Below are positions 1-59,719 of a stretch of 59,719 nucleotides of DNA, in pieces. The stretch lies in NCBI GenBank assembly GCA_025355995.1, contig JANXYQ010000050.1, positions 1 to 59,719 on the forward strand. The letters are read 5' to 3'. Under the pieces are notes generated by a model, which ran no database searches, was not told where the DNA came from, and saw nothing but the letters and a program-made list of their open reading frames with translations. Made by a program: the position numbers and the translations under genes. How positions within the stretch are numbered: position 1 is the stretch's first letter; each line of letters starts with the position of its first letter. This DNA comes from Spirochaetaceae bacterium. GTDB lineage: Bacteria; Spirochaetota; Spirochaetia; Treponematales; Rectinemataceae.

Positions 1-899
1 TCGTAGGGCGTCGCCTGGTACACGTAGTAGTTGAGCCAGTTCGCGTACAGCAGGTGGGCGTGGGACCGCCAGGTCATGAGGGGCGGCAGCCGCGGGTCGT
101 CCCCGGGGAAATAATTGGCGGGCACGCGGATGGGCAGTCCCTTGGCGACGTCGCGGTCGTATTCGGCCTTCAGGGTCAGACGATCGTACTCGGGATGGCC
201 GGTGACGTAGACCTCGCGGCCGTCGCGGGAGACCGCCATGTAGGCGCCCGCCTCCTCGGAGACGGCGAGAAGCTTCAGCGCCGGCTCGGCCTCGAGGTCC
301 TCGCGCCGGACCTCGGTATGCCTTGAGTGAGGCGCGAGGAAAACCTCGTCAAAGCCGCGCAGCAGCGGGTCCTTCAGGTCCAGCGCCCTATGATGGAAGA
401 GGCCGAACATCTTCTCCCGGAGCGCGTGCTTCTTTATGCCGTAGCGGTAGAAGAGCCCCGCCTGGGCGCCCCAGCAGATATGGAGAGTGGACCACACGCT
501 CTTCCGCGACCACTCCATGAGGGCGCAGAGCTCGGGCCAGTAGTCCACCTCCTCGAAGGCCATGGTCTCGACGGGGGCCCCTGTCACGACCAGGCCGTCG
601 AAGCGCTCGCCCAGGACGCGCTCGAGGGGCTCGTAGAAGGCGTCGAGGTGCTCGGTCGGCGTATTCTTGGACTCGTGACTGCCCATGCGCACGAAGCTGA
701 TGTCGACCTGGAGCGAGCTGTTCCCGAGTAGCCTGAGCAGCTGCGTCTCGGTGACGAGCTTCGTGGGCATGAGATTGACCACGGCGATGCGCAGGGGCCG
801 TATGTCCTGGTGGGCCGCCCTGTCGTCCGTCATCACGAAGATATTCTCGTCGGCGAGCTCGGCCCTCGCCGGAAGGTCGTTCGGTATCCTCACTGGCAT
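1..899 (-). CDS. metA: Homoserine O-acyltransferase MetA, probably acetyl-CoA specific (3' end outside window)
   Basis: Acylates the hydroxyl of homoserine, the first committed step of methionine synthesis, in the cytoplasm. Reading the minus strand from ATG 899 gives an open frame of 299 codons with no stop; the family is about 300-310 residues, so only the tail is missing. It begins [11 protein letters not shown], has the nucleophile in HICWGAQAG (Cys142) and the second catalytic motif VTGHPEYD (His235, Glu237). The residue that sets acyl-donor choice is Glu111 (VTGAPVET); Glu here is known to favour acetyl-CoA, Gly succinyl-CoA. That fits the O-acetylhomoserine-using MetY encoded divergently. 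GGAGG lies upstream of the start. The start overlaps the end of the XRE/two-CW gene by 10 bases, so the two are likely co-transcribed and translationally coupled. The acetyl preference is a prediction from one residue plus context. Confidence 0.95.
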
Positions 900-1318
900 C
901 GGCTCTTCCCCTCCTCGACCTTCGATAGCATCCGAGTGAATACGTCGCAGGTATAGCAGGCGCCGGCTCCCGGCTTGGCGGCGCAGAGCCGCCCCGTGAA
1001 GAACCAGCAGAAGCGGCCCTCCTTGGCGACGAAGGCCACGCATTTCGAGCGCGAGGCCTCAGGGCAGTCCTTCGACTCCCAGCAGGGCTCGGCGGCCTCT
1101 ATCTCGTCCTCGTTTAGCTTAAATAGCAGAAAGTACAGAAGGCGCTCGACGTGGGCCGGCACATTGCGCCAGCCCTGCTCGTAGCTCTCGACCGCCTTGA
1201 GGGAGACGCCGAGGAGCTCGGCCAACTCCCGCTGGCTCTTCCCCAAGGAGGAGCGGAGGCGGGCGAAATCCGCTCCGGCCATCCGCTCGGGCGGCTGCGC
1301 CTTTTTAGCCGTGGGCAT
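890..1318 (-). CDS. XRE-family regulator with C-terminal two-CW cysteine domain
   Basis: Predicted DNA-binding regulator, 142 residues. Residues about 18-65 form an XRE helix-turn-helix ([20 protein letters not shown]). Residues 79-127 hold a cysteine-rich module with Cys79, 85, 93, 104, 112, 121 and 124, including two Cys-Trp pairs (PCWESKDC and RFCWFFTG) and CYTCDVF; this is the spacing of the so-called two-CW domain, a presumed metal or redox site. I chose ATG 1318 because GGGAGG lies about 10 bases upstream; a longer in-frame reading would run back through the metY start and lacks support. It overlaps metA by 10 bases and diverges from metY, with a double palindrome between them. I infer that it controls methionine synthesis in response to a metal, redox or sulfur signal; the ligand is unknown. 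Confidence 0.85.
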
Positions 1319-1340
1319 CTTGACAAGCCTCCCTCGATTG

Positions 1341-1367
1341 CCACAAAGTGGTACTGCCACAGTGTGG
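1341..1367. promoter_or_regulatory. Double palindrome, candidate operator between XRE-metA and metY
   Basis: Two 11-base palindromes lie 16 bases centre to centre: CCACAAAGTGG at 1341-1351 and CCACAGTGTGG at 1357-1367. Together they give the pattern CCAC-N3-GTGG-N5-CCAC-N3-GTGG, itself symmetric. The second ends at a plus-strand -10-like TATAAA (1368-1373) for metY. No good -35 is visible for metY, so the site either blocks polymerase or replaces the -35 contact. The neighbouring XRE protein is the obvious candidate to bind here, but that is inference. Confidence 0.6.
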
Positions 1368-1514
1368 TATAAAATCGGGTTTTTAGCAAGGGGGCGCAGA
1401 TGCGGAACTATCCATGCGGGATGCTCGAGCCCCGCCGTAGCGTGGGGCATCGCGGGAAAACCAGCTAGGGCTTCGCGTACGCGACGGCCGATCCTTACGC
1501 ATATGGAGACTGCA
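1368..1514 (+). other. metY 5' leader, no recognised riboswitch
   Basis: About 130 transcribed bases are expected between the TATAAA box and the metY start. They can form a hairpin pairing GATG-CTCGAG-CCCC with GGGGCATC (about 1421-1452) and contain the perfect palindrome TCGCGTACGCGA at 1473-1484. I looked for S-box, SAM-II and SAH motifs and do not recognise any. It may simply be an untranslated leader. Confidence 0.3.
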
Positions 1515-2810
1515 ATGGCCAACGAAAAAAGACAGGGCTTCGAGACCGCGGCGATACACGCGGGCCAGGTCGTGGACCCGACTACACTCTCGCGCGGCGT
1601 TCCGATATTCCGCACGAGCTCCTTCGTGTTCAAGAGCGCCGAGCATGCGGCCAACCTCTTCGCCCTGAAGGAATTCGGCAATATTTACACCAGGCTCGGC
1701 AATCCCACGAACGCCGTGCTCGAGGATCGCATCACCGCCCTGGAAGGCGGCGCGGCCTCGGTGACGGCCGCCTCAGGCACGGCGGCGATCTTCAATACGA
1801 TCGTCACGATCGCGAGGGTCGGCGACGAGATAGTCTCGGCCTCCAACCTCTATGGAGGCACCTATACCCTTTTTGACGCCATCCTCCCCGACCTCGGCAT
1901 CGCCACGAAGTTCGTCGACGTAAAGGATCCCCAGAACTTCGAGAAGGCGATCACGCCCAAGACCCGGCTGCTCTTCGTCGAGACCATAGGCAACCCCGTC
2001 CTCGACGTGGCCGACATCGCCGCCATATCGAAGATCGCCAAGAAGCACAAGCTGCCCCTCGTAGTGGACGCCACCTTCACGACACCCTACCTCCTGAAGT
2101 CCATAGAGCTGGGCGCGGACATCGTCGTCAACTCGCTCACGAAGTGGATCGGCGGGCACGGCACCGCGATAGGCGGCGTCGTCACCGACGCCGGCACCTT
2201 CGACTGGTCTGACCCCAAGTTCGCCCTCTTCACCCAGCCCGACAAGAACTACCACGGCCTTCGCTGGGGCATCGACCTCCCGCCCGAGATGCGCAAGATC
2301 GCCTTCGCCCTGAGAAATCGCACGGTGCCGCTGCGAAACATCGGCGCGTGCCTTTCGCCCGACAATGCCTGGATCTTCCTTCAGGGCCTCGAGACGCTCA
2401 ATCTCAGGCTGGCCCGCCATTCCGAGAACGCCCTCGCCGTGGCCGAGCACCTCCAGAAGCATCCCAAGGCCGCTTGGGTGCGCTACCCGGGGCTCAAGGG
2501 CGACCCCAGCCATCCCGTCGCCGAGCGGCTCCTCAAGAAGGGCTATGGCGGCATGGTCGTCTTCGGGGTGAAGGGCGGCAGGAGCGCGGGCGAGAAGTTC
2601 ATCGAGAGCCTCGGCCTCTTCTCGCACCTCGCCAACGTGGGCGACGCGAAGTCGCTGGCCCTCCACCCGGCTAGCACCTCGCACTCGCAGCTGTCGGAGG
2701 AGCAGCAGAAGGAAGCGGGACTGACGCCCGACCTCGTGCGCCTCTCCATCGGGCTCGAGAGCGTGGAGGACATCGTCGGGGATTTGGACCAGGCCCTGGC
2801 CAAGGTCTAG
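1515..2810 (+). CDS. metY: O-acetylhomoserine sulfhydrylase MetY
   Basis: PLP enzyme that joins O-acetylhomoserine and sulfide (or methanethiol) to give homocysteine (or methionine). The 431 residues match the usual family length. The PLP lysine is Lys210 in NSLTKWIGGHG. The N-terminal GFETAAIHAGQ and YTRLGNPTNAVLEDRI motifs are typical of the Cys/Met metabolism PLP family. ATG 1515 is preferred over ATG 1503 because GGAGA lies 7 bases upstream and homologues begin near this point. It diverges from the XRE-metA pair and ends at a terminator shared with cysK. Partner MetA has the acetyl-type Glu111, which supports MetY over MetB or MetZ. Confidence 0.93.
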   Translation: MANEKRQGFETAAIHAGQVVDPTTLSRGVPIFRTSSFVFKSAEHAANLFALKEFGNIYTRLGNPTNAVLEDRITALEGGAASVTAASGTAAIFNTIVTIARVGDEIVSASNLYGGTYTLFDAILPDLGIATKFVDVKDPQNFEKAITPKTRLLFVETIGNPVLDVADIAAISKIAKKHKLPLVVDATFTTPYLLKSIELGADIVVNSLTKWIGGHGTAIGGVVTDAGTFDWSDPKFALFTQPDKNYHGLRWGIDLPPEMRKIAFALRNRTVPLRNIGACLSPDNAWIFLQGLETLNLRLARHSENALAVAEHLQKHPKAAWVRYPGLKGDPSHPVAERLLKKGYGGMVVFGVKGGRSAGEKFIESLGLFSHLANVGDAKSLALHPASTSHSQLSEEQQKEAGLTPDLVRLSIGLESVEDIVGDLDQALAKV

Positions 2811-2828
2811 CGCCGGTTCCTTGACGAA

Positions 2829-2857
2829 AAGGGCCGCCCCTCGCCGGGGCGGCCCTT
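2829..2857. terminator. Bidirectional hairpin terminator between metY and cysK
   Basis: AAGGGCCGCCCC (2829-2840) and GGGGCGGCCCTT (2846-2857) form a perfect 12-base-pair stem with a 5-base loop. The plus strand continues CTCTTTC and the minus strand has TTTTC after the stem, so it can serve both convergent genes. Confidence 0.85.
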
Positions 2858-2881
2858 CTCTTTCCCGAAAAGCCGGCTGGG

Positions 2882-3814
2882 TTAGGCCTGCGGCTCCTCG
2901 AAGAGCCAGGTCGAGAGGTAGCGCTCGCCGGTATCCGGCAGGATGACGACTATCGTCTTGCCCGCGCTCTCCGGCCGCGAGGCGACCTGGATGGCTGCCC
3001 ACAGGGCGGCGCCCGAGGAGATGCCCACGAGTATGCCCTCTTCCTTGGCGAGCTTCCTCGAGGTCGCCCCCGCGTCATCGCTTTTCACGACCATTACCTC
3101 GTCGACGGCCTCGCGCTTGAAATTCTTGGGGATGAAGCCCGCGCCGATGCCCTGGATCTTGTGGGGACCTGCCCTGCCCTCGGAGATGACGGGCGAATCG
3201 GTGGGCTCTATCGCGATGATCTTGACGCCGGGTTTCTTGGCCTTCAGGCCCGCGGATACGCCGGTGACCGTGCCGCCCGTGCCCACGCCCGCCACCACGA
3301 TATCGATCTTCCCTCCGGTGTCGCGCCAGATCTCCTCGGCGGTCGTCGTGCGGTGGATCTCGGGGTTGGCGGGGTTGTCGAACTGCATCGGGATGAAGGA
3401 GTTCGGCGTGGCCGCAGCGATCTCTTCCGCCTTGGCTATGGCGCCCTTCATTCCCTTGGGGCCCTCGGTGAGCACGAGCTCGGCGCCATAGGCGGCCAGC
3501 AGCTTGCGGCGCTCGACGGAGAAGGTTTCCGGCATGGTGAGGATGATGCGGTAGCCCTTGGCGGCGGCTACGGCGGCGAGGGCCACTCCCGTATTGCCGC
3601 TCGTCGGCTCGATTATTACGGAGCCGGGCTTGAGCAGACCGCGCTTCTCCGCATCCTCGATCATCGCGAGGCCGATGCGGTCCTTGACGCTGGAGAAGGG
3701 ATTGAAGGACTCGAGCTTGGCGAGCAGGGTCACGTCGGAGCTCGGCCCGAGCGCCTTGATCTTGACCAGGGGCGTGTTCCCGACGAGGTCGGTGATCGTC
3801 TCGGCGTATGACAT
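2882..3814 (-). CDS. cysK: Cysteine synthase (O-acetylserine sulfhydrylase)
   Basis: Makes cysteine from O-acetylserine and sulfide in the cytoplasm. The 310 residues match CysK length. The PLP lysine is Lys44 in [11 protein letters not shown], the substrate-binding loop TSGNTG starts at residue 71, and a glycine-rich phosphate loop [10 protein letters not shown] follows near residue 178. AAGGAG stands 6 bases before ATG 3814. The gene starts 9 bases after the stop of an Rrf2-family regulator, so the two form an operon and CysK supply is probably controlled by that regulator. It converges on metY at a shared terminator. CysM is less likely given the motif set and length. Confidence 0.95.
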
Positions 3815-3823
3815 GTTGTCTCC

Positions 3824-4249
3824 TTATATCGAATAGTCGGGCGCGCGGGGCGCGGCGACATCGCCGACGCTCACGCTCGCGAGGTAATCGTGGACGACCG
3901 TCTCGAGGCCGGTCCAGACGGGCAGGGTCGGGCAATCGGCTGAGCGGGCGCAGAGCTCCGGCCGGTCGGTACACTCGAGGAGGGAGCTGCGCCCCTCCAG
4001 CACCTCCACTACTTCCAGCACGGCGACCTCGGCGGGAGAGCGGGCCAGCTCGTAGCCGCCCTTGGCGCCTCGAGCCGACCTTATGATGCCGGCGTTTCGC
4101 AGGGGCACTACGAGCTTCGCGAGATAGGTCTCCGGTATCCCCTGGCGCTCGGCGATGGATCCGAGGTCGATGGGCCCCAGAGCCCCGCGCTGCGCGAGGT
4201 CGATGAGGAAGCGCAGGCCATACCGCGAGCGGGTAGAGATAAAACTCAC
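3824..4249 (-). CDS. Rrf2-family regulator with three-cysteine cluster motif
   Basis: 141-residue winged-helix regulator. The N-terminus (ISTRSRYGLRFLIDLAQ) is a classic Rrf2/CymR/IscR start, and ARGAKGGYELAR is the wing. A C-x6-C-x5-C motif (CTDRPELCARSADC) sits where IscR-type proteins bind an iron-sulfur cluster; CymR lacks these cysteines. I chose GTG 4249: AGGGGG lies 4 bases upstream, and the next in-frame ATG upstream (4270) lies inside the TATAAT promoter box, so it cannot be transcribed. Co-operonic with cysK, so it likely senses cysteine status or iron-sulfur status and controls cysteine synthesis. Which signal it reads cannot be told from sequence. Confidence 0.88.
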   Translation of the reverse strand: MSFISTRSRYGLRFLIDLAQRGALGPIDLGSIAERQGIPETYLAKLVVPLRNAGIIRSARGAKGGYELARSPAEVAVLEVVEVLEGRSSLLECTDRPELCARSADCPTLPVWTGLETVVHDYLASVSVGDVAAPRAPDYSI

Positions 4250-4250
4250 A

Positions 4251-4311
4251 ATTCCCCCTAACTGGACCATTATAGGATTGATTAATTTTCTGCTGAAAGT
4301 CAAGGGGGAAT
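4251..4311 (-). promoter_or_regulatory. Promoter region of the Rrf2-cysK operon with flanking inverted repeat
   Basis: A perfect minus-strand TATAAT occupies 4274-4269. The best -35 match, TTGACT at 4303-4298, is 23 bases away, too far for a normal promoter, so the promoter is either weak or activator-dependent. A 9-base inverted repeat, ATTCCCCCT at 4251-4259 and AGGGGGAAT at 4303-4311, brackets it; the near half also supplies the ribosome binding site. The arrangement is compatible with autoregulation, which is inference. Confidence 0.5.
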
Positions 4312-4317
4312 GCAAAG

Positions 4318-5289
4318 CTATGCCGAGCGAGCTCCGAAAAGCCCGTCCAGCACCGCCTTCGTCGCGGCGCCGGAGCCCATCGTGAAGAAGTGGAGGCAGG
4401 GAGCGCCGGCGTCCAATAGGTCGCGCGCGAGCCCCACGGACCACTCGATGCCGGCCGCCCGTTCCTCCGCGGGGCTGCGCGCATCCGAGAGGGCCGAGAC
4501 GAGGCCCTGGGGAAGGTCTACGAAAAAAGTCCGCGGGATCGAGGCGAGGGACGAGGCGCGGAGCACGGGCTTGATGCCGGGCACGACGGGAACCGCGACT
4601 CCGAGGGTCGCCAGGCGGCGGACTAGCTCGGAGTAGTAGCGGGCCTCGAAGACCATCTGGGTTACGACGAAGGAGGCCCCCGCGTCGACCTTCTCCTTTA
4701 GGCGCAGAATGTCCGCCTCGAGGTTGGGAGCCTCGAAGTGCTTCTGGGGGTAGCCCGCGACCCCGACGCAGAAGGCCGTGGGCCTGCCCTCGGAGGGCGG
4801 CGTATAGCGGCCAGCGTTGAGCGCGGCCACGTGCGCGACGAGGTCGACCGCGTGGGCGTAGCCCTCGCCCTTGACCGCTCCTGCCTTCGCGCGGATCCCG
4901 GGAGGCGCGTAGCGCTCATCGCCGCGGACGACGAAGAGATCGCGGAAATTCGCATAATGCAGGTCGATTAGGAGGTCCTCCATTGAGAGCCGGTCCGCCC
5001 CGGAGGCGACGAGGTGAGGCACTGTCTGGACGGAGAATTCCTCGCGTATCGCGACGGCCGTCCCGAGGGTGCCCGGCTTCGTCCTTAAGGCGACCCGCGA
5101 GGGGCCCTCCCCCGAATCGGCCCAGGCCCTGCCGGCAGGGTGGTCGGTGACGCTTACGAAGGCGGGATCGTGGGGTATCAGCAGTCCCACTGCGCCTTTG
5201 ATCTCCTCGATATCCCCGCCTCGCGCCGGGGGAACGACCTCGATCGAAACGCGCCCGCCCTTCGCCAGGGCGTCGATGATTCTATCCAT
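4318..5289 (-). CDS. metF: 5,10-methylenetetrahydrofolate reductase
   Basis: FAD enzyme that makes 5-methyl-THF, the methyl donor for homocysteine. 323 residues, slightly longer than E. coli MetF. Family features visible are SIEVVPPARGGD at the start (the SFEFFPP motif), VSVTDHPAG, the NFRDLFVVRGD segment, FCVGVAGYPQKHFEAPNLEAD and FVVTQMVFEARYY. It begins 10 bases after the aspartate kinase stop with no strong Shine-Dalgarno site, so translation is probably coupled to the upstream gene. Its presence with metA and metY completes most of methionine synthesis in this block; no methionine synthase is in the window. Confidence 0.93.
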   Translation of the reverse strand: MDRIIDALAKGGRVSIEVVPPARGGDIEEIKGAVGLLIPHDPAFVSVTDHPAGRAWADSGEGPSRVALRTKPGTLGTAVAIREEFSVQTVPHLVASGADRLSMEDLLIDLHYANFRDLFVVRGDERYAPPGIRAKAGAVKGEGYAHAVDLVAHVAALNAGRYTPPSEGRPTAFCVGVAGYPQKHFEAPNLEADILRLKEKVDAGASFVVTQMVFEARYYSELVRRLATLGVAVPVVPGIKPVLRASSLASIPRTFFVDLPQGLVSALSDARSPAEERAAGIEWSVGLARDLLDAGAPCLHFFTMGSGAATKAVLDGLFGARSA

Positions 5290-5299
5290 GGCAACAGTA

Positions 5300-6445
5300 T
5301 TACGCGAAGAGGGCGTCGTGGGCTACCCTGAGCGCCTCGTCGCCGCGCCTGCCGTCCACGAGGAAGCGGAAGGAGGAGCCGTCCCTCCCCGGAGAAAAGG
5401 CTCGCGCCTGGAGCCCGCTCGCCTCGAAGGCCAGGAGCACGGCAGCCGCGGCCTTGGAAGCGCCTCCTCCCGCGACGGTGATCGTCGCGCCACCCGTGGG
5501 GCCGCGCCTGAGGGCCAAGGCCTGGGGACCGCGAGGCCCCGCGGAGCGGCCTTCGCCCACTCGGGTCTGCCCCGCAAGCGAGGGGCCGCCGAGGATGCGC
5601 AGCGGCACGAGCGAGGCCCGGAGGGGCTCGACGCAGCGTTGATGGAGGATATTCGCTCCGCCAAGCGCCAGGGCCTCGGCCTCAGCGTAGCTCAGATCCC
5701 GGACGGGCCTGGCGCCCGGCACCAGGGCGGGATCGGCCGTGAAGAAGCCCGCCACGCCTTTGATGAAGTCGCAGCTCGCCGCACCGATGCAGGCCGCGAT
5801 GACGGCCGCGCTGTAATCCGAGCCGCCCCTCCCGAAGAGCCGGGGCTCGCCGTCCGATCCGACCCCGTAGAAGCCCGGCACGACGGCCGCATCGACCCCC
5901 GAGAGGGCCGCACGGATGCGCGGCGCCGAGGCGGGGATATCGGCCTCCGACCCGTCGCTCCCCTCCACGGGAGGGAGGGCGACGAGGCCGAGCCTGCCGG
6001 GCTCGATGACCGGCGCGGGCCTGCCCAATGCGGCCAAGGCGAGGGCGACGCAGACCGCGGAGAGCCTCTCGCCCGTCGCGAGGATACGCGTCGCGAGGAT
6101 ACGCGTCGCGTGGATACGCGCCGCGCCGTCGGCCGCGCGCCGGTCGAAGAGCAGCGAGAGCCCGCCGAGGAGGCGCTCGATCTGGACGAGCCCGGCCTCT
6201 CGGGCGGCGGCAGGTGCGCCGAAGGCGGCCGCGAATTCCCGGTATTCCTCCCGCAGCTCGGAGATGAGCTCCGAGGCTTCGGTGGGAGCGCTCAGCGCGG
6301 CCCCGAGCCTCTCGGTGACGCCCTTGAGCGCCGAGACCACGACGACGAGAGGGCCTTTGTAGCCGTCGAGGGTGCTTAGGATCGCCTCGGCGTCGCAGGG
6401 ACCCCTCAGGACGGAGCCCCCTAGCTTGATGACGGAATGCTTCAT
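5300..6445 (-). CDS. Aspartate kinase
   Basis: Phosphorylates aspartate, the entry step to lysine, threonine and methionine. 381 residues. VIKLGGSVL opens the amino-acid-kinase fold, followed by VVVSALKGVTERL, FGRGGSDYSAAV and FTADPALVPGARPVRDLSYAEAEALALGGANILHQR, all close to ThrA/LysC kinases. The last 80 residues look like a short ACT region, so only a reduced regulatory part is present compared with typical 400-450-residue enzymes. I chose ATG 6445 because GAGGAAG lies about 9 bases upstream; the longer frame upstream has non-coding composition. Three in-frame copies of a 15-base repeat sit in the middle of the gene. It precedes metF in one operon. Confidence 0.88.
   Translation of the reverse strand: MKHSVIKLGGSVLRGPCDAEAILSTLDGYKGPLVVVVSALKGVTERLGAALSAPTEASELISELREEYREFAAAFGAPAAAREAGLVQIERLLGGLSLLFDRRAADGAARIHATRILATRILATGERLSAVCVALALAALGRPAPVIEPGRLGLVALPPVEGSDGSEADIPASAPRIRAALSGVDAAVVPGFYGVGSDGEPRLFGRGGSDYSAAVIAACIGAASCDFIKGVAGFFTADPALVPGARPVRDLSYAEAEALALGGANILHQRCVEPLRASLVPLRILGGPSLAGQTRVGEGRSAGPRGPQALALRRGPTGGATITVAGGGASKAAAAVLLAFEASGLQARAFSPGRDGSSFRFLVDGRRGDEALRVAHDALFA
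6075..6119 (-). repeat. Three tandem 15-base repeats inside the aspartate kinase gene
   Basis: Plus-strand GTCGCGAGGATACGC occurs at 6075-6089 and 6090-6104, and again with one change at 6105-6119. On the coding strand each copy adds five residues (ATRIL), giving HATRILATRILATGERL before the conserved GERLS segment. The repeat keeps the frame, so it lengthens a helix or loop without breaking the protein. Confidence 0.9.
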
Positions 6446-6680
6446 GATGATCGCTTCCTCGGATCCGAAGTGCCGACGAACCCGGGCACCATCCGTCCCG
6501 CGTCTTCGGGACGAACCCCGGGATACCATCCCGAGTTCTTTGGGCGCCCGGGGCGTCACATCATCATTGAGGAAGTGTAATAGGAGGTAAGGTGGGAGGA
6601 GGAGGAGGAAGCGCGGAAAGCGAGAGAGTAGTTCGTATCCGGCCTCCTTATTGACATGAGGATAATTCCGATCGCTCCCG
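6446..6680 (-). other. Structured leader upstream of aspartate kinase
   Basis: This minus-strand leader holds two tandem similar units: plus-strand GACGAACCCGGGCACCATCC at 6475-6494 and a 22-base variant at 6510-6531. Each is part of a hairpin (GTGCC/GGCAC and GTCCCG/CGGGAC pairs), and GGGAT-GGT-ATCCC gives a third. Upstream, 6573-6608 is a long purine-rich tract (polypyrimidine on the transcript). It does not match the lysine riboswitch or a T-box that I know. A regulatory role is likely from its position but not shown. Confidence 0.35.
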
Positions 6681-6682
6681 AG

Positions 6683-6724
6683 GGTCAAGTGTCGTTGACC
6701 TGCCGACGCGCGACGTCATAGAGT
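6683..6724. promoter_or_regulatory. Divergent promoters of murA and aspartate kinase sharing an inverted repeat
   Basis: GGTCAA (6683-6688) and TTGACC (6695-6700) form an inverted repeat with a 6-base spacer. Read outward, each arm is a -35 box. For murA, TTGACC is followed after 18 bases by TAGAGT (6719-6724), only 6 bases before ATG 6731. For the aspartate kinase side, TTGACC is followed after 17 bases by a weaker TTATCC. One protein on the repeat could control both directions. Confidence 0.45.
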
Positions 6725-6730
6725 GCTGGC

Positions 6731-8014
6731 ATGGATAAGTACCTTATCGAGGGCGGAATTCCCGTCAAAGGAAGAATCAAGGCGAGCGGCAACAAGAACG
6801 CCGCCCTTCCATGCATCGCGGCCACTACCCTGGCCCGGGCCCCAGTCGTGCTCCGCAACGTCCCGGATATCGAGGACGTGCAGGTGATGATCGAGGTGCT
6901 CAGGCACCTCGGCGCCTCGGTCGATAGCGTCGGCCCCAACGCCTGGCGCGTCGACCCGACCACGCTGAACCGCTCGGACGTGCCGCCCGAGCAGGCGCGC
7001 AAGGTCCGGGCCTCCATACTTTTCGCCGGGCCCCTGCTCGCCCGCTTCGGCAAGGTGGAGCTCCCGCCTCCCGGCGGCGACGTCATAGGCCGGCGCAGGA
7101 TAGACACGCACGTCCTCGCCCTCGAGGAGCTGGGGGCGCGCATCGAGATGGACGGCGCGTTCCGCTTCTCGGCCAACAAGCTGGTCGGGGCCGACATCTT
7201 CCTCGACGAGGCCTCCGTCACAGGCACCGAGAACGCCGTGATGGCGGCGGTCCTCGCGGAGGGCCGCACAGGCATCCGCAACGCTGCGAGCGAGCCGCAC
7301 GTGCAGGACCTCTGCCGCCTCCTCGTCGCGATGGGGGCCAAGATCGAGGGCATCGGCTCCAACGTGCTCCGCGTCGACGGGGTAAAGGAGCTGGGCGGGG
7401 CGGATTTCACCATCGGCCCCGACTATATGGAGATCGGCTCCTTCATCGGCCTCACGGCCGTCACCCGAGGCGAGCTCGAGATAGAGGGCGTCGAGCCCGA
7501 GGACCTGCGGCCCATCAAGGTCGCCTTCGGCCGCCTGGGCATCAGCTGGACGCTCAAGGACAGGCTCCTCGTCGTGCCCTCCGGCCAGTCCATGCGCGTC
7601 GTGGCCGACCTCGGCGGGCAGATCCCCAAGATCGACGACTCGCCCTGGCCCGGCTTTCCACCCGATCTCACCTCGATAATGACCGTCGTCGCCACGCAGA
7701 CGGAGGGTACGGTCCTCATCCACGAGAAGATGTTCGAGTCGAGGATGTTCTGGGTGGACAAGCTCATCGGGATGGGCGCGAAGATCGTGCTCTGCGATCC
7801 TCACCGCGCCGTCGTCTCGGGGCCGGCCAGGCTGCGCGGCGATTCGCTCACCTCGCCCGACGTGCGCGCCGGCATGGCCATGGTCATCGCGGCGCTCTGC
7901 GCGGAGGGCACCAGCGCGATACACAACGTCTATCAGATCGAGCGGGGCTACGAGGACATCTGCGATCGGCTGCGCGGGATCGGCGCTAGGATCACCCGCG
8001 TCGAGGATTGCTAG
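6731..8014 (+). CDS. murA: UDP-N-acetylglucosamine 1-carboxyvinyltransferase, Cys-to-Asp type
   Basis: First committed step of peptidoglycan synthesis: transfers enolpyruvate from PEP to UDP-GlcNAc in the cytoplasm. 427 residues, normal length. [10 protein letters not shown] carries the PEP-contacting Lys22. The catalytic loop reads [17 protein letters not shown]: Asp117 stands where E. coli has Cys115. The same change in Mycobacterium, Chlamydia and Borrelia MurA keeps activity but makes the enzyme insensitive to fosfomycin. No Shine-Dalgarno site precedes ATG 6731; the -10 box ends 6 bases before it, so the mRNA is probably leaderless. It is convergent with the J-domain gene with a 6-base gap and shares a divergent promoter region with aspartate kinase. 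Confidence 0.96.
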
Positions 8015-8020
8015 ACCGGT

Positions 8021-8827
8021 TCAGGCTCGCGATTCTGACGATGTCAGCTCCGCATAGGCGGCGCGCAATTCGCGGAACCTCCCGCCGTCGTCGAGCGCGG
8101 CGCCCTGCGCCGCGTCCGGGTGGAAGAGCCTCGAAAGGCGGCGGTACGCGCGCTTGACCTCCGAACGCGGCGCCCCGGGCGAGAGCCCGAGCACCGTCCA
8201 GGGATCGCGCTCCCCGGGGAAGGAAGCGAGCCTCGCGGCGAGCAGCTCCCTCGCGCCGAGCCCGCAGTCCCCCAGGGCCGCCCGCAGCGCGAGCTCGGCG
8301 CCGCTCTCCAGCCTCGCCCCGCCGAGCGCGGCGAGGGCGTAGGCCCAGTCCGCGAGGAGCCGCCTCGCGGCATCCGCCTCCGAGGTGGCCAGCCACCGCG
8401 CCAGGGCCGGCAGGTCCGCGCGGGAGGCTCGAGCGGCCACGTCGACGATGCGCTCGGCCTCCCGCCTCGCGCGCCCTCCCGGGGGTATCGCTTCGGCCGA
8501 GAATCGGTCGAACAAGGCGCGCCTCGCCTCTCGGTCGGCGATCCCCGCCCACTCTCCCCTGAGCGCGACGCAGGAGGCGGCCGAGTACCCCGGCAGGGGC
8601 TCCGGCGGAGGCCCCCCGGCAGGGCTCCCGAGGAAGGCTTCGATTCTCCCGCGGGACTTGGCCTCGTTGCGCGCGACGTCGAGCATGGCGCCGATGACGA
8701 ACCCCGCTCCGGCCCCGAACCAGCCGGCGAAGAGGCCCGCAAAGGCGCCCGCCGTCGCGCAGGCTCGCGGGCCGAGGACGCGGGCCAGCCTTCGCGGCCA
8801 GGGGACGCTAATCGGCGGCGCTGCCAT
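8021..8827 (-). CDS. J-domain protein with N-terminal membrane segment (DjlA-like layout)
   Basis: 268 residues. A glycine-rich hydrophobic stretch at about residues 24-50 could anchor or insert in the membrane. The middle is an alanine/arginine-rich helical region that may be TerB-like. The C-terminus (residues about 205-260) is a J-domain: PWTVLGLSPGAPRSEVKRAY followed by the HPD motif needed to stimulate Hsp70. This order (membrane segment, TerB-like, J) resembles DjlA. It should recruit DnaK to the inner membrane face. It overlaps the TPR membrane gene by 20 bases and is the last gene of that operon. The middle-domain assignment is tentative. Confidence 0.8.
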   Translation of the reverse strand: MAAPPISVPWPRRLARVLGPRACATAGAFAGLFAGWFGAGAGFVIGAMLDVARNEAKSRGRIEAFLGSPAGGPPPEPLPGYSAASCVALRGEWAGIADREARRALFDRFSAEAIPPGGRARREAERIVDVAARASRADLPALARWLATSEADAARRLLADWAYALAALGGARLESGAELALRAALGDCGLGARELLAARLASFPGERDPWTVLGLSPGAPRSEVKRAYRRLSRLFHPDAAQGAALDDGGRFRELRAAYAELTSSESRA

Positions 8828-10517
8828 CGACTTCGCGGGCGCCGGCCATCAATAGGACCGCGAGGAAGAGGACGAGGGTCCTGAGGCCCGCCGCGAGCAG
8901 GAGGGAGGAGAGGCCGGGGAGTATCCTGGCCGACCACATCGATATGAGGAGGTCTATCCTCCCGGCGATGAGGAACACGGGCACGAGGGCGGCGGCCATG
9001 ACCGGGACCAGGGCGTAGAGGCCCCGGGGGAAGCCGCCCTTGCGCCTGCGGAAGCGCCCCCCAGCGAGGGCGCCGAGGGCGGCGGCCGTAAAGATCGCGA
9101 AGGGAAGGGCGCTCCGGGCGAGGAGGTCGTCGATGATCGGCTGCTTGTCGATGCCGAAGTCCTTCGCGTTCCCGACGGCCTTCCAAGCTTCGAGCAGGGA
9201 GAGGGAGGAGGGATCGACGCGGGCGGATAGGGCGCGCAGGGCCAGCTCGGGAAGCAGGGGCAGCTGCAGCAGGTTGGCCGGTCCCGCCGTGGGACCGGCG
9301 CTCCAGGACGGCCTGGTGACGTTAGCCGGCCTGTTCCTCTCGACGCAAACCAGGAGGATCTTGCCGTCCGTGAGCTTCGCGTAGGGACTCCGCACGAGGG
9401 CCCGGAGGGTTCCCGAGCTCGACTCGAGGTACTCGAATTCGCGGAAGTACAGCGCCCCCCCGGACCAGGACGCGTCCTTGGCGGCGATGATCCTGAGGGG
9501 CCCGGCCTTGGGCGCGCCCTTCGCCCCGGTTGGAGGGGAGGGGACGCGGAAGAAAATATCCGAGACGAGGTAGGAGGCTATGGACCCATCGACCTCGTCC
9601 TTGAAAAAGGCCGCCTTCTCGGTCTCGGCGAGGCTCTCGGAGAGGTAGCGCCTCACGTCCGGGTCGTCGGCGTGCTTAGCGTCCGCGAGCTCCTTGAAGA
9701 CGCGATAGGCCCCGACGGGGTCGCCGGATCGCAGTAGGCCGTAGCCCTCGAGCTTGCGGGAGTAGAAATCCGCCCTCGCCTTGTCGGTCGGGTCGGCTAC
9801 GCCCTTGTGCATCTCCTCCCAGGAGGTGGCCGCGAGCCGCCTCGCGTCGGTATACGAGGGATCCAGGCGCGCGGCCGCGGACGCATACCAGTTGGCGCTC
9901 ATGAAGTCGCCCTTCTCCGCGAAGGCGAGGGCCTTCAGGTAATAATCCTTGGCGGCGACGGGGTCCTTGACCTTGGGCTGCTCCGGGACGGGAAGCGGGA
10001 TGGCGTTCTTCCTGGCGGTGAACTCTGCCGCGGAAAGCTTGATCTCGAGCTCCTCCAGCCTCGGGTCCTTCCTGGCGATGGCCTGGCATACGCTGAACTC
10101 GGTGCGGGCGCGAGCGAGGTCGCCGGAGTCGAGGCCCGCCCGCGCCGCCGACAGGGAGGAGCCGAAGGTCGCGCTCGCGGACAGGATGCCGGACCTCGAA
10201 GCCTCGACCTGCGGCCCTCCGATCAGCGCGAAGGCCGCGAGCATGGAGGAGAGGATCACCATCGGGAGTATGGCCCCCTGCACGAGCTCCTCAGCCTTGC
10301 CCTTCGAGGAGCCCAGGGCCACCGCCAGCCCGAGGAACTGCAGGGCGGCGAGGAAACGGAAGAAGGAGCGCAGGGCCTCGACGGTCTCCCATCGGAGGGC
10401 GAAGGCCGGTACGATGCGATTCGCGGAGTAGGTGGCCATGGCATAGGCGAAAAACGAGGCGAAGGCGAGGAGGTCTATGAGGACCGCGACGCCGAAGATC
10501 CTTCGGGCGCTATTCAT
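8808..10517 (-). CDS. Membrane protein with cytoplasmic or periplasmic TPR-like region, function unknown
   Basis: 569 residues. Three hydrophobic segments at about 8-30, 52-70 and 80-100 are followed by a soluble region of about 350 residues, then three more near 455-475, 490-510 and 540-560. The soluble part has TPR-like helices (AAKDYYLKALAFAEKGDFMS, GLLRSGDPVGAYRVFKELAD). I recognise no catalytic motif. It overlaps the upstream membrane gene by 8 bases and the downstream J-domain gene by 20, so all three are one operon and probably one machine. The pairing with a J-protein suggests a role in envelope protein handling, which is a guess. Confidence 0.75.
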   Translation of the reverse strand: MNSARRIFGVAVLIDLLAFASFFAYAMATYSANRIVPAFALRWETVEALRSFFRFLAALQFLGLAVALGSSKGKAEELVQGAILPMVILSSMLAAFALIGGPQVEASRSGILSASATFGSSLSAARAGLDSGDLARARTEFSVCQAIARKDPRLEELEIKLSAAEFTARKNAIPLPVPEQPKVKDPVAAKDYYLKALAFAEKGDFMSANWYASAAARLDPSYTDARRLAATSWEEMHKGVADPTDKARADFYSRKLEGYGLLRSGDPVGAYRVFKELADAKHADDPDVRRYLSESLAETEKAAFFKDEVDGSIASYLVSDIFFRVPSPPTGAKGAPKAGPLRIIAAKDASWSGGALYFREFEYLESSSGTLRALVRSPYAKLTDGKILLVCVERNRPANVTRPSWSAGPTAGPANLLQLPLLPELALRALSARVDPSSLSLLEAWKAVGNAKDFGIDKQPIIDDLLARSALPFAIFTAAALGALAGGRFRRRKGGFPRGLYALVPVMAAALVPVFLIAGRIDLLISMWSARILPGLSSLLLAAGLRTLVLFLAVLLMAGAREVDGSAAD

Positions 10518-11469
10518 CGAGCCGCCTCCTCGCCCGGGGCGCTCCGGCGAGGTCCGCCGCGCAGAGCACCAAGCCCAATATCCCCTCGATGGAGGCGACG
10601 AGGATGGGGCCGGGAAGGAAGAGCCCGAAGCGCTTGGCGAGCGACTCGACGGTCTCGAGGAGGGCGCCGCCGGACAGGACCGCGTCGAGGATCACTAGGC
10701 CCGCAAGTCCCGCCGCTGCCAGTAGGGCGTTGGCGAGGGGCCAGCCCGTGATGCGGCAGAGGAACCGGAAGCCGACGGCGAGGATGAGGAAGCCCCCGAC
10801 CGCGGCGAAAACGAGGAGAAGGGGCTCTCCGTCCATAGCGGCCATGCGATCCCAGATCCACGAGCCCGAGAACAGCGACGCCTCCGGCACGAGCGCGAGC
10901 GGGCGCGGCGCGGCGAGGGCCGCACGGTAGGTCCTTCCCTGGATATCGATATCGCCCGTCGCCGAGTCGAGGGCGGATCGGGGAGCGTAGGCCAGGCGGG
11001 GATAGTCGGTTCCGAAATCGACGGCGACCGAATCAAGCGCCTCGCCTCCCTCGATCGAGCCTATGAGGACGGCCGCGCGGCCTTGCTGAACCGCCGTTCC
11101 CGGAGGGATCAGGCGCGCGAGCCCCGTCGCGGCGATCTTGGAGTCGGCGATAATCTCGCGGAGAGCCGGAACCCTTCGCACGCCGATCCCGCAGGAAAGG
11201 AGGAGGGCGCCGAGAAAAAAAAGGCCGAACCAGCCCGCGACCCGGCTCTTCACTCGGATTTCGAAGGAAAAAAAGGCCAGGAAAAGGGTAAGTATGCCGG
11301 CCAAGGGCATCAAATCGAGGGCCGCTTCCATCGAGCTTCTATAAATGGCGCCCATTCCGTCCGAAGGCGTAGCTACGAACATCGCGGCCCCTGCCGCGAA
11401 GGAAACCAATAGGAGAATTATTACGAATTCGATGCAGGCGCGGCCGATAACTCCGAGCCAAACTTTCAT
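10510..11469 (-). CDS. Multi-pass membrane protein, function unknown
   Basis: 319 residues with hydrophobic segments at about 10-32, 52-70, 78-95, 220-240, 250-270 and 285-305, and a soluble stretch of about 120 residues between the third and fourth. That shape (three membrane spans, soluble domain, three spans) recalls LptF/LptG permeases, but I see no sequence motif to support that. It overlaps the next gene by 8 bases (ATG inside its end). The promoter TTGCAG-17-TAGAGT ends 6 bases before ATG 11469 and there is no good ribosome binding site, so the transcript looks leaderless. Confidence 0.72.
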   Translation of the reverse strand: MKVWLGVIGRACIEFVIILLLVSFAAGAAMFVATPSDGMGAIYRSSMEAALDLMPLAGILTLFLAFFSFEIRVKSRVAGWFGLFFLGALLLSCGIGVRRVPALREIIADSKIAATGLARLIPPGTAVQQGRAAVLIGSIEGGEALDSVAVDFGTDYPRLAYAPRSALDSATGDIDIQGRTYRAALAAPRPLALVPEASLFSGSWIWDRMAAMDGEPLLLVFAAVGGFLILAVGFRFLCRITGWPLANALLAAAGLAGLVILDAVLSGGALLETVESLAKRFGLFLPGPILVASIEGILGLVLCAADLAGAPRARRRLDE

Positions 11470-11475
11470 CGAACC

Positions 11476-11504
11476 ACTCTATCATGCGTGCCAATCACCT
11501 GCAA
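11476..11504 (-). promoter_or_regulatory. Promoter of the membrane/TPR/J-domain operon, leaderless type
   Basis: On the minus strand TTGCAG (11504-11499), a 17-base spacer and TAGAGT (11481-11476) are followed by 6 bases and then ATG 11469. The predicted transcript starts at or next to the start codon. Confidence 0.55.
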
Positions 11505-11789
11505 GCTTCGAGAGATATCAGCGTTCGCCCCCAAGTTATCCACAAGCCCGATACAGAACGGTTTTGAAAAAGCATTTATGGGAAACGGAATTAGGATCCT
11601 AGACAAAGCGCGACGAATTGTCAAAGACGCAATCGATAGGACTTTAATCTATATGGTATAATCATTTATAGCTTAGTTGGTTATCAATACATTAGTATTC
11701 GAATCACTGTTGATAATCGTCGTATACTTTTTAATACCTAATCAGTCTAGCAGGGAATTAATCCTCATGAAATGCACAGCTTATGCACA
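11505..11789. other. AT-rich gap with DnaA-box-like sequences
   Basis: No gene lies between 11470 and 11780. The stretch is far richer in A and T than its surroundings. It holds a perfect DnaA box TTATCCACA (11536-11544), a one-mismatch box TTATCAACA on the minus strand (11716-11708), a two-mismatch TTATCAATA (11681-11689) facing it, and TTATGCACA (11781-11789) at the edge of the next gene. A plus-strand TATAAT at 11657-11662 has no good -35 and no gene behind it. It could be a DnaA-binding locus or part of an origin, but no dnaA or dnaN is present in the window. Confidence 0.4.
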
Positions 11790-12446
11790 AGCAGCGCCAT
11801 CTAGACGATATCCGAAGGCTCTGATTGCAATCAACTTGGATCCCAGGCCTGGCTCGACAGCCTCCATCTTGCGCCTCAGCGAGGCCACACAGCGCCCCAG
11901 GGCGGAAGTTTTACCGGCTTCGGTCCCGAAAACGACGGGATATATGGCCTCTCGGGGTATGGGGGAAGGTGCGTTCAGTATCAGGAGGCGTAATATGATC
12001 CGCTCGGGTTCGGTAAGGTCGACGGAGGCGCTCTCGCCGGAGAGTCGCCTCCCGCGCAGTTCGAGGATCTTCTCCCCAATGTGGAATTTCAGCCTGAAGA
12101 AGCGGCCTCCCCTGGCTAGCAGCTCCACGAGGGACCAGGGCTCGCGGATGTAGTCTATGCAGCCGCGCTCGAAGGCCTTTTCCATGAGGTCGACCGAGCC
12201 ATAGGGAATGTAAAGGATGCCGTGGTCGGCTTTCGGGTCGTTGGCGAGTCGCAGGTCGAGGAAGTCCGCCGCGGGGAGCACTAGGATATCCGGGGAGGGT
12301 TCGTCCAGGCCTGCCGGGCCGTTTAAAATGGCTACGGACCCCGAAGGGCCCGTAATCAAGTCCGATTGCCCGCATTCGCAATCCGGGCGAGGGGCGCTCG
12401 CATAGGCCGTGTATGGTTCGCGGTCGGCCAGGATGCGTATCGTCAC
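11781..12446 (-). CDS. Winged-helix (OmpR-type) regulator with a degenerate receiver-like N-terminus
   Basis: 221 residues. The C-terminal 75 residues (LTEPERIILRLLILNAPSPI onward, ending AFGYRLDG) have the OmpR/PhoB winged-helix pattern with the closing G-Y-R-L strand. The N-terminal 120 residues have a receiver-like rhythm (PDILVLPAADF, CIDYIREPWS) but no clear acidic pocket, so phosphorylation is doubtful. I chose GTG 12446: GAGGGCGG lies about 5 bases upstream and the start is 17 bases after the pspA stop. It is the last gene of the STAS-YbjN-PspA operon and may regulate it or respond to envelope state. No kinase partner is adjacent. Confidence 0.7.
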   Translation of the reverse strand: MTIRILADREPYTAYASAPRPDCECGQSDLITGPSGSVAILNGPAGLDEPSPDILVLPAADFLDLRLANDPKADHGILYIPYGSVDLMEKAFERGCIDYIREPWSLVELLARGGRFFRLKFHIGEKILELRGRRLSGESASVDLTEPERIILRLLILNAPSPIPREAIYPVVFGTEAGKTSALGRCVASLRRKMEAVEPGLGSKLIAIRAFGYRLDGAACA

Positions 12447-12463
12447 GCCCGCCCTCTTCGCCC

Positions 12464-13192
12464 CTACTGAGCGGGCGCCTGCCCCGATCCGCCGGCGGTG
12501 CTGCCGGCGTCCTGGGTGAGCATCTTTCGCTTCAGGTCCTCGAGCATCGCGTCGGCGCCCGCGCCGCCCGAGGACTCGAGCTGGGCGAACTGCCGTTCCA
12601 GGGTGGCGCCGCTCGTGGCGTCCTCGAGCTCCTTGGCCGCCTCGGTCCTCGCCTCGAGCTCGTCGACCTTCTTGGACATGCGTTCGAAGGTATCGAAGGC
12701 GCTCTTGTTGCCGGAGATGCTGGACATCGTCTTGTTGATCTTGTCCTGGGCCTCGGCGCGCTTGGACCTGGCGATGAGGATGTTCTTCTTGCGGGAGGCC
12801 TCGTCGATCTTGTTCTGAAGCTCGCGGAGGGAAACCTTGAGCTTCTCGACCGAGTCCTTCTGGGCCTGCCATTGGGTATTGAGCTGGACGGCGTAGCCCT
12901 CGTACTCCTGCTTGCGGACCAGTGCCTCTTTCGCGAGGTCGTCGCGGTTGGCCCGGACGGCGAGCATGGCCTTCTTTTCCCAGTCCTCGGCCTGGCGCTT
13001 GTTCTCCAAGGCCTCGCGCTCGAGCTTCTTCTCGTCGGCTATGGCCATCGCCACGGCCTTCTTGGACTCGATCATCTGCTCGTTCATGTCGAGGACCAGC
13101 TGGTTGAGCATCTTCTCGGGATTCTCGGCCTTGCTGATCATGTCGTTAATATTCGAGGAGACCACGGTCTTGAAGCGGTCGAATATGCCCAT
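12464..13192 (-). CDS. pspA: PspA/IM30 (ESCRT-III-like) membrane-protection protein
   Basis: Peripheral inner-membrane protein that forms large helical assemblies and stabilises damaged membranes. 242 residues. It starts MGIFDRFKTVVSSNINDMI, the amphipathic helix of the family, and continues as a long coiled coil (residues about 25-190) with PEKMLNQLVLDM. The tail is Gly/Ala/Gln-rich and disordered. AGGAGG stands 8 bases before ATG 13192. It lies between the YbjN-like gene and the winged-helix regulator. No PspF, PspB or PspC is present, so its control must differ from E. coli. Confidence 0.93.
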   Translation of the reverse strand: MGIFDRFKTVVSSNINDMISKAENPEKMLNQLVLDMNEQMIESKKAVAMAIADEKKLEREALENKRQAEDWEKKAMLAVRANRDDLAKEALVRKQEYEGYAVQLNTQWQAQKDSVEKLKVSLRELQNKIDEASRKKNILIARSKRAEAQDKINKTMSSISGNKSAFDTFERMSKKVDELEARTEAAKELEDATSGATLERQFAQLESSGGAGADAMLEDLKRKMLTQDAGSTAGGSGQAPAQ

Positions 13193-13204
13193 ATCTCGAT
13201 CCTC

Positions 13205-13591
13205 CTAATTGTCCATATAGCGGGAGAGCACGGGATAGTGCTCGGATAGCGCGAAGCCGATGGCGTCGAGGGAGGCTTCGAACTCTTCCTTGTCCATGGT
13301 GCCGTATTCTAGCGTATCTACGAGGACCACGTCCTCTCCGTCTATGGCGTAGGCGCCGTGGAGGAGTCCCGAATAATTGAGCTTGAGAAGCTCCTTGAAG
13401 AAGGCTTCGCGGTTCTTGGTCGGAACGCGCATTGCCTTGGCCGTGAGCATGACTATGGGCTCGGCGAAGGATACCGCGATGCCCGGAAGGCCCTTGCCGG
13501 GATCCTCGACGAGCCAGGTGCCCGCTTGGGGCTCCTCGTAGGATACCCCGAGGGAGATCAGGTAATCTTCGATCTTATTGAGTCCTGGCAT
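13205..13591 (-). CDS. YbjN-like / secretion-chaperone-fold protein
   Basis: 128 acidic residues. The pattern of an N-terminal helix (KIEDYLISLGVSYEE), a short beta sheet (TWLVEDP, GIAVSFAEPIVMLTAKAMRV), a central LLKLNYSGLLHGAYAI segment and a C-terminal helix is that of the YbjN/type III chaperone-like fold. Such proteins bind partners rather than catalyse. It sits 12 bases before pspA and 39 bases after the STAS gene, so it is in the same operon and may modulate PspA. The fold call is by pattern only. Confidence 0.7.
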   Translation of the reverse strand: MPGLNKIEDYLISLGVSYEEPQAGTWLVEDPGKGLPGIAVSFAEPIVMLTAKAMRVPTKNREAFFKELLKLNYSGLLHGAYAIDGEDVVLVDTLEYGTMDKEEFEASLDAIGFALSEHYPVLSRYMDN

Positions 13592-13630
13592 GGCGTTCCT
13601 CCTCGGGTGCGCGGGCGCTCGGTAAGGCCG

Positions 13631-14185
13631 CTAGCCTAGGAATACCTGTCCCGAATTATCGATCGCGAGGATGGTCTTGCACTCGGAGCAGCGGAAGCGC
13701 CCCGGCCTCGCGGCCTTGAGCTTCTTGTTGCAGATGGGGCAGGAGAATATCTTGGGGAAGACCGATGCGGTGGCAGTTTGGTCGCCCGCCTGGAAGAAGG
13801 CCGTAGCCTCCTCCAAGTTGTCCTTGATATTGAAGAACTGGGAGAACCCGAGGAGCTGGAAGACCTCGTATACCTTGGGCTGGATCTCCAGCAGGACGAT
13901 GTCCCCACCACGCGGCTTTACCGCCTTGAGGAAGGCCGTGAAAGAGCCTATGCCCGTCGACGAGACGTAGTTCAGGCCGCCGCAGTTGAAGATGAGGCGA
14001 ATGAAGCCGGCATCGATCGCCTTGCCGACTCGCTTCTGGAAGAAGTTGGAGTTGTAGGTATCGATGTAGCCGGTGAGAAAGAGCGCGAGGCAATTATCCA
14101 CCGGGTCGACTTTCTGAAGACGGATCTTTAGGCTATCGTCTTTCTCATCATCGAAGCCGGGGACGATATCGTTGTTGTTTGGCAT
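13631..14185 (-). CDS. STAS-domain anti-sigma-factor-antagonist-like protein with C-terminal zinc ribbon
   Basis: 184 residues. Residues about 18-130 are a STAS domain: LALFLTGYIDTYNSNFF, then LIFNCGGLNYVSSTGIGSF, where Ser75 or Ser76 is the usual phosphorylation position. The last 40 residues carry CPIC and CSEC pairs, a zinc ribbon. The fusion suggests a phospho-switch that docks on a target through the ribbon. GAGGAG lies 5 bases before ATG 14185 and a good promoter lies upstream. It heads the operon that contains pspA. An RsbU-type phosphatase is encoded at 41104-42777 and could act on it, though nothing links them directly. Confidence 0.85.
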   Translation of the reverse strand: MPNNNDIVPGFDDEKDDSLKIRLQKVDPVDNCLALFLTGYIDTYNSNFFQKRVGKAIDAGFIRLIFNCGGLNYVSSTGIGSFTAFLKAVKPRGGDIVLLEIQPKVYEVFQLLGFSQFFNIKDNLEEATAFFQAGDQTATASVFPKIFSCPICNKKLKAARPGRFRCSECKTILAIDNSGQVFLG

Positions 14186-14234
14186 AATGCTCCTCTCAGC
14201 CTCACTTCAACCTAATCACAAGCATTGTAAAAGC

Positions 14235-14264
14235 ATATTAGTGCTCTCGTCAATGCGTTGTCAA
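14235..14264 (-). promoter_or_regulatory. Promoter of the STAS-YbjN-PspA operon
   Basis: On the minus strand TTGACA (14264-14259), an 18-base spacer and TAATAT (14240-14235) form a near-consensus housekeeping promoter. The leader is about 45 bases and ends in a strong ribosome binding site. Confidence 0.65.
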
Positions 14265-14270
14265 ATCTAG

Positions 14271-14294
14271 GGAGGGAGCGCATGCGCTCCCTCC
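14271..14294. terminator. Perfect 24-base palindrome downstream of the SDR gene
   Basis: GGAGGGAGCGCA is followed directly by its complement TGCGCTCCCTCC. It can fold to a strong hairpin and lies between the end of the SDR gene and the STAS promoter. There is no T-run on either side, so it may be a weak terminator or a protein site. Confidence 0.5.
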
Positions 14295-14333
14295 ACTGCA
14301 GTATCGGCCTCGGAATAAGATACCTGAACGAAG

Positions 14334-15098
14334 TCAGAAAGATAGTCCCCCATCGAAAGAAATAACCGCCCCCGAGGCGATGCAGGGATCGGCCGCCAGA
14401 AGCCCGACCGCGGCGGCCGCCAGCTCCCCGGGGCCGGCCAAGCGGCCTCCGGGGGCGAGCGAGCGCAGGCTTTCCCTCTCGGAATCCGCGAGGTACTCGG
14501 TATCCACGAGGCCCGGGCAGGCCAGAACGCAGCCTACGCCCCGCCCGGCGCCTTCGGCCGCCAGGGACTTGGCCAGGACGGCCAAGCCCGTCTTGGCCGC
14601 GGCGTAGGCGGCGTTGGACGAATACGCCCGTATCCCGTCGGTCCGGGAGCCGCCGAAGAGGAGGATCCTGCCCCAGCCCCGGGCGGACATGGCGGGCAGG
14701 AGGGCTGAAGCCAGGGCTCCGGGCAGGGCGAGGTCCAGGAGGGCGAGGGACTCCCAGTCGGCCGCGTTCGTGGCTGCGAGGGTCTTTCGGACGAAGGGGC
14801 CGAAGGCCACGACGAGGATATCGACGACCCCGAGGCTCGGCAGGGCCTCGACGAGGCGGGCGACCGACCCGGGGACGGGCTCGAGACGGAGGAGGAAGCC
14901 CTCGGCACCGATCCCGCGGCCGGCCAAGCCGCCGAGGGTCGAGTCGAGGCGCTGCCTGGAGGAACCCCCGTGGACGATGACGTATGCGCCCCTCGAGCCG
15001 AGCTCGAGCGAGACCGCCCCGCCGATACCCCCGCTGCCCCCGATGACGAGGGCCCTCCTGCCATCCAATGTCCCGGCCTCGCCTTGCGCCTGTTTCAT
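14334..15098 (-). CDS. Short-chain dehydrogenase/reductase
   Basis: 254 residues with a Rossmann fold: GGSGGIGG near residue 20 binds NAD(P), and the catalytic set is Ser in LFGGSRT plus YAAAK (Tyr and Lys). The end SGAVISFDGGLSF is typical of FabG-like SDRs. It is probably an oxidoreductase of a small hydroxy or keto compound; the substrate cannot be told. ATG 15098 has no Shine-Dalgarno site. A TTGCGC-18-TAATAG promoter ends 10 bases before it, so the mRNA is nearly leaderless. It diverges from trmJ, with the promoter overlapping the trmJ ribosome binding site. Confidence 0.85.
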   Translation of the reverse strand: MKQAQGEAGTLDGRRALVIGGSGGIGGAVSLELGSRGAYVIVHGGSSRQRLDSTLGGLAGRGIGAEGFLLRLEPVPGSVARLVEALPSLGVVDILVVAFGPFVRKTLAATNAADWESLALLDLALPGALASALLPAMSARGWGRILLFGGSRTDGIRAYSSNAAYAAAKTGLAVLAKSLAAEGAGRGVGCVLACPGLVDTEYLADSERESLRSLAPGGRLAGPGELAAAAVGLLAADPCIASGAVISFDGGLSF

Positions 15099-15108
15099 GT
15101 CGTCATTA

Positions 15109-15138
15109 CTATTACTGCCGTTTCGCGCGAGGGCGCAA
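15109..15138 (-). promoter_or_regulatory. Near-leaderless promoter of the SDR gene
   Basis: TTGCGC (15138-15133), an 18-base spacer and TAATAG (15114-15109) lie on the minus strand, 10 bases before ATG 15098. The -35 overlaps the AAGGAG of divergent trmJ on the other strand. Confidence 0.45.
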
Positions 15139-15147
15139 GGAGCTGGG

Positions 15148-15915
15148 ATGGCCGAGCCGGACCAATCGGGTATCGCGGACCGCTTTTCGGAGTATGCCGT
15201 AGTGCTCTGTAGGGCGGAGGAGGGCGGAAATGTCGGCTCAGCCTGCCGCGCCCTGAAGACCATGGGCCTCTCGCGACTCGTCCTCGCCGGCTGCCCGCAC
15301 TACGACGAGGACCGCGTCCGCATGCTGTCGGTCCATGCCTTCGACGTGTTCGAGGCGGCGGAGCGCTTCCCCTCGCTGGAGTCCGCGCTCGCCGGCTTCT
15401 CCCTCTCGGCCGGCTTCACCAGGCGGCGCGGAGAGCGGCGCAAGGCCTTTTCCCTCAGCGTGCGGGATTTCGCGGCGCTAGCCCAGGGGAGGCCGAAGGG
15501 CAACGGCGTCGCGCTCGTCTTCGGGAACGAGAGGACCGGGCTCACCGAGGCCGAGATCGGGCTTTGCTCCCTCGCGGTCCATATACCGAGCTCCGACGCC
15601 TTCCCCTCGCTCAACCTCGCGCAGGCAGTGCAGATCGCCTGCTACGAGCTGCGCTGCCAGGCCCTGGGCGAGAGGGACGGGAGCGCGACTCCCGTCTCGC
15701 GCGCGGAGATAGGCGAGTCGGTGGCCCGGATCGCGGAACACCTGCGCGGGATCGGGTTCTTCAAGATAACGCGGGATCGGGACCTCGCCGCCTTCCTGAG
15801 AGACACCGCCGAGCGCGCGGCCTACACGCCCTCGGAGCTCCGCTACTTCGAGTCGGTATTCCGCAAGGCCGCCGGGATGATCCGCGGGAAGGCGGGCGAC
15901 CGGGAATCCGGCTAG
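15148..15915 (+). CDS. trmJ: tRNA/rRNA 2'-O-methyltransferase, TrmJ/SpoU family
   Basis: SAM-dependent SPOUT enzyme, probably methylating the 2'-OH of tRNA position 32. 255 residues. The family motifs are VVLCRAEEGGNVGSACRALK at the N-terminus, VALVFGNERTGLTEAEIGLC in the middle and HIPSSDAFPSLNLAQAVQIA near the trefoil knot. A C-terminal helical tail of about 80 residues, as in TrmJ, follows. AAGGAG stands 7 bases before ATG 15148. It converges on the sigma-54 activator gene with a 4-base overlap of the two 3' ends. Confidence 0.88.
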   Translation: MAEPDQSGIADRFSEYAVVLCRAEEGGNVGSACRALKTMGLSRLVLAGCPHYDEDRVRMLSVHAFDVFEAAERFPSLESALAGFSLSAGFTRRRGERRKAFSLSVRDFAALAQGRPKGNGVALVFGNERTGLTEAEIGLCSLAVHIPSSDAFPSLNLAQAVQIACYELRCQALGERDGSATPVSRAEIGESVARIAEHLRGIGFFKITRDRDLAAFLRDTAERAAYTPSELRYFESVFRKAAGMIRGKAGDRESG

Positions 15916-17018
15916 AACACGATGTGCTTGGCCTGGATCTCGTCGGCGTGGCCGGCCAGGACCAGCGCTCGATGCACGATATTGCGCAGCTGCCGCGTAT
16001 TGCCTGGCCAATCGAAGCCGTAGAGCTTGTCCAGGGCATCGGCCCCCACGCCGACCCGCCCGCGCGAGGCGAGGAGGGCGAAATGCGCTGCGAGGTCCTC
16101 GATGTCCTCCCGCCTGGCGCGCAGGGGAGGCATCTCGATGATCAGGGTGTCGATGCGGTAGAGGAGATCGGCGCGAAAGCCCCCTTCCGAGGCGGCTCGG
16201 GCGAGGTCCCTGCTCGTGGCCGATACGAAACGGAAATCGGTAGCCAGGCTCTTTGTGCCGCCGAGGCGCCAGAATTCGCCGGTCTCCAGGACGCGCAAGA
16301 GCTTGGCCTGGAAGGGCAGGCCCGCCTCGCCGATCTCGTCGAGGAAGAAGAGGCCGCCCCTGGCGAGCTCGAAGGCCCCCGGCCTCGCCACCGCGTCGGT
16401 GAAGGCTCCCTTCTCGGTGCCGAAGAGCTCGCTCTCGGCCAGGTGCTCGGGGATGGCCGCGCAGTTGCGGGCCACGAAGGCCCCCACCCTGGTCGGCGAG
16501 AGGTCGCGGAGGGCCCGCGCCGCCACCTCCTTGCCCGTCCCGCTCTCGCCGAAGATGAGGACGGGGTAGGCGGAGTCGGCGTAGAGGCGCACGAGCTCCT
16601 CGACGGACTTGATCGCCGGGCTGCGGCCGATGAAGAGGCTCGCTCTGCCCTGGCGGTTCGGCGACGGAAGGACCGCTAGGCCCACGCTCCGCCTTAGGTC
16701 CTCGAGGCTATAGGGCTTGGCGAGGAAATCGAAGGCGCCGCTGCGCAGGCAGGCGACGATGACCGAGGGCTCGGCCTCGCCCGAGAGGACCACCAGGGGG
16801 GCGCCTCCGCTCTCGCCGGCGGTTCTGCGGATCAGCTCGTCGCGGCGGTCGAATGAAGGAGGGAAACTCAGGACCACGGCCGCGGGCGAGCTGTTGCGGG
16901 TCGCCTCGGGGGCTCGCCTCAGCTCCGGGCAATGGAGGACTTTATATTCGCCCGCCAAGAGGGATACGAGAGCCCGAGCTTCGAGGGGATCGTCCTCGAC
17001 AAGCAGGATTGTTTCCAT
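15912..17018 (-). CDS. Sigma-54 activator with receiver lacking the phospho-aspartate and no DNA-binding domain
   Basis: 368 residues. Residues 1-115 are a receiver fold with the acidic pair in VEDDPLE and Lys101 (FLAKPYS), but the phospho-acceptor position is Ser51 (AVVLSFPP). Residues about 128-368 are the AAA+ domain with GESGTGKE (Walker A), ESELFG, EKGAFTDA (the sigma-54 contact loop), GGLFFLDEIGE (Walker B) and FDWPGNTRQLRN. The protein ends at AKHIVF with no Fis-type helix-turn-helix. Helicobacter FlgR and Chlamydia CtcC also lack that domain and act from solution. The lost Asp means control by phosphate is unlikely; another partner may switch it. A sigma-54 flagellar role is possible but not shown. 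Confidence 0.9.
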   Translation of the reverse strand: METILLVEDDPLEARALVSLLAGEYKVLHCPELRRAPEATRNSSPAAVVLSFPPSFDRRDELIRRTAGESGGAPLVVLSGEAEPSVIVACLRSGAFDFLAKPYSLEDLRRSVGLAVLPSPNRQGRASLFIGRSPAIKSVEELVRLYADSAYPVLIFGESGTGKEVAARALRDLSPTRVGAFVARNCAAIPEHLAESELFGTEKGAFTDAVARPGAFELARGGLFFLDEIGEAGLPFQAKLLRVLETGEFWRLGGTKSLATDFRFVSATSRDLARAASEGGFRADLLYRIDTLIIEMPPLRARREDIEDLAAHFALLASRGRVGVGADALDKLYGFDWPGNTRQLRNIVHRALVLAGHADEIQAKHIVF

Positions 17019-17088
17019 CGGAGAATTGGCATACTAGGGGCACCTGGTTGAGCGGGCAAGGGGAGAATAACTGGTTTGAGGCAAAAAG

Positions 17089-17110
17089 CTTGTAGATATT
17101 CATCTACAAG
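17089..17110 (-). terminator. Rho-independent terminator after the TagA-like gene
   Basis: CTTGTAGAT (17089-17097) and ATCTACAAG (17102-17110) form a 9-base-pair stem with a 4-base loop. On the minus strand it is followed by CTTTTTGC. It lies 10 bases beyond the TagA-like stop and ends the ctp-rsmE-tagA-like operon. Confidence 0.8.
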
Positions 17111-17120
17111 GGGTTTTATC

Positions 17121-17867
17121 TCAAATTCCTCTAAGTCGCGCAAAAAGTAGTAAAATATTATACCACATAAAAATAAACATTCTGTAGACTTTCCAGGGCC
17201 TGCGGAGGATAAAAGGCATCCATTCGAGCCCTTTCCGGAACAGGGCTTTCGACGGCTTTGAGCGGCGTTCCGCGAATACTTCGAATAGATCCGAGCACCA
17301 GAGGAAAATGCCCGAGTTGAAGCTGGCGAGGTTCCTCGGAATCCACTTTTCGCGACCCGGGACGCCCGCGCCTACGAGGAGGAGGCTGGGGGTCGCCTTC
17401 TTGATCGCCTCGATGATCGCTCCCTCGACGGGTTTCGGGTAGCGGCCCGCATAGCGCCCGACGACGCGGAGGCCGGGAAAGGTCGTTTTTATGTTGCCTT
17501 CGGCCTTTTGGATGCTCGTCCTCGTGGATCCGAAGAGATAGGCGGATTTGCCCCGCTGCTCGAGCGCCGCCAGGAGCTTGACGACGAAATCGAAGGGCAT
17601 ATAGCGGACGGGCTCGGCCCTGCGCAGGAAGCGCGCGCCCTTGACTATCGAAAGCGAGATAGGCAGCACGAGGCTGGCGCCTGCGATCATCGTGCGGAAT
17701 TCGCCGGAGCGCCTGGCCCTCATGAGGTCCCAGAGGGAGAGGAGCACGATCTGGTGGTTCTTGCCGTCCTCGAAGCGGGCGACGAGATCCTCGATGCCTT
17801 CTGCGGGGAGGATATCCACGGGTACGCCGAGGACAGAGATGCGGTTCAAGCGGGCTTGGGGATCCAT
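17121..17867 (-). CDS. WecG/TagA/CpsF-family protein with altered active site
   Basis: 248 residues with the overall plan of GT26 glycosyltransferases that move N-acetylmannosamine sugars to a polyprenyl carrier: YLFGSTRTSIQKAEGNIK, FPGLRVVGRYAGRY, LLLVGAGVPGREKWI, a C-terminal basic helix and a hydrophobic tail. However the catalytic PDG-x-G motif is replaced by PISLS at residues 69-73, and the Asn of the preceding strand is Ser44. The conserved Asp is the catalytic base in characterised TagA, so this protein may be inactive or use a different chemistry. It overlaps rsmE by 22 bases and ends at a terminator. The last 100 bases are markedly AT-rich. Confidence 0.82.
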   Translation of the reverse strand: MDPQARLNRISVLGVPVDILPAEGIEDLVARFEDGKNHQIVLLSLWDLMRARRSGEFRTMIAGASLVLPISLSIVKGARFLRRAEPVRYMPFDFVVKLLAALEQRGKSAYLFGSTRTSIQKAEGNIKTTFPGLRVVGRYAGRYPKPVEGAIIEAIKKATPSLLLVGAGVPGREKWIPRNLASFNSGIFLWCSDLFEVFAERRSKPSKALFRKGLEWMPFILRRPWKVYRMFIFMWYNILLLFARLRGI

Positions 17868-18661
17868 GACGAGCTCTCCGACAGGATAATCTGGGCGGCG
17901 GCGATCGCGTATAGCGCGGCCGTCTCGGCCCGGAGGACAGCGCCGGCGAGCCTCAGGGGCAAAAAACCCTCGGAGAGGAGGAAATCGACCTCTTCGGGCG
18001 CGAAGCCACCTTCGGGGCCCACGCAGAGAACGACAGCCTCCGGCGTCCCGGTAAGATACCCGTGCATCGAAGACTGCGCAAGGGGAGACTCGTGCAGGAG
18101 GATCCTGGGATCGGAAGGGGAGATGCCGCGGTCGGAGAGGGCCGCGGGAAGCTCGCTCAGGCCGAGGGGCTCCGCGACCTCGGTGCGGATCCCCGATCCG
18201 GACTGTTGGAGGGCCTCCCTGACTATCCTCTCCCAGCGCGCCAGCCTCGGGCCGCCTTCATCGCCACGGCGCGAGGCTTCGCCGCGCGGCGAAGCCTCGC
18301 GAGGGACCGCGCGGGCCGTCAGCAACGGAAGGACGGCCGTAACGCCGGCCTCGGTCGCCTGGCGGACGACGAGGTCCATCTTGGCGCCCTTGGGCAGCCC
18401 CTGAGCCAGGATGATCCTGGTCCGGCCTTCCGCTTCGCTCCCGGCCGCCGTCGCCGGGTCGGGTAGGGCGATCGCCAGGACGATCCGGCCTGGAAGCGAC
18501 TCGGCCACTATGCATGTCCAGGGACAGCCCCTCGCGTCCCGGCCCGGGAAGGAGTCGCCCGGAACCAGGCGCAGGACCCGGGAGACGTAGCGGGCGCGGC
18601 CTCCCTCGATGAGGCAGGTCGCGCCTCCGTCCCAGTCCTCCGGTAGGATGAACTGCCGCAT
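17846..18661 (-). CDS. rsmE: 16S rRNA m3U1498 methyltransferase RsmE
   Basis: SPOUT methyltransferase that modifies U1498 of 16S rRNA. 271 residues. It starts MRQFIL, has the PUA-like N-domain, then LAQGLPKGAKMDLVVRQATE, VREALQQSGSG and VLCVGPEGGFAPEEVDFL, with LRAETAALYAIAAAQ at the end. All are family signatures. Residues 121-130 (REASPRGEAS) are encoded by a 30-base perfect palindrome, an in-frame insertion in the variable loop. It lies 21 bases after ctp and overlaps the TagA-like gene. Confidence 0.93.
   Translation of the reverse strand: MRQFILPEDWDGGATCLIEGGRARYVSRVLRLVPGDSFPGRDARGCPWTCIVAESLPGRIVLAIALPDPATAAGSEAEGRTRIILAQGLPKGAKMDLVVRQATEAGVTAVLPLLTARAVPREASPRGEASRRGDEGGPRLARWERIVREALQQSGSGIRTEVAEPLGLSELPAALSDRGISPSDPRILLHESPLAQSSMHGYLTGTPEAVVLCVGPEGGFAPEEVDFLLSEGFLPLRLAGAVLRAETAALYAIAAAQIILSESSSWIPKPA
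18271..18300. repeat. 30-base perfect palindrome inserted in rsmE
   Basis: GCGAGGCTTCGCCGC (18271-18285) is followed immediately by its exact reverse complement GCGGCGAAGCCTCGC (18286-18300). It encodes ten extra residues in a loop of RsmE and keeps the frame. It looks like a REP-type or small mobile palindromic element. Confidence 0.85.
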
Positions 18662-18682
18662 CGCCTGGGCTCGGGCCTCGCG

Positions 18683-20242
18683 CTACTTCTTGGTCTCGGG
18701 CGCGGGGAGGGCGGCCTGGCCGCTCGGCTGCTTGACGCTGGCCTGGAGCTTGGGGTCGGCCGCCTTCCGCGCCTCGACCAGGTCGCGAACCGACTTGGCG
18801 TCCTGGAGCAGCTGCGGGTACTTGGGGTCGTCGATGAGCTTGATGGCGGCGTTGAGCGCCGTATCGAACTCGAGGTCGTAGATGGGGGCCGTCTTTGTCC
18901 GTTCGAGCTGGTTCTTCACGAGGACCCTCAGGATGCGATCGGGGAGGGAGTATCCCTTCCCGAGCTCGGCCGCGAAGGCATTGCGATCGGAGACGGTCGC
19001 GTCGGGATGGGCCTTGGCGTAGGCCTCCAGCTTGCCGGAGTCGAAGAGCTTCGCGAGGTCGGCCGACTGAGCCTCCGTGAGATCGGGATCCTTGACCTCG
19101 AGGTCGGGAGGTATGCCGGTCTTGTCGATATTCTCGTCGCTCGGCGTGTAATAGCGGGCGGTGGTCATCTTGTAGCCGGTCGTGTCGATGGGGTAGATCT
19201 GCTGCACGGAGCCCTTGCCGTAGGAGTTCTCTCCCACGAGGTAGGCCCGCTTGTTGTCCTTGAGGGCGCCCGCCAGTATCTCGGAGGCCGAGGCCGAGCC
19301 CTTGTTGATCAGGAGGATCATGGGCTTTTCCTTGGGCACGGAGAGGTCGGGCTTGGCTCGGTTGACCGAGTTCTCGAAGGGATTCCGGCCCTTCGTGGAG
19401 ACGATCGTGCCCGAGTCGAGGAGGGAGTCCGATACCTGTATGACCGCCTGGAGGAGGCCGCCGCCGTCGTTGCGGACGTCGAGTATGAGGGCCCGGTACC
19501 CCGCCTTGTTGAAACCCTTGATCGCCTCGTCGAAGGCGGACTTGGTCTGCGCTGTGAACTCGATAATGCGGAGGTAGGCGATATTGCCGCCCTGCGAGGG
19601 GATGAGGGCGGACTTGACTGTCGGTATCTCGATGACGGCGCGCACGAGCCTCGCGTCGAACTCGGCCTCGCCCCTGCGGATCGAAAGTACGACCGTGCTG
19701 CCCACCGCGCCGCGGATCTTCTGCTGGGCCTCGAAGGAGCTCAGGGGAGCCGTGGTCTCGCCGTCGATCTTCAGGATGAGGTCGCCTGACTGGAGGCCGT
19801 ACTTCGCGCCCGGCGTGTCCTCGATCGGGGAGACGATCTCGATGTAGCGGGGATCCTCCTCCGGCTTCTTGGGATCCTTGGCCTGCTTGCCGATATAGAG
19901 CCCCACCCCGCCGAACTGGCCGGAGGTGATGTCGGTCATGTCGCTCAGGAGGTTCTCGTCGAGGAAGGTCGAGTAGGGGTCGTTCAGCGCCTCGAAGAGG
20001 CCTTTCATGGCTCCCTCGTAGAGCTTCTTGGCGTCGGGCTGGTCCACGTAATTCTGGAGGACGAAGCGGAAGGTGTCGCCGATCTCGCCGATATAGCGCC
20101 GGGAATCGGCGTCCGTCGCCGGCGAGGGACTCGCGGCCTGCGCCACCGCCTGGGGTACCGAGAATGCGAAGGCCGAGACTAGGACGATCGCGGCGCCGAC
20201 CGCGCTCCATGCCGTCTTGTGCCCATTATCTGCTTTTGCCAT
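18683..20242 (-). CDS. ctp: C-terminal processing protease (S41 family) with PDZ domain
   Basis: Secreted or membrane-tethered serine protease that trims proteins from the C-terminus in the periplasm. 519 residues: a hydrophobic signal anchor at about 14-34, N-terminal helical part, a PDZ domain at about 108-200 (GGVGLYIGKQ, KYGLQSGDLILKIDG), and the catalytic region. Ser318 in NKGSASASEIL and Lys343 in SYGKGSVQQ are 25 residues apart, the same spacing as in E. coli Prc. The C-terminal 100 residues are helical. ATG 20242 starts the signal sequence. A TTGCAG-16-TATCTT promoter lies upstream. First gene of the ctp-rsmE-tagA-like operon. Confidence 0.92.
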   Translation of the reverse strand: MAKADNGHKTAWSAVGAAIVLVSAFAFSVPQAVAQAASPSPATDADSRRYIGEIGDTFRFVLQNYVDQPDAKKLYEGAMKGLFEALNDPYSTFLDENLLSDMTDITSGQFGGVGLYIGKQAKDPKKPEEDPRYIEIVSPIEDTPGAKYGLQSGDLILKIDGETTAPLSSFEAQQKIRGAVGSTVVLSIRRGEAEFDARLVRAVIEIPTVKSALIPSQGGNIAYLRIIEFTAQTKSAFDEAIKGFNKAGYRALILDVRNDGGGLLQAVIQVSDSLLDSGTIVSTKGRNPFENSVNRAKPDLSVPKEKPMILLINKGSASASEILAGALKDNKRAYLVGENSYGKGSVQQIYPIDTTGYKMTTARYYTPSDENIDKTGIPPDLEVKDPDLTEAQSADLAKLFDSGKLEAYAKAHPDATVSDRNAFAAELGKGYSLPDRILRVLVKNQLERTKTAPIYDLEFDTALNAAIKLIDDPKYPQLLQDAKSVRDLVEARKAADPKLQASVKQPSGQAALPAPETKK

Positions 20243-20308
20243 TGTGCACTCGCTTTCCGGCCTGCGGAGGCCGAGGGTCTTCGGCCGGGAAGCCGAAGCG
20301 CAGGATGA

Positions 20309-20336
20309 AAGATACCACGAAGATCGCGTTCTGCAA
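20309..20336 (-). promoter_or_regulatory. Promoter of the ctp operon
   Basis: On the minus strand TTGCAG (20336-20331), a 16-base spacer and TATCTT (20314-20309). The leader of about 65 bases contains a hairpin pairing GGCCGAAG with CTCGGCC near 20265-20283. Confidence 0.5.
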
Positions 20337-20357
20337 CATTCCCGGGAAAGCGTCTTC

Positions 20358-20386
20358 TTGACGGAGCCCCTGGGCCCAAGTACACT
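20358..20386 (+). promoter_or_regulatory. Near-leaderless promoter of the membrane-protein/MinD-like/FapA operon
   Basis: TTGACG (20358-20363), a 17-base spacer and TACACT (20381-20386) lie 10 bases before ATG 20397. There is no ribosome binding site. Confidence 0.55.
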
Positions 20387-20396
20387 TGCCGGATAT

Positions 20397-20870
20397 ATGA
20401 GACGCAAGGCAGTCCACCTCTTCGCTGCGATCGCGGAATCGGTCCGCTTCCTCGCCGTCCTCTTCCTCGCCTTCGACCTCGGCGCCCTCCTCGACTCGAG
20501 CGTCTCCAGCCTCATACGCTATGCCGCGGCTCCCCAGCTCCTCTTCGCGGCCGGTTTTTTTTTCCTCTGGCTCGATCCCGCGCGCTACGGCTCCTATAGA
20601 CCCCTGCTCTCGATCGGCAAGGCGGCCTCGGTCGTGTGTTTCTTTCCCCTGGCCGCGGCGCTCGTGCGCGATCCGAAGGCCGCCCAGGCCGCCTTCGGCC
20701 TCCCCTATATGGGGCTCGCGCTCGCCCTCCTCGTCGTGGCGGTGGATATAGTCAGCCTCTCGATCCTGATCGTCGCGCGACGACCCGTCGCGAGCGATGA
20801 AGCTTCGCCCTCGGGACCCATAAATCCTGGGCAGGGTCCCGGCGACATCGAAAGGGTCGAGGAACTCTGA
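20397..20870 (+). CDS. Small four-span membrane protein, function unknown
   Basis: 157 residues with hydrophobic segments at about 15-33, 45-62, 78-95 and 105-128 and a Pro/Asp-rich tail. No known motif. The start is ATG 20397, with a good promoter 10 bases before it and no Shine-Dalgarno site. Its stop overlaps the start of the MinD-like gene (TGATG), so translation is coupled. Its place ahead of a MinD-like ATPase and FapA suggests a role in placing an envelope or flagellar structure. That is context only. Confidence 0.7.
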   Translation: MRRKAVHLFAAIAESVRFLAVLFLAFDLGALLDSSVSSLIRYAAAPQLLFAAGFFFLWLDPARYGSYRPLLSIGKAASVVCFFPLAAALVRDPKAAQAAFGLPYMGLALALLVVAVDIVSLSILIVARRPVASDEASPSGPINPGQGPGDIERVEEL

Positions 20871-22024
20871 TGCGCATCGTACCGATCGCGAGCGGCAAGG
20901 GTGGAGTCGGCAAATCCATGGTGGCGGCCAACCTGGCCGTCGCGCTCTCCCAGGCCGGCCGCAGGACGGTCCTGGCCGACCTCGACCTCGGCGCGTCAAA
21001 CCTCCACCTCATCCTCGGCGTGACGGCCCCGAAGACGGGCATCGGCACCTTCCTGTCGAGCTCCGCCGGCTCCTCCGCGGCGAGCTTCGACAGCGTCGTC
21101 CTCGACACCGACTACCCGAACCTCCGCTTCATACCAGGCGACGCCGAGGTGCCGGGCCTCGCGAACATCAAGCCTTCCCAGAAGAACCAGCTCGTCAAGC
21201 GCCTGCTTTCGATCGACGCCGACTACCTGATCCTCGACCTCGGGGCGGGCACGGGCTCCAACATCCTCGACTTCTTCCTCATGAGCACCCACGGCGTCGT
21301 CGTCACCGCGCCCACGCTGACCGCTACCTTGAACGCCTATCTCTTCCTCAAGAACGCCGTCTTCCGCCTCCTCTACGGGGCCTTCGGCCAAAAATCCCGC
21401 GCCTTCGAGCACATGGAGTCCCTGCGCAAGGACGGAGCCTCGCTGAGGACCGCCTACATCCCGGCGATCCTGGACCAGGTGCGCGACATAGACCCAGAGC
21501 GGTGGGCTATCGCGAACGACAGGATGGCGCGGTTCAGGCCGCGCCTCCTCATGAACATGCTCGAGGACCCCAAGGACGCCGAGAAGGCCCAGAAGATCCG
21601 TCGCTCCTGCAAGGAGTACCTCAATATCGACATCGAGCACCTCGGCGTGCTCTACCGGGACGAGCTCCAGGACGTGGCGCTCGGCAGCCGGATACCCATC
21701 ATCCGCTACAAGCCGCAATCGGTCCTCTCGCAGGCGCTCTACCGCACCGCGGACAAGCTCATGTCCTCCGAGGACGAGGAGGACATGTCCCTCTCTCTCG
21801 CGGAGATCGAGGGCGGCTACCGCACCGCCGAGCTAGAGGCGGAGGCGGATTTCGGCGCCAAGGCCGCCTACGTCGAGGAGCTCCTGTCCTCGGGCGCGCT
21901 CACCACCGGGGAGCTCGTCGAGGCGATCCGCGGCCAGCAGTTCGACATCGACAAGCTTAGGCGCGAGAATCAGTTCCTCAAGTACAAGCTCGCGAAAGCC
22001 CTGGGCCAGGGCTTCGCCGGCTAG
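20870..22024 (+). CDS. MinD/FlhG-like ATPase
   Basis: 384 residues. Deviant Walker A GKGGVGKS at residues 9-16, switch LADLDLGASNLHLILG, and Walker B LILDLGAGTGSNILDFF place it in the MinD/ParA/FlhG family. These dimerise on ATP and often control number and place of flagella or other structures. The last 80 residues are acidic and end in a coiled coil (QFDIDKLRRENQFLKYKLAK), which may be a partner or membrane contact in place of the MinD amphipathic helix. It overlaps the membrane gene before it and is 12 bases before fapA, so a flagellar-positioning role is plausible. Confidence 0.88.
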   Translation: MRIVPIASGKGGVGKSMVAANLAVALSQAGRRTVLADLDLGASNLHLILGVTAPKTGIGTFLSSSAGSSAASFDSVVLDTDYPNLRFIPGDAEVPGLANIKPSQKNQLVKRLLSIDADYLILDLGAGTGSNILDFFLMSTHGVVVTAPTLTATLNAYLFLKNAVFRLLYGAFGQKSRAFEHMESLRKDGASLRTAYIPAILDQVRDIDPERWAIANDRMARFRPRLLMNMLEDPKDAEKAQKIRRSCKEYLNIDIEHLGVLYRDELQDVALGSRIPIIRYKPQSVLSQALYRTADKLMSSEDEEDMSLSLAEIEGGYRTAELEAEADFGAKAAYVEELLSSGALTTGELVEAIRGQQFDIDKLRRENQFLKYKLAKALGQGFAG

Positions 22025-22036
22025 GGGACCGGGAAG

Positions 22037-24988
22037 ATGGCCCAAAGCGCGGCGAAGGGCGATCTCGCGCTCGCCATAGACGAGGACGAGCTCGAGGCGA
22101 GCCTCACATTCACTCCCGACAAGGAAGGGGCCGAGTGGACGGCCGAGAAGGTCCTGCGCATCCTCATGGACGCGCGGATCGGCGGCTTCAACCAGAAGCG
22201 CGCCGAGGAGCTCGTGCAGAAATTCGGCCGCGCGAAGGGCAAGCTCAAGGAGATCGTCGCCGCCGGCGTCGCTCCCGAGCTGCCCCAGCCCGAGATGCCC
22301 GAGTGGGCCGACTCGCCCCCGCCTCCCGAGTTCGCCCAGCTGGCCTCGAGTTCGGCGTCGGAAGCCTCGCCTCCCCTCCTGTACAGGATCAAGGTCGAGA
22401 CGGTCAAGGTCGAGAAGACGGTGAAGAAGCCGGCGGCCCTTCCCTTCCTTCCGCCCAAGCTGGAGAAGGTCACCGTGGCCGAGCGGCGCGAGAAGCGCGA
22501 GCAGGTCTTCCCCGACGCCGCGGTGCTCAAGACGCTCTGGGCCACCCGCGGCATGCGCGTCGGCATCCTGTCGCAGGCCAAGCCCGGCAAGGCCGGCAAG
22601 ACCCTCTTCGGCAAGCCGCTCCAGGCTCCCGCCGACGACGGGACCTTCTACGTCGGGGCGGGCGTCGCGCGCAACAAGAACGAGCTCGTCGCCGAGTGCG
22701 ACGGAGTCGCTCGCATCGGTGACCGCTGGGTCGACATCGTGCCCATCCCCCGGCATTCCTGGTCGGTCGAGGCCTCGCCCGACGGCGCTACCATCTTCCT
22801 CAATTATACGCCCGGAGATAGCCGCCTGCCGGGCCCCGGCCCCGCGGAGATCCTGGACAAGGCGCGCGAGCTCGGAGCCCCGGAGGACGCGCTCGTCTCG
22901 AGCGACGAGCTCGCCGGCATCCTCGCCGCCTCCGTTACCGGCAAGGAGCCTCTCTTCAGCCGAAGCCTTTCCAAGGATAGGGACGCGTCGGTCGAGATCA
23001 AGGTGAGCCCCGACGGAGTCAAGGCCAGCCTCTCCATCTGGAAGGGCAGGGGCAGGGGCAGGCCCCTCGACCTCTCGGCGGTGAGCGCGGCTCTCAAGGC
23101 CTCGGGCGTCCGCGGCTTCAAGAGCGAGGAGCTGAAGAAGGACGTTCTCGCCTTCTACAAGGGCAAGGATCCCGAGCTCCTCGACTATCCTCTCGCCGAG
23201 GGCCGGGCTCCCGAAAGGGGCAAGGGCAGGTCCCTTACCCTATCCGTGGCCCTCCTCCCGGAGGACAAGGCCTCGGAGCTCCGCAAGCGGCTGGTCGAGG
23301 CCGGCGGCCTCGCGAAATCGCTGCCCAGCCTCGCCGAATTCCCGATAGCCGAGGCGACTAAAATAGCACAGGTCCAGCTGGGCCAGAAGCTGGGCGACCT
23401 CCCCGCCTCGGGCGCCGGCCAGGACGGCGTCGACGTGTTCGGCAAGGTCATCCCCGGCATTAAGGGTAACGATCCATCGATCAAGACCTACGAGGGCATC
23501 GACTTCGGCAGGGACAAGCTCCTCTCGACCGCGACGGGCCTCCTCCTCGCGGACGAGATGGGCAAGGCATGGAGGCTGAGGGTCGTGCCCTTCCGCGACT
23601 CGAGCATCGAGGCGTCCATATCGGCCGATTCGATGTCCGCCTCCGTGACGCTCGCCGCGGAGGAGGGCTTCGGCGCCCCGTTGTCCGTCGAGAAAGTCCT
23701 CTCGGCCCTGGCGGAAAAGGGAGTGAAGCAGGGCGTCGAGCCCTTCGCCATAGCGGAGGCCGTCGCGGACGCGCGCTCAGGCAAGCCCGTGCTCAAGCGG
23801 ACGGTGGCCCGGGGCAAGCCCGCCCGGCCGGGCGGCAGCGTCGAGACTACCTGGCTGGTGCACAAGGCGACTGGCGCCCTCTACACGATCCATGAGGGCA
23901 ACAGGGCCGACTTCAAGGACAGGGACACGATGACCCGCGTCGCGGCGGACGAGCCCATACTGAAGCTCGCGGTGACGGGCGGCGCGGGCGAGGACGGCGT
24001 CGACGTCCTCGGGCGGCTGGTCAAGGCGGTCGGGGGCGAAGGGGCCAACCAGCCTCCGGAGCACGACGCGACCATCCGCGAGGAGAAGGCCGAGGACGGG
24101 TCGACAGTCTTCGTCGCGGCGGTCGGGGGCGAGCTCGTCATCGAGGGCCTCTTCGGCTCGGGCGGCCGCGTCTCCGTCCGCGAGAAGCTCGCCGTGCAGG
24201 GCGACGTCGGGCCGGCCACCGGCAACGTGAAATTCCCGGGCCTCGTGCAGGTCACGGGATCGGTGCTGGCCGGCTTCTCCCTCGTCGCGGGCGGGGACAT
24301 CGCGATCGCGGGCGCGGTCGAGGCCTCGCTCCTCTCCAGCGACGGCACGGTGCGGATCGCGGAGGGCATCAAGGGCGCGCGCAGGGGGACCATCCGCGCG
24401 AGGCTCGGCATCGAGGCCGCCTTCGCGGAGCAGGCCCTCCTGCTCGCCGTGGAGGACATCAAGCTGAAGAACGGATGCGTCCTGTGCAACGTGAAGACCA
24501 ACGGACGGCTGCTCGTGTCCGGAGAGAAGGGCTCCCTCATCGGGGGGCTGTGCAGGGCGCGCAAGGGCATCGACGTGGCGGTGCTCGGCTCCGAGAATTA
24601 TTCGAAGACCGAAGTATCCTTCGGGCAGGACTACCTGGTCGCGGACCAGATCGACGCCGAGGAGCGCGAGATCGAGAAGCTCAAGGCGCTGATACTCCAA
24701 TCGGACAGGACGATGGCCGACCTCGAGAGGGCCGGCGCGGGCCTCGACCGGATACGGCAGGATAAGGTAAAACTGGTCAAGCTCCTGGAGAAGCGGACGC
24801 ATCGGATATTCGACCTGCGCGAGAAATTCGAGGCTCACGTCGCCTCCGAGGTGCGGGTGCGCGGGACGGTCTTCCCCGGCGTGATCCTCGAGAGCCACAA
24901 CCGCTTCTTCGAGGTCAGGAGCAAGAAGGCGAAGGTCGCCTTCTCGTTCGACCAGCATCTGGGCCGAATAATAGAAAGGCCTTTATAG
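22037..24988 (+). CDS. fapA: FapA/DUF342 protein with repeated N-terminal domains
   Basis: 983 residues, much longer than the usual 450-650. The C-terminal half (about 720-900) is the right-handed parallel beta-helix of FapA, with GGELVIEG, LAVQGDVGPATGNVKFPGLV and VTGSVLAGFSLVAGGDI, followed by a coiled coil (EEREIEKLKALILQ) and a short basic end. Four related units of about 75 residues stand in the N-terminal part, beginning near residues 9, 240, 316 and 521; each has an alternating beta edge followed by a helix-loop-helix. FapA is membrane-associated and is linked to flagellar assembly and SpoIIE-type signalling in other bacteria. Operon with the MinD-like gene and lgt. Confidence 0.85.
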   Translation: MAQSAAKGDLALAIDEDELEASLTFTPDKEGAEWTAEKVLRILMDARIGGFNQKRAEELVQKFGRAKGKLKEIVAAGVAPELPQPEMPEWADSPPPPEFAQLASSSASEASPPLLYRIKVETVKVEKTVKKPAALPFLPPKLEKVTVAERREKREQVFPDAAVLKTLWATRGMRVGILSQAKPGKAGKTLFGKPLQAPADDGTFYVGAGVARNKNELVAECDGVARIGDRWVDIVPIPRHSWSVEASPDGATIFLNYTPGDSRLPGPGPAEILDKARELGAPEDALVSSDELAGILAASVTGKEPLFSRSLSKDRDASVEIKVSPDGVKASLSIWKGRGRGRPLDLSAVSAALKASGVRGFKSEELKKDVLAFYKGKDPELLDYPLAEGRAPERGKGRSLTLSVALLPEDKASELRKRLVEAGGLAKSLPSLAEFPIAEATKIAQVQLGQKLGDLPASGAGQDGVDVFGKVIPGIKGNDPSIKTYEGIDFGRDKLLSTATGLLLADEMGKAWRLRVVPFRDSSIEASISADSMSASVTLAAEEGFGAPLSVEKVLSALAEKGVKQGVEPFAIAEAVADARSGKPVLKRTVARGKPARPGGSVETTWLVHKATGALYTIHEGNRADFKDRDTMTRVAADEPILKLAVTGGAGEDGVDVLGRLVKAVGGEGANQPPEHDATIREEKAEDGSTVFVAAVGGELVIEGLFGSGGRVSVREKLAVQGDVGPATGNVKFPGLVQVTGSVLAGFSLVAGGDIAIAGAVEASLLSSDGTVRIAEGIKGARRGTIRARLGIEAAFAEQALLLAVEDIKLKNGCVLCNVKTNGRLLVSGEKGSLIGGLCRARKGIDVAVLGSENYSKTEVSFGQDYLVADQIDAEEREIEKLKALILQSDRTMADLERAGAGLDRIRQDKVKLVKLLEKRTHRIFDLREKFEAHVASEVRVRGTVFPGVILESHNRFFEVRSKKAKVAFSFDQHLGRIIERPL

Positions 24989-24996
24989 GAGGGCGG

Positions 24997-26061
24997 ATGC
25001 CCGCAGCGCTACAGTTCCCGACCTGGATCAAGCCGGAGATAATCCCCGGCCTTCCCCTCCGTTGGTACGGCCTCATGTACGTCGTCGCCTTCGCGATAAG
25101 CTGGCTGCTCTTCAACTACGAGTCCAAGCGCAGGGGCGCCCCCTGGACGGCCGAGGAATCCGAGGGCTGGTTCTTCTGGGCGATCCTCGGCCTGATCGTC
25201 GGCGCGAGGATCTTCGGCACCCTGGTCTACTACGACTCCGCGATCGACTACGCCAGCCACCCCGAGATCATCGACTACCGCGCCGAGCCCTGGATGGTGT
25301 TCTGGCCCTTCGACAGGAGCATGCGCTTCTCGGGCTTCCAGGGGATGTCCTACCACGGCGGCTTCTTCGGCCTCATTGTCGCCACGCTGATCTACTGCAG
25401 GGCCAAGCGCCTCAGCTGGCTCGCCATCGCCGACGTGATCGCGGTATCGGCGCCCCTGGGCTACACCTTCGGGCGGCTGGGGAACTTCATCAACGGAGAG
25501 CTCTGGGGCAAGGTCACTTCCTCCCCCATCGGCATGATCTTCCCTACCGTGCCCGAGTCCGGCCGGTTCAAGGCGAGCGAGGCCTGGGTCCAGGCCGCCG
25601 CCACCAAGGCGGGGCTGCCGATCTCGTCGATGAACGACCTCGTGAACCTGCCCCGCCATCCCTCGCAGCTTTACGAGGCGATCTTCGAGGGCCTCGCGCT
25701 GTGGCTCGTCCTCTGGATCCTCGTGCGCAAGCGCGAGAGCTTCCGCGGCTTCGCGACGGGCCTCTACGCGATCGGTTACGGCGCCTTCCGCTTCGCCATC
25801 GAGTATTTCCGCGAGCCCGACCAGGGCATCGGCTATATCCTCGGCGACAAAAGCGCCCCCACCTACGTCGTGACGAGCGTCTTCAATATCTCCATGGGCC
25901 AGATCTTCAGCGCGGCCATGATCCTCGGAGGGGCGGCCTTCCTCTTCCTCGCGTCGAGGGCCGCCAAGCGCGGCGAGATCGAGGCGAGCTCGCACAACGC
26001 GCGCGCCCTGCCCCGCTCCGCCGCCGCCGAGGCGCGCAGGCTCCGCAAGCGGATCAAGTGA
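24997..26061 (+). CDS. lgt: Prolipoprotein diacylglyceryl transferase
   Basis: Inner-membrane enzyme that puts diacylglycerol on the lipobox cysteine. 354 residues with about seven membrane spans. Motifs seen are LRWYGLMYVVAF, GLIVGARIFGTLVYY, MSYHGGFFG, GYTFGRLGNFINGELWG (with the catalytic Arg), and HPSQLYEA. AGGAGG stands 4 bases before ATG 24997. The tail after the last span is basic and longer than usual (about 35 extra residues). It is the last gene of the plus-strand run and overlaps the end of the GH3 gene by 8 bases. Lipoproteins at 46115-49509 are possible substrates. Confidence 0.95.
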   Translation: MPAALQFPTWIKPEIIPGLPLRWYGLMYVVAFAISWLLFNYESKRRGAPWTAEESEGWFFWAILGLIVGARIFGTLVYYDSAIDYASHPEIIDYRAEPWMVFWPFDRSMRFSGFQGMSYHGGFFGLIVATLIYCRAKRLSWLAIADVIAVSAPLGYTFGRLGNFINGELWGKVTSSPIGMIFPTVPESGRFKASEAWVQAAATKAGLPISSMNDLVNLPRHPSQLYEAIFEGLALWLVLWILVRKRESFRGFATGLYAIGYGAFRFAIEYFREPDQGIGYILGDKSAPTYVVTSVFNISMGQIFSAAMILGGAAFLFLASRAAKRGEIEASSHNARALPRSAAAEARRLRKRIK

Positions 26062-28342
26062 GGCGAGAGGGATCGATCTCGCCTCGAAGGACGCCGAGCA
26101 GAGTCTCGAGACCCGCCTCGGTCAGGCCGGCCCTGAACTGCACGAGGGTCCTGAGCGGGATCTCGCGGCTTATCGCCTCGAACATCGCATAGCCGGGCGC
26201 GGCGGGATCGGGCGCTACTCCCGCGAGAAAGCCCTCGCGGAGCCCCCTCGCGTAGGCCCCGGCGCCGGGATGTCCGAAGAGCTCGCCCAAGGGCGTATTC
26301 CGATCCCAATGCCCGAGGCTCGGCGAGCGCTCTCGCAACGATACGCCGGCCCGGGAGCGGATGTCGCGCGACGAGGAGCCGACGAGGATCTCGAAGCCGC
26401 CGCCCTCCGCGCGCCAGCCGCCGAGCGCCTCGTCCCAGTACGAGAAGGCCCGCTTCCCCAGCTCGAAGGAGGCCGTCCTCTCCTCGCCGGGCTCCAGATA
26501 GAGCTTAGCGAAGCCCTTAAGCTCCTTCTCCGGCCTGGGCACGCTCGCCTCGGGATCCCGCACGTAAAGCTGGACCGTCTCGGCCCCGGCGCGGCTCCCG
26601 GCGTTCCGGACGGTCACGGATACCCCCAGCGTCTCGTCATCGTAGAGCTCCCTTCTGTCCAAGACGAGGCCGGAATACTCGAAGGACGAGTACGATAGCC
26701 CGTGGCCGAAGGGGAAGAGGGGCGAGACCTCGGCGGAATCGTAGTGGCGATAGCCGACGAAGACACCCTCGCGGTATTCGACGGTCGACTTCCCTCCGGG
26801 GAAATTCAGGAAAGAGGGATTGTCCTCGAGCCGGACGGGGAAGGTCTCGGCGAGCTTGCCCGAAGGGTTCGCGATGCCGAAGATCAGGGCCGCGAGCGCG
26901 GCGCCGCCGCCCTGCCCGCCGAGGTAGGCCTCGAGGACCGCTGGCGCGGCGGGCAGCCAGGGCATCTCTACCGGCGAGCCGTTCTGCAGCACGACGGCGA
27001 GGCGAGGCTGTACCGCGGCGACGGCCTCTATGAGCGCGACGTGGGATCGGGGCATGCGCAGGTGGCTCCGGTCGAAGCCCTCGGACTCCATCGAATCGGG
27101 GAGGCCCGCGAACACCACCGCCGAGTCCGCGGCGGAGGCGGCCCGGGCGGCCTCCGCGATGAGCGCCGGGTCGGGCTCGAGAGCGGAGGCGAGGTAGCCG
27201 GGCGAGAAGACGAGCTCGGCTCCGTTTCCCAGCAGCTCCCGGGCCGCCACGAGGGCCGAGTCCATCCTCGTCGGCTCGATGTGCGAGCTGCCCCCTCCTT
27301 GGAAGCGCGGCTCCGCGGCGAAGGCGCCGATGAAGGCGATCCTACCGGAGGGCGCGAGGGGGAGGACAGCGCCTTCGTTCTTGAGCAGGACGGCGGACTC
27401 GGTCGCCGCCTTCCTTGCGAGGCCGTGGTGGGCCTCGAAGTCGCAGCCCTCGCGCCTACGAGCCGCCGGCGAGGCGCGCTCGTAGAGCCTTAGGTAGCGC
27501 GACACGGCGAGGTCCAGCGCCGACTCGTCCAATAGGCCCTCGCGCACCGCCCTCGCTATCGCGGCGTCGCCGAGGCCACCGTTTCCGGGCATCTCGAGGT
27601 CCTGTCCCGCCGCGAGTCCCGCGGCCCGGTCGTCGCAGGCGCCCCAGTCTGTCATGAGCAGGCCGTCGAAGCCCCACTCCCCGCGGAGCAGGTCCGTGAG
27701 CAGGCGACGGTCCTGCGAGCAGTATTCGCCGTTCAGCCGGTTGTAGGCGCACATGAAGGTCCAGGCCTCGCGGGCCGCGGCTTCGAAGGCCGGGAAATAG
27801 ATCTCGCGAAGGCTGCGCTCGTCGACTCGCGCGTCGATCGTGAGGCGGCGGGCTTCCTGGTTGTTGGCGACGAAATGCTTGACCGAGGTCCCGACGCCCC
27901 TGGATTGGACGCCCCGTATGAAGGAGGCCGCGAGCCGCCCCGCGAGGAAGGGGTCTTCGGAAAGATACTCGAAATTGCGTCCGCAGAGGGGGCTCCGCTT
28001 GATGTTCACGGCTGGCCCGAGGAGAACGGCCACGCCCTCCGCCCGGGCTTCCTCGGCTATGGCCGCGCCGACTTCGCCGACGAGCTCCGGGTTCCAGGTG
28101 GCGGCCAGGCCCGCCCCCGAGGGGAAGCAGGTGGCCGGGACGCTCCTGCTCAAGTCGGCGCTGTCCCCCTCGGACGCCTGCTTGCGCAATCCGTGGGGGC
28201 CGTCGGTGAGGACCATGGCCTCGAGGCCCAGCCGGGGGATCGGTTTCGTCGACCAGAAATCGCGCCCGGAGCAGAGGGAGGCCTTCTCCTCGAGGGTCAT
28301 GGAGGAAACGAGATCGCGTGAATTTTTTGTCGCGTCTTTCAT
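26054..28342 (-). CDS. Family GH3 beta-glucosidase
   Basis: 762 residues without a signal peptide, so cytoplasmic. The (alpha/beta)8 domain has LTDGPHGLR, VKHFVANNQE and the nucleophile Asp232 in LLMTDWGACDD. The second domain carries IAFIGAFAAEPRFQGGGSSHI, and a C-terminal fibronectin-III-like domain begins near SVTVRNAGS. GH3 enzymes release glucose or xylose from beta-glycosides. It sits last in a seven-gene locus with an alpha-rhamnosidase, so together they would take apart a rhamnosyl-glucoside such as a flavonoid glycoside after uptake. The exact sugar is not known. It overlaps lgt at the 3' end by 8 bases. Confidence 0.92.
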   Translation of the reverse strand: MKDATKNSRDLVSSMTLEEKASLCSGRDFWSTKPIPRLGLEAMVLTDGPHGLRKQASEGDSADLSRSVPATCFPSGAGLAATWNPELVGEVGAAIAEEARAEGVAVLLGPAVNIKRSPLCGRNFEYLSEDPFLAGRLAASFIRGVQSRGVGTSVKHFVANNQEARRLTIDARVDERSLREIYFPAFEAAAREAWTFMCAYNRLNGEYCSQDRRLLTDLLRGEWGFDGLLMTDWGACDDRAAGLAAGQDLEMPGNGGLGDAAIARAVREGLLDESALDLAVSRYLRLYERASPAARRREGCDFEAHHGLARKAATESAVLLKNEGAVLPLAPSGRIAFIGAFAAEPRFQGGGSSHIEPTRMDSALVAARELLGNGAELVFSPGYLASALEPDPALIAEAARAASAADSAVVFAGLPDSMESEGFDRSHLRMPRSHVALIEAVAAVQPRLAVVLQNGSPVEMPWLPAAPAVLEAYLGGQGGGAALAALIFGIANPSGKLAETFPVRLEDNPSFLNFPGGKSTVEYREGVFVGYRHYDSAEVSPLFPFGHGLSYSSFEYSGLVLDRRELYDDETLGVSVTVRNAGSRAGAETVQLYVRDPEASVPRPEKELKGFAKLYLEPGEERTASFELGKRAFSYWDEALGGWRAEGGGFEILVGSSSRDIRSRAGVSLRERSPSLGHWDRNTPLGELFGHPGAGAYARGLREGFLAGVAPDPAAPGYAMFEAISREIPLRTLVQFRAGLTEAGLETLLGVLRGEIDPSRLT

Positions 28343-28364
28343 TAGGCCTTCCCTTCGAGACCCG

Positions 28365-29360
28365 CTACGAGGGCTGGCACGCCTTGAGGCAATACTCCCG
28401 AAGCAGGCTCACGTAGCGGCGGTAGTCGGCGAGCGTTACGTCGGGCGGAGTCTGATGGTCCACCGAGGGGATATACCCCCCCGCGCGCATGGCCGGGAGG
28501 AGCCGTTCGAATTCCCTTCGCATCGCCTCATCGCCGCCCTTCATGACCAGCTTATCATAGCCGCCTATCAGGAAGAAGCGCGGGAATAGCGCGCGTAGGA
28601 CCGCGACGTCGACGCCGGCCTGGCGCTCCAGGGGGAGGGCTCCCTCGATACCCGCCGCTATGAACCAGGGAATGGCCGAGGAGATATCGCCGTCCGAGTC
28701 GATTATGACCTTGATGCCCCGCTTCTTAAGCTCGGGTATCACGCGACGATAAAACGGCGTCATGAATTCCTCGAAGCAATCTCGAGAGATCATGGGTCCG
28801 AGGTTGTAGGAGAGGTCCTCGGCGAAGGTCATGAAGTCGGGGACCGCGATGCCGCAGAAGCGCTCGAGGGTCTCGAGCTGCCAATCCGCGAGGCGGTCGT
28901 TCATCTCCAGCATGAGCTCGGGCTGGTCATAGAAGACGAGGAGATGATTTTCGATGCCAAAGAGCTCGCGCGGAAACCAGAAGAAGCCCTCGAAGGTCAT
29001 CCACATGATGCTCCCACGCTCCTCGCGGATCCGGGCGGCCTCTTCGATGGCGCCTGCGGGGAGTTCCTTCGGGAACAGGAGGCTCGAGAGGGCGCGAAAG
29101 CCGGCGCTGTCGCGGACACGCGGAGCGCCGTGGGAGGCCGGCTTCGGGCAGGCAGGACCCAGGGCGCTTGTCCAGAACTGGTCGTGGCGGTCCAGGCCCA
29201 GACGCTCGTGCAGGGCGCCATCGCCGCCCGCATCGTGCCCGAGCCCTTCGCCGCTCCAGCGCTCGAGGGTCTTGTCCCACCAGCTTGCCCACTCGATGGC
29301 GGGCAGGCGGTCGGGGCGCTCGAAGCTAGCCGCGGCGCGGAAAGCCTCCCTCGGCGTCAT
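28365..29360 (-). CDS. URO-D-fold protein without the metal-binding ligands
   Basis: 331 residues of the uroporphyrinogen decarboxylase/cobamide methyltransferase superfamily: PDRLPAIEWASWWDKTLERW near the start, MTFEGFFWFPRELFG, FMTFAEDLSYNLGPMIS, and DHQTPPDVTLADYRRYV near the end. The methyltransferase zinc motif (His-x-Cys) is replaced by Asp221 and Asp223 in VIIDSDGDIS. So it is neither a haem enzyme nor a standard zinc methyltransferase. Similar proteins occur in sugar-utilisation loci. Its start overlaps the rhamnosidase stop by 4 bases and it precedes the GH3 gene, so it acts in this pathway. Reaction unknown. Confidence 0.82.
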   Translation of the reverse strand: MTPREAFRAAASFERPDRLPAIEWASWWDKTLERWSGEGLGHDAGGDGALHERLGLDRHDQFWTSALGPACPKPASHGAPRVRDSAGFRALSSLLFPKELPAGAIEEAARIREERGSIMWMTFEGFFWFPRELFGIENHLLVFYDQPELMLEMNDRLADWQLETLERFCGIAVPDFMTFAEDLSYNLGPMISRDCFEEFMTPFYRRVIPELKKRGIKVIIDSDGDISSAIPWFIAAGIEGALPLERQAGVDVAVLRALFPRFFLIGGYDKLVMKGGDEAMRREFERLLPAMRAGGYIPSVDHQTPPDVTLADYRRYVSLLREYCLKACQPS

Positions 29361-31984
29361 CGCGCCGTTCCGTCCCAGGGAAAGGCGAGGCGGTGCGTCC
29401 CCGACCCGAGCGCCATGGCGGCCTCGCCTTGAACCGGCGGGACGAAGCGGCCGCGCGCGTTATGCGGCACTATGATCTCGACGAAAAGCCGCGCGGCCTC
29501 GACGCGCCATTCGATGGAAGCCAGGCCGAAAGCGGTCATCAGCGTCGCCTTCGCCCGGGTGAGGCCGCCGCCCGGCTTCGGCTCGAAGCGGATGAGCTTG
29601 TAGCCGGGGAAGTCCTCGTCCGCCGAGATCCCGGCCACGGTCGAGTGCAGCCATTCGGCTATCGAGCCGTAGGCGTAATGGTTGAAGGAGTTCATGTCCG
29701 GGCTCCACATGGAGCCGTCGGGCTTGAGGCCGTCCCAATGCTCCCAAACGGTGGTCGCGCCCTTGCGCACCTGATACAGCCAGGAAGGGTACTCCTCGCG
29801 CATGAGGAGCGAGTAGGCGGCGTCGAGCGCCCCGGCGTCGGCGAGGGCGCGGCACAGGTAGGGTGTTCCGAGGAAGCCGGTGACGAGGTGGCCGCCGTTC
29901 TCCTTGATCAGGGCGAGGAGGGTATCGCGCAACCGGTCCCTCCATTCGGGCGGAGCAAGGCCGAAATCCAGCGCGAGGGCGCAGGCGGTCTGCGTGCGCA
30001 CGGCTATCCTGCCGCTCGGGGTAAAGAACTCCGCTCGGAAGGCCGAGATGATCCGATCGCGCAACTCGCCGTATACTCTCGCATCGGTATCTTTGCCGAG
30101 GACCGCCGCGGCCTTGGCGAGGATGCCCGCCGACTTCGCGTAGAAGGCGGTGGCCGTGAAATCGTTGGGCGTCGCGCCGAAGTAGCTGCCTTCCTTCGCG
30201 TCGAGGGCGACCCAGTCCCCGAAATGAAAGCCCGAGTCCCAAAGGAGGCCGTCCCTGGCGCGCGCGCGAATGAACTCGACCCAGGCGCGCATGCTCGGGT
30301 ACTGCTCCTCGAGGAGGCCGCGGTCGGCATAGCGCTCGTAGATGGTCCAGGGACAGATAGTCGCGGCGTCCCCCCAGCCGGTCGAGGAATGCGTAGTCAT
30401 CGCTTGGCCGTCGGGCGCGACCGAATCGACGAGGACGTTCGGCACGACGAAGGGAACGCCGCCTTCGGGCGTCTGGTCGGCCGCGAGGTCCCGCAGCCAC
30501 TTGCGGAAGAAAGGATCGACGCCCATGAGGAAGGCGGCCGTGCCCACGAATACCTGGGCGTCGCCGGTCCAGCCGAGGCGCTCGTCTCGCTGGGGGCAAT
30601 CGCTCGGGATGTCGACGAAGTTGCCCTTGAGCCCCCAGGCTATGTTCGAGTGCAGCTTGTTCAGGAGCTCGCTCGAGCATTCGAAGGAGCCCGTCTCCTC
30701 CATGTCGGAATAGATCGCGATGGCCTCGAAGGCGGCCGGGTCTAGCGGGCCCGGCCACTCGTCGACGCAGGCGTAGCGGAAGCCCATGAACGTGAAATGC
30801 GGCTCGTACGTCTCCACGCAACCGCCCTTCAGCACGTAGGCTATCCTCGCCTTGGCGCTCCGCAGGTTCGCCGTATAGAAATTGCCCTGCGCGTCGAGGG
30901 TCTCGGCGTGGCGGATGACGGCTCGGTCCCCGGCTTTCCCCGATACCGAGAAGCGCAGGCGGCCGGCGATGTTTTGGCCGAAGTCCAGCACCTTCTCGCC
31001 CTTGGGCGTCACTACGAGGGTGGCCTTGAACCGCTCCTTCCGCCTGACGGGAAGGCCGTCGCGGGGCGCGAGCCCGGAGAGATCCGCATCGAGGACCTCG
31101 GCCGCTCGCCATCGCGAGTCGTCAAAGCCGGGCAGGTCCCAGCCCTCGTCCTCGAGCCGGGCGTCGTAGGTCTCTCCGTGGTAAATCTCCGAGTACAGGA
31201 CGGGGCCGTCGGAGACGCGCCAGCTCCCGTCGGTCGCTATCGTCTCCTCGCGGCCGTCCTCGTAGCGGAGCGTCAGCTGGGCGACGAGGGCGGTCCTGCC
31301 GCCGTAAACGTTGCGCCTGCCGAGCCAGCCCGCGAGGTCGCCCTTGTACCAGCCCGCGGCGACGGTTGCGCACAACGCGTTCGTTCCCTCCCGGACCAGG
31401 CTCGTGACATCGTAGGCCTGGTACAGCAGGCGCTTCCCGTAGGATGTCCAGCCGGGGGCCAGGACCTCGTCGCCGACGGCCTGACCGTTCAGCCGCAGCT
31501 CGTAGAGGCCGAGGGCGCTCGCGTAGACGCGGGCCGAGGCTATCCTGCCGCGCGCGCCGAACTCCCTGCGCAGCCGCGTTCCCTTGGAGTCGAGCCAGGA
31601 GCCCTCGCCTTCGCCCGACGCGAAGGCCGCCTTCCACTCGCCATTTCCGACTGCAGTCTCGAACCAGGCGGCCTCGCTCCAGGGGCTCCAGGAAGCCTCC
31701 CCGCCGGCGCCGGCGCGGGCCTTGGCCCGCCAGCAATACCGCGTCCTCGCGGCGAGGGCCGGCCCTCCATAGGGGACGCAGGCAGATTCATCGGACTCGA
31801 CCTCGCCGGAATCCCACGCGAGGGTCGCGAAGCCCTCGCCGAGGGCCACCTGAACCCGATACGAGAATTGGAGAACGTTAGTCGAATCCGAAACGATCGT
31901 CCAGCCGAATCGCGGCTTCGTCGCGGCGATGCAGGGGGGGGCTTCCAGGTATTCGCAGCGAAGGCGCTTGAGAGAGAGCATCAT
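29357..31984 (-). CDS. Family GH78 alpha-L-rhamnosidase
   Basis: 875 residues, no signal peptide, so cytoplasmic. It has N-terminal beta-sandwich domains (residues 1-300, with RLRCEYLEAPPCIAATKPRFGW and YCWRAKARAG), then the GH78 (alpha/alpha)6 barrel. DCPQRDERLGWTGDAQVF at about residues 460-477 carries the catalytic acid, and YEPHFTFMGFRYACV precedes it. WEHWDGLKPDGSMWSPDMNS is the second conserved region. The enzyme removes terminal alpha-L-rhamnose from plant glycosides. Two ATG codons are adjacent; the first has GGAG 7 bases upstream. Its 3' end overlaps the URO-D-like gene. Confidence 0.93.
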   Translation of the reverse strand: MMLSLKRLRCEYLEAPPCIAATKPRFGWTIVSDSTNVLQFSYRVQVALGEGFATLAWDSGEVESDESACVPYGGPALAARTRYCWRAKARAGAGGEASWSPWSEAAWFETAVGNGEWKAAFASGEGEGSWLDSKGTRLRREFGARGRIASARVYASALGLYELRLNGQAVGDEVLAPGWTSYGKRLLYQAYDVTSLVREGTNALCATVAAGWYKGDLAGWLGRRNVYGGRTALVAQLTLRYEDGREETIATDGSWRVSDGPVLYSEIYHGETYDARLEDEGWDLPGFDDSRWRAAEVLDADLSGLAPRDGLPVRRKERFKATLVVTPKGEKVLDFGQNIAGRLRFSVSGKAGDRAVIRHAETLDAQGNFYTANLRSAKARIAYVLKGGCVETYEPHFTFMGFRYACVDEWPGPLDPAAFEAIAIYSDMEETGSFECSSELLNKLHSNIAWGLKGNFVDIPSDCPQRDERLGWTGDAQVFVGTAAFLMGVDPFFRKWLRDLAADQTPEGGVPFVVPNVLVDSVAPDGQAMTTHSSTGWGDAATICPWTIYERYADRGLLEEQYPSMRAWVEFIRARARDGLLWDSGFHFGDWVALDAKEGSYFGATPNDFTATAFYAKSAGILAKAAAVLGKDTDARVYGELRDRIISAFRAEFFTPSGRIAVRTQTACALALDFGLAPPEWRDRLRDTLLALIKENGGHLVTGFLGTPYLCRALADAGALDAAYSLLMREEYPSWLYQVRKGATTVWEHWDGLKPDGSMWSPDMNSFNHYAYGSIAEWLHSTVAGISADEDFPGYKLIRFEPKPGGGLTRAKATLMTAFGLASIEWRVEAARLFVEIIVPHNARGRFVPPVQGEAAMALGSGTHRLAFPWDGTAR

Positions 31985-32016
31985 ATCGGTTCTCCGTTCC
32001 GTCTACTGACGTTTCG

Positions 32017-32847
32017 TTACGATTTTACCGCGCCGGCTACCATGCCGGACACGATCTTCTTATTGAAGAAAATGAAAAAGATCAATGGCGGAATCGAGAT
32101 AAGCAATATATCCGCGAACAGGAGGTTCCATTTATTGAGGTAGGTGCTGATGAAATTATACAGCGTCAGCTGGACTGTCACGTTCTTGGACCCCGGGAGG
32201 AAGTACAGGGGATTCACGAAATCATTGAAGACGGAAATGGATGTGATGATCGCGATCGTAGCGGAGACGGGCTTCATGAGGGGGAAGATCACCTTCATGA
32301 AGAGGTCGAACCCCGTACAGCCATCGATGAAGGAAGCCTCGTCCAACTCCCTAGGAATCGAGCCCATATACCCCCTGTAAAGGAGCACGGAGAAGGGGAA
32401 GGCGAGCGCGGCCTCGACGAGGACGAGGCCCATCATGTTCTTGTAGAGGCCGATGGTCTTTAATACCCATATGGTCGGGACCACGGCCGGTGGGATCATG
32501 AGCCCCGCAAGAACCAGGAAATTTATCCAGGAAATTCCCCTGCCCTTTCTGCGCTCCAGGACGAAGCCGGCCGTGGACGATATCCCGAGGAGGACTGCTA
32601 TGGAGACGATTGTGATGATCGCGCTGTTGAGGAAGGCCCTGATCAGCATGTAACTGGATTGCGCGATCACGCTGGAAAAATTGGCGAGATACTGAGTGTT
32701 CGCCGCGGGGGCTATGCTCATCTGGGCCGCGGCGGCCGAGCTCTTGCCCGCGTTGGTGAGGACGTATGAGATGGGCACTCCGAAAATGGCCAGGGCGAGC
32801 AGTACCGCGACGGTCTCGACGGCCAAGCGCGCGATCTTCCTTTTCAT
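32017..32847 (-). CDS. Sugar ABC transporter permease (MalG/LacG type)
   Basis: 276 residues with six membrane spans. The EAA loop that contacts the ATPase is seen as DEASFIDGCTGFDLFMKVIF, and the end AGAVKS is typical of MalG-type subunits. It pairs with the upstream permease, with the two genes overlapping by 4 bases. There is no ATPase gene in the locus, so the transporter probably borrows a shared ATPase such as MsmK/UgpC. Imports the sugar handled by the rhamnosidase and GH3 enzymes. Confidence 0.92.
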   Translation of the reverse strand: MKRKIARLAVETVAVLLALAIFGVPISYVLTNAGKSSAAAAQMSIAPAANTQYLANFSSVIAQSSYMLIRAFLNSAIITIVSIAVLLGISSTAGFVLERRKGRGISWINFLVLAGLMIPPAVVPTIWVLKTIGLYKNMMGLVLVEAALAFPFSVLLYRGYMGSIPRELDEASFIDGCTGFDLFMKVIFPLMKPVSATIAIITSISVFNDFVNPLYFLPGSKNVTVQLTLYNFISTYLNKWNLLFADILLISIPPLIFFIFFNKKIVSGMVAGAVKS

Positions 32848-33710
32848 AAATCCACCTCGACCTTGGTGAGGAAGCGATACATGGGCACCGCGATGATGGA
32901 GACGATGACGAAAAGCACGACATTGCCGGCTGTGGAGATCCCGTAGAACCCGCCCTGGAGCTGCTTGTAGATGATCGAGGCGATCAGGTCGCTGGTGAAA
33001 CCGGGTCCGCCCTTGGTCATTACCCAGATGAGATCGAACGAGCGGATGCCCCCGATGAAGGCCAGCATGATCACGGAGTTCATAGAGGAGCGAGAGAGGG
33101 GCAGGGTGATATATCGGAGCTTATGGAAGGCCGTGCCCCCGTCGATCATCAAGGCCTCGTAATAGTGCTGTGGTATGGCCTGTATCCCCGCTATGAAGAT
33201 GGTCATCGCGATGCCCACGCCCTTCCAAACGTCCACCAGCACTACCGAGAACAGGGCCATCCTCGGATTGCCAAGCCAGTCGGGCCCTTTTATGCCGATT
33301 GCCGCCAGGCATGTATTGATGAGGCCGTGCGAGGGATGCATCAGGCTGCCGAAGATGATGCCTACCGCGATCGTGCTCAGGATATTCGGGAAATAGATCA
33401 TCGATCGCAGGAAGCCCTTGGTCTTCAGGTCGGTGCAGAGGAAGGCGGCGAGCAGGAAGCCGATTACCACCTTAAGGGCACAGGTCGCCGTCGCGTAGAC
33501 CAGGGAATTCCTGAGCCCTATATTGAGGGAGGGCTCGGTCAGGAAGATCTTGAAATTGTCGAGGCCGGTGAATTTCCAATCGGAGAGCGTCCAGATCGTC
33601 AGGCTGAAGAAGAAGGACAGGAAAGTCGGCGCGAGGAAGAAGAGGACGTAGACGATCGCCGCGGGAATGAAGAATTTATACGAGTACAATCTCGAAGTTA
33701 GGCTGGGCAT
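32844..33710 (-). CDS. Sugar ABC transporter permease (MalF/UgpA type)
   Basis: 288 residues, six spans, CUT1 family. The EAA loop is YEALMIDGGTAFHKLRYITL, and SLNIGLRNSLVYATATCALKV precedes the core. It lies 70 bases after the binding-protein gene, with a strong hairpin between, and overlaps the second permease by 4 bases. Confidence 0.92.
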   Translation of the reverse strand: MPSLTSRLYSYKFFIPAAIVYVLFFLAPTFLSFFFSLTIWTLSDWKFTGLDNFKIFLTEPSLNIGLRNSLVYATATCALKVVIGFLLAAFLCTDLKTKGFLRSMIYFPNILSTIAVGIIFGSLMHPSHGLINTCLAAIGIKGPDWLGNPRMALFSVVLVDVWKGVGIAMTIFIAGIQAIPQHYYEALMIDGGTAFHKLRYITLPLSRSSMNSVIMLAFIGGIRSFDLIWVMTKGGPGFTSDLIASIIYKQLQGGFYGISTAGNVVLFVIVSIIAVPMYRFLTKVEVDL

Positions 33711-33726
33711 GCGCGTCTCCCGCTCA

Positions 33727-33763
33727 ATGCCGCGCCGAAGGCCAAAGGCTTTCGGCGCGGCAT
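33727..33763 (-). other. Intercistronic hairpin between the binding protein and permease genes
   Basis: Bases 33727-33743 pair with 33747-33763: a 17-base-pair stem (one G-U wobble) closed by AAA. No T-run follows in the minus-strand direction, so it is not a full terminator. It is placed as in many sugar operons where such a hairpin protects the abundant binding-protein mRNA and lowers permease expression. Confidence 0.75.
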
Positions 33764-33780
33764 TCCATCAGTCCTGAATC

Positions 33781-35049
33781 TCACCAGCCGGGAAGCATGA
33801 GCTGCTTGGCCTGCTTCTCGACGTCGCGGTCGTACTCCGCGGCGCATTCCGCCGGGGTCTTGAGCCCCATTCCCGCCTCCACGCATATCTGCGGGAGATT
33901 GGGTCCCTTGACGGGCGAGAGGAACTCGAGGGCGGGCGCGGTCTTGTTGGCGTTGATGTAGGTGATCGCATCCTTGGTCGCGGGGAAGAGACCCTCGGGC
34001 ATCTTCACGTTCTTGATCGCGAAGGCGCCGTCGGGAGCGCCGACGCTCATGTAGGCGGCGAGGCCCTCGGCCGAGACGAAGAAGTCCAGGAACTTCTTGG
34101 CCGCATCGATTTTCTTGGAAGTCTTGGGGATGGAGATATTGGTGGGCATCCACAGGGTAACGCCGTTCTTGTCGGCTGAGTCGCCGGGCTGCGCGAAGAA
34201 ACCGATGTCCTTCATCTTGTCGGGGAAGTTCTGGTTTATCGATGCCAGCACCCAGGTGGCCATGGGATAATGCGCGCCCTCGCCGTTGGCGAGCATCGCC
34301 TGCGCATTGTCATAGGTGGTCGCCATGGGGTCTTTATTAATATACCCCTTGGTGAACATCTCCTGGATCTTCTCGAAGCCTCGGAGCGCCGCGGGGGTGG
34401 TCGCGAATTTGGCCTTGTTGGCCGTGTAGTCCTGGGCGAACTTCGGGTAGGCTGCCTGCAGGTTGTAATAGTCGGCCAGGAAGAGGAGCTGGGCCGTCCA
34501 GTCGTCCTTGTAGGATACGATCACCGCCACCTTGCCGGCGGCCTTGATCTTGTCGCAGTTGGCCGTGAACTCCTTCCAGGTCTTGGGAACCTTGAGGCCC
34601 AGCTCGGCGTACACTTTCTTGTTGTAGAGGATGCCGCCCGCGGGTATCGGCTGATAGGGAATGGCGTAGAAGCCCTTGCCCGCCGACACGACGGATTTGA
34701 ACGAATCGAGGAGCTTGCTCGCGAAGGGCTCGTTGGAGAGGTCGACGAAATTCTTCTCGAGGTTGAGGACTTGGAAGAGGGAGCCGGAATTGTAGGTGAG
34801 CAGGTCGGGCATGTCGTTGGCCGCGATGCGCGTCTTGACGAGATTCTCGCCTTCCGAGCTCCCGGGCTTGAACTCGAATTCGATATCGATCGGGTACTTC
34901 GCCTGGAACGCGGCCACGACCGCGTCGATGGCCTTCTGCTGCGGTTCGTTGGTCCATTGAAGCCATACGAGCTTCTGTCTGTCCGCCGCGAAGCCGCTCG
35001 CGGCCGCGATCGCGGCCATGACCGCCAGCACTATCAACTTTCTTCGCAT
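33781..35049 (-). CDS. Sugar ABC transporter substrate-binding protein
   Basis: 422 residues with an N-terminal signal peptide (residues 1-21, basic start then ALA-rich core ending GFA). CUT1 solute-binding fold: LVWLQWTNEPQQKAIDAVVAAF, KTRIAANDMPDLLTYNSGS, YQPIPAGGILYNKKVY and WMPTNISIPKTSKKIDAAKK. No lipobox cysteine is seen near residue 20, so it may be periplasmic and soluble. AGGAGG stands 6 bases before ATG 35049. It starts the transporter part of the locus and is expected to be the most highly expressed gene there. Confidence 0.93.
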   Translation of the reverse strand: MRRKLIVLAVMAAIAAASGFAADRQKLVWLQWTNEPQQKAIDAVVAAFQAKYPIDIEFEFKPGSSEGENLVKTRIAANDMPDLLTYNSGSLFQVLNLEKNFVDLSNEPFASKLLDSFKSVVSAGKGFYAIPYQPIPAGGILYNKKVYAELGLKVPKTWKEFTANCDKIKAAGKVAVIVSYKDDWTAQLLFLADYYNLQAAYPKFAQDYTANKAKFATTPAALRGFEKIQEMFTKGYINKDPMATTYDNAQAMLANGEGAHYPMATWVLASINQNFPDKMKDIGFFAQPGDSADKNGVTLWMPTNISIPKTSKKIDAAKKFLDFFVSAEGLAAYMSVGAPDGAFAIKNVKMPEGLFPATKDAITYINANKTAPALEFLSPVKGPNLPQICVEAGMGLKTPAECAAEYDRDVEKQAKQLMLPGW

Positions 35050-35110
35050 GTAAGCCTCCTGTCAGACTCGGGAGCCGTTGATTCGGCCCCTCGCGGAGGA
35101 GCGTAGCACC

Positions 35111-35124
35111 CGTTTCCGGAAACG
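35111..35124. promoter_or_regulatory. 14-base palindrome upstream of the binding-protein gene
   Basis: CGTTTCCGGAAACG is perfectly symmetric and lies 61 bases before ATG 35049, between the response regulator and the transporter genes. Its central CG recalls LacI-family sites, and it could also be bound by the YesN-type regulator upstream. No strong -10/-35 pair is visible here. Confidence 0.4.
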
Positions 35125-35162
35125 CGACATGGAGCGGACGATACTCAGGAATGGATTTTTCG

Positions 35163-36659
35163 TCACTCTTCCGATCCTTGTACCGCCCCTAGGCAGCCTC
35201 GGGAATAATCCGAGGGGGGCAGCCCGGCGATGGACTTGAAGGCCCGGCTGAAGTAGAAGGGATCGTTGAAGCCCACGCACTCCGCCACCTCCTTGAGCGG
35301 CATCCCGGGATTCTCGCGGATGAGGCGCTTGGCCGCATCGATGCGGATGGCCAGTAGGAATTCCCCGAACGAACGCCCGGCGCGTTGGCGGAACAGCTTG
35401 CTGAGGTAGGACGAGGAGATCCTGAAGGTCTCGGAAAGCGTGCTAAGGCTGAGCGGATCGGCGTACCTGCACTCGACGTAGCGCAGGATGCAATTGAAGA
35501 ACTCGGGTACGCCCGGATCGCGGGCCTCGATGCTCCCCGCCCCGGCCGCGCGCGCGACGAGGGACCAGGCCGCGTCGGCGAGGGCGACGAAATCCGCCGC
35601 CGAGGCCAGGGCCTCCTCGAGGCGGAATTCCAGGTCGGACGCGAAGGAAGCGTCGGCCCGGGGCGCGGCCCCGAGCACGAAATGCAGGATCCGCCGCAGC
35701 TGGGACTCGACCGAGATCAGGGGAGTCTTGGCCGAGCGCCAGGCCGAGGCCAGGTCGCGGATCGCCTCCTCCAGCCTGTCCATCCGCGACTCGCGCAGGG
35801 CGAATTCGATGCGGTCGGCCAGGCCCTTGTCCCACGCAGCCTCCGGCGGCCGCTTGACCGCGCCGCAGCGCACCTGGGATAGGCCGACGACTATGAGCCT
35901 GTCCAGGTCCAGGCAGGCGCCGCTCGCGGCCTCCCGCAGCCGCTCGGCACCGCAGGCCTCGGCCCGTATGATCGTCGTCCTGAAGCCCGATCTCGCCGCG
36001 CAGCTCGAGTCGCGCACCGCGTCGGCGAAGGCCTCGCGGCCGATGAGCCGTTTCTGCCCGAGGAAGATCAACTCGCGAGAGTCGCGGCCGGGCAGAACGA
36101 AGAGGCCCTCCTCGCAGCAGGCTTCCTCCTCGACCGCCGAGGCGAGGCTGAAGCGCGAGGGCAGCCCGCCGTCGCGGGCGACGGCCATCCAGAAAAGCTC
36201 GTCCGCTGCGACGGGGCCCTCCGCCCCGCAGCAGCAGCCCGCCACCAGGAGCCTCAGCGCCTCGGCCCTGCCCTTGCGCTCGCGCTCGGAGAGGGAGGCG
36301 CCCAGCCTGTCCAGGACCTCGCCGAGCCGAGCGGGGTCGACGGGCTTGAGCAAGTAGTCCACGACGCCCGTATCGAGGGCTCGCCGCGCGTACTCGAATT
36401 CCTGGTAGCCGCTCACGATGACGGCCGGCAGGGAGGGGAATTCCCGCTTGAGCTCCTCGACGAAGGCCATGCCGTCCATCACCGGCATCCTCACGTCCGT
36501 CACGACCAGGTCGGGACGCGAAACCCGGATCCGCTCCAGGGCCTCCCGGCCGTTTCCGGCGATCCCGTCGACGGTGAAGAGCGGGCGCGTCAGCTCGATC
36601 AGGGAGCGGAGGTAGCGGGACGCGGCGGGCTCATCCTCGACTATCAGAACTCGCGGCAT
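35163..36659 (-). CDS. YesN-type response regulator with AraC DNA-binding domain
   Basis: 498 residues. Receiver at 1-120 with VEDEP, phospho-acceptor Asp55 (DLVVTDVRMPVMDG) and Lys in YLLKPVDP. The middle 250 residues are a linker of unknown fold rich in Glu/Arg. The last 100 residues are a double AraC helix-turn-helix (LSETFRISSSYLSKLFRQ, ECVGFNDPFYFSRAFKSIAG). It overlaps the histidine kinase gene by 29 bases. It should activate the downstream transporter and glycosidase genes on a signal from YesM. Confidence 0.95.
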   Translation of the reverse strand: MPRVLIVEDEPAASRYLRSLIELTRPLFTVDGIAGNGREALERIRVSRPDLVVTDVRMPVMDGMAFVEELKREFPSLPAVIVSGYQEFEYARRALDTGVVDYLLKPVDPARLGEVLDRLGASLSERERKGRAEALRLLVAGCCCGAEGPVAADELFWMAVARDGGLPSRFSLASAVEEEACCEEGLFVLPGRDSRELIFLGQKRLIGREAFADAVRDSSCAARSGFRTTIIRAEACGAERLREAASGACLDLDRLIVVGLSQVRCGAVKRPPEAAWDKGLADRIEFALRESRMDRLEEAIRDLASAWRSAKTPLISVESQLRRILHFVLGAAPRADASFASDLEFRLEEALASAADFVALADAAWSLVARAAGAGSIEARDPGVPEFFNCILRYVECRYADPLSLSTLSETFRISSSYLSKLFRQRAGRSFGEFLLAIRIDAAKRLIRENPGMPLKEVAECVGFNDPFYFSRAFKSIAGLPPSDYSRGCLGAVQGSEE

Positions 36660-38472
36660 GGCGCGCCTCCCCTTCCACGAATTCCAAGGGGCCGCCGATG
36701 ACGACCCGCGCGCCCCCGCCCCGCATATTCTCGATGGTCCAGAGGAGGTCGCCGCGATAGAAGAGGAAGAGGCGGGAATAGGCGTTTATCAGCCCCAGGC
36801 CCCCGATGCGCAGGCCCCTGTCCTCGGCCCCCGATCGCAGGCCCTGGGCGGCGATCCGCGTCTGCTCGTTCAAGTCCTCGATCTTTCCCGGCGCGAAGCC
36901 CTCGCCGTCGTCCGTCATCTCGGCGACCCATCGTCCCTCGGAGGCGCGGACGCGGACGCCGATCGACATCGGCCCTTGCCTATTCTGATAGCCGTGGTTG
37001 ATCGAATTCTCGATTATCTGCTGGAGGATTATCTTGGGTATCCTCGCGCCGAGGGCCGCGGGCTCGGCCTCCATCCGGTACTCGAGCCTGTCCTCCAGGC
37101 GCTGCTTCATCAGGAACAGGTAGGTCCGCGCGTTATCGAGCTCCTGGGCGATCGTCGCGGAGCGTTCCTGCGTGGAGGTCGAGTACCTCAGCATCGAAGC
37201 GACGCCGTTGCAGATATCGCCGATCAACACGTCTCCCGACTCGAGGCCGCGGTTCGCGATGACGGTGAGGATGTTGTTGATGAAGTGGGGATTCACCTGG
37301 GCCTGCAGGGAATCCAGCCTTGCCTGCATCCAGGAGGTGCGCGAGTCGAGCTCGTGCCGGATCGCCTCGTCCAGCCGGGCGGTGAGGCTGCGGAAGGTCC
37401 TGTCGAGGGCGACAATCTCGTCGTTGGGATGGTCGATGGGGCTGCCCATCGGCAGATTGGAGAGCTCCGTAGCCTCCATGCGACCCTTGATCAGCTTCAA
37501 GGGCCTCGTGAGCTGCTTGGAGGAAACCCAGGTGTAGGCGACCGAGAAAAGGATGATGAGGAGGCCGATCGCGAGACTGATGAGCCTGACGAAGCGGAGC
37601 GGGGCGAGAAGGACGCCCTTGTTGAGGACCAGGGTCACGGTGAGGCCGGAATAGGCCGAGGTCGCGGCGGCTATGAATTCGGACTCGCGGGTCAGGGGGT
37701 TCATATGGAAACCCGAGTCGCGGCCGCTCCTGAGGGACTCGGCGCGATAGTAAGCGACGAGGTCGGGAGACAGCTTCTCGCTCTGGTAAAAAGGCTCGCC
37801 GTCTGGCTGGAGCACCAGGATACGCACGAATTCCTTGCCGGGAACCGCGAGGATGGGCTCGAGATCCTCGTAGCGATTCTGGACCTCGATATACCCGAGA
37901 TCGTCGTAGATCCCGGGCACGACTCGCGCGCGCCCGTAGACGATGGTCTTGCCTTCGGACCTCCACGAATCCTCGTAGGGAGAGACGACCACCGAGCGCC
38001 CGGAGGCCTCCGCGGCGCGTCGGAGCCAGGGAAGGCGGGCGATCATGTCGGGAGTGATCGAGAGCGACCTGTGATCGCGGAAATTGCTCGAGAAGAAATC
38101 CCCCTTATCGTTGAAGACCACCACGGCGTAGAAATTCTTGTAGATCGAGTAGCTGCTCAAGAGGCTCCTGATCGTTTGCATGGCCTCCGTCGTGAAATAG
38201 GAATTGCCCGCGCTCTTCCTATCGAGCGACCCCAGCGAGGCGAGCGCCGACTTGAAGGAGGCGTCGGAGATCAAGTTGGTGGAGATGAAATCCATGGGGC
38301 GAATGACGTTGTCGATTTGCTGTCCGAGCTTGGTGCAGAGGAGCTCGTAGGTCCCACTCGCGTTCTTCTCGAAGATATCGGAGCTGTAGCGGTAGAACAG
38401 GACGGCGAGCACAGCGACGAGGAGGACTATGAGCAGGGAGTAGGTGTACAGCAGCTTCGTCTGGAAGCGCAT
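36631..38472 (-). CDS. YesM-type sensor histidine kinase
   Basis: 613 residues. One N-terminal span (about 8-30), a periplasmic dCACHE-like sensor of about 240 residues, a second span (about 280-300), HAMP (RPLKLIKGRMEA), then the His_kinase domain with the phospho-acceptor in QAQVNPHFINNIL (His near 395) and the ATPase domain (IIENSINHGYQ, DDGEGF). The PHF-type His box and pairing with an AraC-type regulator define the YesM/YesN group that senses extracellular sugars. It is 4 bases after the SDR-like gene. Confidence 0.94.
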   Translation of the reverse strand: MRFQTKLLYTYSLLIVLLVAVLAVLFYRYSSDIFEKNASGTYELLCTKLGQQIDNVIRPMDFISTNLISDASFKSALASLGSLDRKSAGNSYFTTEAMQTIRSLLSSYSIYKNFYAVVVFNDKGDFFSSNFRDHRSLSITPDMIARLPWLRRAAEASGRSVVVSPYEDSWRSEGKTIVYGRARVVPGIYDDLGYIEVQNRYEDLEPILAVPGKEFVRILVLQPDGEPFYQSEKLSPDLVAYYRAESLRSGRDSGFHMNPLTRESEFIAAATSAYSGLTVTLVLNKGVLLAPLRFVRLISLAIGLLIILFSVAYTWVSSKQLTRPLKLIKGRMEATELSNLPMGSPIDHPNDEIVALDRTFRSLTARLDEAIRHELDSRTSWMQARLDSLQAQVNPHFINNILTVIANRGLESGDVLIGDICNGVASMLRYSTSTQERSATIAQELDNARTYLFLMKQRLEDRLEYRMEAEPAALGARIPKIILQQIIENSINHGYQNRQGPMSIGVRVRASEGRWVAEMTDDGEGFAPGKIEDLNEQTRIAAQGLRSGAEDRGLRIGGLGLINAYSRLFLFYRGDLLWTIENMRGGGARVVIGGPLEFVEGEARHAASSDSRG

Positions 38473-38476
38473 CGCA

Positions 38477-39124
38477 TTATCCGAAGATCCCGCTCTTCCC
38501 CGTGTAGCGCAGCCAGCGCCCCGACTTGGCGCCCTTGGGCTCCGCGAGGAGCTCGAGGGCGTAGCGCGCCGCGCGATCCGCCTGCCCGCTCGCGTCCCGC
38601 AGGCCGTAGGCCGACCAGGAGGCGCCGGCAGCGGCGGCGAAGAGGCCCGTGCCCAGCCCCTCGAAGGCTCCGTCGGCCATGGCCGCGAGGGGACCGAGGG
38701 CGGCGTCGCGCGGGCTCTCGGGCGCGAAGAGGAGGATGGATCCGGCCTTGCGCGCCTCGAAGCGGCGGACGAGCTCGCGGGCGAGGAAGAGGGGCCCCGA
38801 GCAGCGCTCCTCGACGAGGGCGGAGAGCTCCCCGGGCCTGCCCGCGAGGAAATCGGCCTTCGCGGACGCGGGATCGAGGATGAGGATCGCGGCGTCCAGC
38901 TCGCCGAGGGCGTTCCTCGCGGAGAGGACGAGCGAGGAGGCCGAGACGTAGGACCGCGGGTCGTAGGGAATGGCCGCCACGCCTTGGCCCGGATCGGCGG
39001 TGGCCGCCGAGGCGGGGCCGTGCGGCAGGGCGAGGGCTACCGACCAGAGCTCGGCGCCGGCCTCCGCGGCGAGGGCGGAGGCGAGGGGGCCGTCGAAAGG
39101 AGCTATCAGGATTGTCTTCTTCAC
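38477..39124 (-). CDS. SDR-like protein of unknown function without the active-site motif
   Basis: 215 residues. The strand-helix rhythm and segments such as DAAILILDPAS and KAGSILLFAPESPRD recall a Rossmann fold of the SDR class, but I see neither the glycine-rich cofactor motif nor YxxxK. Start GTG 39124 is supported by a TTGCGA-17-TACACT promoter ending 7 bases before it, with no ribosome binding site. It is 4 bases from the yesM start and may be co-transcribed with it. Role unknown. Confidence 0.6.
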   Translation of the reverse strand: MKKTILIAPFDGPLASALAAEAGAELWSVALALPHGPASAATADPGQGVAAIPYDPRSYVSASSLVLSARNALGELDAAILILDPASAKADFLAGRPGELSALVEERCSGPLFLARELVRRFEARKAGSILLFAPESPRDAALGPLAAMADGAFEGLGTGLFAAAAGASWSAYGLRDASGQADRAARYALELLAEPKGAKSGRWLRYTGKSGIFG

Positions 39125-39131
39125 GCGGGGG

Positions 39132-39160
39132 AGTGTACTATGCGCTCATCCCGATCGCAA
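39132..39160 (-). promoter_or_regulatory. Leaderless-type promoter of the SDR-like gene and yesMN
   Basis: Minus-strand TTGCGA (39160-39155), a 17-base spacer and TACACT (39137-39132), then 7 bases to GTG 39124. Confidence 0.5.
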
Positions 39161-39190
39161 GGCTTCGGGTCTTTCGCCGCGGAGGTTTCG

Positions 39191-40936
39191 ATGCTCGTCG
39201 GCCTGGCTCAGATCAATTCAGTAATCGGCGATTTCGACGGCAACCGCCGGAAGATGCTGGAATTCGCCGATGCGGCGATGGCCCGCTCCGGGCCCGAAGG
39301 CGCGCTCGACCTCCTGGTCTTCCCCGAGCTCGCGCTCTGCGGCTATCCGCCGATGGACCTGTTGGACCAGGAATCCTTCGCAGAGGAGAGCCTCGCGGCC
39401 CTGCGGCGCCTGCAGCGCGAGCTGCCGCCCAGGCTCGCGGTGGCGGTGGGCTACGTCGACCGCAACCGGACGGGGCAGGGCAAGCCCCTCGTGAACGCTA
39501 TCGCCCTGCTCCGCGGCGGCGAGCTCGCCTTCGTCCAGGCCAAGACCCTCCTCCCCACCTACGACGTCTTTGATGAGGCGCGCTACTTCGAGCCGGCCCG
39601 CGAGCGGCGAGTCGTAGAGATAGCGGGAACGCGCGTCGGCATCGCCATATGCGAGGACATCTGGTGGGAGGAGCCCGCCGTGCCCGGCCTGCGCTATACC
39701 GTGGACCCGATCAAGGACCTCCTCGACGCGGGAGCCGAACTCCTCGTCGTCCCCTCCGCCTCGCCCTTCGCCGCGGGCAAGCTCGAGCTCCGGATGAAGC
39801 TCGCCGCGAAGGCGGCGCGGGAGGGCGGGATACCCGTCCTCTATTTGAACCTCCTCGGCGCGAACGACTCCCTCGTCTTCGACGGCCGCTCCTTCGCCCT
39901 CGACTCCGAGGGCGCCCTCGCGGCGCAGGCCGGCTGGGAGGAGGAGCTCCTCGTCATCGACACGGGCTCTCTGGCGCGAGGCGCGCGCGGCTCGACCCGA
40001 AGCGCCGCTCCTTCGCCGGGCTGGTCCGCGCCCCTCGAGGCCGCCGCGGGTCTCCACGCGCCCATCGAGGGCGCGGGTAGATATGAAGAGATCGAGCGCG
40101 CCCTCGTCCTGGGCATACGCGACTACATGCGCAAGTGCGGCTTCAAGTCCGCCTGCCTCGGCCTCTCCGGGGGGATAGACTCCGCCCTGGTGGCAGTCCT
40201 AGCGGCGGAGGCGATAGGCGCCGACAAGGTCACCTGCATATCGATGCCGAGCCGCTACTCGAGCGAGGGCTCCGTGAGCGACTCGGTCTCCCTGTGCGGA
40301 TCGCTCGGCCTCCGCCTCGAGAGCCTGCCCATCGAGGGGCCCTTCTCGGCCTATCTCTCCCTCCTCGAGCCCAAGTTCGAGGGCCGCGAGCAGGACATAG
40401 CCGAGGAGAACCTCCAGGCGCGGGTCCGCGGCTCGATCCTCATGGCCTGGTCCAATAAATTCGGCGCCCTCCTCCTCACGACGGGCAACAAGAGCGAGCT
40501 GGCCGCCGGGTACTGCACCCTCTACGGAGACATGTGCGGCGGCCTGGCCCCTATCGGGGACCTCTTCAAGACCGAGGTCTACGGCCTCGCGCGCCATATC
40601 AACGCCCGGGCGGGCAGGGCGATCATACCCGAGGCGACGATCGCCAAGGCGCCGAGCGCCGAGCTCAGGCCCAACCAGACCGACCAGGACTCGCTGCCCC
40701 CCTACGACCTCCTCGACGGCATCCTCGGCCTCTACATCATCCAGAATCTGGGAGCCGCCGAGATCGTCGAGCGGGGCTTCGACGCGGCGCTGGTGGAGCG
40801 CGTGCTCGGCATGGTCGGCAGGGCCGAGCACAAGCGCCGCCAGTCGGCTCCCGTGATCCGGGTTTCCGCGAGGGCCTTCGGCACGGGCCGGCGGATACCG
40901 ATCGCCCGGTCGGTCTACGAAGCCAGCGCCCGGTGA
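39191..40936 (+). CDS. nadE: Glutamine-dependent NAD+ synthetase
   Basis: Converts nicotinic acid adenine dinucleotide to NAD+ with glutamine as nitrogen donor. 581 residues. The nitrilase-like glutaminase domain (1-270) has the Glu-Lys-Cys triad in FPELALCGYPP, QAKTLLPTYDVFDE and IAICEDIWW (Cys154). The synthetase domain (about 295-581) has the P-loop LSGGIDSAL near 326 and LLTTGNKSELAAGYCTLYGD. GGAGG stands 6 bases before ATG 39191. A longer upstream frame exists but has no support. It diverges from the SDR-like gene. Confidence 0.96.
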   Translation: MLVGLAQINSVIGDFDGNRRKMLEFADAAMARSGPEGALDLLVFPELALCGYPPMDLLDQESFAEESLAALRRLQRELPPRLAVAVGYVDRNRTGQGKPLVNAIALLRGGELAFVQAKTLLPTYDVFDEARYFEPARERRVVEIAGTRVGIAICEDIWWEEPAVPGLRYTVDPIKDLLDAGAELLVVPSASPFAAGKLELRMKLAAKAAREGGIPVLYLNLLGANDSLVFDGRSFALDSEGALAAQAGWEEELLVIDTGSLARGARGSTRSAAPSPGWSAPLEAAAGLHAPIEGAGRYEEIERALVLGIRDYMRKCGFKSACLGLSGGIDSALVAVLAAEAIGADKVTCISMPSRYSSEGSVSDSVSLCGSLGLRLESLPIEGPFSAYLSLLEPKFEGREQDIAEENLQARVRGSILMAWSNKFGALLLTTGNKSELAAGYCTLYGDMCGGLAPIGDLFKTEVYGLARHINARAGRAIIPEATIAKAPSAELRPNQTDQDSLPPYDLLDGILGLYIIQNLGAAEIVERGFDAALVERVLGMVGRAEHKRRQSAPVIRVSARAFGTGRRIPIARSVYEASAR

Positions 40937-40939
40937 AGC

Positions 40940-40968
40940 TTGCGCCGCGCGTCCGCGCGGGCTATCCT
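40940..40968 (+). promoter_or_regulatory. Promoter of the small-protein/RsbU-like operon
   Basis: TTGCGC (40940-40945), a 17-base spacer and TATCCT (40963-40968). The spacer contains the inverted repeat CCGCGCG-TC-CGCGCGG (40945-40960). The leader is about 11 bases with GAGGA before ATG 40986. Confidence 0.5.
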
Positions 40969-40985
40969 AGTACCCTGAGGAATAC

Positions 40986-41123
40986 ATGACATACAAGTTG
41001 GACGGGGCGAAATTCGCGTCTCTCGAGGAGCTCGTCGAAGCCCTCTACCCACTCTACTCGGACAAGATGCCCGAGGAAGAGTTCAAGAAATACGCCGAAG
41101 AGAATGCCGAGAAGCAGCAGTAG
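40986..41123 (+). CDS. 45-residue acidic small protein
   Basis: An ATG frame of 45 codons, begins MTYKLDGAKFASLEELVEAL and ends EENAEKQQ. TGAGGA lies 6 bases before the start and a good promoter lies just upstream, so it is likely expressed. Two helices are predicted by the pattern (residues 11-22 and 30-43), joined by YPLYSDKMP. There is no hydrophobic segment or signal. It overlaps the RsbU-like gene by 20 bases, so both are translated together, and it may regulate or be regulated by that phosphatase. Function unknown. Easy to miss because of its size. Confidence 0.7.
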   Translation: MTYKLDGAKFASLEELVEALYPLYSDKMPEEEFKKYAEENAEKQQ

Positions 41124-42777
41124 CCCCGGCTCGCCTCCACTGGGCGGCAGGGAGGCTACAGTTACCCAGAGGGCCGCGCGGACGCAGCTGAACCACATCG
41201 TCGGCTACTCCGAGATACTCAGGAAGGACGCGCTGGAGGCGGGCCGCGAGGACCTCGCGTCGATCTTCGCCACCGTCGGCGAGTCGGCGCTCGAGCTCCA
41301 GGCGCCGCTCCTGGCCCGCCTCGGCGAGGGCGAGCCCGCCGCCGGGGCCGAGACGCTCGACCACGAGATCTACGGCATCCTCTACGCCCTGGTGGCCCTG
41401 ATCCAGGACGCCAAGGGAAAGGCCTCGTCCGGGGGGGACAGGCACCTCGGGCTCGACGCCGATCGGTTGCTGGAGGCGGGAAACGCCATCCTCGAGCTGA
41501 TGGCCGCCGAGGAGGGCCCCGGCTCGGAGGACGCGGGAGCGGAGGCGGTCCCGACCCGCGCGGATCTCTCCGCCTACGATCTCGCTTCGGCCCCGCGCCC
41601 GGGAAGGATCCTCGTCGTCGACGACAACCTCTTCAACCGCGAGCTCCTCTCGAGGCACCTCGAGCGCCAGGGCCACGAAGTGCGGGCCGCCGGCGACGGG
41701 CTCGCCGCCCTCGAGCTCCTCCGGGCCGAATCCTTCGACGTGGCCATCATCGACGTCATGATGCCGGGGATGAACGGCTACCAGCTCCTCGAGCGGATGC
41801 GGGCCGAGGAGGCGCTCAAGGGCGTGCATGCCATCGTCATCTCCGCCCTCGAGGACACGCAGATCATCGCGCGCTGCATACAGCTCGGCGCCGAGGACTA
41901 TATGCCGCGCGAGTTCGAGCCCGTCATCCTGAAGGCGAGGATCGAGTCCTGCCTGGACAAGAAGCGCATGAAGGAGGAGCAGGAGCTCTTCGTCGCCGCC
42001 CTAGTCGAGGCGCAGGAAAAGCTCAACCTCGAGCTCAGGGGCGGGGCATCCTACGTCCGGAGCCTCCTGCCGGGCCGGATCGACTTCCCCGAGCTCAGCA
42101 CGGACTGGGTGTTCGTGCCCTCCGCCTCGCTCGGCGGCGACGTATTCGGCTACCACCTGCTCGGAGGCGACGAGACGGGCGCCGGCAGGGGCAAGCTCGC
42201 GCTCTACCTCATAGACGTCAGCGGCCACGGCATCGAGGCCGCCCTTTTCTCCGTCACGCTAATGAACATGCTCAAGACCCAGGTCCTCCCGGGCGCCGAT
42301 TTCGCGGACCCCGCCTCCGTGCTCGACAGGCTCAACGCCTCGTTCAAGATGGAGGAGCAGAACAACCTTTTTTTCACCGCGTGGTACGGCGTATGGGATC
42401 ACGGTTCGAGGGAGCTGACCTACGCGAGCGCCGGGAGCCCTCCCGCCCTCCTCGTCATGCCCGGGGGCGTCTCGGAGGAGCTGTCGACGGGCGGCATGAT
42501 CGTCGGCGTCGACGCGGACGCGCGCTACGACTCCGCCAGGGCCCATATCCCGAGGGGTTCGGGTCTCTACGTCTTCAGCGACGGGGTATACGAGTTCAGG
42601 GCGAGGGACGGGAGCATCTTCGGCATCGATCGCTTCACGAAGGCCCTCGTCGGGATAGCCTCGTCGCCCAGGACCGAGAAGCGCGTCCTCGAGAGGGTGC
42701 TGGATAGGGCCAAGGCCGAGTCGACGTCGAAGCGCTTCCCCGACGACGTTTCCCTGCTGGAGCTCCGCTTTGACTGA
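41104..42777 (+). CDS. RsbU-type serine phosphatase with helical dimer and receiver domains
   Basis: 557 residues. Residues about 22-75 resemble a HisKA-like dimer helix (RTQLNHIVGYSEILRKD) but there is no ATPase domain. A receiver at 168-285 has ILVVDDN and phospho-Asp in VAIIDVMMPGMNG, but the usual Lys of the KPF turn is Arg (DYMPREFEPVI). A linker helix leads to a PP2C/SpoIIE domain at about 320-557 with SLGGDVFGYH and LYLIDVSGHGIEAALFSV, the metal-binding Asp residues. Such proteins dephosphorylate STAS anti-sigma antagonists. ATG 41104 overlaps the small protein gene; pyrC overlaps its end by 8 bases. Confidence 0.88.
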   Translation: MPRSSSSPGSPPLGGREATVTQRAARTQLNHIVGYSEILRKDALEAGREDLASIFATVGESALELQAPLLARLGEGEPAAGAETLDHEIYGILYALVALIQDAKGKASSGGDRHLGLDADRLLEAGNAILELMAAEEGPGSEDAGAEAVPTRADLSAYDLASAPRPGRILVVDDNLFNRELLSRHLERQGHEVRAAGDGLAALELLRAESFDVAIIDVMMPGMNGYQLLERMRAEEALKGVHAIVISALEDTQIIARCIQLGAEDYMPREFEPVILKARIESCLDKKRMKEEQELFVAALVEAQEKLNLELRGGASYVRSLLPGRIDFPELSTDWVFVPSASLGGDVFGYHLLGGDETGAGRGKLALYLIDVSGHGIEAALFSVTLMNMLKTQVLPGADFADPASVLDRLNASFKMEEQNNLFFTAWYGVWDHGSRELTYASAGSPPALLVMPGGVSEELSTGGMIVGVDADARYDSARAHIPRGSGLYVFSDGVYEFRARDGSIFGIDRFTKALVGIASSPRTEKRVLERVLDRAKAESTSKRFPDDVSLLELRFD

Positions 42778-43801
42778 TCGCTTCTCGATCGCTCGCGATC
42801 GCTTCTCAATCGCGACGCCCGACGACTTCCACGCCCACCTGCGCAGGGGAAGCGCGATGGGCGCCTACGCCCGCCGCCACGCGCTCTCCTTCGGCCGAGC
42901 CCTCGCGATGCCCAATACGGTTCCGCCCATCGCGTCGGGGCCCGCCGTCGCGGCCTACCGCGAGGCGATACTGGAAGCGGCGGGCGGGGCGCTGGCCCCC
43001 CTCGCGACCTTCAAGCTCCTGCCCGGCATGAGCGAGGGGACCGTTCGCGCCTGCGCCGCCGCCGGGGCGATCGCCGGCAAGTATTATCCTGCCGGCTCCA
43101 CCACCAACTCCTCCGACGGCCTCCGCGATCCCGCCGAGGCCGAGGCCGCCCTCGGCGCCATGGAGGCGGCGGGGCTCGTCCTCTGCGTCCACGCCGAGGA
43201 CCCCGCCGCGCCGGCGCTCGAGCGGGAGGAGGCCTTCATCCCTGTCCTCGAGCGGATGATCGCCGCCCACCCGAGGCTGCGGATCGTGATCGAGCATGTC
43301 TCCTCGGCGGCGCTCCTCGGCTTCGCGCTCGCCGCGCCCCCCCGGGTGGCCGCCACGGTGACGGCCCACCACCTCCTGTTCACCTTGGACGACCTCATCG
43401 GCGAGGCTATGTCACCCCACCTGTACTGCAAGCCGGTGCCGAAATCGGCGCGGGATCGCGACGCGTTGCGCGACGCCGTCTTCAGGGGGGAGCGCAAGCT
43501 TTTCTTCGGCAGCGATTCCGCGCCCCACCCCAGGTCGGCCAAGGAAGGCGCGCGGGCGGCCGCCGGGATCTACTCCTCGCCGACCGCCGTGGCCGCGCTC
43601 GCCGGCCTCTTCGAATCGGGCGGGGCCCTTGCCGCGCTGGAAGGCTTCCTGTCGATCCGCGGCGCCTCGTTCTACGGCCTGCCCCCGGCCTCCGGCCGTC
43701 TCGAGCTCGCCCGCGGCGAGTGGGTCGTGCCCGAGGAGCTGGACGGGGTCGTGCCGATGCTGGCGGGGAAGAGCCTCTCGTGGAGCTGTTCCAGGACCTA
43801 G
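42770..43801 (+). CDS. pyrC: Dihydroorotase, class II
   Basis: Closes carbamoyl-aspartate to dihydroorotate in pyrimidine synthesis. 343 residues, E. coli PyrC type. Zinc ligands are His21 and His23 (DDFHAHLR), carboxylated Lys104 (AGKYYPAGSTTNS), VHAEDP, IEHVSSAAL, and the base Asp in FGSDSAPHP. The start is TTG 42770, which overlaps the end of the phosphatase gene by 8 bases; no ATG or GTG is usable before the DDFHAH motif. The first 14 residues contain a near-exact repeat (RFSIA twice). It converges on the M24 peptidase with a 4-base overlap. Confidence 0.93.
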   Translation: MTDRFSIARDRFSIATPDDFHAHLRRGSAMGAYARRHALSFGRALAMPNTVPPIASGPAVAAYREAILEAAGGALAPLATFKLLPGMSEGTVRACAAAGAIAGKYYPAGSTTNSSDGLRDPAEAEAALGAMEAAGLVLCVHAEDPAAPALEREEAFIPVLERMIAAHPRLRIVIEHVSSAALLGFALAAPPRVAATVTAHHLLFTLDDLIGEAMSPHLYCKPVPKSARDRDALRDAVFRGERKLFFGSDSAPHPRSAKEGARAAAGIYSSPTAVAALAGLFESGGALAALEGFLSIRGASFYGLPPASGRLELARGEWVVPEELDGVVPMLAGKSLSWSCSRT

Positions 43802-44934
43802 AGCCTGACGATCCTCGACTTGGTCAGCGCCTCGCGCCCGGATTCAGTTATTAACATATCATCCTCGAGCCGGACCCCGCCCAGCTCGGGATGATAGAGG
43901 CCGGGTTCGATCGTGACGATCTGCCCGACCGCAAGGACGTCCGCGCAATCGTCGCGGTTGCGCAGGGCGGGGGCCTCGTGGGCGTCGAGCCCGACCCCGT
44001 GCCCCAGCGCGTGCGGCATGACGAGGCCCGCCTCCGCGAACAGCTCGTCGACATGGAGGGCGACCGCCCGGCAGGAAACCCCGGGCGCGAGCATGGCTAT
44101 GGCCTCGGAGTGCGCCCTCTCGACGAGGGCAATCATCCTCTCGCGCTCCTCGCCGATCCGGCCCCTGGCGAAGCTCATCGTGACGTCGGTGGTGTAGCCC
44201 TCGAGCTTGATCCCGAAGTCGAGGATGGACAGGCCTTCGGTCGCAAAGGGACCGGATCCGTAGGGCGGGAAGGCGTGTATGCCCCAGCTCCGCGACGGTC
44301 CCGCGGCCAGGGTCTCGAAGCCGGGCCCCTCGCAGCCGGCCTCCCTGCTCGCGCGCTCGATGAAGAGCGCCGCGTCGAGCTCGGTTCGGATCCCGCCCGA
44401 GCGGACGCCGGCCTCGATGGCGCCGATGATGTCGTTCGTGATCGCCGAGGCCCGGCGGTAGAGGGCTATCTCGCCCGCGTCCTTGACCGCGCGCAGCCCC
44501 CGCGCGAAGCCGCCGATACCCTCGGCCCGGCAGACGAGGTCGTGGTCGGGCAGGCCCTCGACGAAATCGACGTAGCGAGGGTAGGCGAAGGCCGAGGGGA
44601 GCTCGACCTTCGAGCCGGCCTCGACGCCGAGGCGGGGCAGGAGCTCGGAGAGGGCCCGCATCGGCAGGCGGGAGAAGTCCGAGTAGGGCAGTATCTCGCC
44701 TCCGAAGCCCCCGGGCGCGCCCGCGAGGAGCCTGGCGAGGTTCAGGTCCCAGGCGACGAGGGCGGACCTGCCCTGCGCGGTCACGACGAGGAGGGCGTCG
44801 CCCGGCTGGCCGGTCAGGTACCTTATCGCCTGGTCGCGGCTGCCCTCCGCGTCCTCGAAGAAGGCCGCGGCGATTCCCTCGGACGCGAGACGCACCGCCA
44901 CCCGCGCTACGCGGTCGGCATACCGGGAGCTCAC
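43798..44934 (-). CDS. M24 family metallopeptidase (aminopeptidase P / proline dipeptidase type)
   Basis: 378 residues. N-terminal creatinase-like domain (1-150), then the pita-bread domain with all five metal ligands: two Asp in SILDFGIKLEGYTTDVTMSF, His in HALGHGVGLDAHEAP, Glu in VTIEPGLY, and Glu in GGVRLEDDMLIT. It removes an N-terminal residue before proline. Cytoplasmic, no signal. The start is GTG 44934, overlapping the HEAT gene stop as GTGA, so translation is coupled. It may recycle peptides made by the secreted proteins encoded upstream. Confidence 0.92.
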   Translation of the reverse strand: MSSRYADRVARVAVRLASEGIAAAFFEDAEGSRDQAIRYLTGQPGDALLVVTAQGRSALVAWDLNLARLLAGAPGGFGGEILPYSDFSRLPMRALSELLPRLGVEAGSKVELPSAFAYPRYVDFVEGLPDHDLVCRAEGIGGFARGLRAVKDAGEIALYRRASAITNDIIGAIEAGVRSGGIRTELDAALFIERASREAGCEGPGFETLAAGPSRSWGIHAFPPYGSGPFATEGLSILDFGIKLEGYTTDVTMSFARGRIGEERERMIALVERAHSEAIAMLAPGVSCRAVALHVDELFAEAGLVMPHALGHGVGLDAHEAPALRNRDDCADVLAVGQIVTIEPGLYHPELGGVRLEDDMLITESGREALTKSRIVRL

Positions 44935-46097
44935 TGTATGGCTTTCAATGCGGCCTGGGCCGCGAGTATGACGCCGCCGGACCACTTGTCGTTGAGGGAG
45001 ACCGAGAGCAAGGCGGGCTTCGCGAGCTTGTTCTTCGCGAGTCCCGCGTTCTCGATGGCGGCCTTCGCCATGCGATTGCGCGTGTCGTCGGTCACCCCGG
45101 CCTTCTGATCGGCGTTGAGGGCGAGGATTATGTCCCTGAGGGCGGTCGCGGCCGGGTCGGCGGCGTTGACGCCGAGGGCCTGGAGGGCGATCAGCCTCTC
45201 CTCGTCGTCGAAGCCCTTCTCGTACGAGGCCTGGCAGCCCTCGACCGGACCGGAGCCCTTGGCCTTGTTCGCGATGAGCATGCGAAGGGCGGCCTTGCGC
45301 AGGTCGGAGAGGAGCTTGGCCTCGGCCTTGTCGCGAGGCGAATTCTGGTGGCCTATCGCGAGGGCCAGCGTCGCCGCCTCGATCTTGCGGTCGCCGCTCG
45401 CCTTGGAGGCCGCCTCGGCCTGGAGGGCGCGCAGCTTGCGCTCGGGAGTCTCGGCTCCGAGGATGGCCTTGATGGGGTCGGTGGGGTCCTCGGAGATGTT
45501 TGGCAGGGACTGCGCGGCCTGCTGCCGCACCAGGAGGCTGTACCAGGAATCGGCGGCGAAGAATACGGACGAGAAGCCCCTGACGTCCTTGAGCTTGTCC
45601 AAGGCTACGATGCACCCGTAGGCGAGCTTCTCCCCCATGTCGCGGTCCTCAGTGGGCTTGAGGTTGAGGTCCCTCAGCTTCAGCGCTATGCGCTCGGCGT
45701 AGTCGAGGGCGCGCATCTTGCCGAGGGAGATGATCGCCTCGGCGCGGGCCAGGGGGGCGGGCACGGACTGGGCGGCGTCCCACAGGAAGGGGGCGGCCGC
45801 GGTGTACTTGTAGTCTCCGAGCGCCTTCGCGATCATCCGCACGGTGGTGCCGTACAGCTCCTGGTCGATCGGCGAGGAATAGCTCCTCTGCTGCAGGAGC
45901 AGCTCCTCGAGGGCGGAGGCGAGGACCGGCGCGGTGGCCTTGTCCTCGAGTCCGACGAGATTGACCGCGGCCGCGTACTTCTGGGACAGCCCCTCGGCCT
46001 GCTTGAACAGCATCTGGTATATCTCAGTCGTCTCGTCCGCCACGCCGAGGGCGGCGACGACGAGGGCCAGGTATGCGAAGGCAATAAATCGCTTCAT
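44931..46097 (-). CDS. Secreted HEAT-repeat-like protein
   Basis: 388 residues. A signal peptide covers about residues 1-20 (MKRFIAFAYLALVVAALGVA). The rest is alanine-rich paired helices of HEAT/ARM type (DKATAPVLASALEELLLQQ, DYKYTAAAPFLWDAAQS, RKAALRMLIANKAKG). No catalytic site. Likely a periplasmic scaffold. AGGAG stands 7 bases before ATG 46097, which is better supported than an upstream ATG. It is 17 bases after the lipoprotein gene and overlaps the M24 gene, so the three form an operon. Confidence 0.75.
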   Translation of the reverse strand: MKRFIAFAYLALVVAALGVADETTEIYQMLFKQAEGLSQKYAAAVNLVGLEDKATAPVLASALEELLLQQRSYSSPIDQELYGTTVRMIAKALGDYKYTAAAPFLWDAAQSVPAPLARAEAIISLGKMRALDYAERIALKLRDLNLKPTEDRDMGEKLAYGCIVALDKLKDVRGFSSVFFAADSWYSLLVRQQAAQSLPNISEDPTDPIKAILGAETPERKLRALQAEAASKASGDRKIEAATLALAIGHQNSPRDKAEAKLLSDLRKAALRMLIANKAKGSGPVEGCQASYEKGFDDEERLIALQALGVNAADPAATALRDIILALNADQKAGVTDDTRNRMAKAAIENAGLAKNKLAKPALLSVSLNDKWSGGVILAAQAALKAIQ

Positions 46098-46114
46098 GCG
46101 CGGACTCCTATCTC

Positions 46115-47008
46115 TCACTCGTAATATGTCTCGATCGAGCTGTCCTCGCGGAGCACGTACTCGTAGGTCGAATAAGCTCCGCCCTCTCCTGCGGCGTTGA
46201 ACTCGGCGGCCTTGGCGAGTTCGCCGGAGGGGCCGTAGGCATAGGCCGTCCTGGAGGCGAGGGAGCCGTCCGCGCGGCGCAGCTCCACCGAGGCGAGGAG
46301 GCCGTCCTTATAGGCGTAAGCCTCGAACTTCTGCAGGGCTCCGTCGGCGCCGAAGTAGGAGCGCTTGGCGAGCTTGCCGCCGGCGTACTCCATCCCGATC
46401 GTCCCGGCGGGCTTGCCTCCCGCGTCCTTCATCTCGACTCCAGCCAGGCCGTCGGCTCCGTAGGAATAGGCCGTCGTCGCCCTGGCCGCGCCGGACGCGT
46501 CTAGGGCCCTCCACTCGACCTTGCGGCCCGCGGAATCGTAGGAGTAGGAAGAGGCGGATTGGACCTTCCCCTTCGAGTCGAGCATCCTCTCCTGGGAAAG
46601 GCGTCCCGCAGCGTCGTACGCGAGCTCGCGCCTGCTGCGCAGCTTTCCGTCGGACTCGTAGACGGACTCGGCCGAGAGCCGGCCGTCCTTGTATTCGGAG
46701 AGGGCGCGCTGGACCGGATCGGGCCTCGAACTATCGTAGCTATCCTTCTCGATTACGTACTTTTTCGCCTCGTCGAGCTTGTAGACGGCATATTCGTCCG
46801 GGAGGCCGTCGGCGTAGAACGAGGCTTCCTTGACGAGGATGGGCACTTTCGCAAGCACCGTCCGCTGCTTGGCGACCTTTTCGGGCGTCTTCGCGGCTTC
46901 AGGAGGGGTGGAGGCCGCTGCCGGCGCGGGAGCCTTGGACGCACAGGAGGCAGTGAGGGCGATGGCAATTGCCATTATAAATAATGACCTGAGCAGGGAG
47001 CTCTTCAT
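46115..47008 (-). CDS. Lipoprotein with YD-like repeats
   Basis: 297 residues. The signal peptide ends in a lipobox (ALTASC, Cys near 22). Ala/Pro-rich linker to about 45. From about 60 on there are repeated units of 20-25 residues with the pattern YD/YG-x-x-G-x-L/K-x-x-E (for example AYDAAGRLSQERMLDSKGKV, YSYDSAGRKVEW, AYGPSGELAKA), similar to RHS/YD beta repeats and MORN-like motifs. Probably outer-membrane or inner-membrane anchored, facing the periplasm or outside. GGAGG lies just before ATG 47008. Confidence 0.78.
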   Translation of the reverse strand: MKSSLLRSLFIMAIAIALTASCASKAPAPAAASTPPEAAKTPEKVAKQRTVLAKVPILVKEASFYADGLPDEYAVYKLDEAKKYVIEKDSYDSSRPDPVQRALSEYKDGRLSAESVYESDGKLRSRRELAYDAAGRLSQERMLDSKGKVQSASSYSYDSAGRKVEWRALDASGAARATTAYSYGADGLAGVEMKDAGGKPAGTIGMEYAGGKLAKRSYFGADGALQKFEAYAYKDGLLASVELRRADGSLASRTAYAYGPSGELAKAAEFNAAGEGGAYSTYEYVLREDSSIETYYE

Positions 47009-47018
47009 TCGTGGACCT

Positions 47019-47071
47019 CCAGCGCGATGCAGCGTGCGCTGGAAATATAGTGCATCGAGCGATTAATTGAA
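47019..47071 (-). promoter_or_regulatory. Promoter and leader hairpin of the lipoprotein-HEAT-M24 operon
   Basis: Minus-strand TTCAAT (47071-47066), a 16-base spacer and TATATT (47049-47044). The leader folds CCAGCGC with GCGCTGG (47019-47025 and 47036-47042) just before the GGAGG site, so it could hide or expose the start. Confidence 0.45.
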
Positions 47072-47109
47072 AATAGGTGCGAGTGGGGAAAATGGAGAAA
47101 TAGCGTCCC

Positions 47110-49509
47110 CTAGCGCCTCCCCGCCCTCACAGCCTCTATGAAGCTGGCGGGGTCGATTATCTTCTCGCCGTCGTAGCTACGATATGCACTTGCCTCCATG
47201 AGACCCATTATCGCCTTGGGGCCGAGGGAGGGATCGACCTGCCAACCCAGGGCCAGCACTCCCGCCGCCCAGGGTATTCCCCAGCTTAAGCCCCCGCGGC
47301 CGGTGTATTGCCAGGCCTTCGAGCCGGTCATATAGGCCTCGGCCGTGCTTCGGTACGAGGTCGGCGCGCGGAGGGGGTCTCGCGTCGTGATGCCGCTGTA
47401 GGGCACCCCCGGAAAGCCCGCCTTGCAGACGCGGGGGTTCTCGCGATCCTCGAGGCTGAAGTAGCAGGGGCCGATCAAGCCCTTCTCCTCGGTGCAGTCG
47501 AGGACGAGGATGCCCGCGGCGGTCGCCTTCGCGAAGGCCTGGTCCCAGGCCGCGCCGTTCATCGAGAAAGGGGAGCCCTTGCCCGAGGGCGCCGCGGATA
47601 CCGAAACGACCCGAATGCCCTTCCCCTTAGCCAGCTTCGCGCTCTCGTCGACCATCCAATTGAGAGCGTCCGCGTAGTATTTCGCGTCCCCGTTCCACGA
47701 AGGGACCGCCGCGAAAAAAACGCGGGCGCCGGGGGAGGTCCCGGCCCTTTCCCCGACGAGGAGGCTCAAGACCGCGGGACCGTGCATGCTTCCCTGGTCG
47801 GCCGCCTGACCCGTGCCGAAGTCCTTGTATTTTTCCACCTTGCCGGCGTATTCGGGATGGTCGAGGCCGGGAAGATTCTGGTCGATGATGCCGACGAGGA
47901 CTCCCTCGCCCGTGATGCCTGAGGCATGGAGGGCTCGGACGCCGAGGCCGGGATTGCGGCCCTCCTCGATGACCCGGGCCGCGAGCTTGGCCGAGGGGCC
48001 CGAGAACGTCGCGCTGTCGTTCAGCCACAGCGTCCTGATCAGGCCGAGGTCGTCGGGCGCGTTCACCGGGATCGAGACGAGGCCGGCCATCGCGTCGAAG
48101 GGTGTGAGGCGGACGTCGGCGTAGGGCTTGATGGTCGGATTCGCGCCCGAGGCGCCTGCGCCCCGCGGGACGATGTGTATCTCGGTGACGGCTCCCTCGC
48201 CGATGGCGAATCGTACGCCCGCTTTATTATAGGCGATGGAGGATCCCTCGCGCGAATCCGGCTGCCCGAGCAGGGAAATCACGTCCTTCAAAGGCGTGTC
48301 GACCCTGATCCTTCCCATGAAGCGGAATTTCTGCTCCGGCAGGTAATGATAGCCGTTGATATCGCGGAACACGATCTCGGAGGCCTTTTCGGCACTTCCG
48401 TCGAAAACGAAGACGATGTCTCCGTAGGATGCCTTGATTTCCCGGCCATCGGGCTTCTCGGCTATCTCGATCCGAGTGGGCGCGCCGAGCTTCGCCGCGA
48501 GTTCGCGAAGGCTCAATGAAGGCAAGCTCGCGGAGAACTCTTCCATCGAGGCCTCGACTCTCTCGACGATCGCGTCGAGCTCCTCGGGGCCCTCCGCCGG
48601 AGCATGGTAGTAGGTCCTGACTTCGGATGCCCCTGCGCCGCGCGCGGCCAAAGAATATTTAGCCGCTGAGATTCCCGCCTCCCCGAGGATGCGCGAGTCC
48701 TTCTCGGGCGCGGCACCGGATGGGGCGGGCTCCCCTTCCCCGTCGGAGCGGGCGGGCTTCGCGAGACCGGCTCCGGGCTTGAAGAAATACATCGCGGAGA
48801 CCGCGCCGTCCCAAAAGAAGAAGCGAATTCCCCTGGAAACGTAGGCGATATGCTCGAGGCCGACATTGGAATCGCTGACCTGCAAGACGCCGTCGCCCAA
48901 GTCCGGCCACTCCTGGAAACGAACGGTCGCCCTCGGCTCGCCGAGCATCGCGAAAACCTCCGCCTTCGTGGAGCCGACGCCGATGGACTGCCGGTATCGG
49001 TATTGCGAGGCCGGGCTATAGGTGCCTTGGTCGGCCTCGAACCGGATCTCATCGACCGCATCCCCGTTTTCCAGAAAGAAAAAATGGACCTCCGCGTAGT
49101 AGGCGTTGAAGAAAGTCCTATCGGGGGTCGCGACCACTTCGAGGCGCGTCGGGCTGCCGAAGCTCGTCACCAGGTCGGTCAGGCTCAAGCCGGGCAGGCG
49201 CACCGCCAGGGCCTCGACTTGCGCGTGGACTTTCGCTCCTAATCTCTCCAGCTCCTCCGGGCTCTCGCCCGGAGCGTGGTAGTAGGTCCGCATGTCGTCG
49301 CCGTCGAACTTCCCCAAGCTCATCCGGTAATTGGCCGGCGCGATGCCGGCCTTGAGCAGGACCCGCGCGTCTCCTTCGGAGATCGGCTCGGCCTTTCCTA
49401 TTTGACGCACCTGGCCAAGCTCCTCCCTTCCCCGGCCCGAAAGGCAGCCCGAGGCGATAAGCGAGACGAAGATCGCGGCGAAGGCCATCCCGATACCGGT
49501 TCTGCGCAT
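47110..49509 (-). CDS. Lipid-anchored subtilase (S8) with duplicated N-terminal domains
   Basis: 799 residues. Signal peptide with lipobox (SLIASGC). Two homologous domains follow, about 45-255 and 275-480. Each starts with a (G)I-x-x-A-(K/N)Y motif, then RTYYHAP, a (P/S)EELE or PEELD helix, LPGLSL or LPSLSL, a FG-SPT or LGAPT turn, and ends in GIRFFFWDGAV or GVRFAIGEGAV with an SmpA-like G-(E/Q)P turn. The S8 protease fold is at about 530-790 with Asp543 (GIIDQNLPG), His576 (SMHGPAVLS) and Ser742 (GLSWGIPWA). I prefer ATG 49509 over 49512 because of AGGAGG spacing. Surface or periplasmic protease; substrate unknown. Confidence 0.88.
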   Translation of the reverse strand: MRRTGIGMAFAAIFVSLIASGCLSGRGREELGQVRQIGKAEPISEGDARVLLKAGIAPANYRMSLGKFDGDDMRTYYHAPGESPEELERLGAKVHAQVEALAVRLPGLSLTDLVTSFGSPTRLEVVATPDRTFFNAYYAEVHFFFLENGDAVDEIRFEADQGTYSPASQYRYRQSIGVGSTKAEVFAMLGEPRATVRFQEWPDLGDGVLQVSDSNVGLEHIAYVSRGIRFFFWDGAVSAMYFFKPGAGLAKPARSDGEGEPAPSGAAPEKDSRILGEAGISAAKYSLAARGAGASEVRTYYHAPAEGPEELDAIVERVEASMEEFSASLPSLSLRELAAKLGAPTRIEIAEKPDGREIKASYGDIVFVFDGSAEKASEIVFRDINGYHYLPEQKFRFMGRIRVDTPLKDVISLLGQPDSREGSSIAYNKAGVRFAIGEGAVTEIHIVPRGAGASGANPTIKPYADVRLTPFDAMAGLVSIPVNAPDDLGLIRTLWLNDSATFSGPSAKLAARVIEEGRNPGLGVRALHASGITGEGVLVGIIDQNLPGLDHPEYAGKVEKYKDFGTGQAADQGSMHGPAVLSLLVGERAGTSPGARVFFAAVPSWNGDAKYYADALNWMVDESAKLAKGKGIRVVSVSAAPSGKGSPFSMNGAAWDQAFAKATAAGILVLDCTEEKGLIGPCYFSLEDRENPRVCKAGFPGVPYSGITTRDPLRAPTSYRSTAEAYMTGSKAWQYTGRGGLSWGIPWAAGVLALGWQVDPSLGPKAIMGLMEASAYRSYDGEKIIDPASFIEAVRAGRR

Positions 49510-49551
49510 CATTGCCTCCTCGTGGTCGTAGGGCAGTCTAGCGCGCCGGCA

Positions 49552-51015
49552 TCACGGGCTCGCAACGTCCTCGTAAACGGCCGGTAAATTCGCGAAGGCG
49601 ATCGATACGAGGAGGCCTCCTCCCTCCGGGCGCTCGAAGAGGAGCTCGGCCCCATGGGTCCGGGCTATCTCCTTGCAGATCGCGAGGCCGAGCCCGAAGC
49701 CGCCTTTCCCCGGTTTCCGGCGGAAGGGAGTGCCAGCCGCGGCGATTTCCTCGTCGCTCATCCCCCGCCCGAAATCCCGCACGTAGAGCGTGACCGAGCC
49801 CTCGGATCTCTCGCATCCGGCCAGGATCCGGGCGCCCGGGGCGGAGGCGTGGATCGAGTTCTCGAGGAGGTTGCGCAGGGCCAAGGCCATAAGGCTCCGA
49901 TCGCAGCGGATCGAGCCCCCCGCAGGCCCGACCTCGATGGTCAGGCCCGCGGAATCGTCCCTCGAGCGGGCCTCGTCAGCCGCGTCGCGCAGGAGGCCCG
50001 CGACCTCCACCTCCTCCATCGAGCGCGCCGCGCTCCTCGCGACGAGGAGGCGCTTGAGGCTCTCGGTCAGGTCGAGGATCCGGCGCCCCTCCGCCTCTAT
50101 CCTCGCGAGGCCGTCTCGGTAGGATGCTTCGTCGTAGGCGCTCGCCTGGAGGAGCTCCGCGAAGCCTACGATCGACGTCACCGGCGTACGAAGCTCGTGG
50201 GTGAGATTGTCGACGAATGCCTGTCGGTCAGCCTTCTCGGCCTCGAGCCTCTCCACCTTGTCTCGGATCGAGTCGGACATGCGATTGAAGCTGGCGGCCA
50301 GCGTAGCCGCCTCGTCCGCGCCTCCCTCGTCCGCCCGGGTCCCGTAATCGCCCCCGGCCAGGAGGGCGGAGCCTCGAGCTAGCTCCTCGAGCCGCCGGGA
50401 GAGGGCGCGGCTGAGCAGGTACGAGCCCCCGGAGAGGAGGGCCGCGGCGAGGGCGCTCGAGAGGCCGAGGAGGGCCAGCTGCCTCCGGGTGAATAGGTCC
50501 AGCGTCTCCATGCCCGTCGCGAGGCTCGCTACGACATCGACGCCGCCGATGCGGAGCGGGGCCGAATAGAAGAGGGCGAGCCTGCCGTCGATCCTTCTCA
50601 GCAGGTAGGAGGGCCCGAGCCGGGCGGCCGCCTCGGCCTCGGGCCTCTCCCGCCTCCCGGCCGCCGCGAGAAGCTCGCCGGCGGCGAAGAGCCCCTCGCC
50701 TCCGGGGAGGCGCAGCTCGACCTCGGCTCCCGACCTGAGGATGCCCGCGCCTCCGCCCCGCAGGAAGGACCGCAGGGAGGCCAGCGAACCCCTCGGGAGC
50801 GGGGAGCCGGAGGAGAATGACTCATCGAGATCGCGCATCGCGTTCCAGGCTCCGTCCAGGGCCGCCGCGATGCGGCCGCACTCGCGCGTCAGGCTCGCCA
50901 GGCTCGCGTCCATGAGGCTCTTCCTTCCCGAGGCGAGGCTCATGGCGCCCATGAAGGCGATGGCCGCCATGGCGGTCGCCGTGGAGAGCAGGAAGACCTC
51001 TGTCCGGAGCTTCAA
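49552..51015 (-). CDS. Sensor histidine kinase
   Basis: 487 residues. Two spans at about 8-28 and 172-195 flank a periplasmic domain of about 140 residues. HAMP follows, then HisKA with the phospho-acceptor in DNLTHELRTPVTSIVGFAEL (His near 271), and HATPase with LRNLLENSIHAS, DFGRGMSDEE and KGGFGLGLAI. The start is TTG 51015, 4 bases after the stop of the response regulator gene. The partner is that regulator. The subtilase lipoprotein starts 42 bases after its end and is a likely target, inferred from position. Confidence 0.93.
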   Translation of the reverse strand: MKLRTEVFLLSTATAMAAIAFMGAMSLASGRKSLMDASLASLTRECGRIAAALDGAWNAMRDLDESFSSGSPLPRGSLASLRSFLRGGGAGILRSGAEVELRLPGGEGLFAAGELLAAAGRRERPEAEAAARLGPSYLLRRIDGRLALFYSAPLRIGGVDVVASLATGMETLDLFTRRQLALLGLSSALAAALLSGGSYLLSRALSRRLEELARGSALLAGGDYGTRADEGGADEAATLAASFNRMSDSIRDKVERLEAEKADRQAFVDNLTHELRTPVTSIVGFAELLQASAYDEASYRDGLARIEAEGRRILDLTESLKRLLVARSAARSMEEVEVAGLLRDAADEARSRDDSAGLTIEVGPAGGSIRCDRSLMALALRNLLENSIHASAPGARILAGCERSEGSVTLYVRDFGRGMSDEEIAAAGTPFRRKPGKGGFGLGLAICKEIARTHGAELLFERPEGGGLLVSIAFANLPAVYEDVASP

Positions 51016-51019
51016 GCGA

Positions 51020-51664
51020 TCAGCCCTCGAGGCGGTAGCCGATGCCCGGCACCGTCCGTATCGCCTCCGTCCCGAGCTTCTCGCGCAGCCTCTGCACGTG
51101 GACGTCGACGGTTCGCGTCTCGCAGGAGGCTTCGTAGCCCCAAGCCAGGGCGAGCAGCCTGTCGCGGGAGAGCGCGATCCCCTTATGCTCGGCGAGGCTC
51201 AAGAGCAGGTCGAATTCGCGCCGCGTCAGGTCGATCCCGATACCGCCTACCCGCACGATCCTACCCTCTATGTCGATGTCGATGCCGGCCACGCATAGCC
51301 TTCTCTCGTCTCGGGAATGCCGCCTGAGGATGGCCCGCACCCTCGCGATCAGCTCCAGCGCCTCGAAGGGCTTAGTTATATAATCCTCGGCCCCCGCGTC
51401 GAGTCCTCCGACCTTGTCCATGAGCGAGTCCCGAGCGCTCAGGATGAGGACCGGGATGCCCTCGGCGCGTATCGCGGGAACGAGCCGAAGGCCGGGAGCG
51501 TCGGGCAAGCCCAGGTCGAGGATGGCGAGGGCGACGCCTTCGAGGGACGCCAGGCCCAGGGCTGCGGTCGGCGCCGCCGCGACCTCGAATCCTACGGTGC
51601 CGAGGCTCAAGGCCACCAGTTCGGCGATGGAGGGATCGTCTTCTATTACGAGGATTTTTGTCAT
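51020..51664 (-). CDS. OmpR-family response regulator
   Basis: 214 residues. Receiver at 1-115 with VIEDDPSIAEL, phospho-Asp50 (LAILDLGLPDAPG) and YITKPFEALEL. Winged helix at 120-214 ending IRTVPGIGYRLEG. The closing GYRLEG is typical of PhoB/OmpR regulators. No ribosome binding site before ATG 51664. A TTGCTT-19-TACTCT pair ends 5 bases before the start, so the transcript may be leaderless. Forms a two-component pair with the kinase gene that follows. Confidence 0.94.
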   Translation of the reverse strand: MTKILVIEDDPSIAELVALSLGTVGFEVAAAPTAALGLASLEGVALAILDLGLPDAPGLRLVPAIRAEGIPVLILSARDSLMDKVGGLDAGAEDYITKPFEALELIARVRAILRRHSRDERRLCVAGIDIDIEGRIVRVGGIGIDLTRREFDLLLSLAEHKGIALSRDRLLALAWGYEASCETRTVDVHVQRLREKLGTEAIRTVPGIGYRLEG

Positions 51665-51669
51665 GCGGA

Positions 51670-51700
51670 AGAGTATGGGCGCCTAGGGAGGGGAAAGCAA
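51670..51700 (-). promoter_or_regulatory. Leaderless-type promoter of the response regulator/kinase pair
   Basis: Minus-strand TTGCTT (51700-51695), a 19-base spacer and TACTCT (51675-51670), then 5 bases to ATG 51664. The spacing is a little long. Confidence 0.4.
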
Positions 51701-51708
51701 GCGGGCGG

Positions 51709-52875
51709 CTATATCTCTTTCCCCGCCGCGTCCAGCGCGTCCTTCAGCAGGCCGAGGCCTCGATCGATCTCGCCATCCGGGATCACGAGGGGCGGCAGGA
51801 GCCGCACGACGTCGCTTCCCGCGGTGAGGACCAGGAGGCCTCTCTCGAGGCAGAGCTCCTTGACGCGGTCCGGCGGGCAGGTCACGGCGATGCCGATCAT
51901 GAGGCCGCGCCCGCGCGCTTCCTTCACGAGGTTATGCTTCCAGGAGCGGACGGCCTCTAGGAAGCGCTCGCCCTTCCCGGCCACGGCGTCGAGGAAGCCG
52001 GCCGAGCCGAGCTCGCTCAGGACGACGCGCGCGGCGGCCGCGGCGAGGGGATTCCCGCCGAAGGTGGAGCCGTGGTCGCCGCGCTCGAGCACGCGCGCGG
52101 CTTCGCCGCGGGCGAGCACTGCCCCTATGGGCACGCCGCCCGCCAGGCCCTTGGCCAGGGTGACCACGTCCGGCCGCACGCCGGCGCGGCTCGACGCGAG
52201 GAAGCTCCCGGTCCGCCCGACGCCGCATTGGACCTCGTCGGCGATGAGGAGGATGCCGCGCTCCTCGCAGAGCCTGGCCGCGAGCCTCTGGTACTCGTCG
52301 CTGAGGGGCACGACGCCGCTCTCTCCCTGTATCGGCTCGAGGAGGAGGGCGCAGGTCCCGCTCCCGAGCGCGGCGTCCAGGGCCGCGGAGTCCTCGGCCT
52401 CCACGTATTCGAAGCCTGCGGGGAAGGGCCCGAAGCGCTCGTGGAATTTGTCCTGCCCCGTCGCCGCCAGGGTGGCGATGGTCCGGCCGTGGAAGGAGCC
52501 GCGCAGGGTCACCACGGTGGTCCTCGACGCGTCGTGCGACGCGCCGTGCTTGCGCGCGATCTTGATCGCGCCCTCGTTGGCCTCGGCCCCCGAGTTGCAG
52601 AGGAAGACCGCGTCCATGCCCGTGCGCGCGCAGAGCTCCTGCGCCAGCTCGAGGGCCTCGCGGCTCTGGTAGTAGTTGGAGACGTGGATGAGGCGCGCGG
52701 CCTGCTCCGCGATGGCCGCGACGAGCCTCGGATGGCCGTGCCCTAGGCTGTTCACGCCGATCCCGCTCGCGAAGTCGAGGTACTTCCTGCCGTCCTCGGC
52801 CTCGAGCACGACCCCGGAGCCCCGGACGAAGACGAGCCCCGTCCGCTTGTAGGTGTCCATCAGCATGTCGCTCAC
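51709..52875 (-). CDS. argD: Acetylornithine aminotransferase
   Basis: PLP enzyme converting N-acetylglutamate semialdehyde to N-acetylornithine. 388 residues. FASGIGVNSLGHGHPRLV, FLCNSGAEANEGAIKIAR, SFHGRTIATLAATGQ, LLIADEVQCGVGRTGSFLA and the PLP lysine in VVTLAKGLAGGVPIGAV are all standard. It starts at GTG 52875, overlapping the argB stop as GTGA. Last gene of the arg operon in this window. Confidence 0.95.
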   Translation of the reverse strand: MSDMLMDTYKRTGLVFVRGSGVVLEAEDGRKYLDFASGIGVNSLGHGHPRLVAAIAEQAARLIHVSNYYQSREALELAQELCARTGMDAVFLCNSGAEANEGAIKIARKHGASHDASRTTVVTLRGSFHGRTIATLAATGQDKFHERFGPFPAGFEYVEAEDSAALDAALGSGTCALLLEPIQGESGVVPLSDEYQRLAARLCEERGILLIADEVQCGVGRTGSFLASSRAGVRPDVVTLAKGLAGGVPIGAVLARGEAARVLERGDHGSTFGGNPLAAAAARVVLSELGSAGFLDAVAGKGERFLEAVRSWKHNLVKEARGRGLMIGIAVTCPPDRVKELCLERGLLVLTAGSDVVRLLPPLVIPDGEIDRGLGLLKDALDAAGKEI

Positions 52876-53756
52876 GATATCATCGTCCCTACGCCGGCGT
52901 CGCTGAAGAGCTCGACGAGGAGGGAGTGCGGAGAGCGCCCGTCGATGATGTGCGCCCGGCCGACGCCCCCGTCCACCGCCCTCGCGCAGCACTCGACCTT
53001 CGGTATCATTCCCTTGGACACGATTCCCCCCTTCACGTAGTCGTCCAGCTCGGATCGGCGGATCTCCTTGATAAGGGTGCCGTCGTCCCGGAGGTCCCGC
53101 AGTATGCCGGGCACGTCGGTGAGCAGCAGGAGCTTCTCCGCGCCGAGGGCGATGGCTATGTCCGCCGCGGCCGTGTCCGCGTTCACGTTGTACGACTTGG
53201 GGTCGCTGCCGACGCCTCCGGCCACGGTGGCGACCACGGGCACGAAGCCGCCGCCGAGCGCCGCCTCCAGGACCTCGACCCTGACCTCGACTATCTCGCC
53301 GACCAGGCCTAGATCGGCCCCGGGCGAGCCGTCGGGGCCGGCCTTGCTCCGGCGCTCCGCGGCGAGGAGGCCTCCGTCCAGGCCGCAGAGCCCGAGGGCC
53401 CTGCCGCCCGCGCGCTGGATCAGCCCGACGAGCTCCTTGTTCACCTTGCCGGCGAGGACCATCTGCACGACTTCCATCGTCTCCTCGTCGGTGTAGCGCA
53501 GGCCCCCGATGAAGACCGGCTCCTTGCCGAGGCGGCGCAGCATCGCGTCTATCTCCGGCCCGCCGCCGTGCACGAGGACCGTGCGGATCCCGACGCAGCT
53601 CATGAGGACGAGGTCCTCGGCCACCGCGGCGCGCAGCGACTCGTTGACCATGGCCGCCCCGCCGTACTTCACGACGATGGTCTTGCCCCGGTAGCGCTGG
53701 ATGTAGGGCAGGGCCTGCGCGAGTATGGCCGCCTTGTCGTTGACCGAAATGCCCAT
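52872..53756 (-). CDS. argB: N-acetylglutamate kinase
   Basis: Phosphorylates N-acetylglutamate. 294 residues. TIVVKYGGAAM, VLVHGGGPEIDAML, YNVNADTAAADIAIALGAEK and GGIVSKGMIPKVECC are family motifs. An N-terminal helix (DKAAILAQALPYIQRY) is present, as in arginine-inhibited hexameric enzymes, so feedback by arginine is likely. AGGAG stands 7 bases before ATG 53756. It lies 23 bases after argJ. Confidence 0.96.
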   Translation of the reverse strand: MGISVNDKAAILAQALPYIQRYRGKTIVVKYGGAAMVNESLRAAVAEDLVLMSCVGIRTVLVHGGGPEIDAMLRRLGKEPVFIGGLRYTDEETMEVVQMVLAGKVNKELVGLIQRAGGRALGLCGLDGGLLAAERRSKAGPDGSPGADLGLVGEIVEVRVEVLEAALGGGFVPVVATVAGGVGSDPKSYNVNADTAAADIAIALGAEKLLLLTDVPGILRDLRDDGTLIKEIRRSELDDYVKGGIVSKGMIPKVECCARAVDGGVGRAHIIDGRSPHSLLVELFSDAGVGTMIS

Positions 53757-53779
53757 GCGTATCTCCTGGCTTCCTATTC

Positions 53780-55006
53780 TCAAGTCCTGTAGTCGCCGTT
53801 GATGCGGACGTACTCGTAGCTGAGGTCGCAGCCCCAGGCGGTAGCCTGCCCGCCGCCCTCGGGGCGGCCGCCGAGGTCGACGAGGATGGTCACCTCCTGG
53901 GCGCCGAGCACGAGCTTGGCCTTCTCCTCGCTGAATGGTATTCCCGCGCCGTCTACGCAGACCTCGAGGTAGCCGCGCGGGCTCTCGAAGGCGAGGCGCA
54001 CCTTGTTCGGATCGAAGGCCGATGGCGCGTAGCCGAGGGCGCAGAGCACCCGGCCCCAGTTCGCGTCGGAGCCGAAGAGGGCGGTCTTGACCAGGCTCGA
54101 GGTGATGACCGATTTGGCCAGGGCCTCCGCCGCCTCCTCGCTCGCGGCTCCGGTCACGACGCACTCGACTAGTTTGGTGGCCCCCTCGCCGTCGCGGGCT
54201 ATCATCTTGGCCATCTGGGTGTCGACGTAGTCGAGGGCCTCCGCGAAGGCCCGGTAGTCCGCGCCGCGCTCCTCGATCGGCGCGTTCCCCGCCATGCCGT
54301 TCGCGAGGAGCACGACCATGTCGTTCGTGCTCGTGTCGCCGTCCACGCTCACCCGGTTGTAGGTCCGCCTAACGCTCTCGGAGAGGGCCTCCTGGAGAAG
54401 CCCGCTCGAAATCGCGCAATCCGTGGTGACGAAGCCCAGCATCGTGGCCATGTTCGGGTGGATCATCCCCGAGCCCTTGGCCATGGCGCCTATCGTCACG
54501 GTCTTGCCGCCGAGCTCCACGCTGACGGCGAGCTCCTTCTTCATCGTGTCCGTGGTGAGGATGGCCTCCCGGGCGTCGATGGAGCCGGCCTTGGACAGCG
54601 CGGCGACGAGGGCCTCCATTCCGGCCTCTATAGGCGACACGTCCAGCTGGACGCCGATGACGCCGGTGGACGCGACCACCACGTCCTCGGGCTTGACAGG
54701 GAGCCGCTCGGCGACGAGGGCCGCCATGCGCTTCGCCGCTATGATGCCCGCCTCGCCGGTACAGGTGTTGGCGTTGCCAGAGTTGACGATCACCGCCTGG
54801 GCATGGCCGTCGGCGAGGTGCTCCTTCGTGACAACGAGGGGCTGGCCTATGACCTTGTTGCGGGTGTAGCAGGCCGCGGCCGTGCAGCGCTCCTGGGACC
54901 AGATAAGGGCGAGGTCCTTCTTGTCGCCGGTCTTCTTGATCCCGACCCGTATGCCGGACGCCTTGAATCCCTCGGGGGCGGTGACCCCGCCGCGCAGTTC
55001 CTTCAT
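53780..55006 (-). CDS. argJ: Bifunctional ornithine acetyltransferase / N-acetylglutamate synthase
   Basis: Moves the acetyl group from acetylornithine to glutamate, so the acetyl cycle needs no separate ArgE, and may make acetylglutamate from acetyl-CoA. 408 residues. Self-cleavage and catalysis occur at Thr188 in KGSGMIHPNMATML. NSGNANTCTGEAG and SVDGDTSTNDMV are also seen. It lies 21 bases after argC. No argA or argE is present here, which fits. Confidence 0.96.
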   Translation of the reverse strand: MKELRGGVTAPEGFKASGIRVGIKKTGDKKDLALIWSQERCTAAACYTRNKVIGQPLVVTKEHLADGHAQAVIVNSGNANTCTGEAGIIAAKRMAALVAERLPVKPEDVVVASTGVIGVQLDVSPIEAGMEALVAALSKAGSIDAREAILTTDTMKKELAVSVELGGKTVTIGAMAKGSGMIHPNMATMLGFVTTDCAISSGLLQEALSESVRRTYNRVSVDGDTSTNDMVVLLANGMAGNAPIEERGADYRAFAEALDYVDTQMAKMIARDGEGATKLVECVVTGAASEEAAEALAKSVITSSLVKTALFGSDANWGRVLCALGYAPSAFDPNKVRLAFESPRGYLEVCVDGAGIPFSEEKAKLVLGAQEVTILVDLGGRPEGGGQATAWGCDLSYEYVRINGDYRT

Positions 55007-55027
55007 GTACGGTCTCCTATCTCCGGC

Positions 55028-56101
55028 TTACACGGCCGGAGGAAGCATGGATATGCCCGCTCTCTCGTCCAGGCCGAGCGCGATGTTCATGCATTGCACG
55101 GCCTCTCCTGAGGAGCCCTTCATCATGTTGTCGATCGCCGCGACGACCACGGCCGTCCGCCCCTTAGCCGGCACGTGGACCGAGATGTCACAGAAGTTGG
55201 AGAACCTGACGTTCCGGTTGGTCGCGTAGGCCCCCGCGCCCAGCACGCGGACGAAGGGCTCGGAGGCGTAGAACGAGGCGTAGGCCTCGCGCAGCGCCGC
55301 CTCGTCGGTAGCCTTCGCGAGGCGGACGTAGATGGTCGCGACAATGCCCCTGCCCATCGGGGCGAGGTGGGGCGCGAAGAGGGCCCCGACCGGGGCTCCG
55401 GCCATGGAGGAGAGGACGGCCGATATCTCGGGCCCGTGTCGATGCTCGCCGATTTTGTAGGGATTGATCGAGTCCGCGCACTCGGAATAATGCGTGGCCT
55501 TCGTCGGCTCCTTGCCCGCCCCCGTCGTGCCCGACTTCGCGTCGATGACGATCCCCTCGAGCTCGGCGAGACCGAGCTTCATGGCCGGGAAGAGGCCCAG
55601 GGTCGCGGCGGTAGGGTAGCAGCCGGGGTTGCCGATGATACGCGGTCCTTTCGCGTCGGGGCCGAGCGAGGAGAGCTTCTTCCTATTGAATTCAGGCAAG
55701 CCGTAGACCGAAGCGGCGTGGAGTTCGGGCCGGGCGTACTTCTTCCCGTACCAGGCCGAGTAGGTCGCCTCGTCGGCGCCGAAGCGGAAATCGGCGGACA
55801 TGTCGATGAACAGCGATCCCTTCTCGGAGCAGAGGGCGGCTATCTCCTCGGCATGGCCCGCCGGCAGGGCGGCGAAGACCACCTGGGCCTCGGCGATGGC
55901 CGCGGACTTGTCCACGAGGATAGCCCTCATCGGGTCCTTCCCGAAGGCGCCGGCGAGGTTGGGATAGACCGAGGACATGGCCTCGCCCCCTGAACTCGCC
56001 GAGCTCAGGATGAGCCGATCGACCCCGGGGTGGCCCAGGAGTAGCCTCGCCAATTCGGCCCCGGCATAGCCGGTGGCCCCGATCACAGCACAGATGACCA
56101 T
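55028..56101 (-). CDS. argC: N-acetyl-gamma-glutamyl-phosphate reductase
   Basis: NADPH-dependent reduction of N-acetylglutamyl phosphate. 357 residues. The Rossmann start is VIGATGYAGAELARLL and the catalytic cysteine is Cys161 in NPGCYPTAA. HRHGPEIS is also conserved. ATG 56101 is chosen because the nucleotide-binding strand follows at once and GGAG lies upstream; a longer frame adds 14 residues without support. First enzyme gene of the arg operon, about 250 bases after the promoter. Confidence 0.96.
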   Translation of the reverse strand: MVICAVIGATGYAGAELARLLLGHPGVDRLILSSASSGGEAMSSVYPNLAGAFGKDPMRAILVDKSAAIAEAQVVFAALPAGHAEEIAALCSEKGSLFIDMSADFRFGADEATYSAWYGKKYARPELHAASVYGLPEFNRKKLSSLGPDAKGPRIIGNPGCYPTAATLGLFPAMKLGLAELEGIVIDAKSGTTGAGKEPTKATHYSECADSINPYKIGEHRHGPEISAVLSSMAGAPVGALFAPHLAPMGRGIVATIYVRLAKATDEAALREAYASFYASEPFVRVLGAGAYATNRNVRFSNFCDISVHVPAKGRTAVVVAAIDNMMKGSSGEAVQCMNIALGLDERAGISMLPPAV

Positions 56102-56163
56102 CGCAATCGCTCCATCGATGCGCTCGCGGGGGCGATAGGCCACCGCGGACGCGGAATAGGCCC

Positions 56164-56179
56164 TGACGCGCAGGCGTCA
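56164..56179 (-). other. Hairpin between the arg leader peptide and argC
   Basis: TGACGC (56164-56169) and GCGTCA (56174-56179) form a 6-base-pair stem with a GCAG loop. A second pair, CCGCG/CGCGG, lies near 56148. There is no U-run, so any attenuation would be at translation or involve another factor. Confidence 0.35.
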
Positions 56180-56210
56180 CAGCCTTTTATCTGGTGAGTT
56201 CGAATATGGC

Positions 56211-56327
56211 CTAACGGAGGCAAAGAGGCGGGCTGAGAAGGAGGCTGGGCAGGCGGGGGGAAACGCTGAACTCGGGCGCTGCGAGCGCGGAGCCGTGCGG
56301 AGGCAGACCGTGGCCATTGTATGTCAT
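56211..56327 (-). CDS. Probable leader peptide of the arg operon (38 residues)
   Basis: An ATG frame with GAGGAG 6 bases upstream, beginning MTYNGHGLPPHG and ending SPPLCLR before the stop. It lies about 25 bases after the predicted transcription start and 110 bases before argC. It has Arg at position 29 and as the final codon. A well-placed ribosome site in an amino-acid biosynthesis leader suggests a regulatory peptide, as in arginine attenuator peptides of fungi, though no homology is claimed. It could also be a chance frame. Confidence 0.45.
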   Translation of the reverse strand: MTYNGHGLPPHGSALAAPEFSVSPRLPSLLLSPPLCLR

Positions 56328-56342
56328 AAACCGCTCCTCGGA

Positions 56343-56386
56343 TGCATAATTATACGCATAATGAGAATTTTCGGCGCGAATGTCAA
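56343..56386 (-). promoter_or_regulatory. Promoter of the arg operon with ArgR-like box
   Basis: Minus-strand TTGACA (56386-56381), a 17-base spacer and CATTAT (56363-56358). Just downstream TGCATAATTATACG (56343-56356) matches the ArgR box TGAATWWWWATTCA at 11 of 14 positions. It lies 30 bases beyond the MCP stop. No ArgR gene is in the window. Confidence 0.5.
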
Positions 56387-56415
56387 GGAGAGGATGCATT
56401 TTCATGCAAGGTTTT

Positions 56416-58065
56416 TCAGCCCATCGCCTCCACCGCCCCTTCGACGGCCGCGATGCGCTTCAGGTTCTCCTCGCCGAGCCCCTTGAGGTCCTTCATGCCC
56501 TCCGCCATGCCGGCGAAGGACGCCAGCAGGGACTGGACGGCCTTGGAATGCTCGCGCAGGGCATCCCCAAGCGAGCCGAGTTCGGTCACGCCGCCGCCCG
56601 AGCGCTCCGCGATGGCCTGCACGGCCGTCTCGATATCCAGGGAGGCGTCGCGGACTCCCACGGCTGCCTGGGTGATCTCGCCGATGCCCGTGCGTATTTC
56701 GATGAGGGCGTTGAACACGCCATCCATGGCCTCGTTCACCGTGCCGACGCCCGATTTGATGACGCGGAAACCGTCGCTCGCCTTCTGGTTCACCTCGCGA
56801 GCGTGCTGGATCTCGACGGATATCTCCTTCAGGGTCCTCGTGATCTCCTTCGCGTTGATGCCGGTCTGCCCGGCCAGCGTGCGGATCTCGTCGGCGACGA
56901 CGGCGAAGCCTGCGCCGAACTCGCCGGCGTGGGCGGCCTCGATGCTCGCGTTCATCGCCAGGAGGTTGGTCTGGCTCGAGATCTTCTGGATTATCTTGCC
57001 GACTTCGGTGATGGCCGCGGAGGAATTGGCTATCTTCAGGATCGCGGCGAGGGCCAGCTCCATGTCGGCCTCGCCCTGGTCGGTGAGCTTCCGCAGCTCG
57101 CCGATCCGCTCGCGCTTGTCGGCGGTGCCCGAGGAGGCGGAATCGATCGTCGCGTTGATCTGCTCGATCGCGGCGCTCGTCTCGTGGATGGCCTCGGAAT
57201 GGCTCCGGGTCTGGTCGCGGACCCTATCCACGAAGCCCGCGATCTCGAGGTTGCCCTGGCGCGCCGTATCCATGCCCTGGGAGAGCCGGGCGAAGTCCTC
57301 GACGAGGGAGGATAGCTCGCGCTCCGAGACGCGGACCCGCTCGCCGTTCTCGTCGACGAAGGAGAGCAGGCGATCGCCGACCGCCATGCCCTCCCGGGCC
57401 GAGGCGATGACCGCGCCCATGGCCTCGATGCGGGAGCGATTCTTCTCCATCTCGGCCCGGGCGATGCCCGTGAAGGTGTCGACCAGGGCCATCATCGAGC
57501 CGCCGAGGAAGCCCGAGAGGCCGAGGAACATCGCGATGAAGAAGAGAGACTCGATCTCCTTTGGTCCTTCCCCGGCCAGGCCGTGGGCCCGGGTGCGGAT
57601 GAAATAGAAGGCCAGGATCGCGGCGTAGGACAAGCCGGCGATGTAGGCGGGCAGGGCGCGGTTCATGCCGACGAGACAGGACATCAGCACCGTGACCTCG
57701 AGGAGGAAGGCGAGGGCGTAGAGCTCGTAGTAGTGCTGGAACGGCCTCATATACATGAAGCCCCACAGGACGGCGACCGTGACGATGACGAGGAAGTCCG
57801 AGGCGAGGCGCGCCCTGCCCGAGCGGAGCAAGGCGATGCTCGCGAAGATCGCGGCGACGGCGACGAGGCGGAAGAGGGCCTCGGCCACGACCAGGCCCTT
57901 GAAGAGCATGAGGACGAAGGGCACGATGTCGGCTGCGAGCAGGGCGATGGCGAGGTAGAGGGTATAACTGGCCTTGGCCTTGGCGAGGAAGTCCGCGCCT
58001 TCGTAGGCGCGGAGGTACCGCTTCGCCAATCCGAACATCCTCGGGCTGCTGTCTGTGGGTTCCAT
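56416..58065 (-). CDS. Methyl-accepting chemotaxis protein with a multi-span membrane sensor
   Basis: 549 residues. Six or so membrane spans between about 35 and 200 with short loops, no periplasmic ligand domain. The cytoplasmic part is a long coiled coil with the MCP hairpin tip in [20 protein letters not shown] and [13 protein letters not shown], which binds CheA and CheW. ATG 58065 has GGAG 6 bases before it. A membrane-embedded sensor suggests it reads energy or membrane state instead of a soluble ligand. Separate from the arg operon, whose promoter follows its stop. Confidence 0.9.
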
Positions 58066-58225
58066 GGGTGCTCCGTTCCCGGAAAGGGCGGCCTCGCGGT
58101 TTCGCACAATCCGTATGAATACTTTGGGCTGATTGTTTTGGGAAGGAAATCTCGATAGCCTTCCTCGCGCATACGCCGACTAAGCAAACGTAAGTAGCTG
58201 GGAAGGACTTGTCAAGGCTCGAGCT

Positions 58226-58732
58226 TCAGCCCCCTCGCGGAGGGAAGGTCGCGACGAGGAGGCGCGCGATGTCCTTGGCCATCCCGATCGAGGGCCCGTC
58301 GAGCCCGAGATCGAGGAAAACGTCCCTGCGCTCGCGGGCGAACCAGGCGCGAAGGCGGCGGGAGATCTCCTCATCGGCCTCGCCGCTGCGGGAAATCCTC
58401 ACGAGGGCCGCCATCTCCTCGGCGGTGAACATCTTCCAGTCGCTGCCCGCGACGAGGTGGTAGGTCGCGCCGTCCGCGGAGCGCTCGATGCGCAGGGCCG
58501 AGTTGGTGGGCTTGGGCCCGGCGGGAGTCGGCCTCGGGCCGGCGGCCGCCACGCGGTCGGAGATCGCGTTCAGCTTCTCGACCTCCATGTTATAGCGATG
58601 GACCTTCGCCTGCTCGAGGAGGAAAGCCACGCCCTCCTCGTCCAGCTCGGGCAGGAGGGCCAGCAGTTCCTTGAGCGCGGGGCTCTTCGTCGCGGCTGTC
58701 TTTTTCGAGGCGGGTCGCTTCGCGGTCGGCAT
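58226..58732 (-). CDS. Protein of unknown function
   Basis: 168 residues. The first 20 are Lys/Ala/Pro-rich and basic, then a helix (LKELLALLPELDEEGVAFLL), a Pro-rich linker (GPRPTPAGPKPT) and a compact C-terminal part (YHLVAGSDWKMFTAEEMAAL, RRLRAWFARERRDVF). No signal or membrane segment. I choose ATG 58732, with GGGGG about 9 bases upstream, over GTG 58741. It stands alone between the MCP and the VIT1-type gene. I recognise no family. Confidence 0.65.
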   Translation of the reverse strand: MPTAKRPASKKTAATKSPALKELLALLPELDEEGVAFLLEQAKVHRYNMEVEKLNAISDRVAAAGPRPTPAGPKPTNSALRIERSADGATYHLVAGSDWKMFTAEEMAALVRISRSGEADEEISRRLRAWFARERRDVFLDLGLDGPSIGMAKDIARLLVATFPPRGG

Positions 58733-58801
58733 CTTAGGCACCCCCGTTGCAGTACGAAGGCAATAGTATATCGCTGTTCCGCCGCGGTCTCAGGATCGAG
58801 C

Positions 58802-58830
58802 TTGCCGAATCGGGAGGCCCCCGCTATCCT
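58802..58830 (+). promoter_or_regulatory. Leaderless-type promoter of the VIT1/ferritin-like gene
   Basis: TTGCCG (58802-58807), a 17-base spacer and TATCCT (58825-58830), then 7 bases to ATG 58838. There is no ribosome binding site. Confidence 0.5.
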
Positions 58831-58837
58831 CGATGGC

Positions 58838-59719
58838 ATGAAGAATGAAGATATCAAGAGATTGCGCGCGAACCTGGACGGCGAGCGCGACGCCGTATTC
58901 CTCTATGGCAGGCTCGCCGACGCGGAGCCAAACCCCGACCTCTCCGAGCTGTACAGGAAGCTGGCGGAGACGGAGCGCCGGCACGTCGCGTTCTGGGAGA
59001 AGCGGCTCGTCGAAGCCGGCGCGAGCGTCGCGCCCTTCCGCCCCTCGATGAGGACCCGGATGACGGCGCGCTTCGCCTCGCGCTACGGCGCCCAATCGGT
59101 GGTCGGGACGATAGCCAGGGTGGAGTCGCGCGCGGCGAGCGGCTACGACGGCCAGAGCGACGCCGAAAGCGTCGGAATGCCGGGAGAGGAGAGGTCCCAC
59201 GCCCGGGTCTTCGGCACACTGGCCCGCGAGAGCTCGGGAAGCGGCCTGCCCGGCGGCGAGGTCGCCCGCTTCGAGGGCAGGCATCGCGCCGGAGGCAACG
59301 CCCTCAGGGCGGGCACCCTGGGCGCGAACGACGGCCTGCTCTCGGTCTACAGCCTGGTGATGGGCGTGGCCGGCGCGGGCGTGGGCAAGCGCGAGATCCT
59401 CGTCACGGGCGTCGCGGGCCTCCTCGCCGGCTCCCTCTCGATGGCCCTCGGCGAGTGGATATCCGTGCAGAGTTCGCGCGAGCTCTACGAGCGGCAGATC
59501 GATATAGAGCGCCAGGAGATCGCCGACTCGCCGGAGGAGGAGATGGAGGAGCTCGCGCTGATCTACCGCGCGAAGGGCCTCGATCCCGAGCAGGCGAGGG
59601 CTACCGCGCAGCGCATAGTCTCCGGCGGGGGCGAGGCGGCCCTCGACACCCTCGTGCGCGAGGAGCTGTCGATAGATCCCAAGGAGCTCGGGGGCTCGGC
59701 CTGGGAGGCGGCGATCACC
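58838..59719 (+). CDS. VIT1/CCC1-family metal transporter with N-terminal ferritin-like domain (3' end outside window)
   Basis: 294 codons, open to the window end. Residues 1-140 are a rubrerythrin/ferritin-like four-helix bundle with di-iron ligands at Glu16, Glu46 and His49, Glu96, Glu117/118 and His121 (GERDAVF, ETERRHVAF, RVESRAA, GEERSHARVF). From about 155 on is a VIT1/CCC1 domain: GTLGANDGLLSVYSLVMGVAG, a glycine-rich span and GSLSMALGEWISVQSSREL, followed by the cytosolic metal-binding helices (ERQEIADSPEEEMEELALIY). This matches MbfA-type iron exporters. It should move Fe2+ or Mn2+ out of the cytoplasm. The start is ATG 58838; a promoter ends 7 bases before it. Confidence 0.9.
   Translation, partial: MKNEDIKRLRANLDGERDAVFLYGRLADAEPNPDLSELYRKLAETERRHVAFWEKRLVEAGASVAPFRPSMRTRMTARFASRYGAQSVVGTIARVESRAASGYDGQSDAESVGMPGEERSHARVFGTLARESSGSGLPGGEVARFEGRHRAGGNALRAGTLGANDGLLSVYSLVMGVAGAGVGKREILVTGVAGLLAGSLSMALGEWISVQSSRELYERQIDIERQEIADSPEEEMEELALIYRAKGLDPEQARATAQRIVSGGGEAALDTLVREELSIDPKELGGSAWEAAIT

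Follow-up and report, generated by a model that had tools for sequence, protein, structure and literature searches.

The window, a stretch of 59,719 nucleotides from a Spirochaetaceae bacterium, carries a gene for a lipid-anchored protein of 800 amino acids in which a duplicated N-terminal domain precedes a divergent subtilase (S8) domain. The parts are of known kinds; as judged from sequence searches, the S8 branch is divergent, and the collections searched yielded no second example of the combination. The divergent subtilase, the domain pair and an insertion shared with a two-component system suggest a regulated protease in a combination not described before. The preferred reading, with a probability of roughly 0.4, is that of a lipid-anchored envelope subtilase controlled by the two-component system, where the S8 domain would be presented with a partner protein or substrate bound by BLIP-like pairs.

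The gene starts with ATG and occupies 47110..49512 on the minus strand (open reading frame reading, Pfam scan and BLASTP); the plus-strand frame at the same positions is interrupted. All parts of the protein named below are on the minus strand. The signal-peptide end and lipobox (residues 19-23, 49444..49458) are evident by direct reading: the lipobox LIASGC follows the signal peptide, and Cys23 is the putative lipidated residue. Sequence alignment places copy 1 of the N-terminal domain at residues 46-249 (48766..49377) and copy 2 at residues 270-453 (48154..48705). A linker (residues 454-515, 47968..48153) leads to the divergent S8 catalytic domain at residues 516-800 (47113..47967; Pfam and alignments).

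The two copies are 34% identical over 205 aligned positions (BLASTP, 112 bits, E 3e-35), and the repeat is therefore not due to chance. Motifs fall in register: RTYYHAP starts at residues 75 and 299 (75-81, 49270..49290, and 299-305, 48598..48618, from the alignment of the copies), PEEL at 85 and 309, and LPGLSL/LPSLSL at 106 and 330. RTYYHAP is identical in both copies although overall identity is 34-38%. The initial annotation had described two domains of about 200 residues with matching motifs, and every motif it named was found. The S8 protein that it proposed, lipid-anchored and with its N-terminal domain duplicated, is real.

What is the repeated domain? In Pfam profile searches, no curated family matched it above the family's own cut-off. 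DUF4309 (PF14172) matched copy 1 at E 0.06-0.12 (13.6 bits, cut-off 25), and DUF7738 matched copy 2 in two stretches at E 0.0054 (17.6 bits, cut-off 24.6); since both scores lie below the cut-off, the domain is assigned to neither family. An AlphaFold2 model (m0f47db34b431) of the 132-residue core of copy 2, built from an alignment of just two sequences, the second being copy 1, has pLDDT 75.6 and pTM 0.68 and depicts the core as two alpha/beta units, both with an E-H-E-E-E-E pattern; the whole protein modelled from one sequence reached a pLDDT of only 34. The predicted units of copy 2 are 2a (residues 322-388, 48349..48549) and 2b (residues 389-453, 48154..48348), and their homologues in copy 1 are 1a (residues 98-163, 49024..49221) and 1b (residues 164-249, 48766..49023). 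Units a and b within one copy are weakly alike by hhalign (E 0.002) and do not match by BLASTP.

When the copy-2 core model was compared with 350,542 PDB chains by Foldseek and VIA-align, BLIP-like folds recurred among the matches: 3d4e, a putative beta-lactamase inhibitor protein (Foldseek E 0.055, prob 0.92; VIA-align Z 4.5, 98 aligned, rmsd 7.4), 4ygt, the DUF4309 protein YjgB (Foldseek E 0.15; VIA-align Z 4.2, 78 aligned, rmsd 4.3), 4dm5, OsmE (VIA-align Z 4.2, 56 aligned, rmsd 2.6) and 2qzb, YfeY (VIA-align Z 4.1, 58 aligned, rmsd 2.5). These matches are weak, none reaching E 0.001, and their Z values lie within the range attained by unrelated folds as well. Mucin/VWF D domains match the model equally (Z 4.0-4.2), and the best-ranked Foldseek row, TagH, lies outside the BLIP-like set. 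With weak matches and mucin/VWF domains scoring alike, a BLIP-like fold of the repeated units is probable and is put no higher. On the model, the protein probably has four BLIP-like units, arranged as two pairs, ahead of the protease.

A search of the phylum with DUF4309 led to a protein in Treponema-like genomes that has the same two-unit pattern in its C-terminal ~130 residues. It aligns collinearly with the window domains (E 0.0037), and its family profile matches them at E 0.00038 with a score of 28.8, the best of 200 column shuffles being 20.1. The profile that gathered the Treponema-like members already included the window domains and one such member, so that the member count of this family is no independent proof. 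The model and these sequence matches point tentatively to membership in the BLIP/SmpA-OmlA/DUF4309 superfamily. The initial annotation had called the domain unrecognised and proposed a profile search and a structure prediction; these gave sub-threshold Pfam matches and weak BLIP-like matches of the copy-2 core model. The description is apt in that no family exceeds its cut-off, but fold and sub-threshold matches indicate DUF4309/BLIP/SmpA. The Treponema-like loci (L040-L052) encode a protein of ~600-630 amino acids with one BLIP/DUF4309-like pair at the C-terminus. On our reading alone, its N-terminal half resembles a degenerate M48 peptidase without HExxH, for which no Pfam or PDB sequence match was found.

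A structural study united BLIP, SmpA_OmlA, DUF2874, PepSY and DUF3192 in one superfamily, whose members are proposed to bind a partner domain, carried either by the same chain or by another protein, and often to inhibit it; PepSY, which typically occurs in fusion with M4 or M36 peptidases, is postulated to inhibit the fused peptidase (PMC2954215). On the model, the window protein would share with BLIP, SmpA-OmlA, DUF2874 and PepSY the tandem alpha/beta units, short helix, antiparallel sheet and envelope location; it differs in that two pairs are fused to S8, no family is over its cut-off, and the domains begin with an additional conserved segment that includes RTYYHAP. With DUF4309 (YjgB) there are a sub-threshold sequence match, a weak fold match and the collinear two-unit relative, but the window domain remains under the Pfam cut-off. 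The initial annotation had suggested a target-binding or inhibitory role for the N-terminal pair. By analogy with the superfamily this guess is reasonable, and it would fit the BLIP-like fold that the model suggests.

Could the pairs inhibit the very protease that carries them? In this main rival reading, which we consider unlikely, they would be cis-inhibitors that cover the active site, are displaced or cleaved for activation and take the place of an I9 propeptide. The Pfam scan found no I9 match in the linker or elsewhere in the 800-residue protein, PepSY of the same superfamily sets a precedent for inhibition of a fused peptidase (PMC2954215), and the Treponema denticola protease PrtP sheds an N-terminal part on activation (PMC8167434). 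However, one active site needs fewer than two copies with the same motifs, no processing site was identified, and the fold itself is insecure. Two copies with identical motifs would slightly favour ligand binding. PrtP (dentilisin) is, like the window protein, an acylated subtilase, but the two differ in their N-terminal parts (PMC8167434). Of its prcB-prcA-prtP operon, neither prcB nor prcA was recognised in the window, where the neighbours are a response regulator, a histidine kinase and a YD-repeat lipoprotein.

The S8 domain matches PF00082 (Peptidase S8) at 27 bits (cut-off 21.8) over residues 535-670 only, so that just the front half of the profile is covered. When the domain is aligned with annotated S8 peptidases and with subtilisin BPN', the triad falls in order on Asp544 (47881..47883), His577 (47782..47784) and Ser743 (47284..47286, in GLSWGIP). 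The same three residues had been picked out before as Asp543, His576 and Ser742; they are on the triad columns, but that numbering is one low. To call the protease complete, as the initial annotation did, is too strong: where subtilisin has its oxyanion-hole Asn155, two alignments show Glu676 (47485..47487; ILVLDCTEEKG against ILVVAAAGNEG), and an alternative hhalign path puts Leu679 there, likewise not Asn. As the oxyanion-hole Asn is absent, the domain is assigned to the S8 fold without being counted among the active members. A disulfide could form among Cys673, Cys683 and Cys696 (47425-47496), which lie around this non-canonical oxyanion region.

Of 129 genomes examined by a six-frame scan, 34 had S8 matches, most of them with scores of 100-209 bits; the window protein scored 20.9 bits, and its own genome has no other S8 match. 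With its S8 region as query, no other sequence in 393 genomes of the phylum reached E 0.001. On these scores the relatives' S8 proteins, which are canonical in motif and not close to the window protein, are not its orthologues; the N-terminal domain was not found in the 17 of them examined. We suspect a similar S8 subfamily in Firmicutes, presumably sharing the motifs DQ-x-L, MHGPAV and GGLSW-x-IP. Being a strong outlier among S8 domains and having no Asn at the oxyanion-hole position, the domain is of uncertain protease activity. These two features would also suit a catalytically dead or nearly dead S8 domain in a protein that serves the kinase as a sensor or binding lipoprotein. That reading is a serious alternative, if less likely still than cis-inhibition; against it, the whole triad is kept in recognisable motifs, which would be unlikely for a decaying enzyme.

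The neighbours are as first described: a two-component system on one side, and a lipoprotein, a HEAT protein and an M24 peptidase on the other (Pfam). The former consists of a response regulator with winged-helix output (51020..51664, minus strand) and a histidine kinase with HAMP, HisKA and HATPase domains (49552..51015, minus strand), both located within the insertion by Pfam and locus comparison. The latter are a YD-repeat lipoprotein (46115-47008, Pfam), a HEAT-like protein (44931-46118, sub-threshold Pfam match) and an M24 peptidase (43798-44940, Pfam); this block (43798-47008) is kept across the family, in relatives without the protease. In two relatives (G004 and G005), the YD-repeat lipoprotein, HEAT and M24 genes come straight after argD, and 186 bases separate the argD and lipoprotein frames in G005; in the window, the response regulator, kinase and protease genes sit between argD and the block. 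The protease is absent from 59 relatives, among which there was one 43-residue S8 match, and in 20 relatives the kinase finds similarity of the general kinase kind only (best E 4e-23). With argD adjoining the block in two relatives and none of the 59 carrying the protease, the three genes are an added unit, an accessory insertion seen in this genome only. In a genus mate (G001, 79% complete), the 9 kb examined do not show argD beside the block. The arginine biosynthesis genes argD, argB and argJ (51709-55006) lie immediately upstream of the insertion. The GC3 of the module is 0.82-0.88, that of the neighbours 0.83-0.94, and in composition the DNA does not stand out clearly as foreign. Promoter and terminator scans were uninformative.

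As the insertion is seen only here, the two-component system is likely to be the protease's partner, and the lipoprotein, HEAT and M24 genes downstream are likely not. The three-gene unit does not prove regulation of the protease by its two-component system. In the preferred reading of a substrate-presenting envelope subtilase, the two-component system encoded just upstream would control production of the protease, and the lipid anchor would hold it at the envelope, with two tandem BLIP/SmpA-like pairs between anchor and S8 domain. Near the membrane, the beta-sheet faces of the pairs would bind a partner protein or substrate; the two copies, having kept the same motifs, would take the same kind of ligand, and the pairs would present the bound protein to the S8 domain. 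Partner binding, two-component control and protease activity are what we infer. That the pairs, located between lipid anchor and enzyme, are a mere stalk keeping the protease off the membrane is highly improbable, as a spacer needs less than an RTYYHAP motif identical in copies so diverged. A fuller proposal, that a divergent subtilase with a changed oxyanion hole is held or aimed in cis by four BLIP-like units and moved together with its own two-component system as a new kind of regulated surface protease, is quite doubtful, more so than a dead S8 domain. If the preferred reading is right, a serine protease would have BLIP-like inhibitor or binding modules acting on it in cis, an extension of what PepSY-metallopeptidase fusions show, and the S8 fusion would be a further case of a module of this superfamily joined to a peptidase. 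A subtilase might then function without the classical oxyanion Asn, and the three genes would make up a compact sensor-protease unit.

Does the same architecture occur elsewhere? No homologue of the whole protein was found in genome contigs by two peptide-pattern scans; these reach close relatives only, and the absence is thus weak evidence. Viral contigs, PADLOC and PHROGs likewise gave no homologue, and plasmids and phages gave generic S8 or chance matches only. Among the papers listed on DUF4309, BLIP-like proteases and spirochaete subtilases, none described the architecture. One match taken up as a possible relative (G302) was spurious and is a MurE-like protein. The copy-2 core model also matches, weakly, the CAP/SCP proteins 4ifa and 4h0a (Z 3.3 and 4.4), in which we take an extracellular domain to follow a BLIP-like N-terminal module; that domain is CAP in these proteins and S8 in the window protein.
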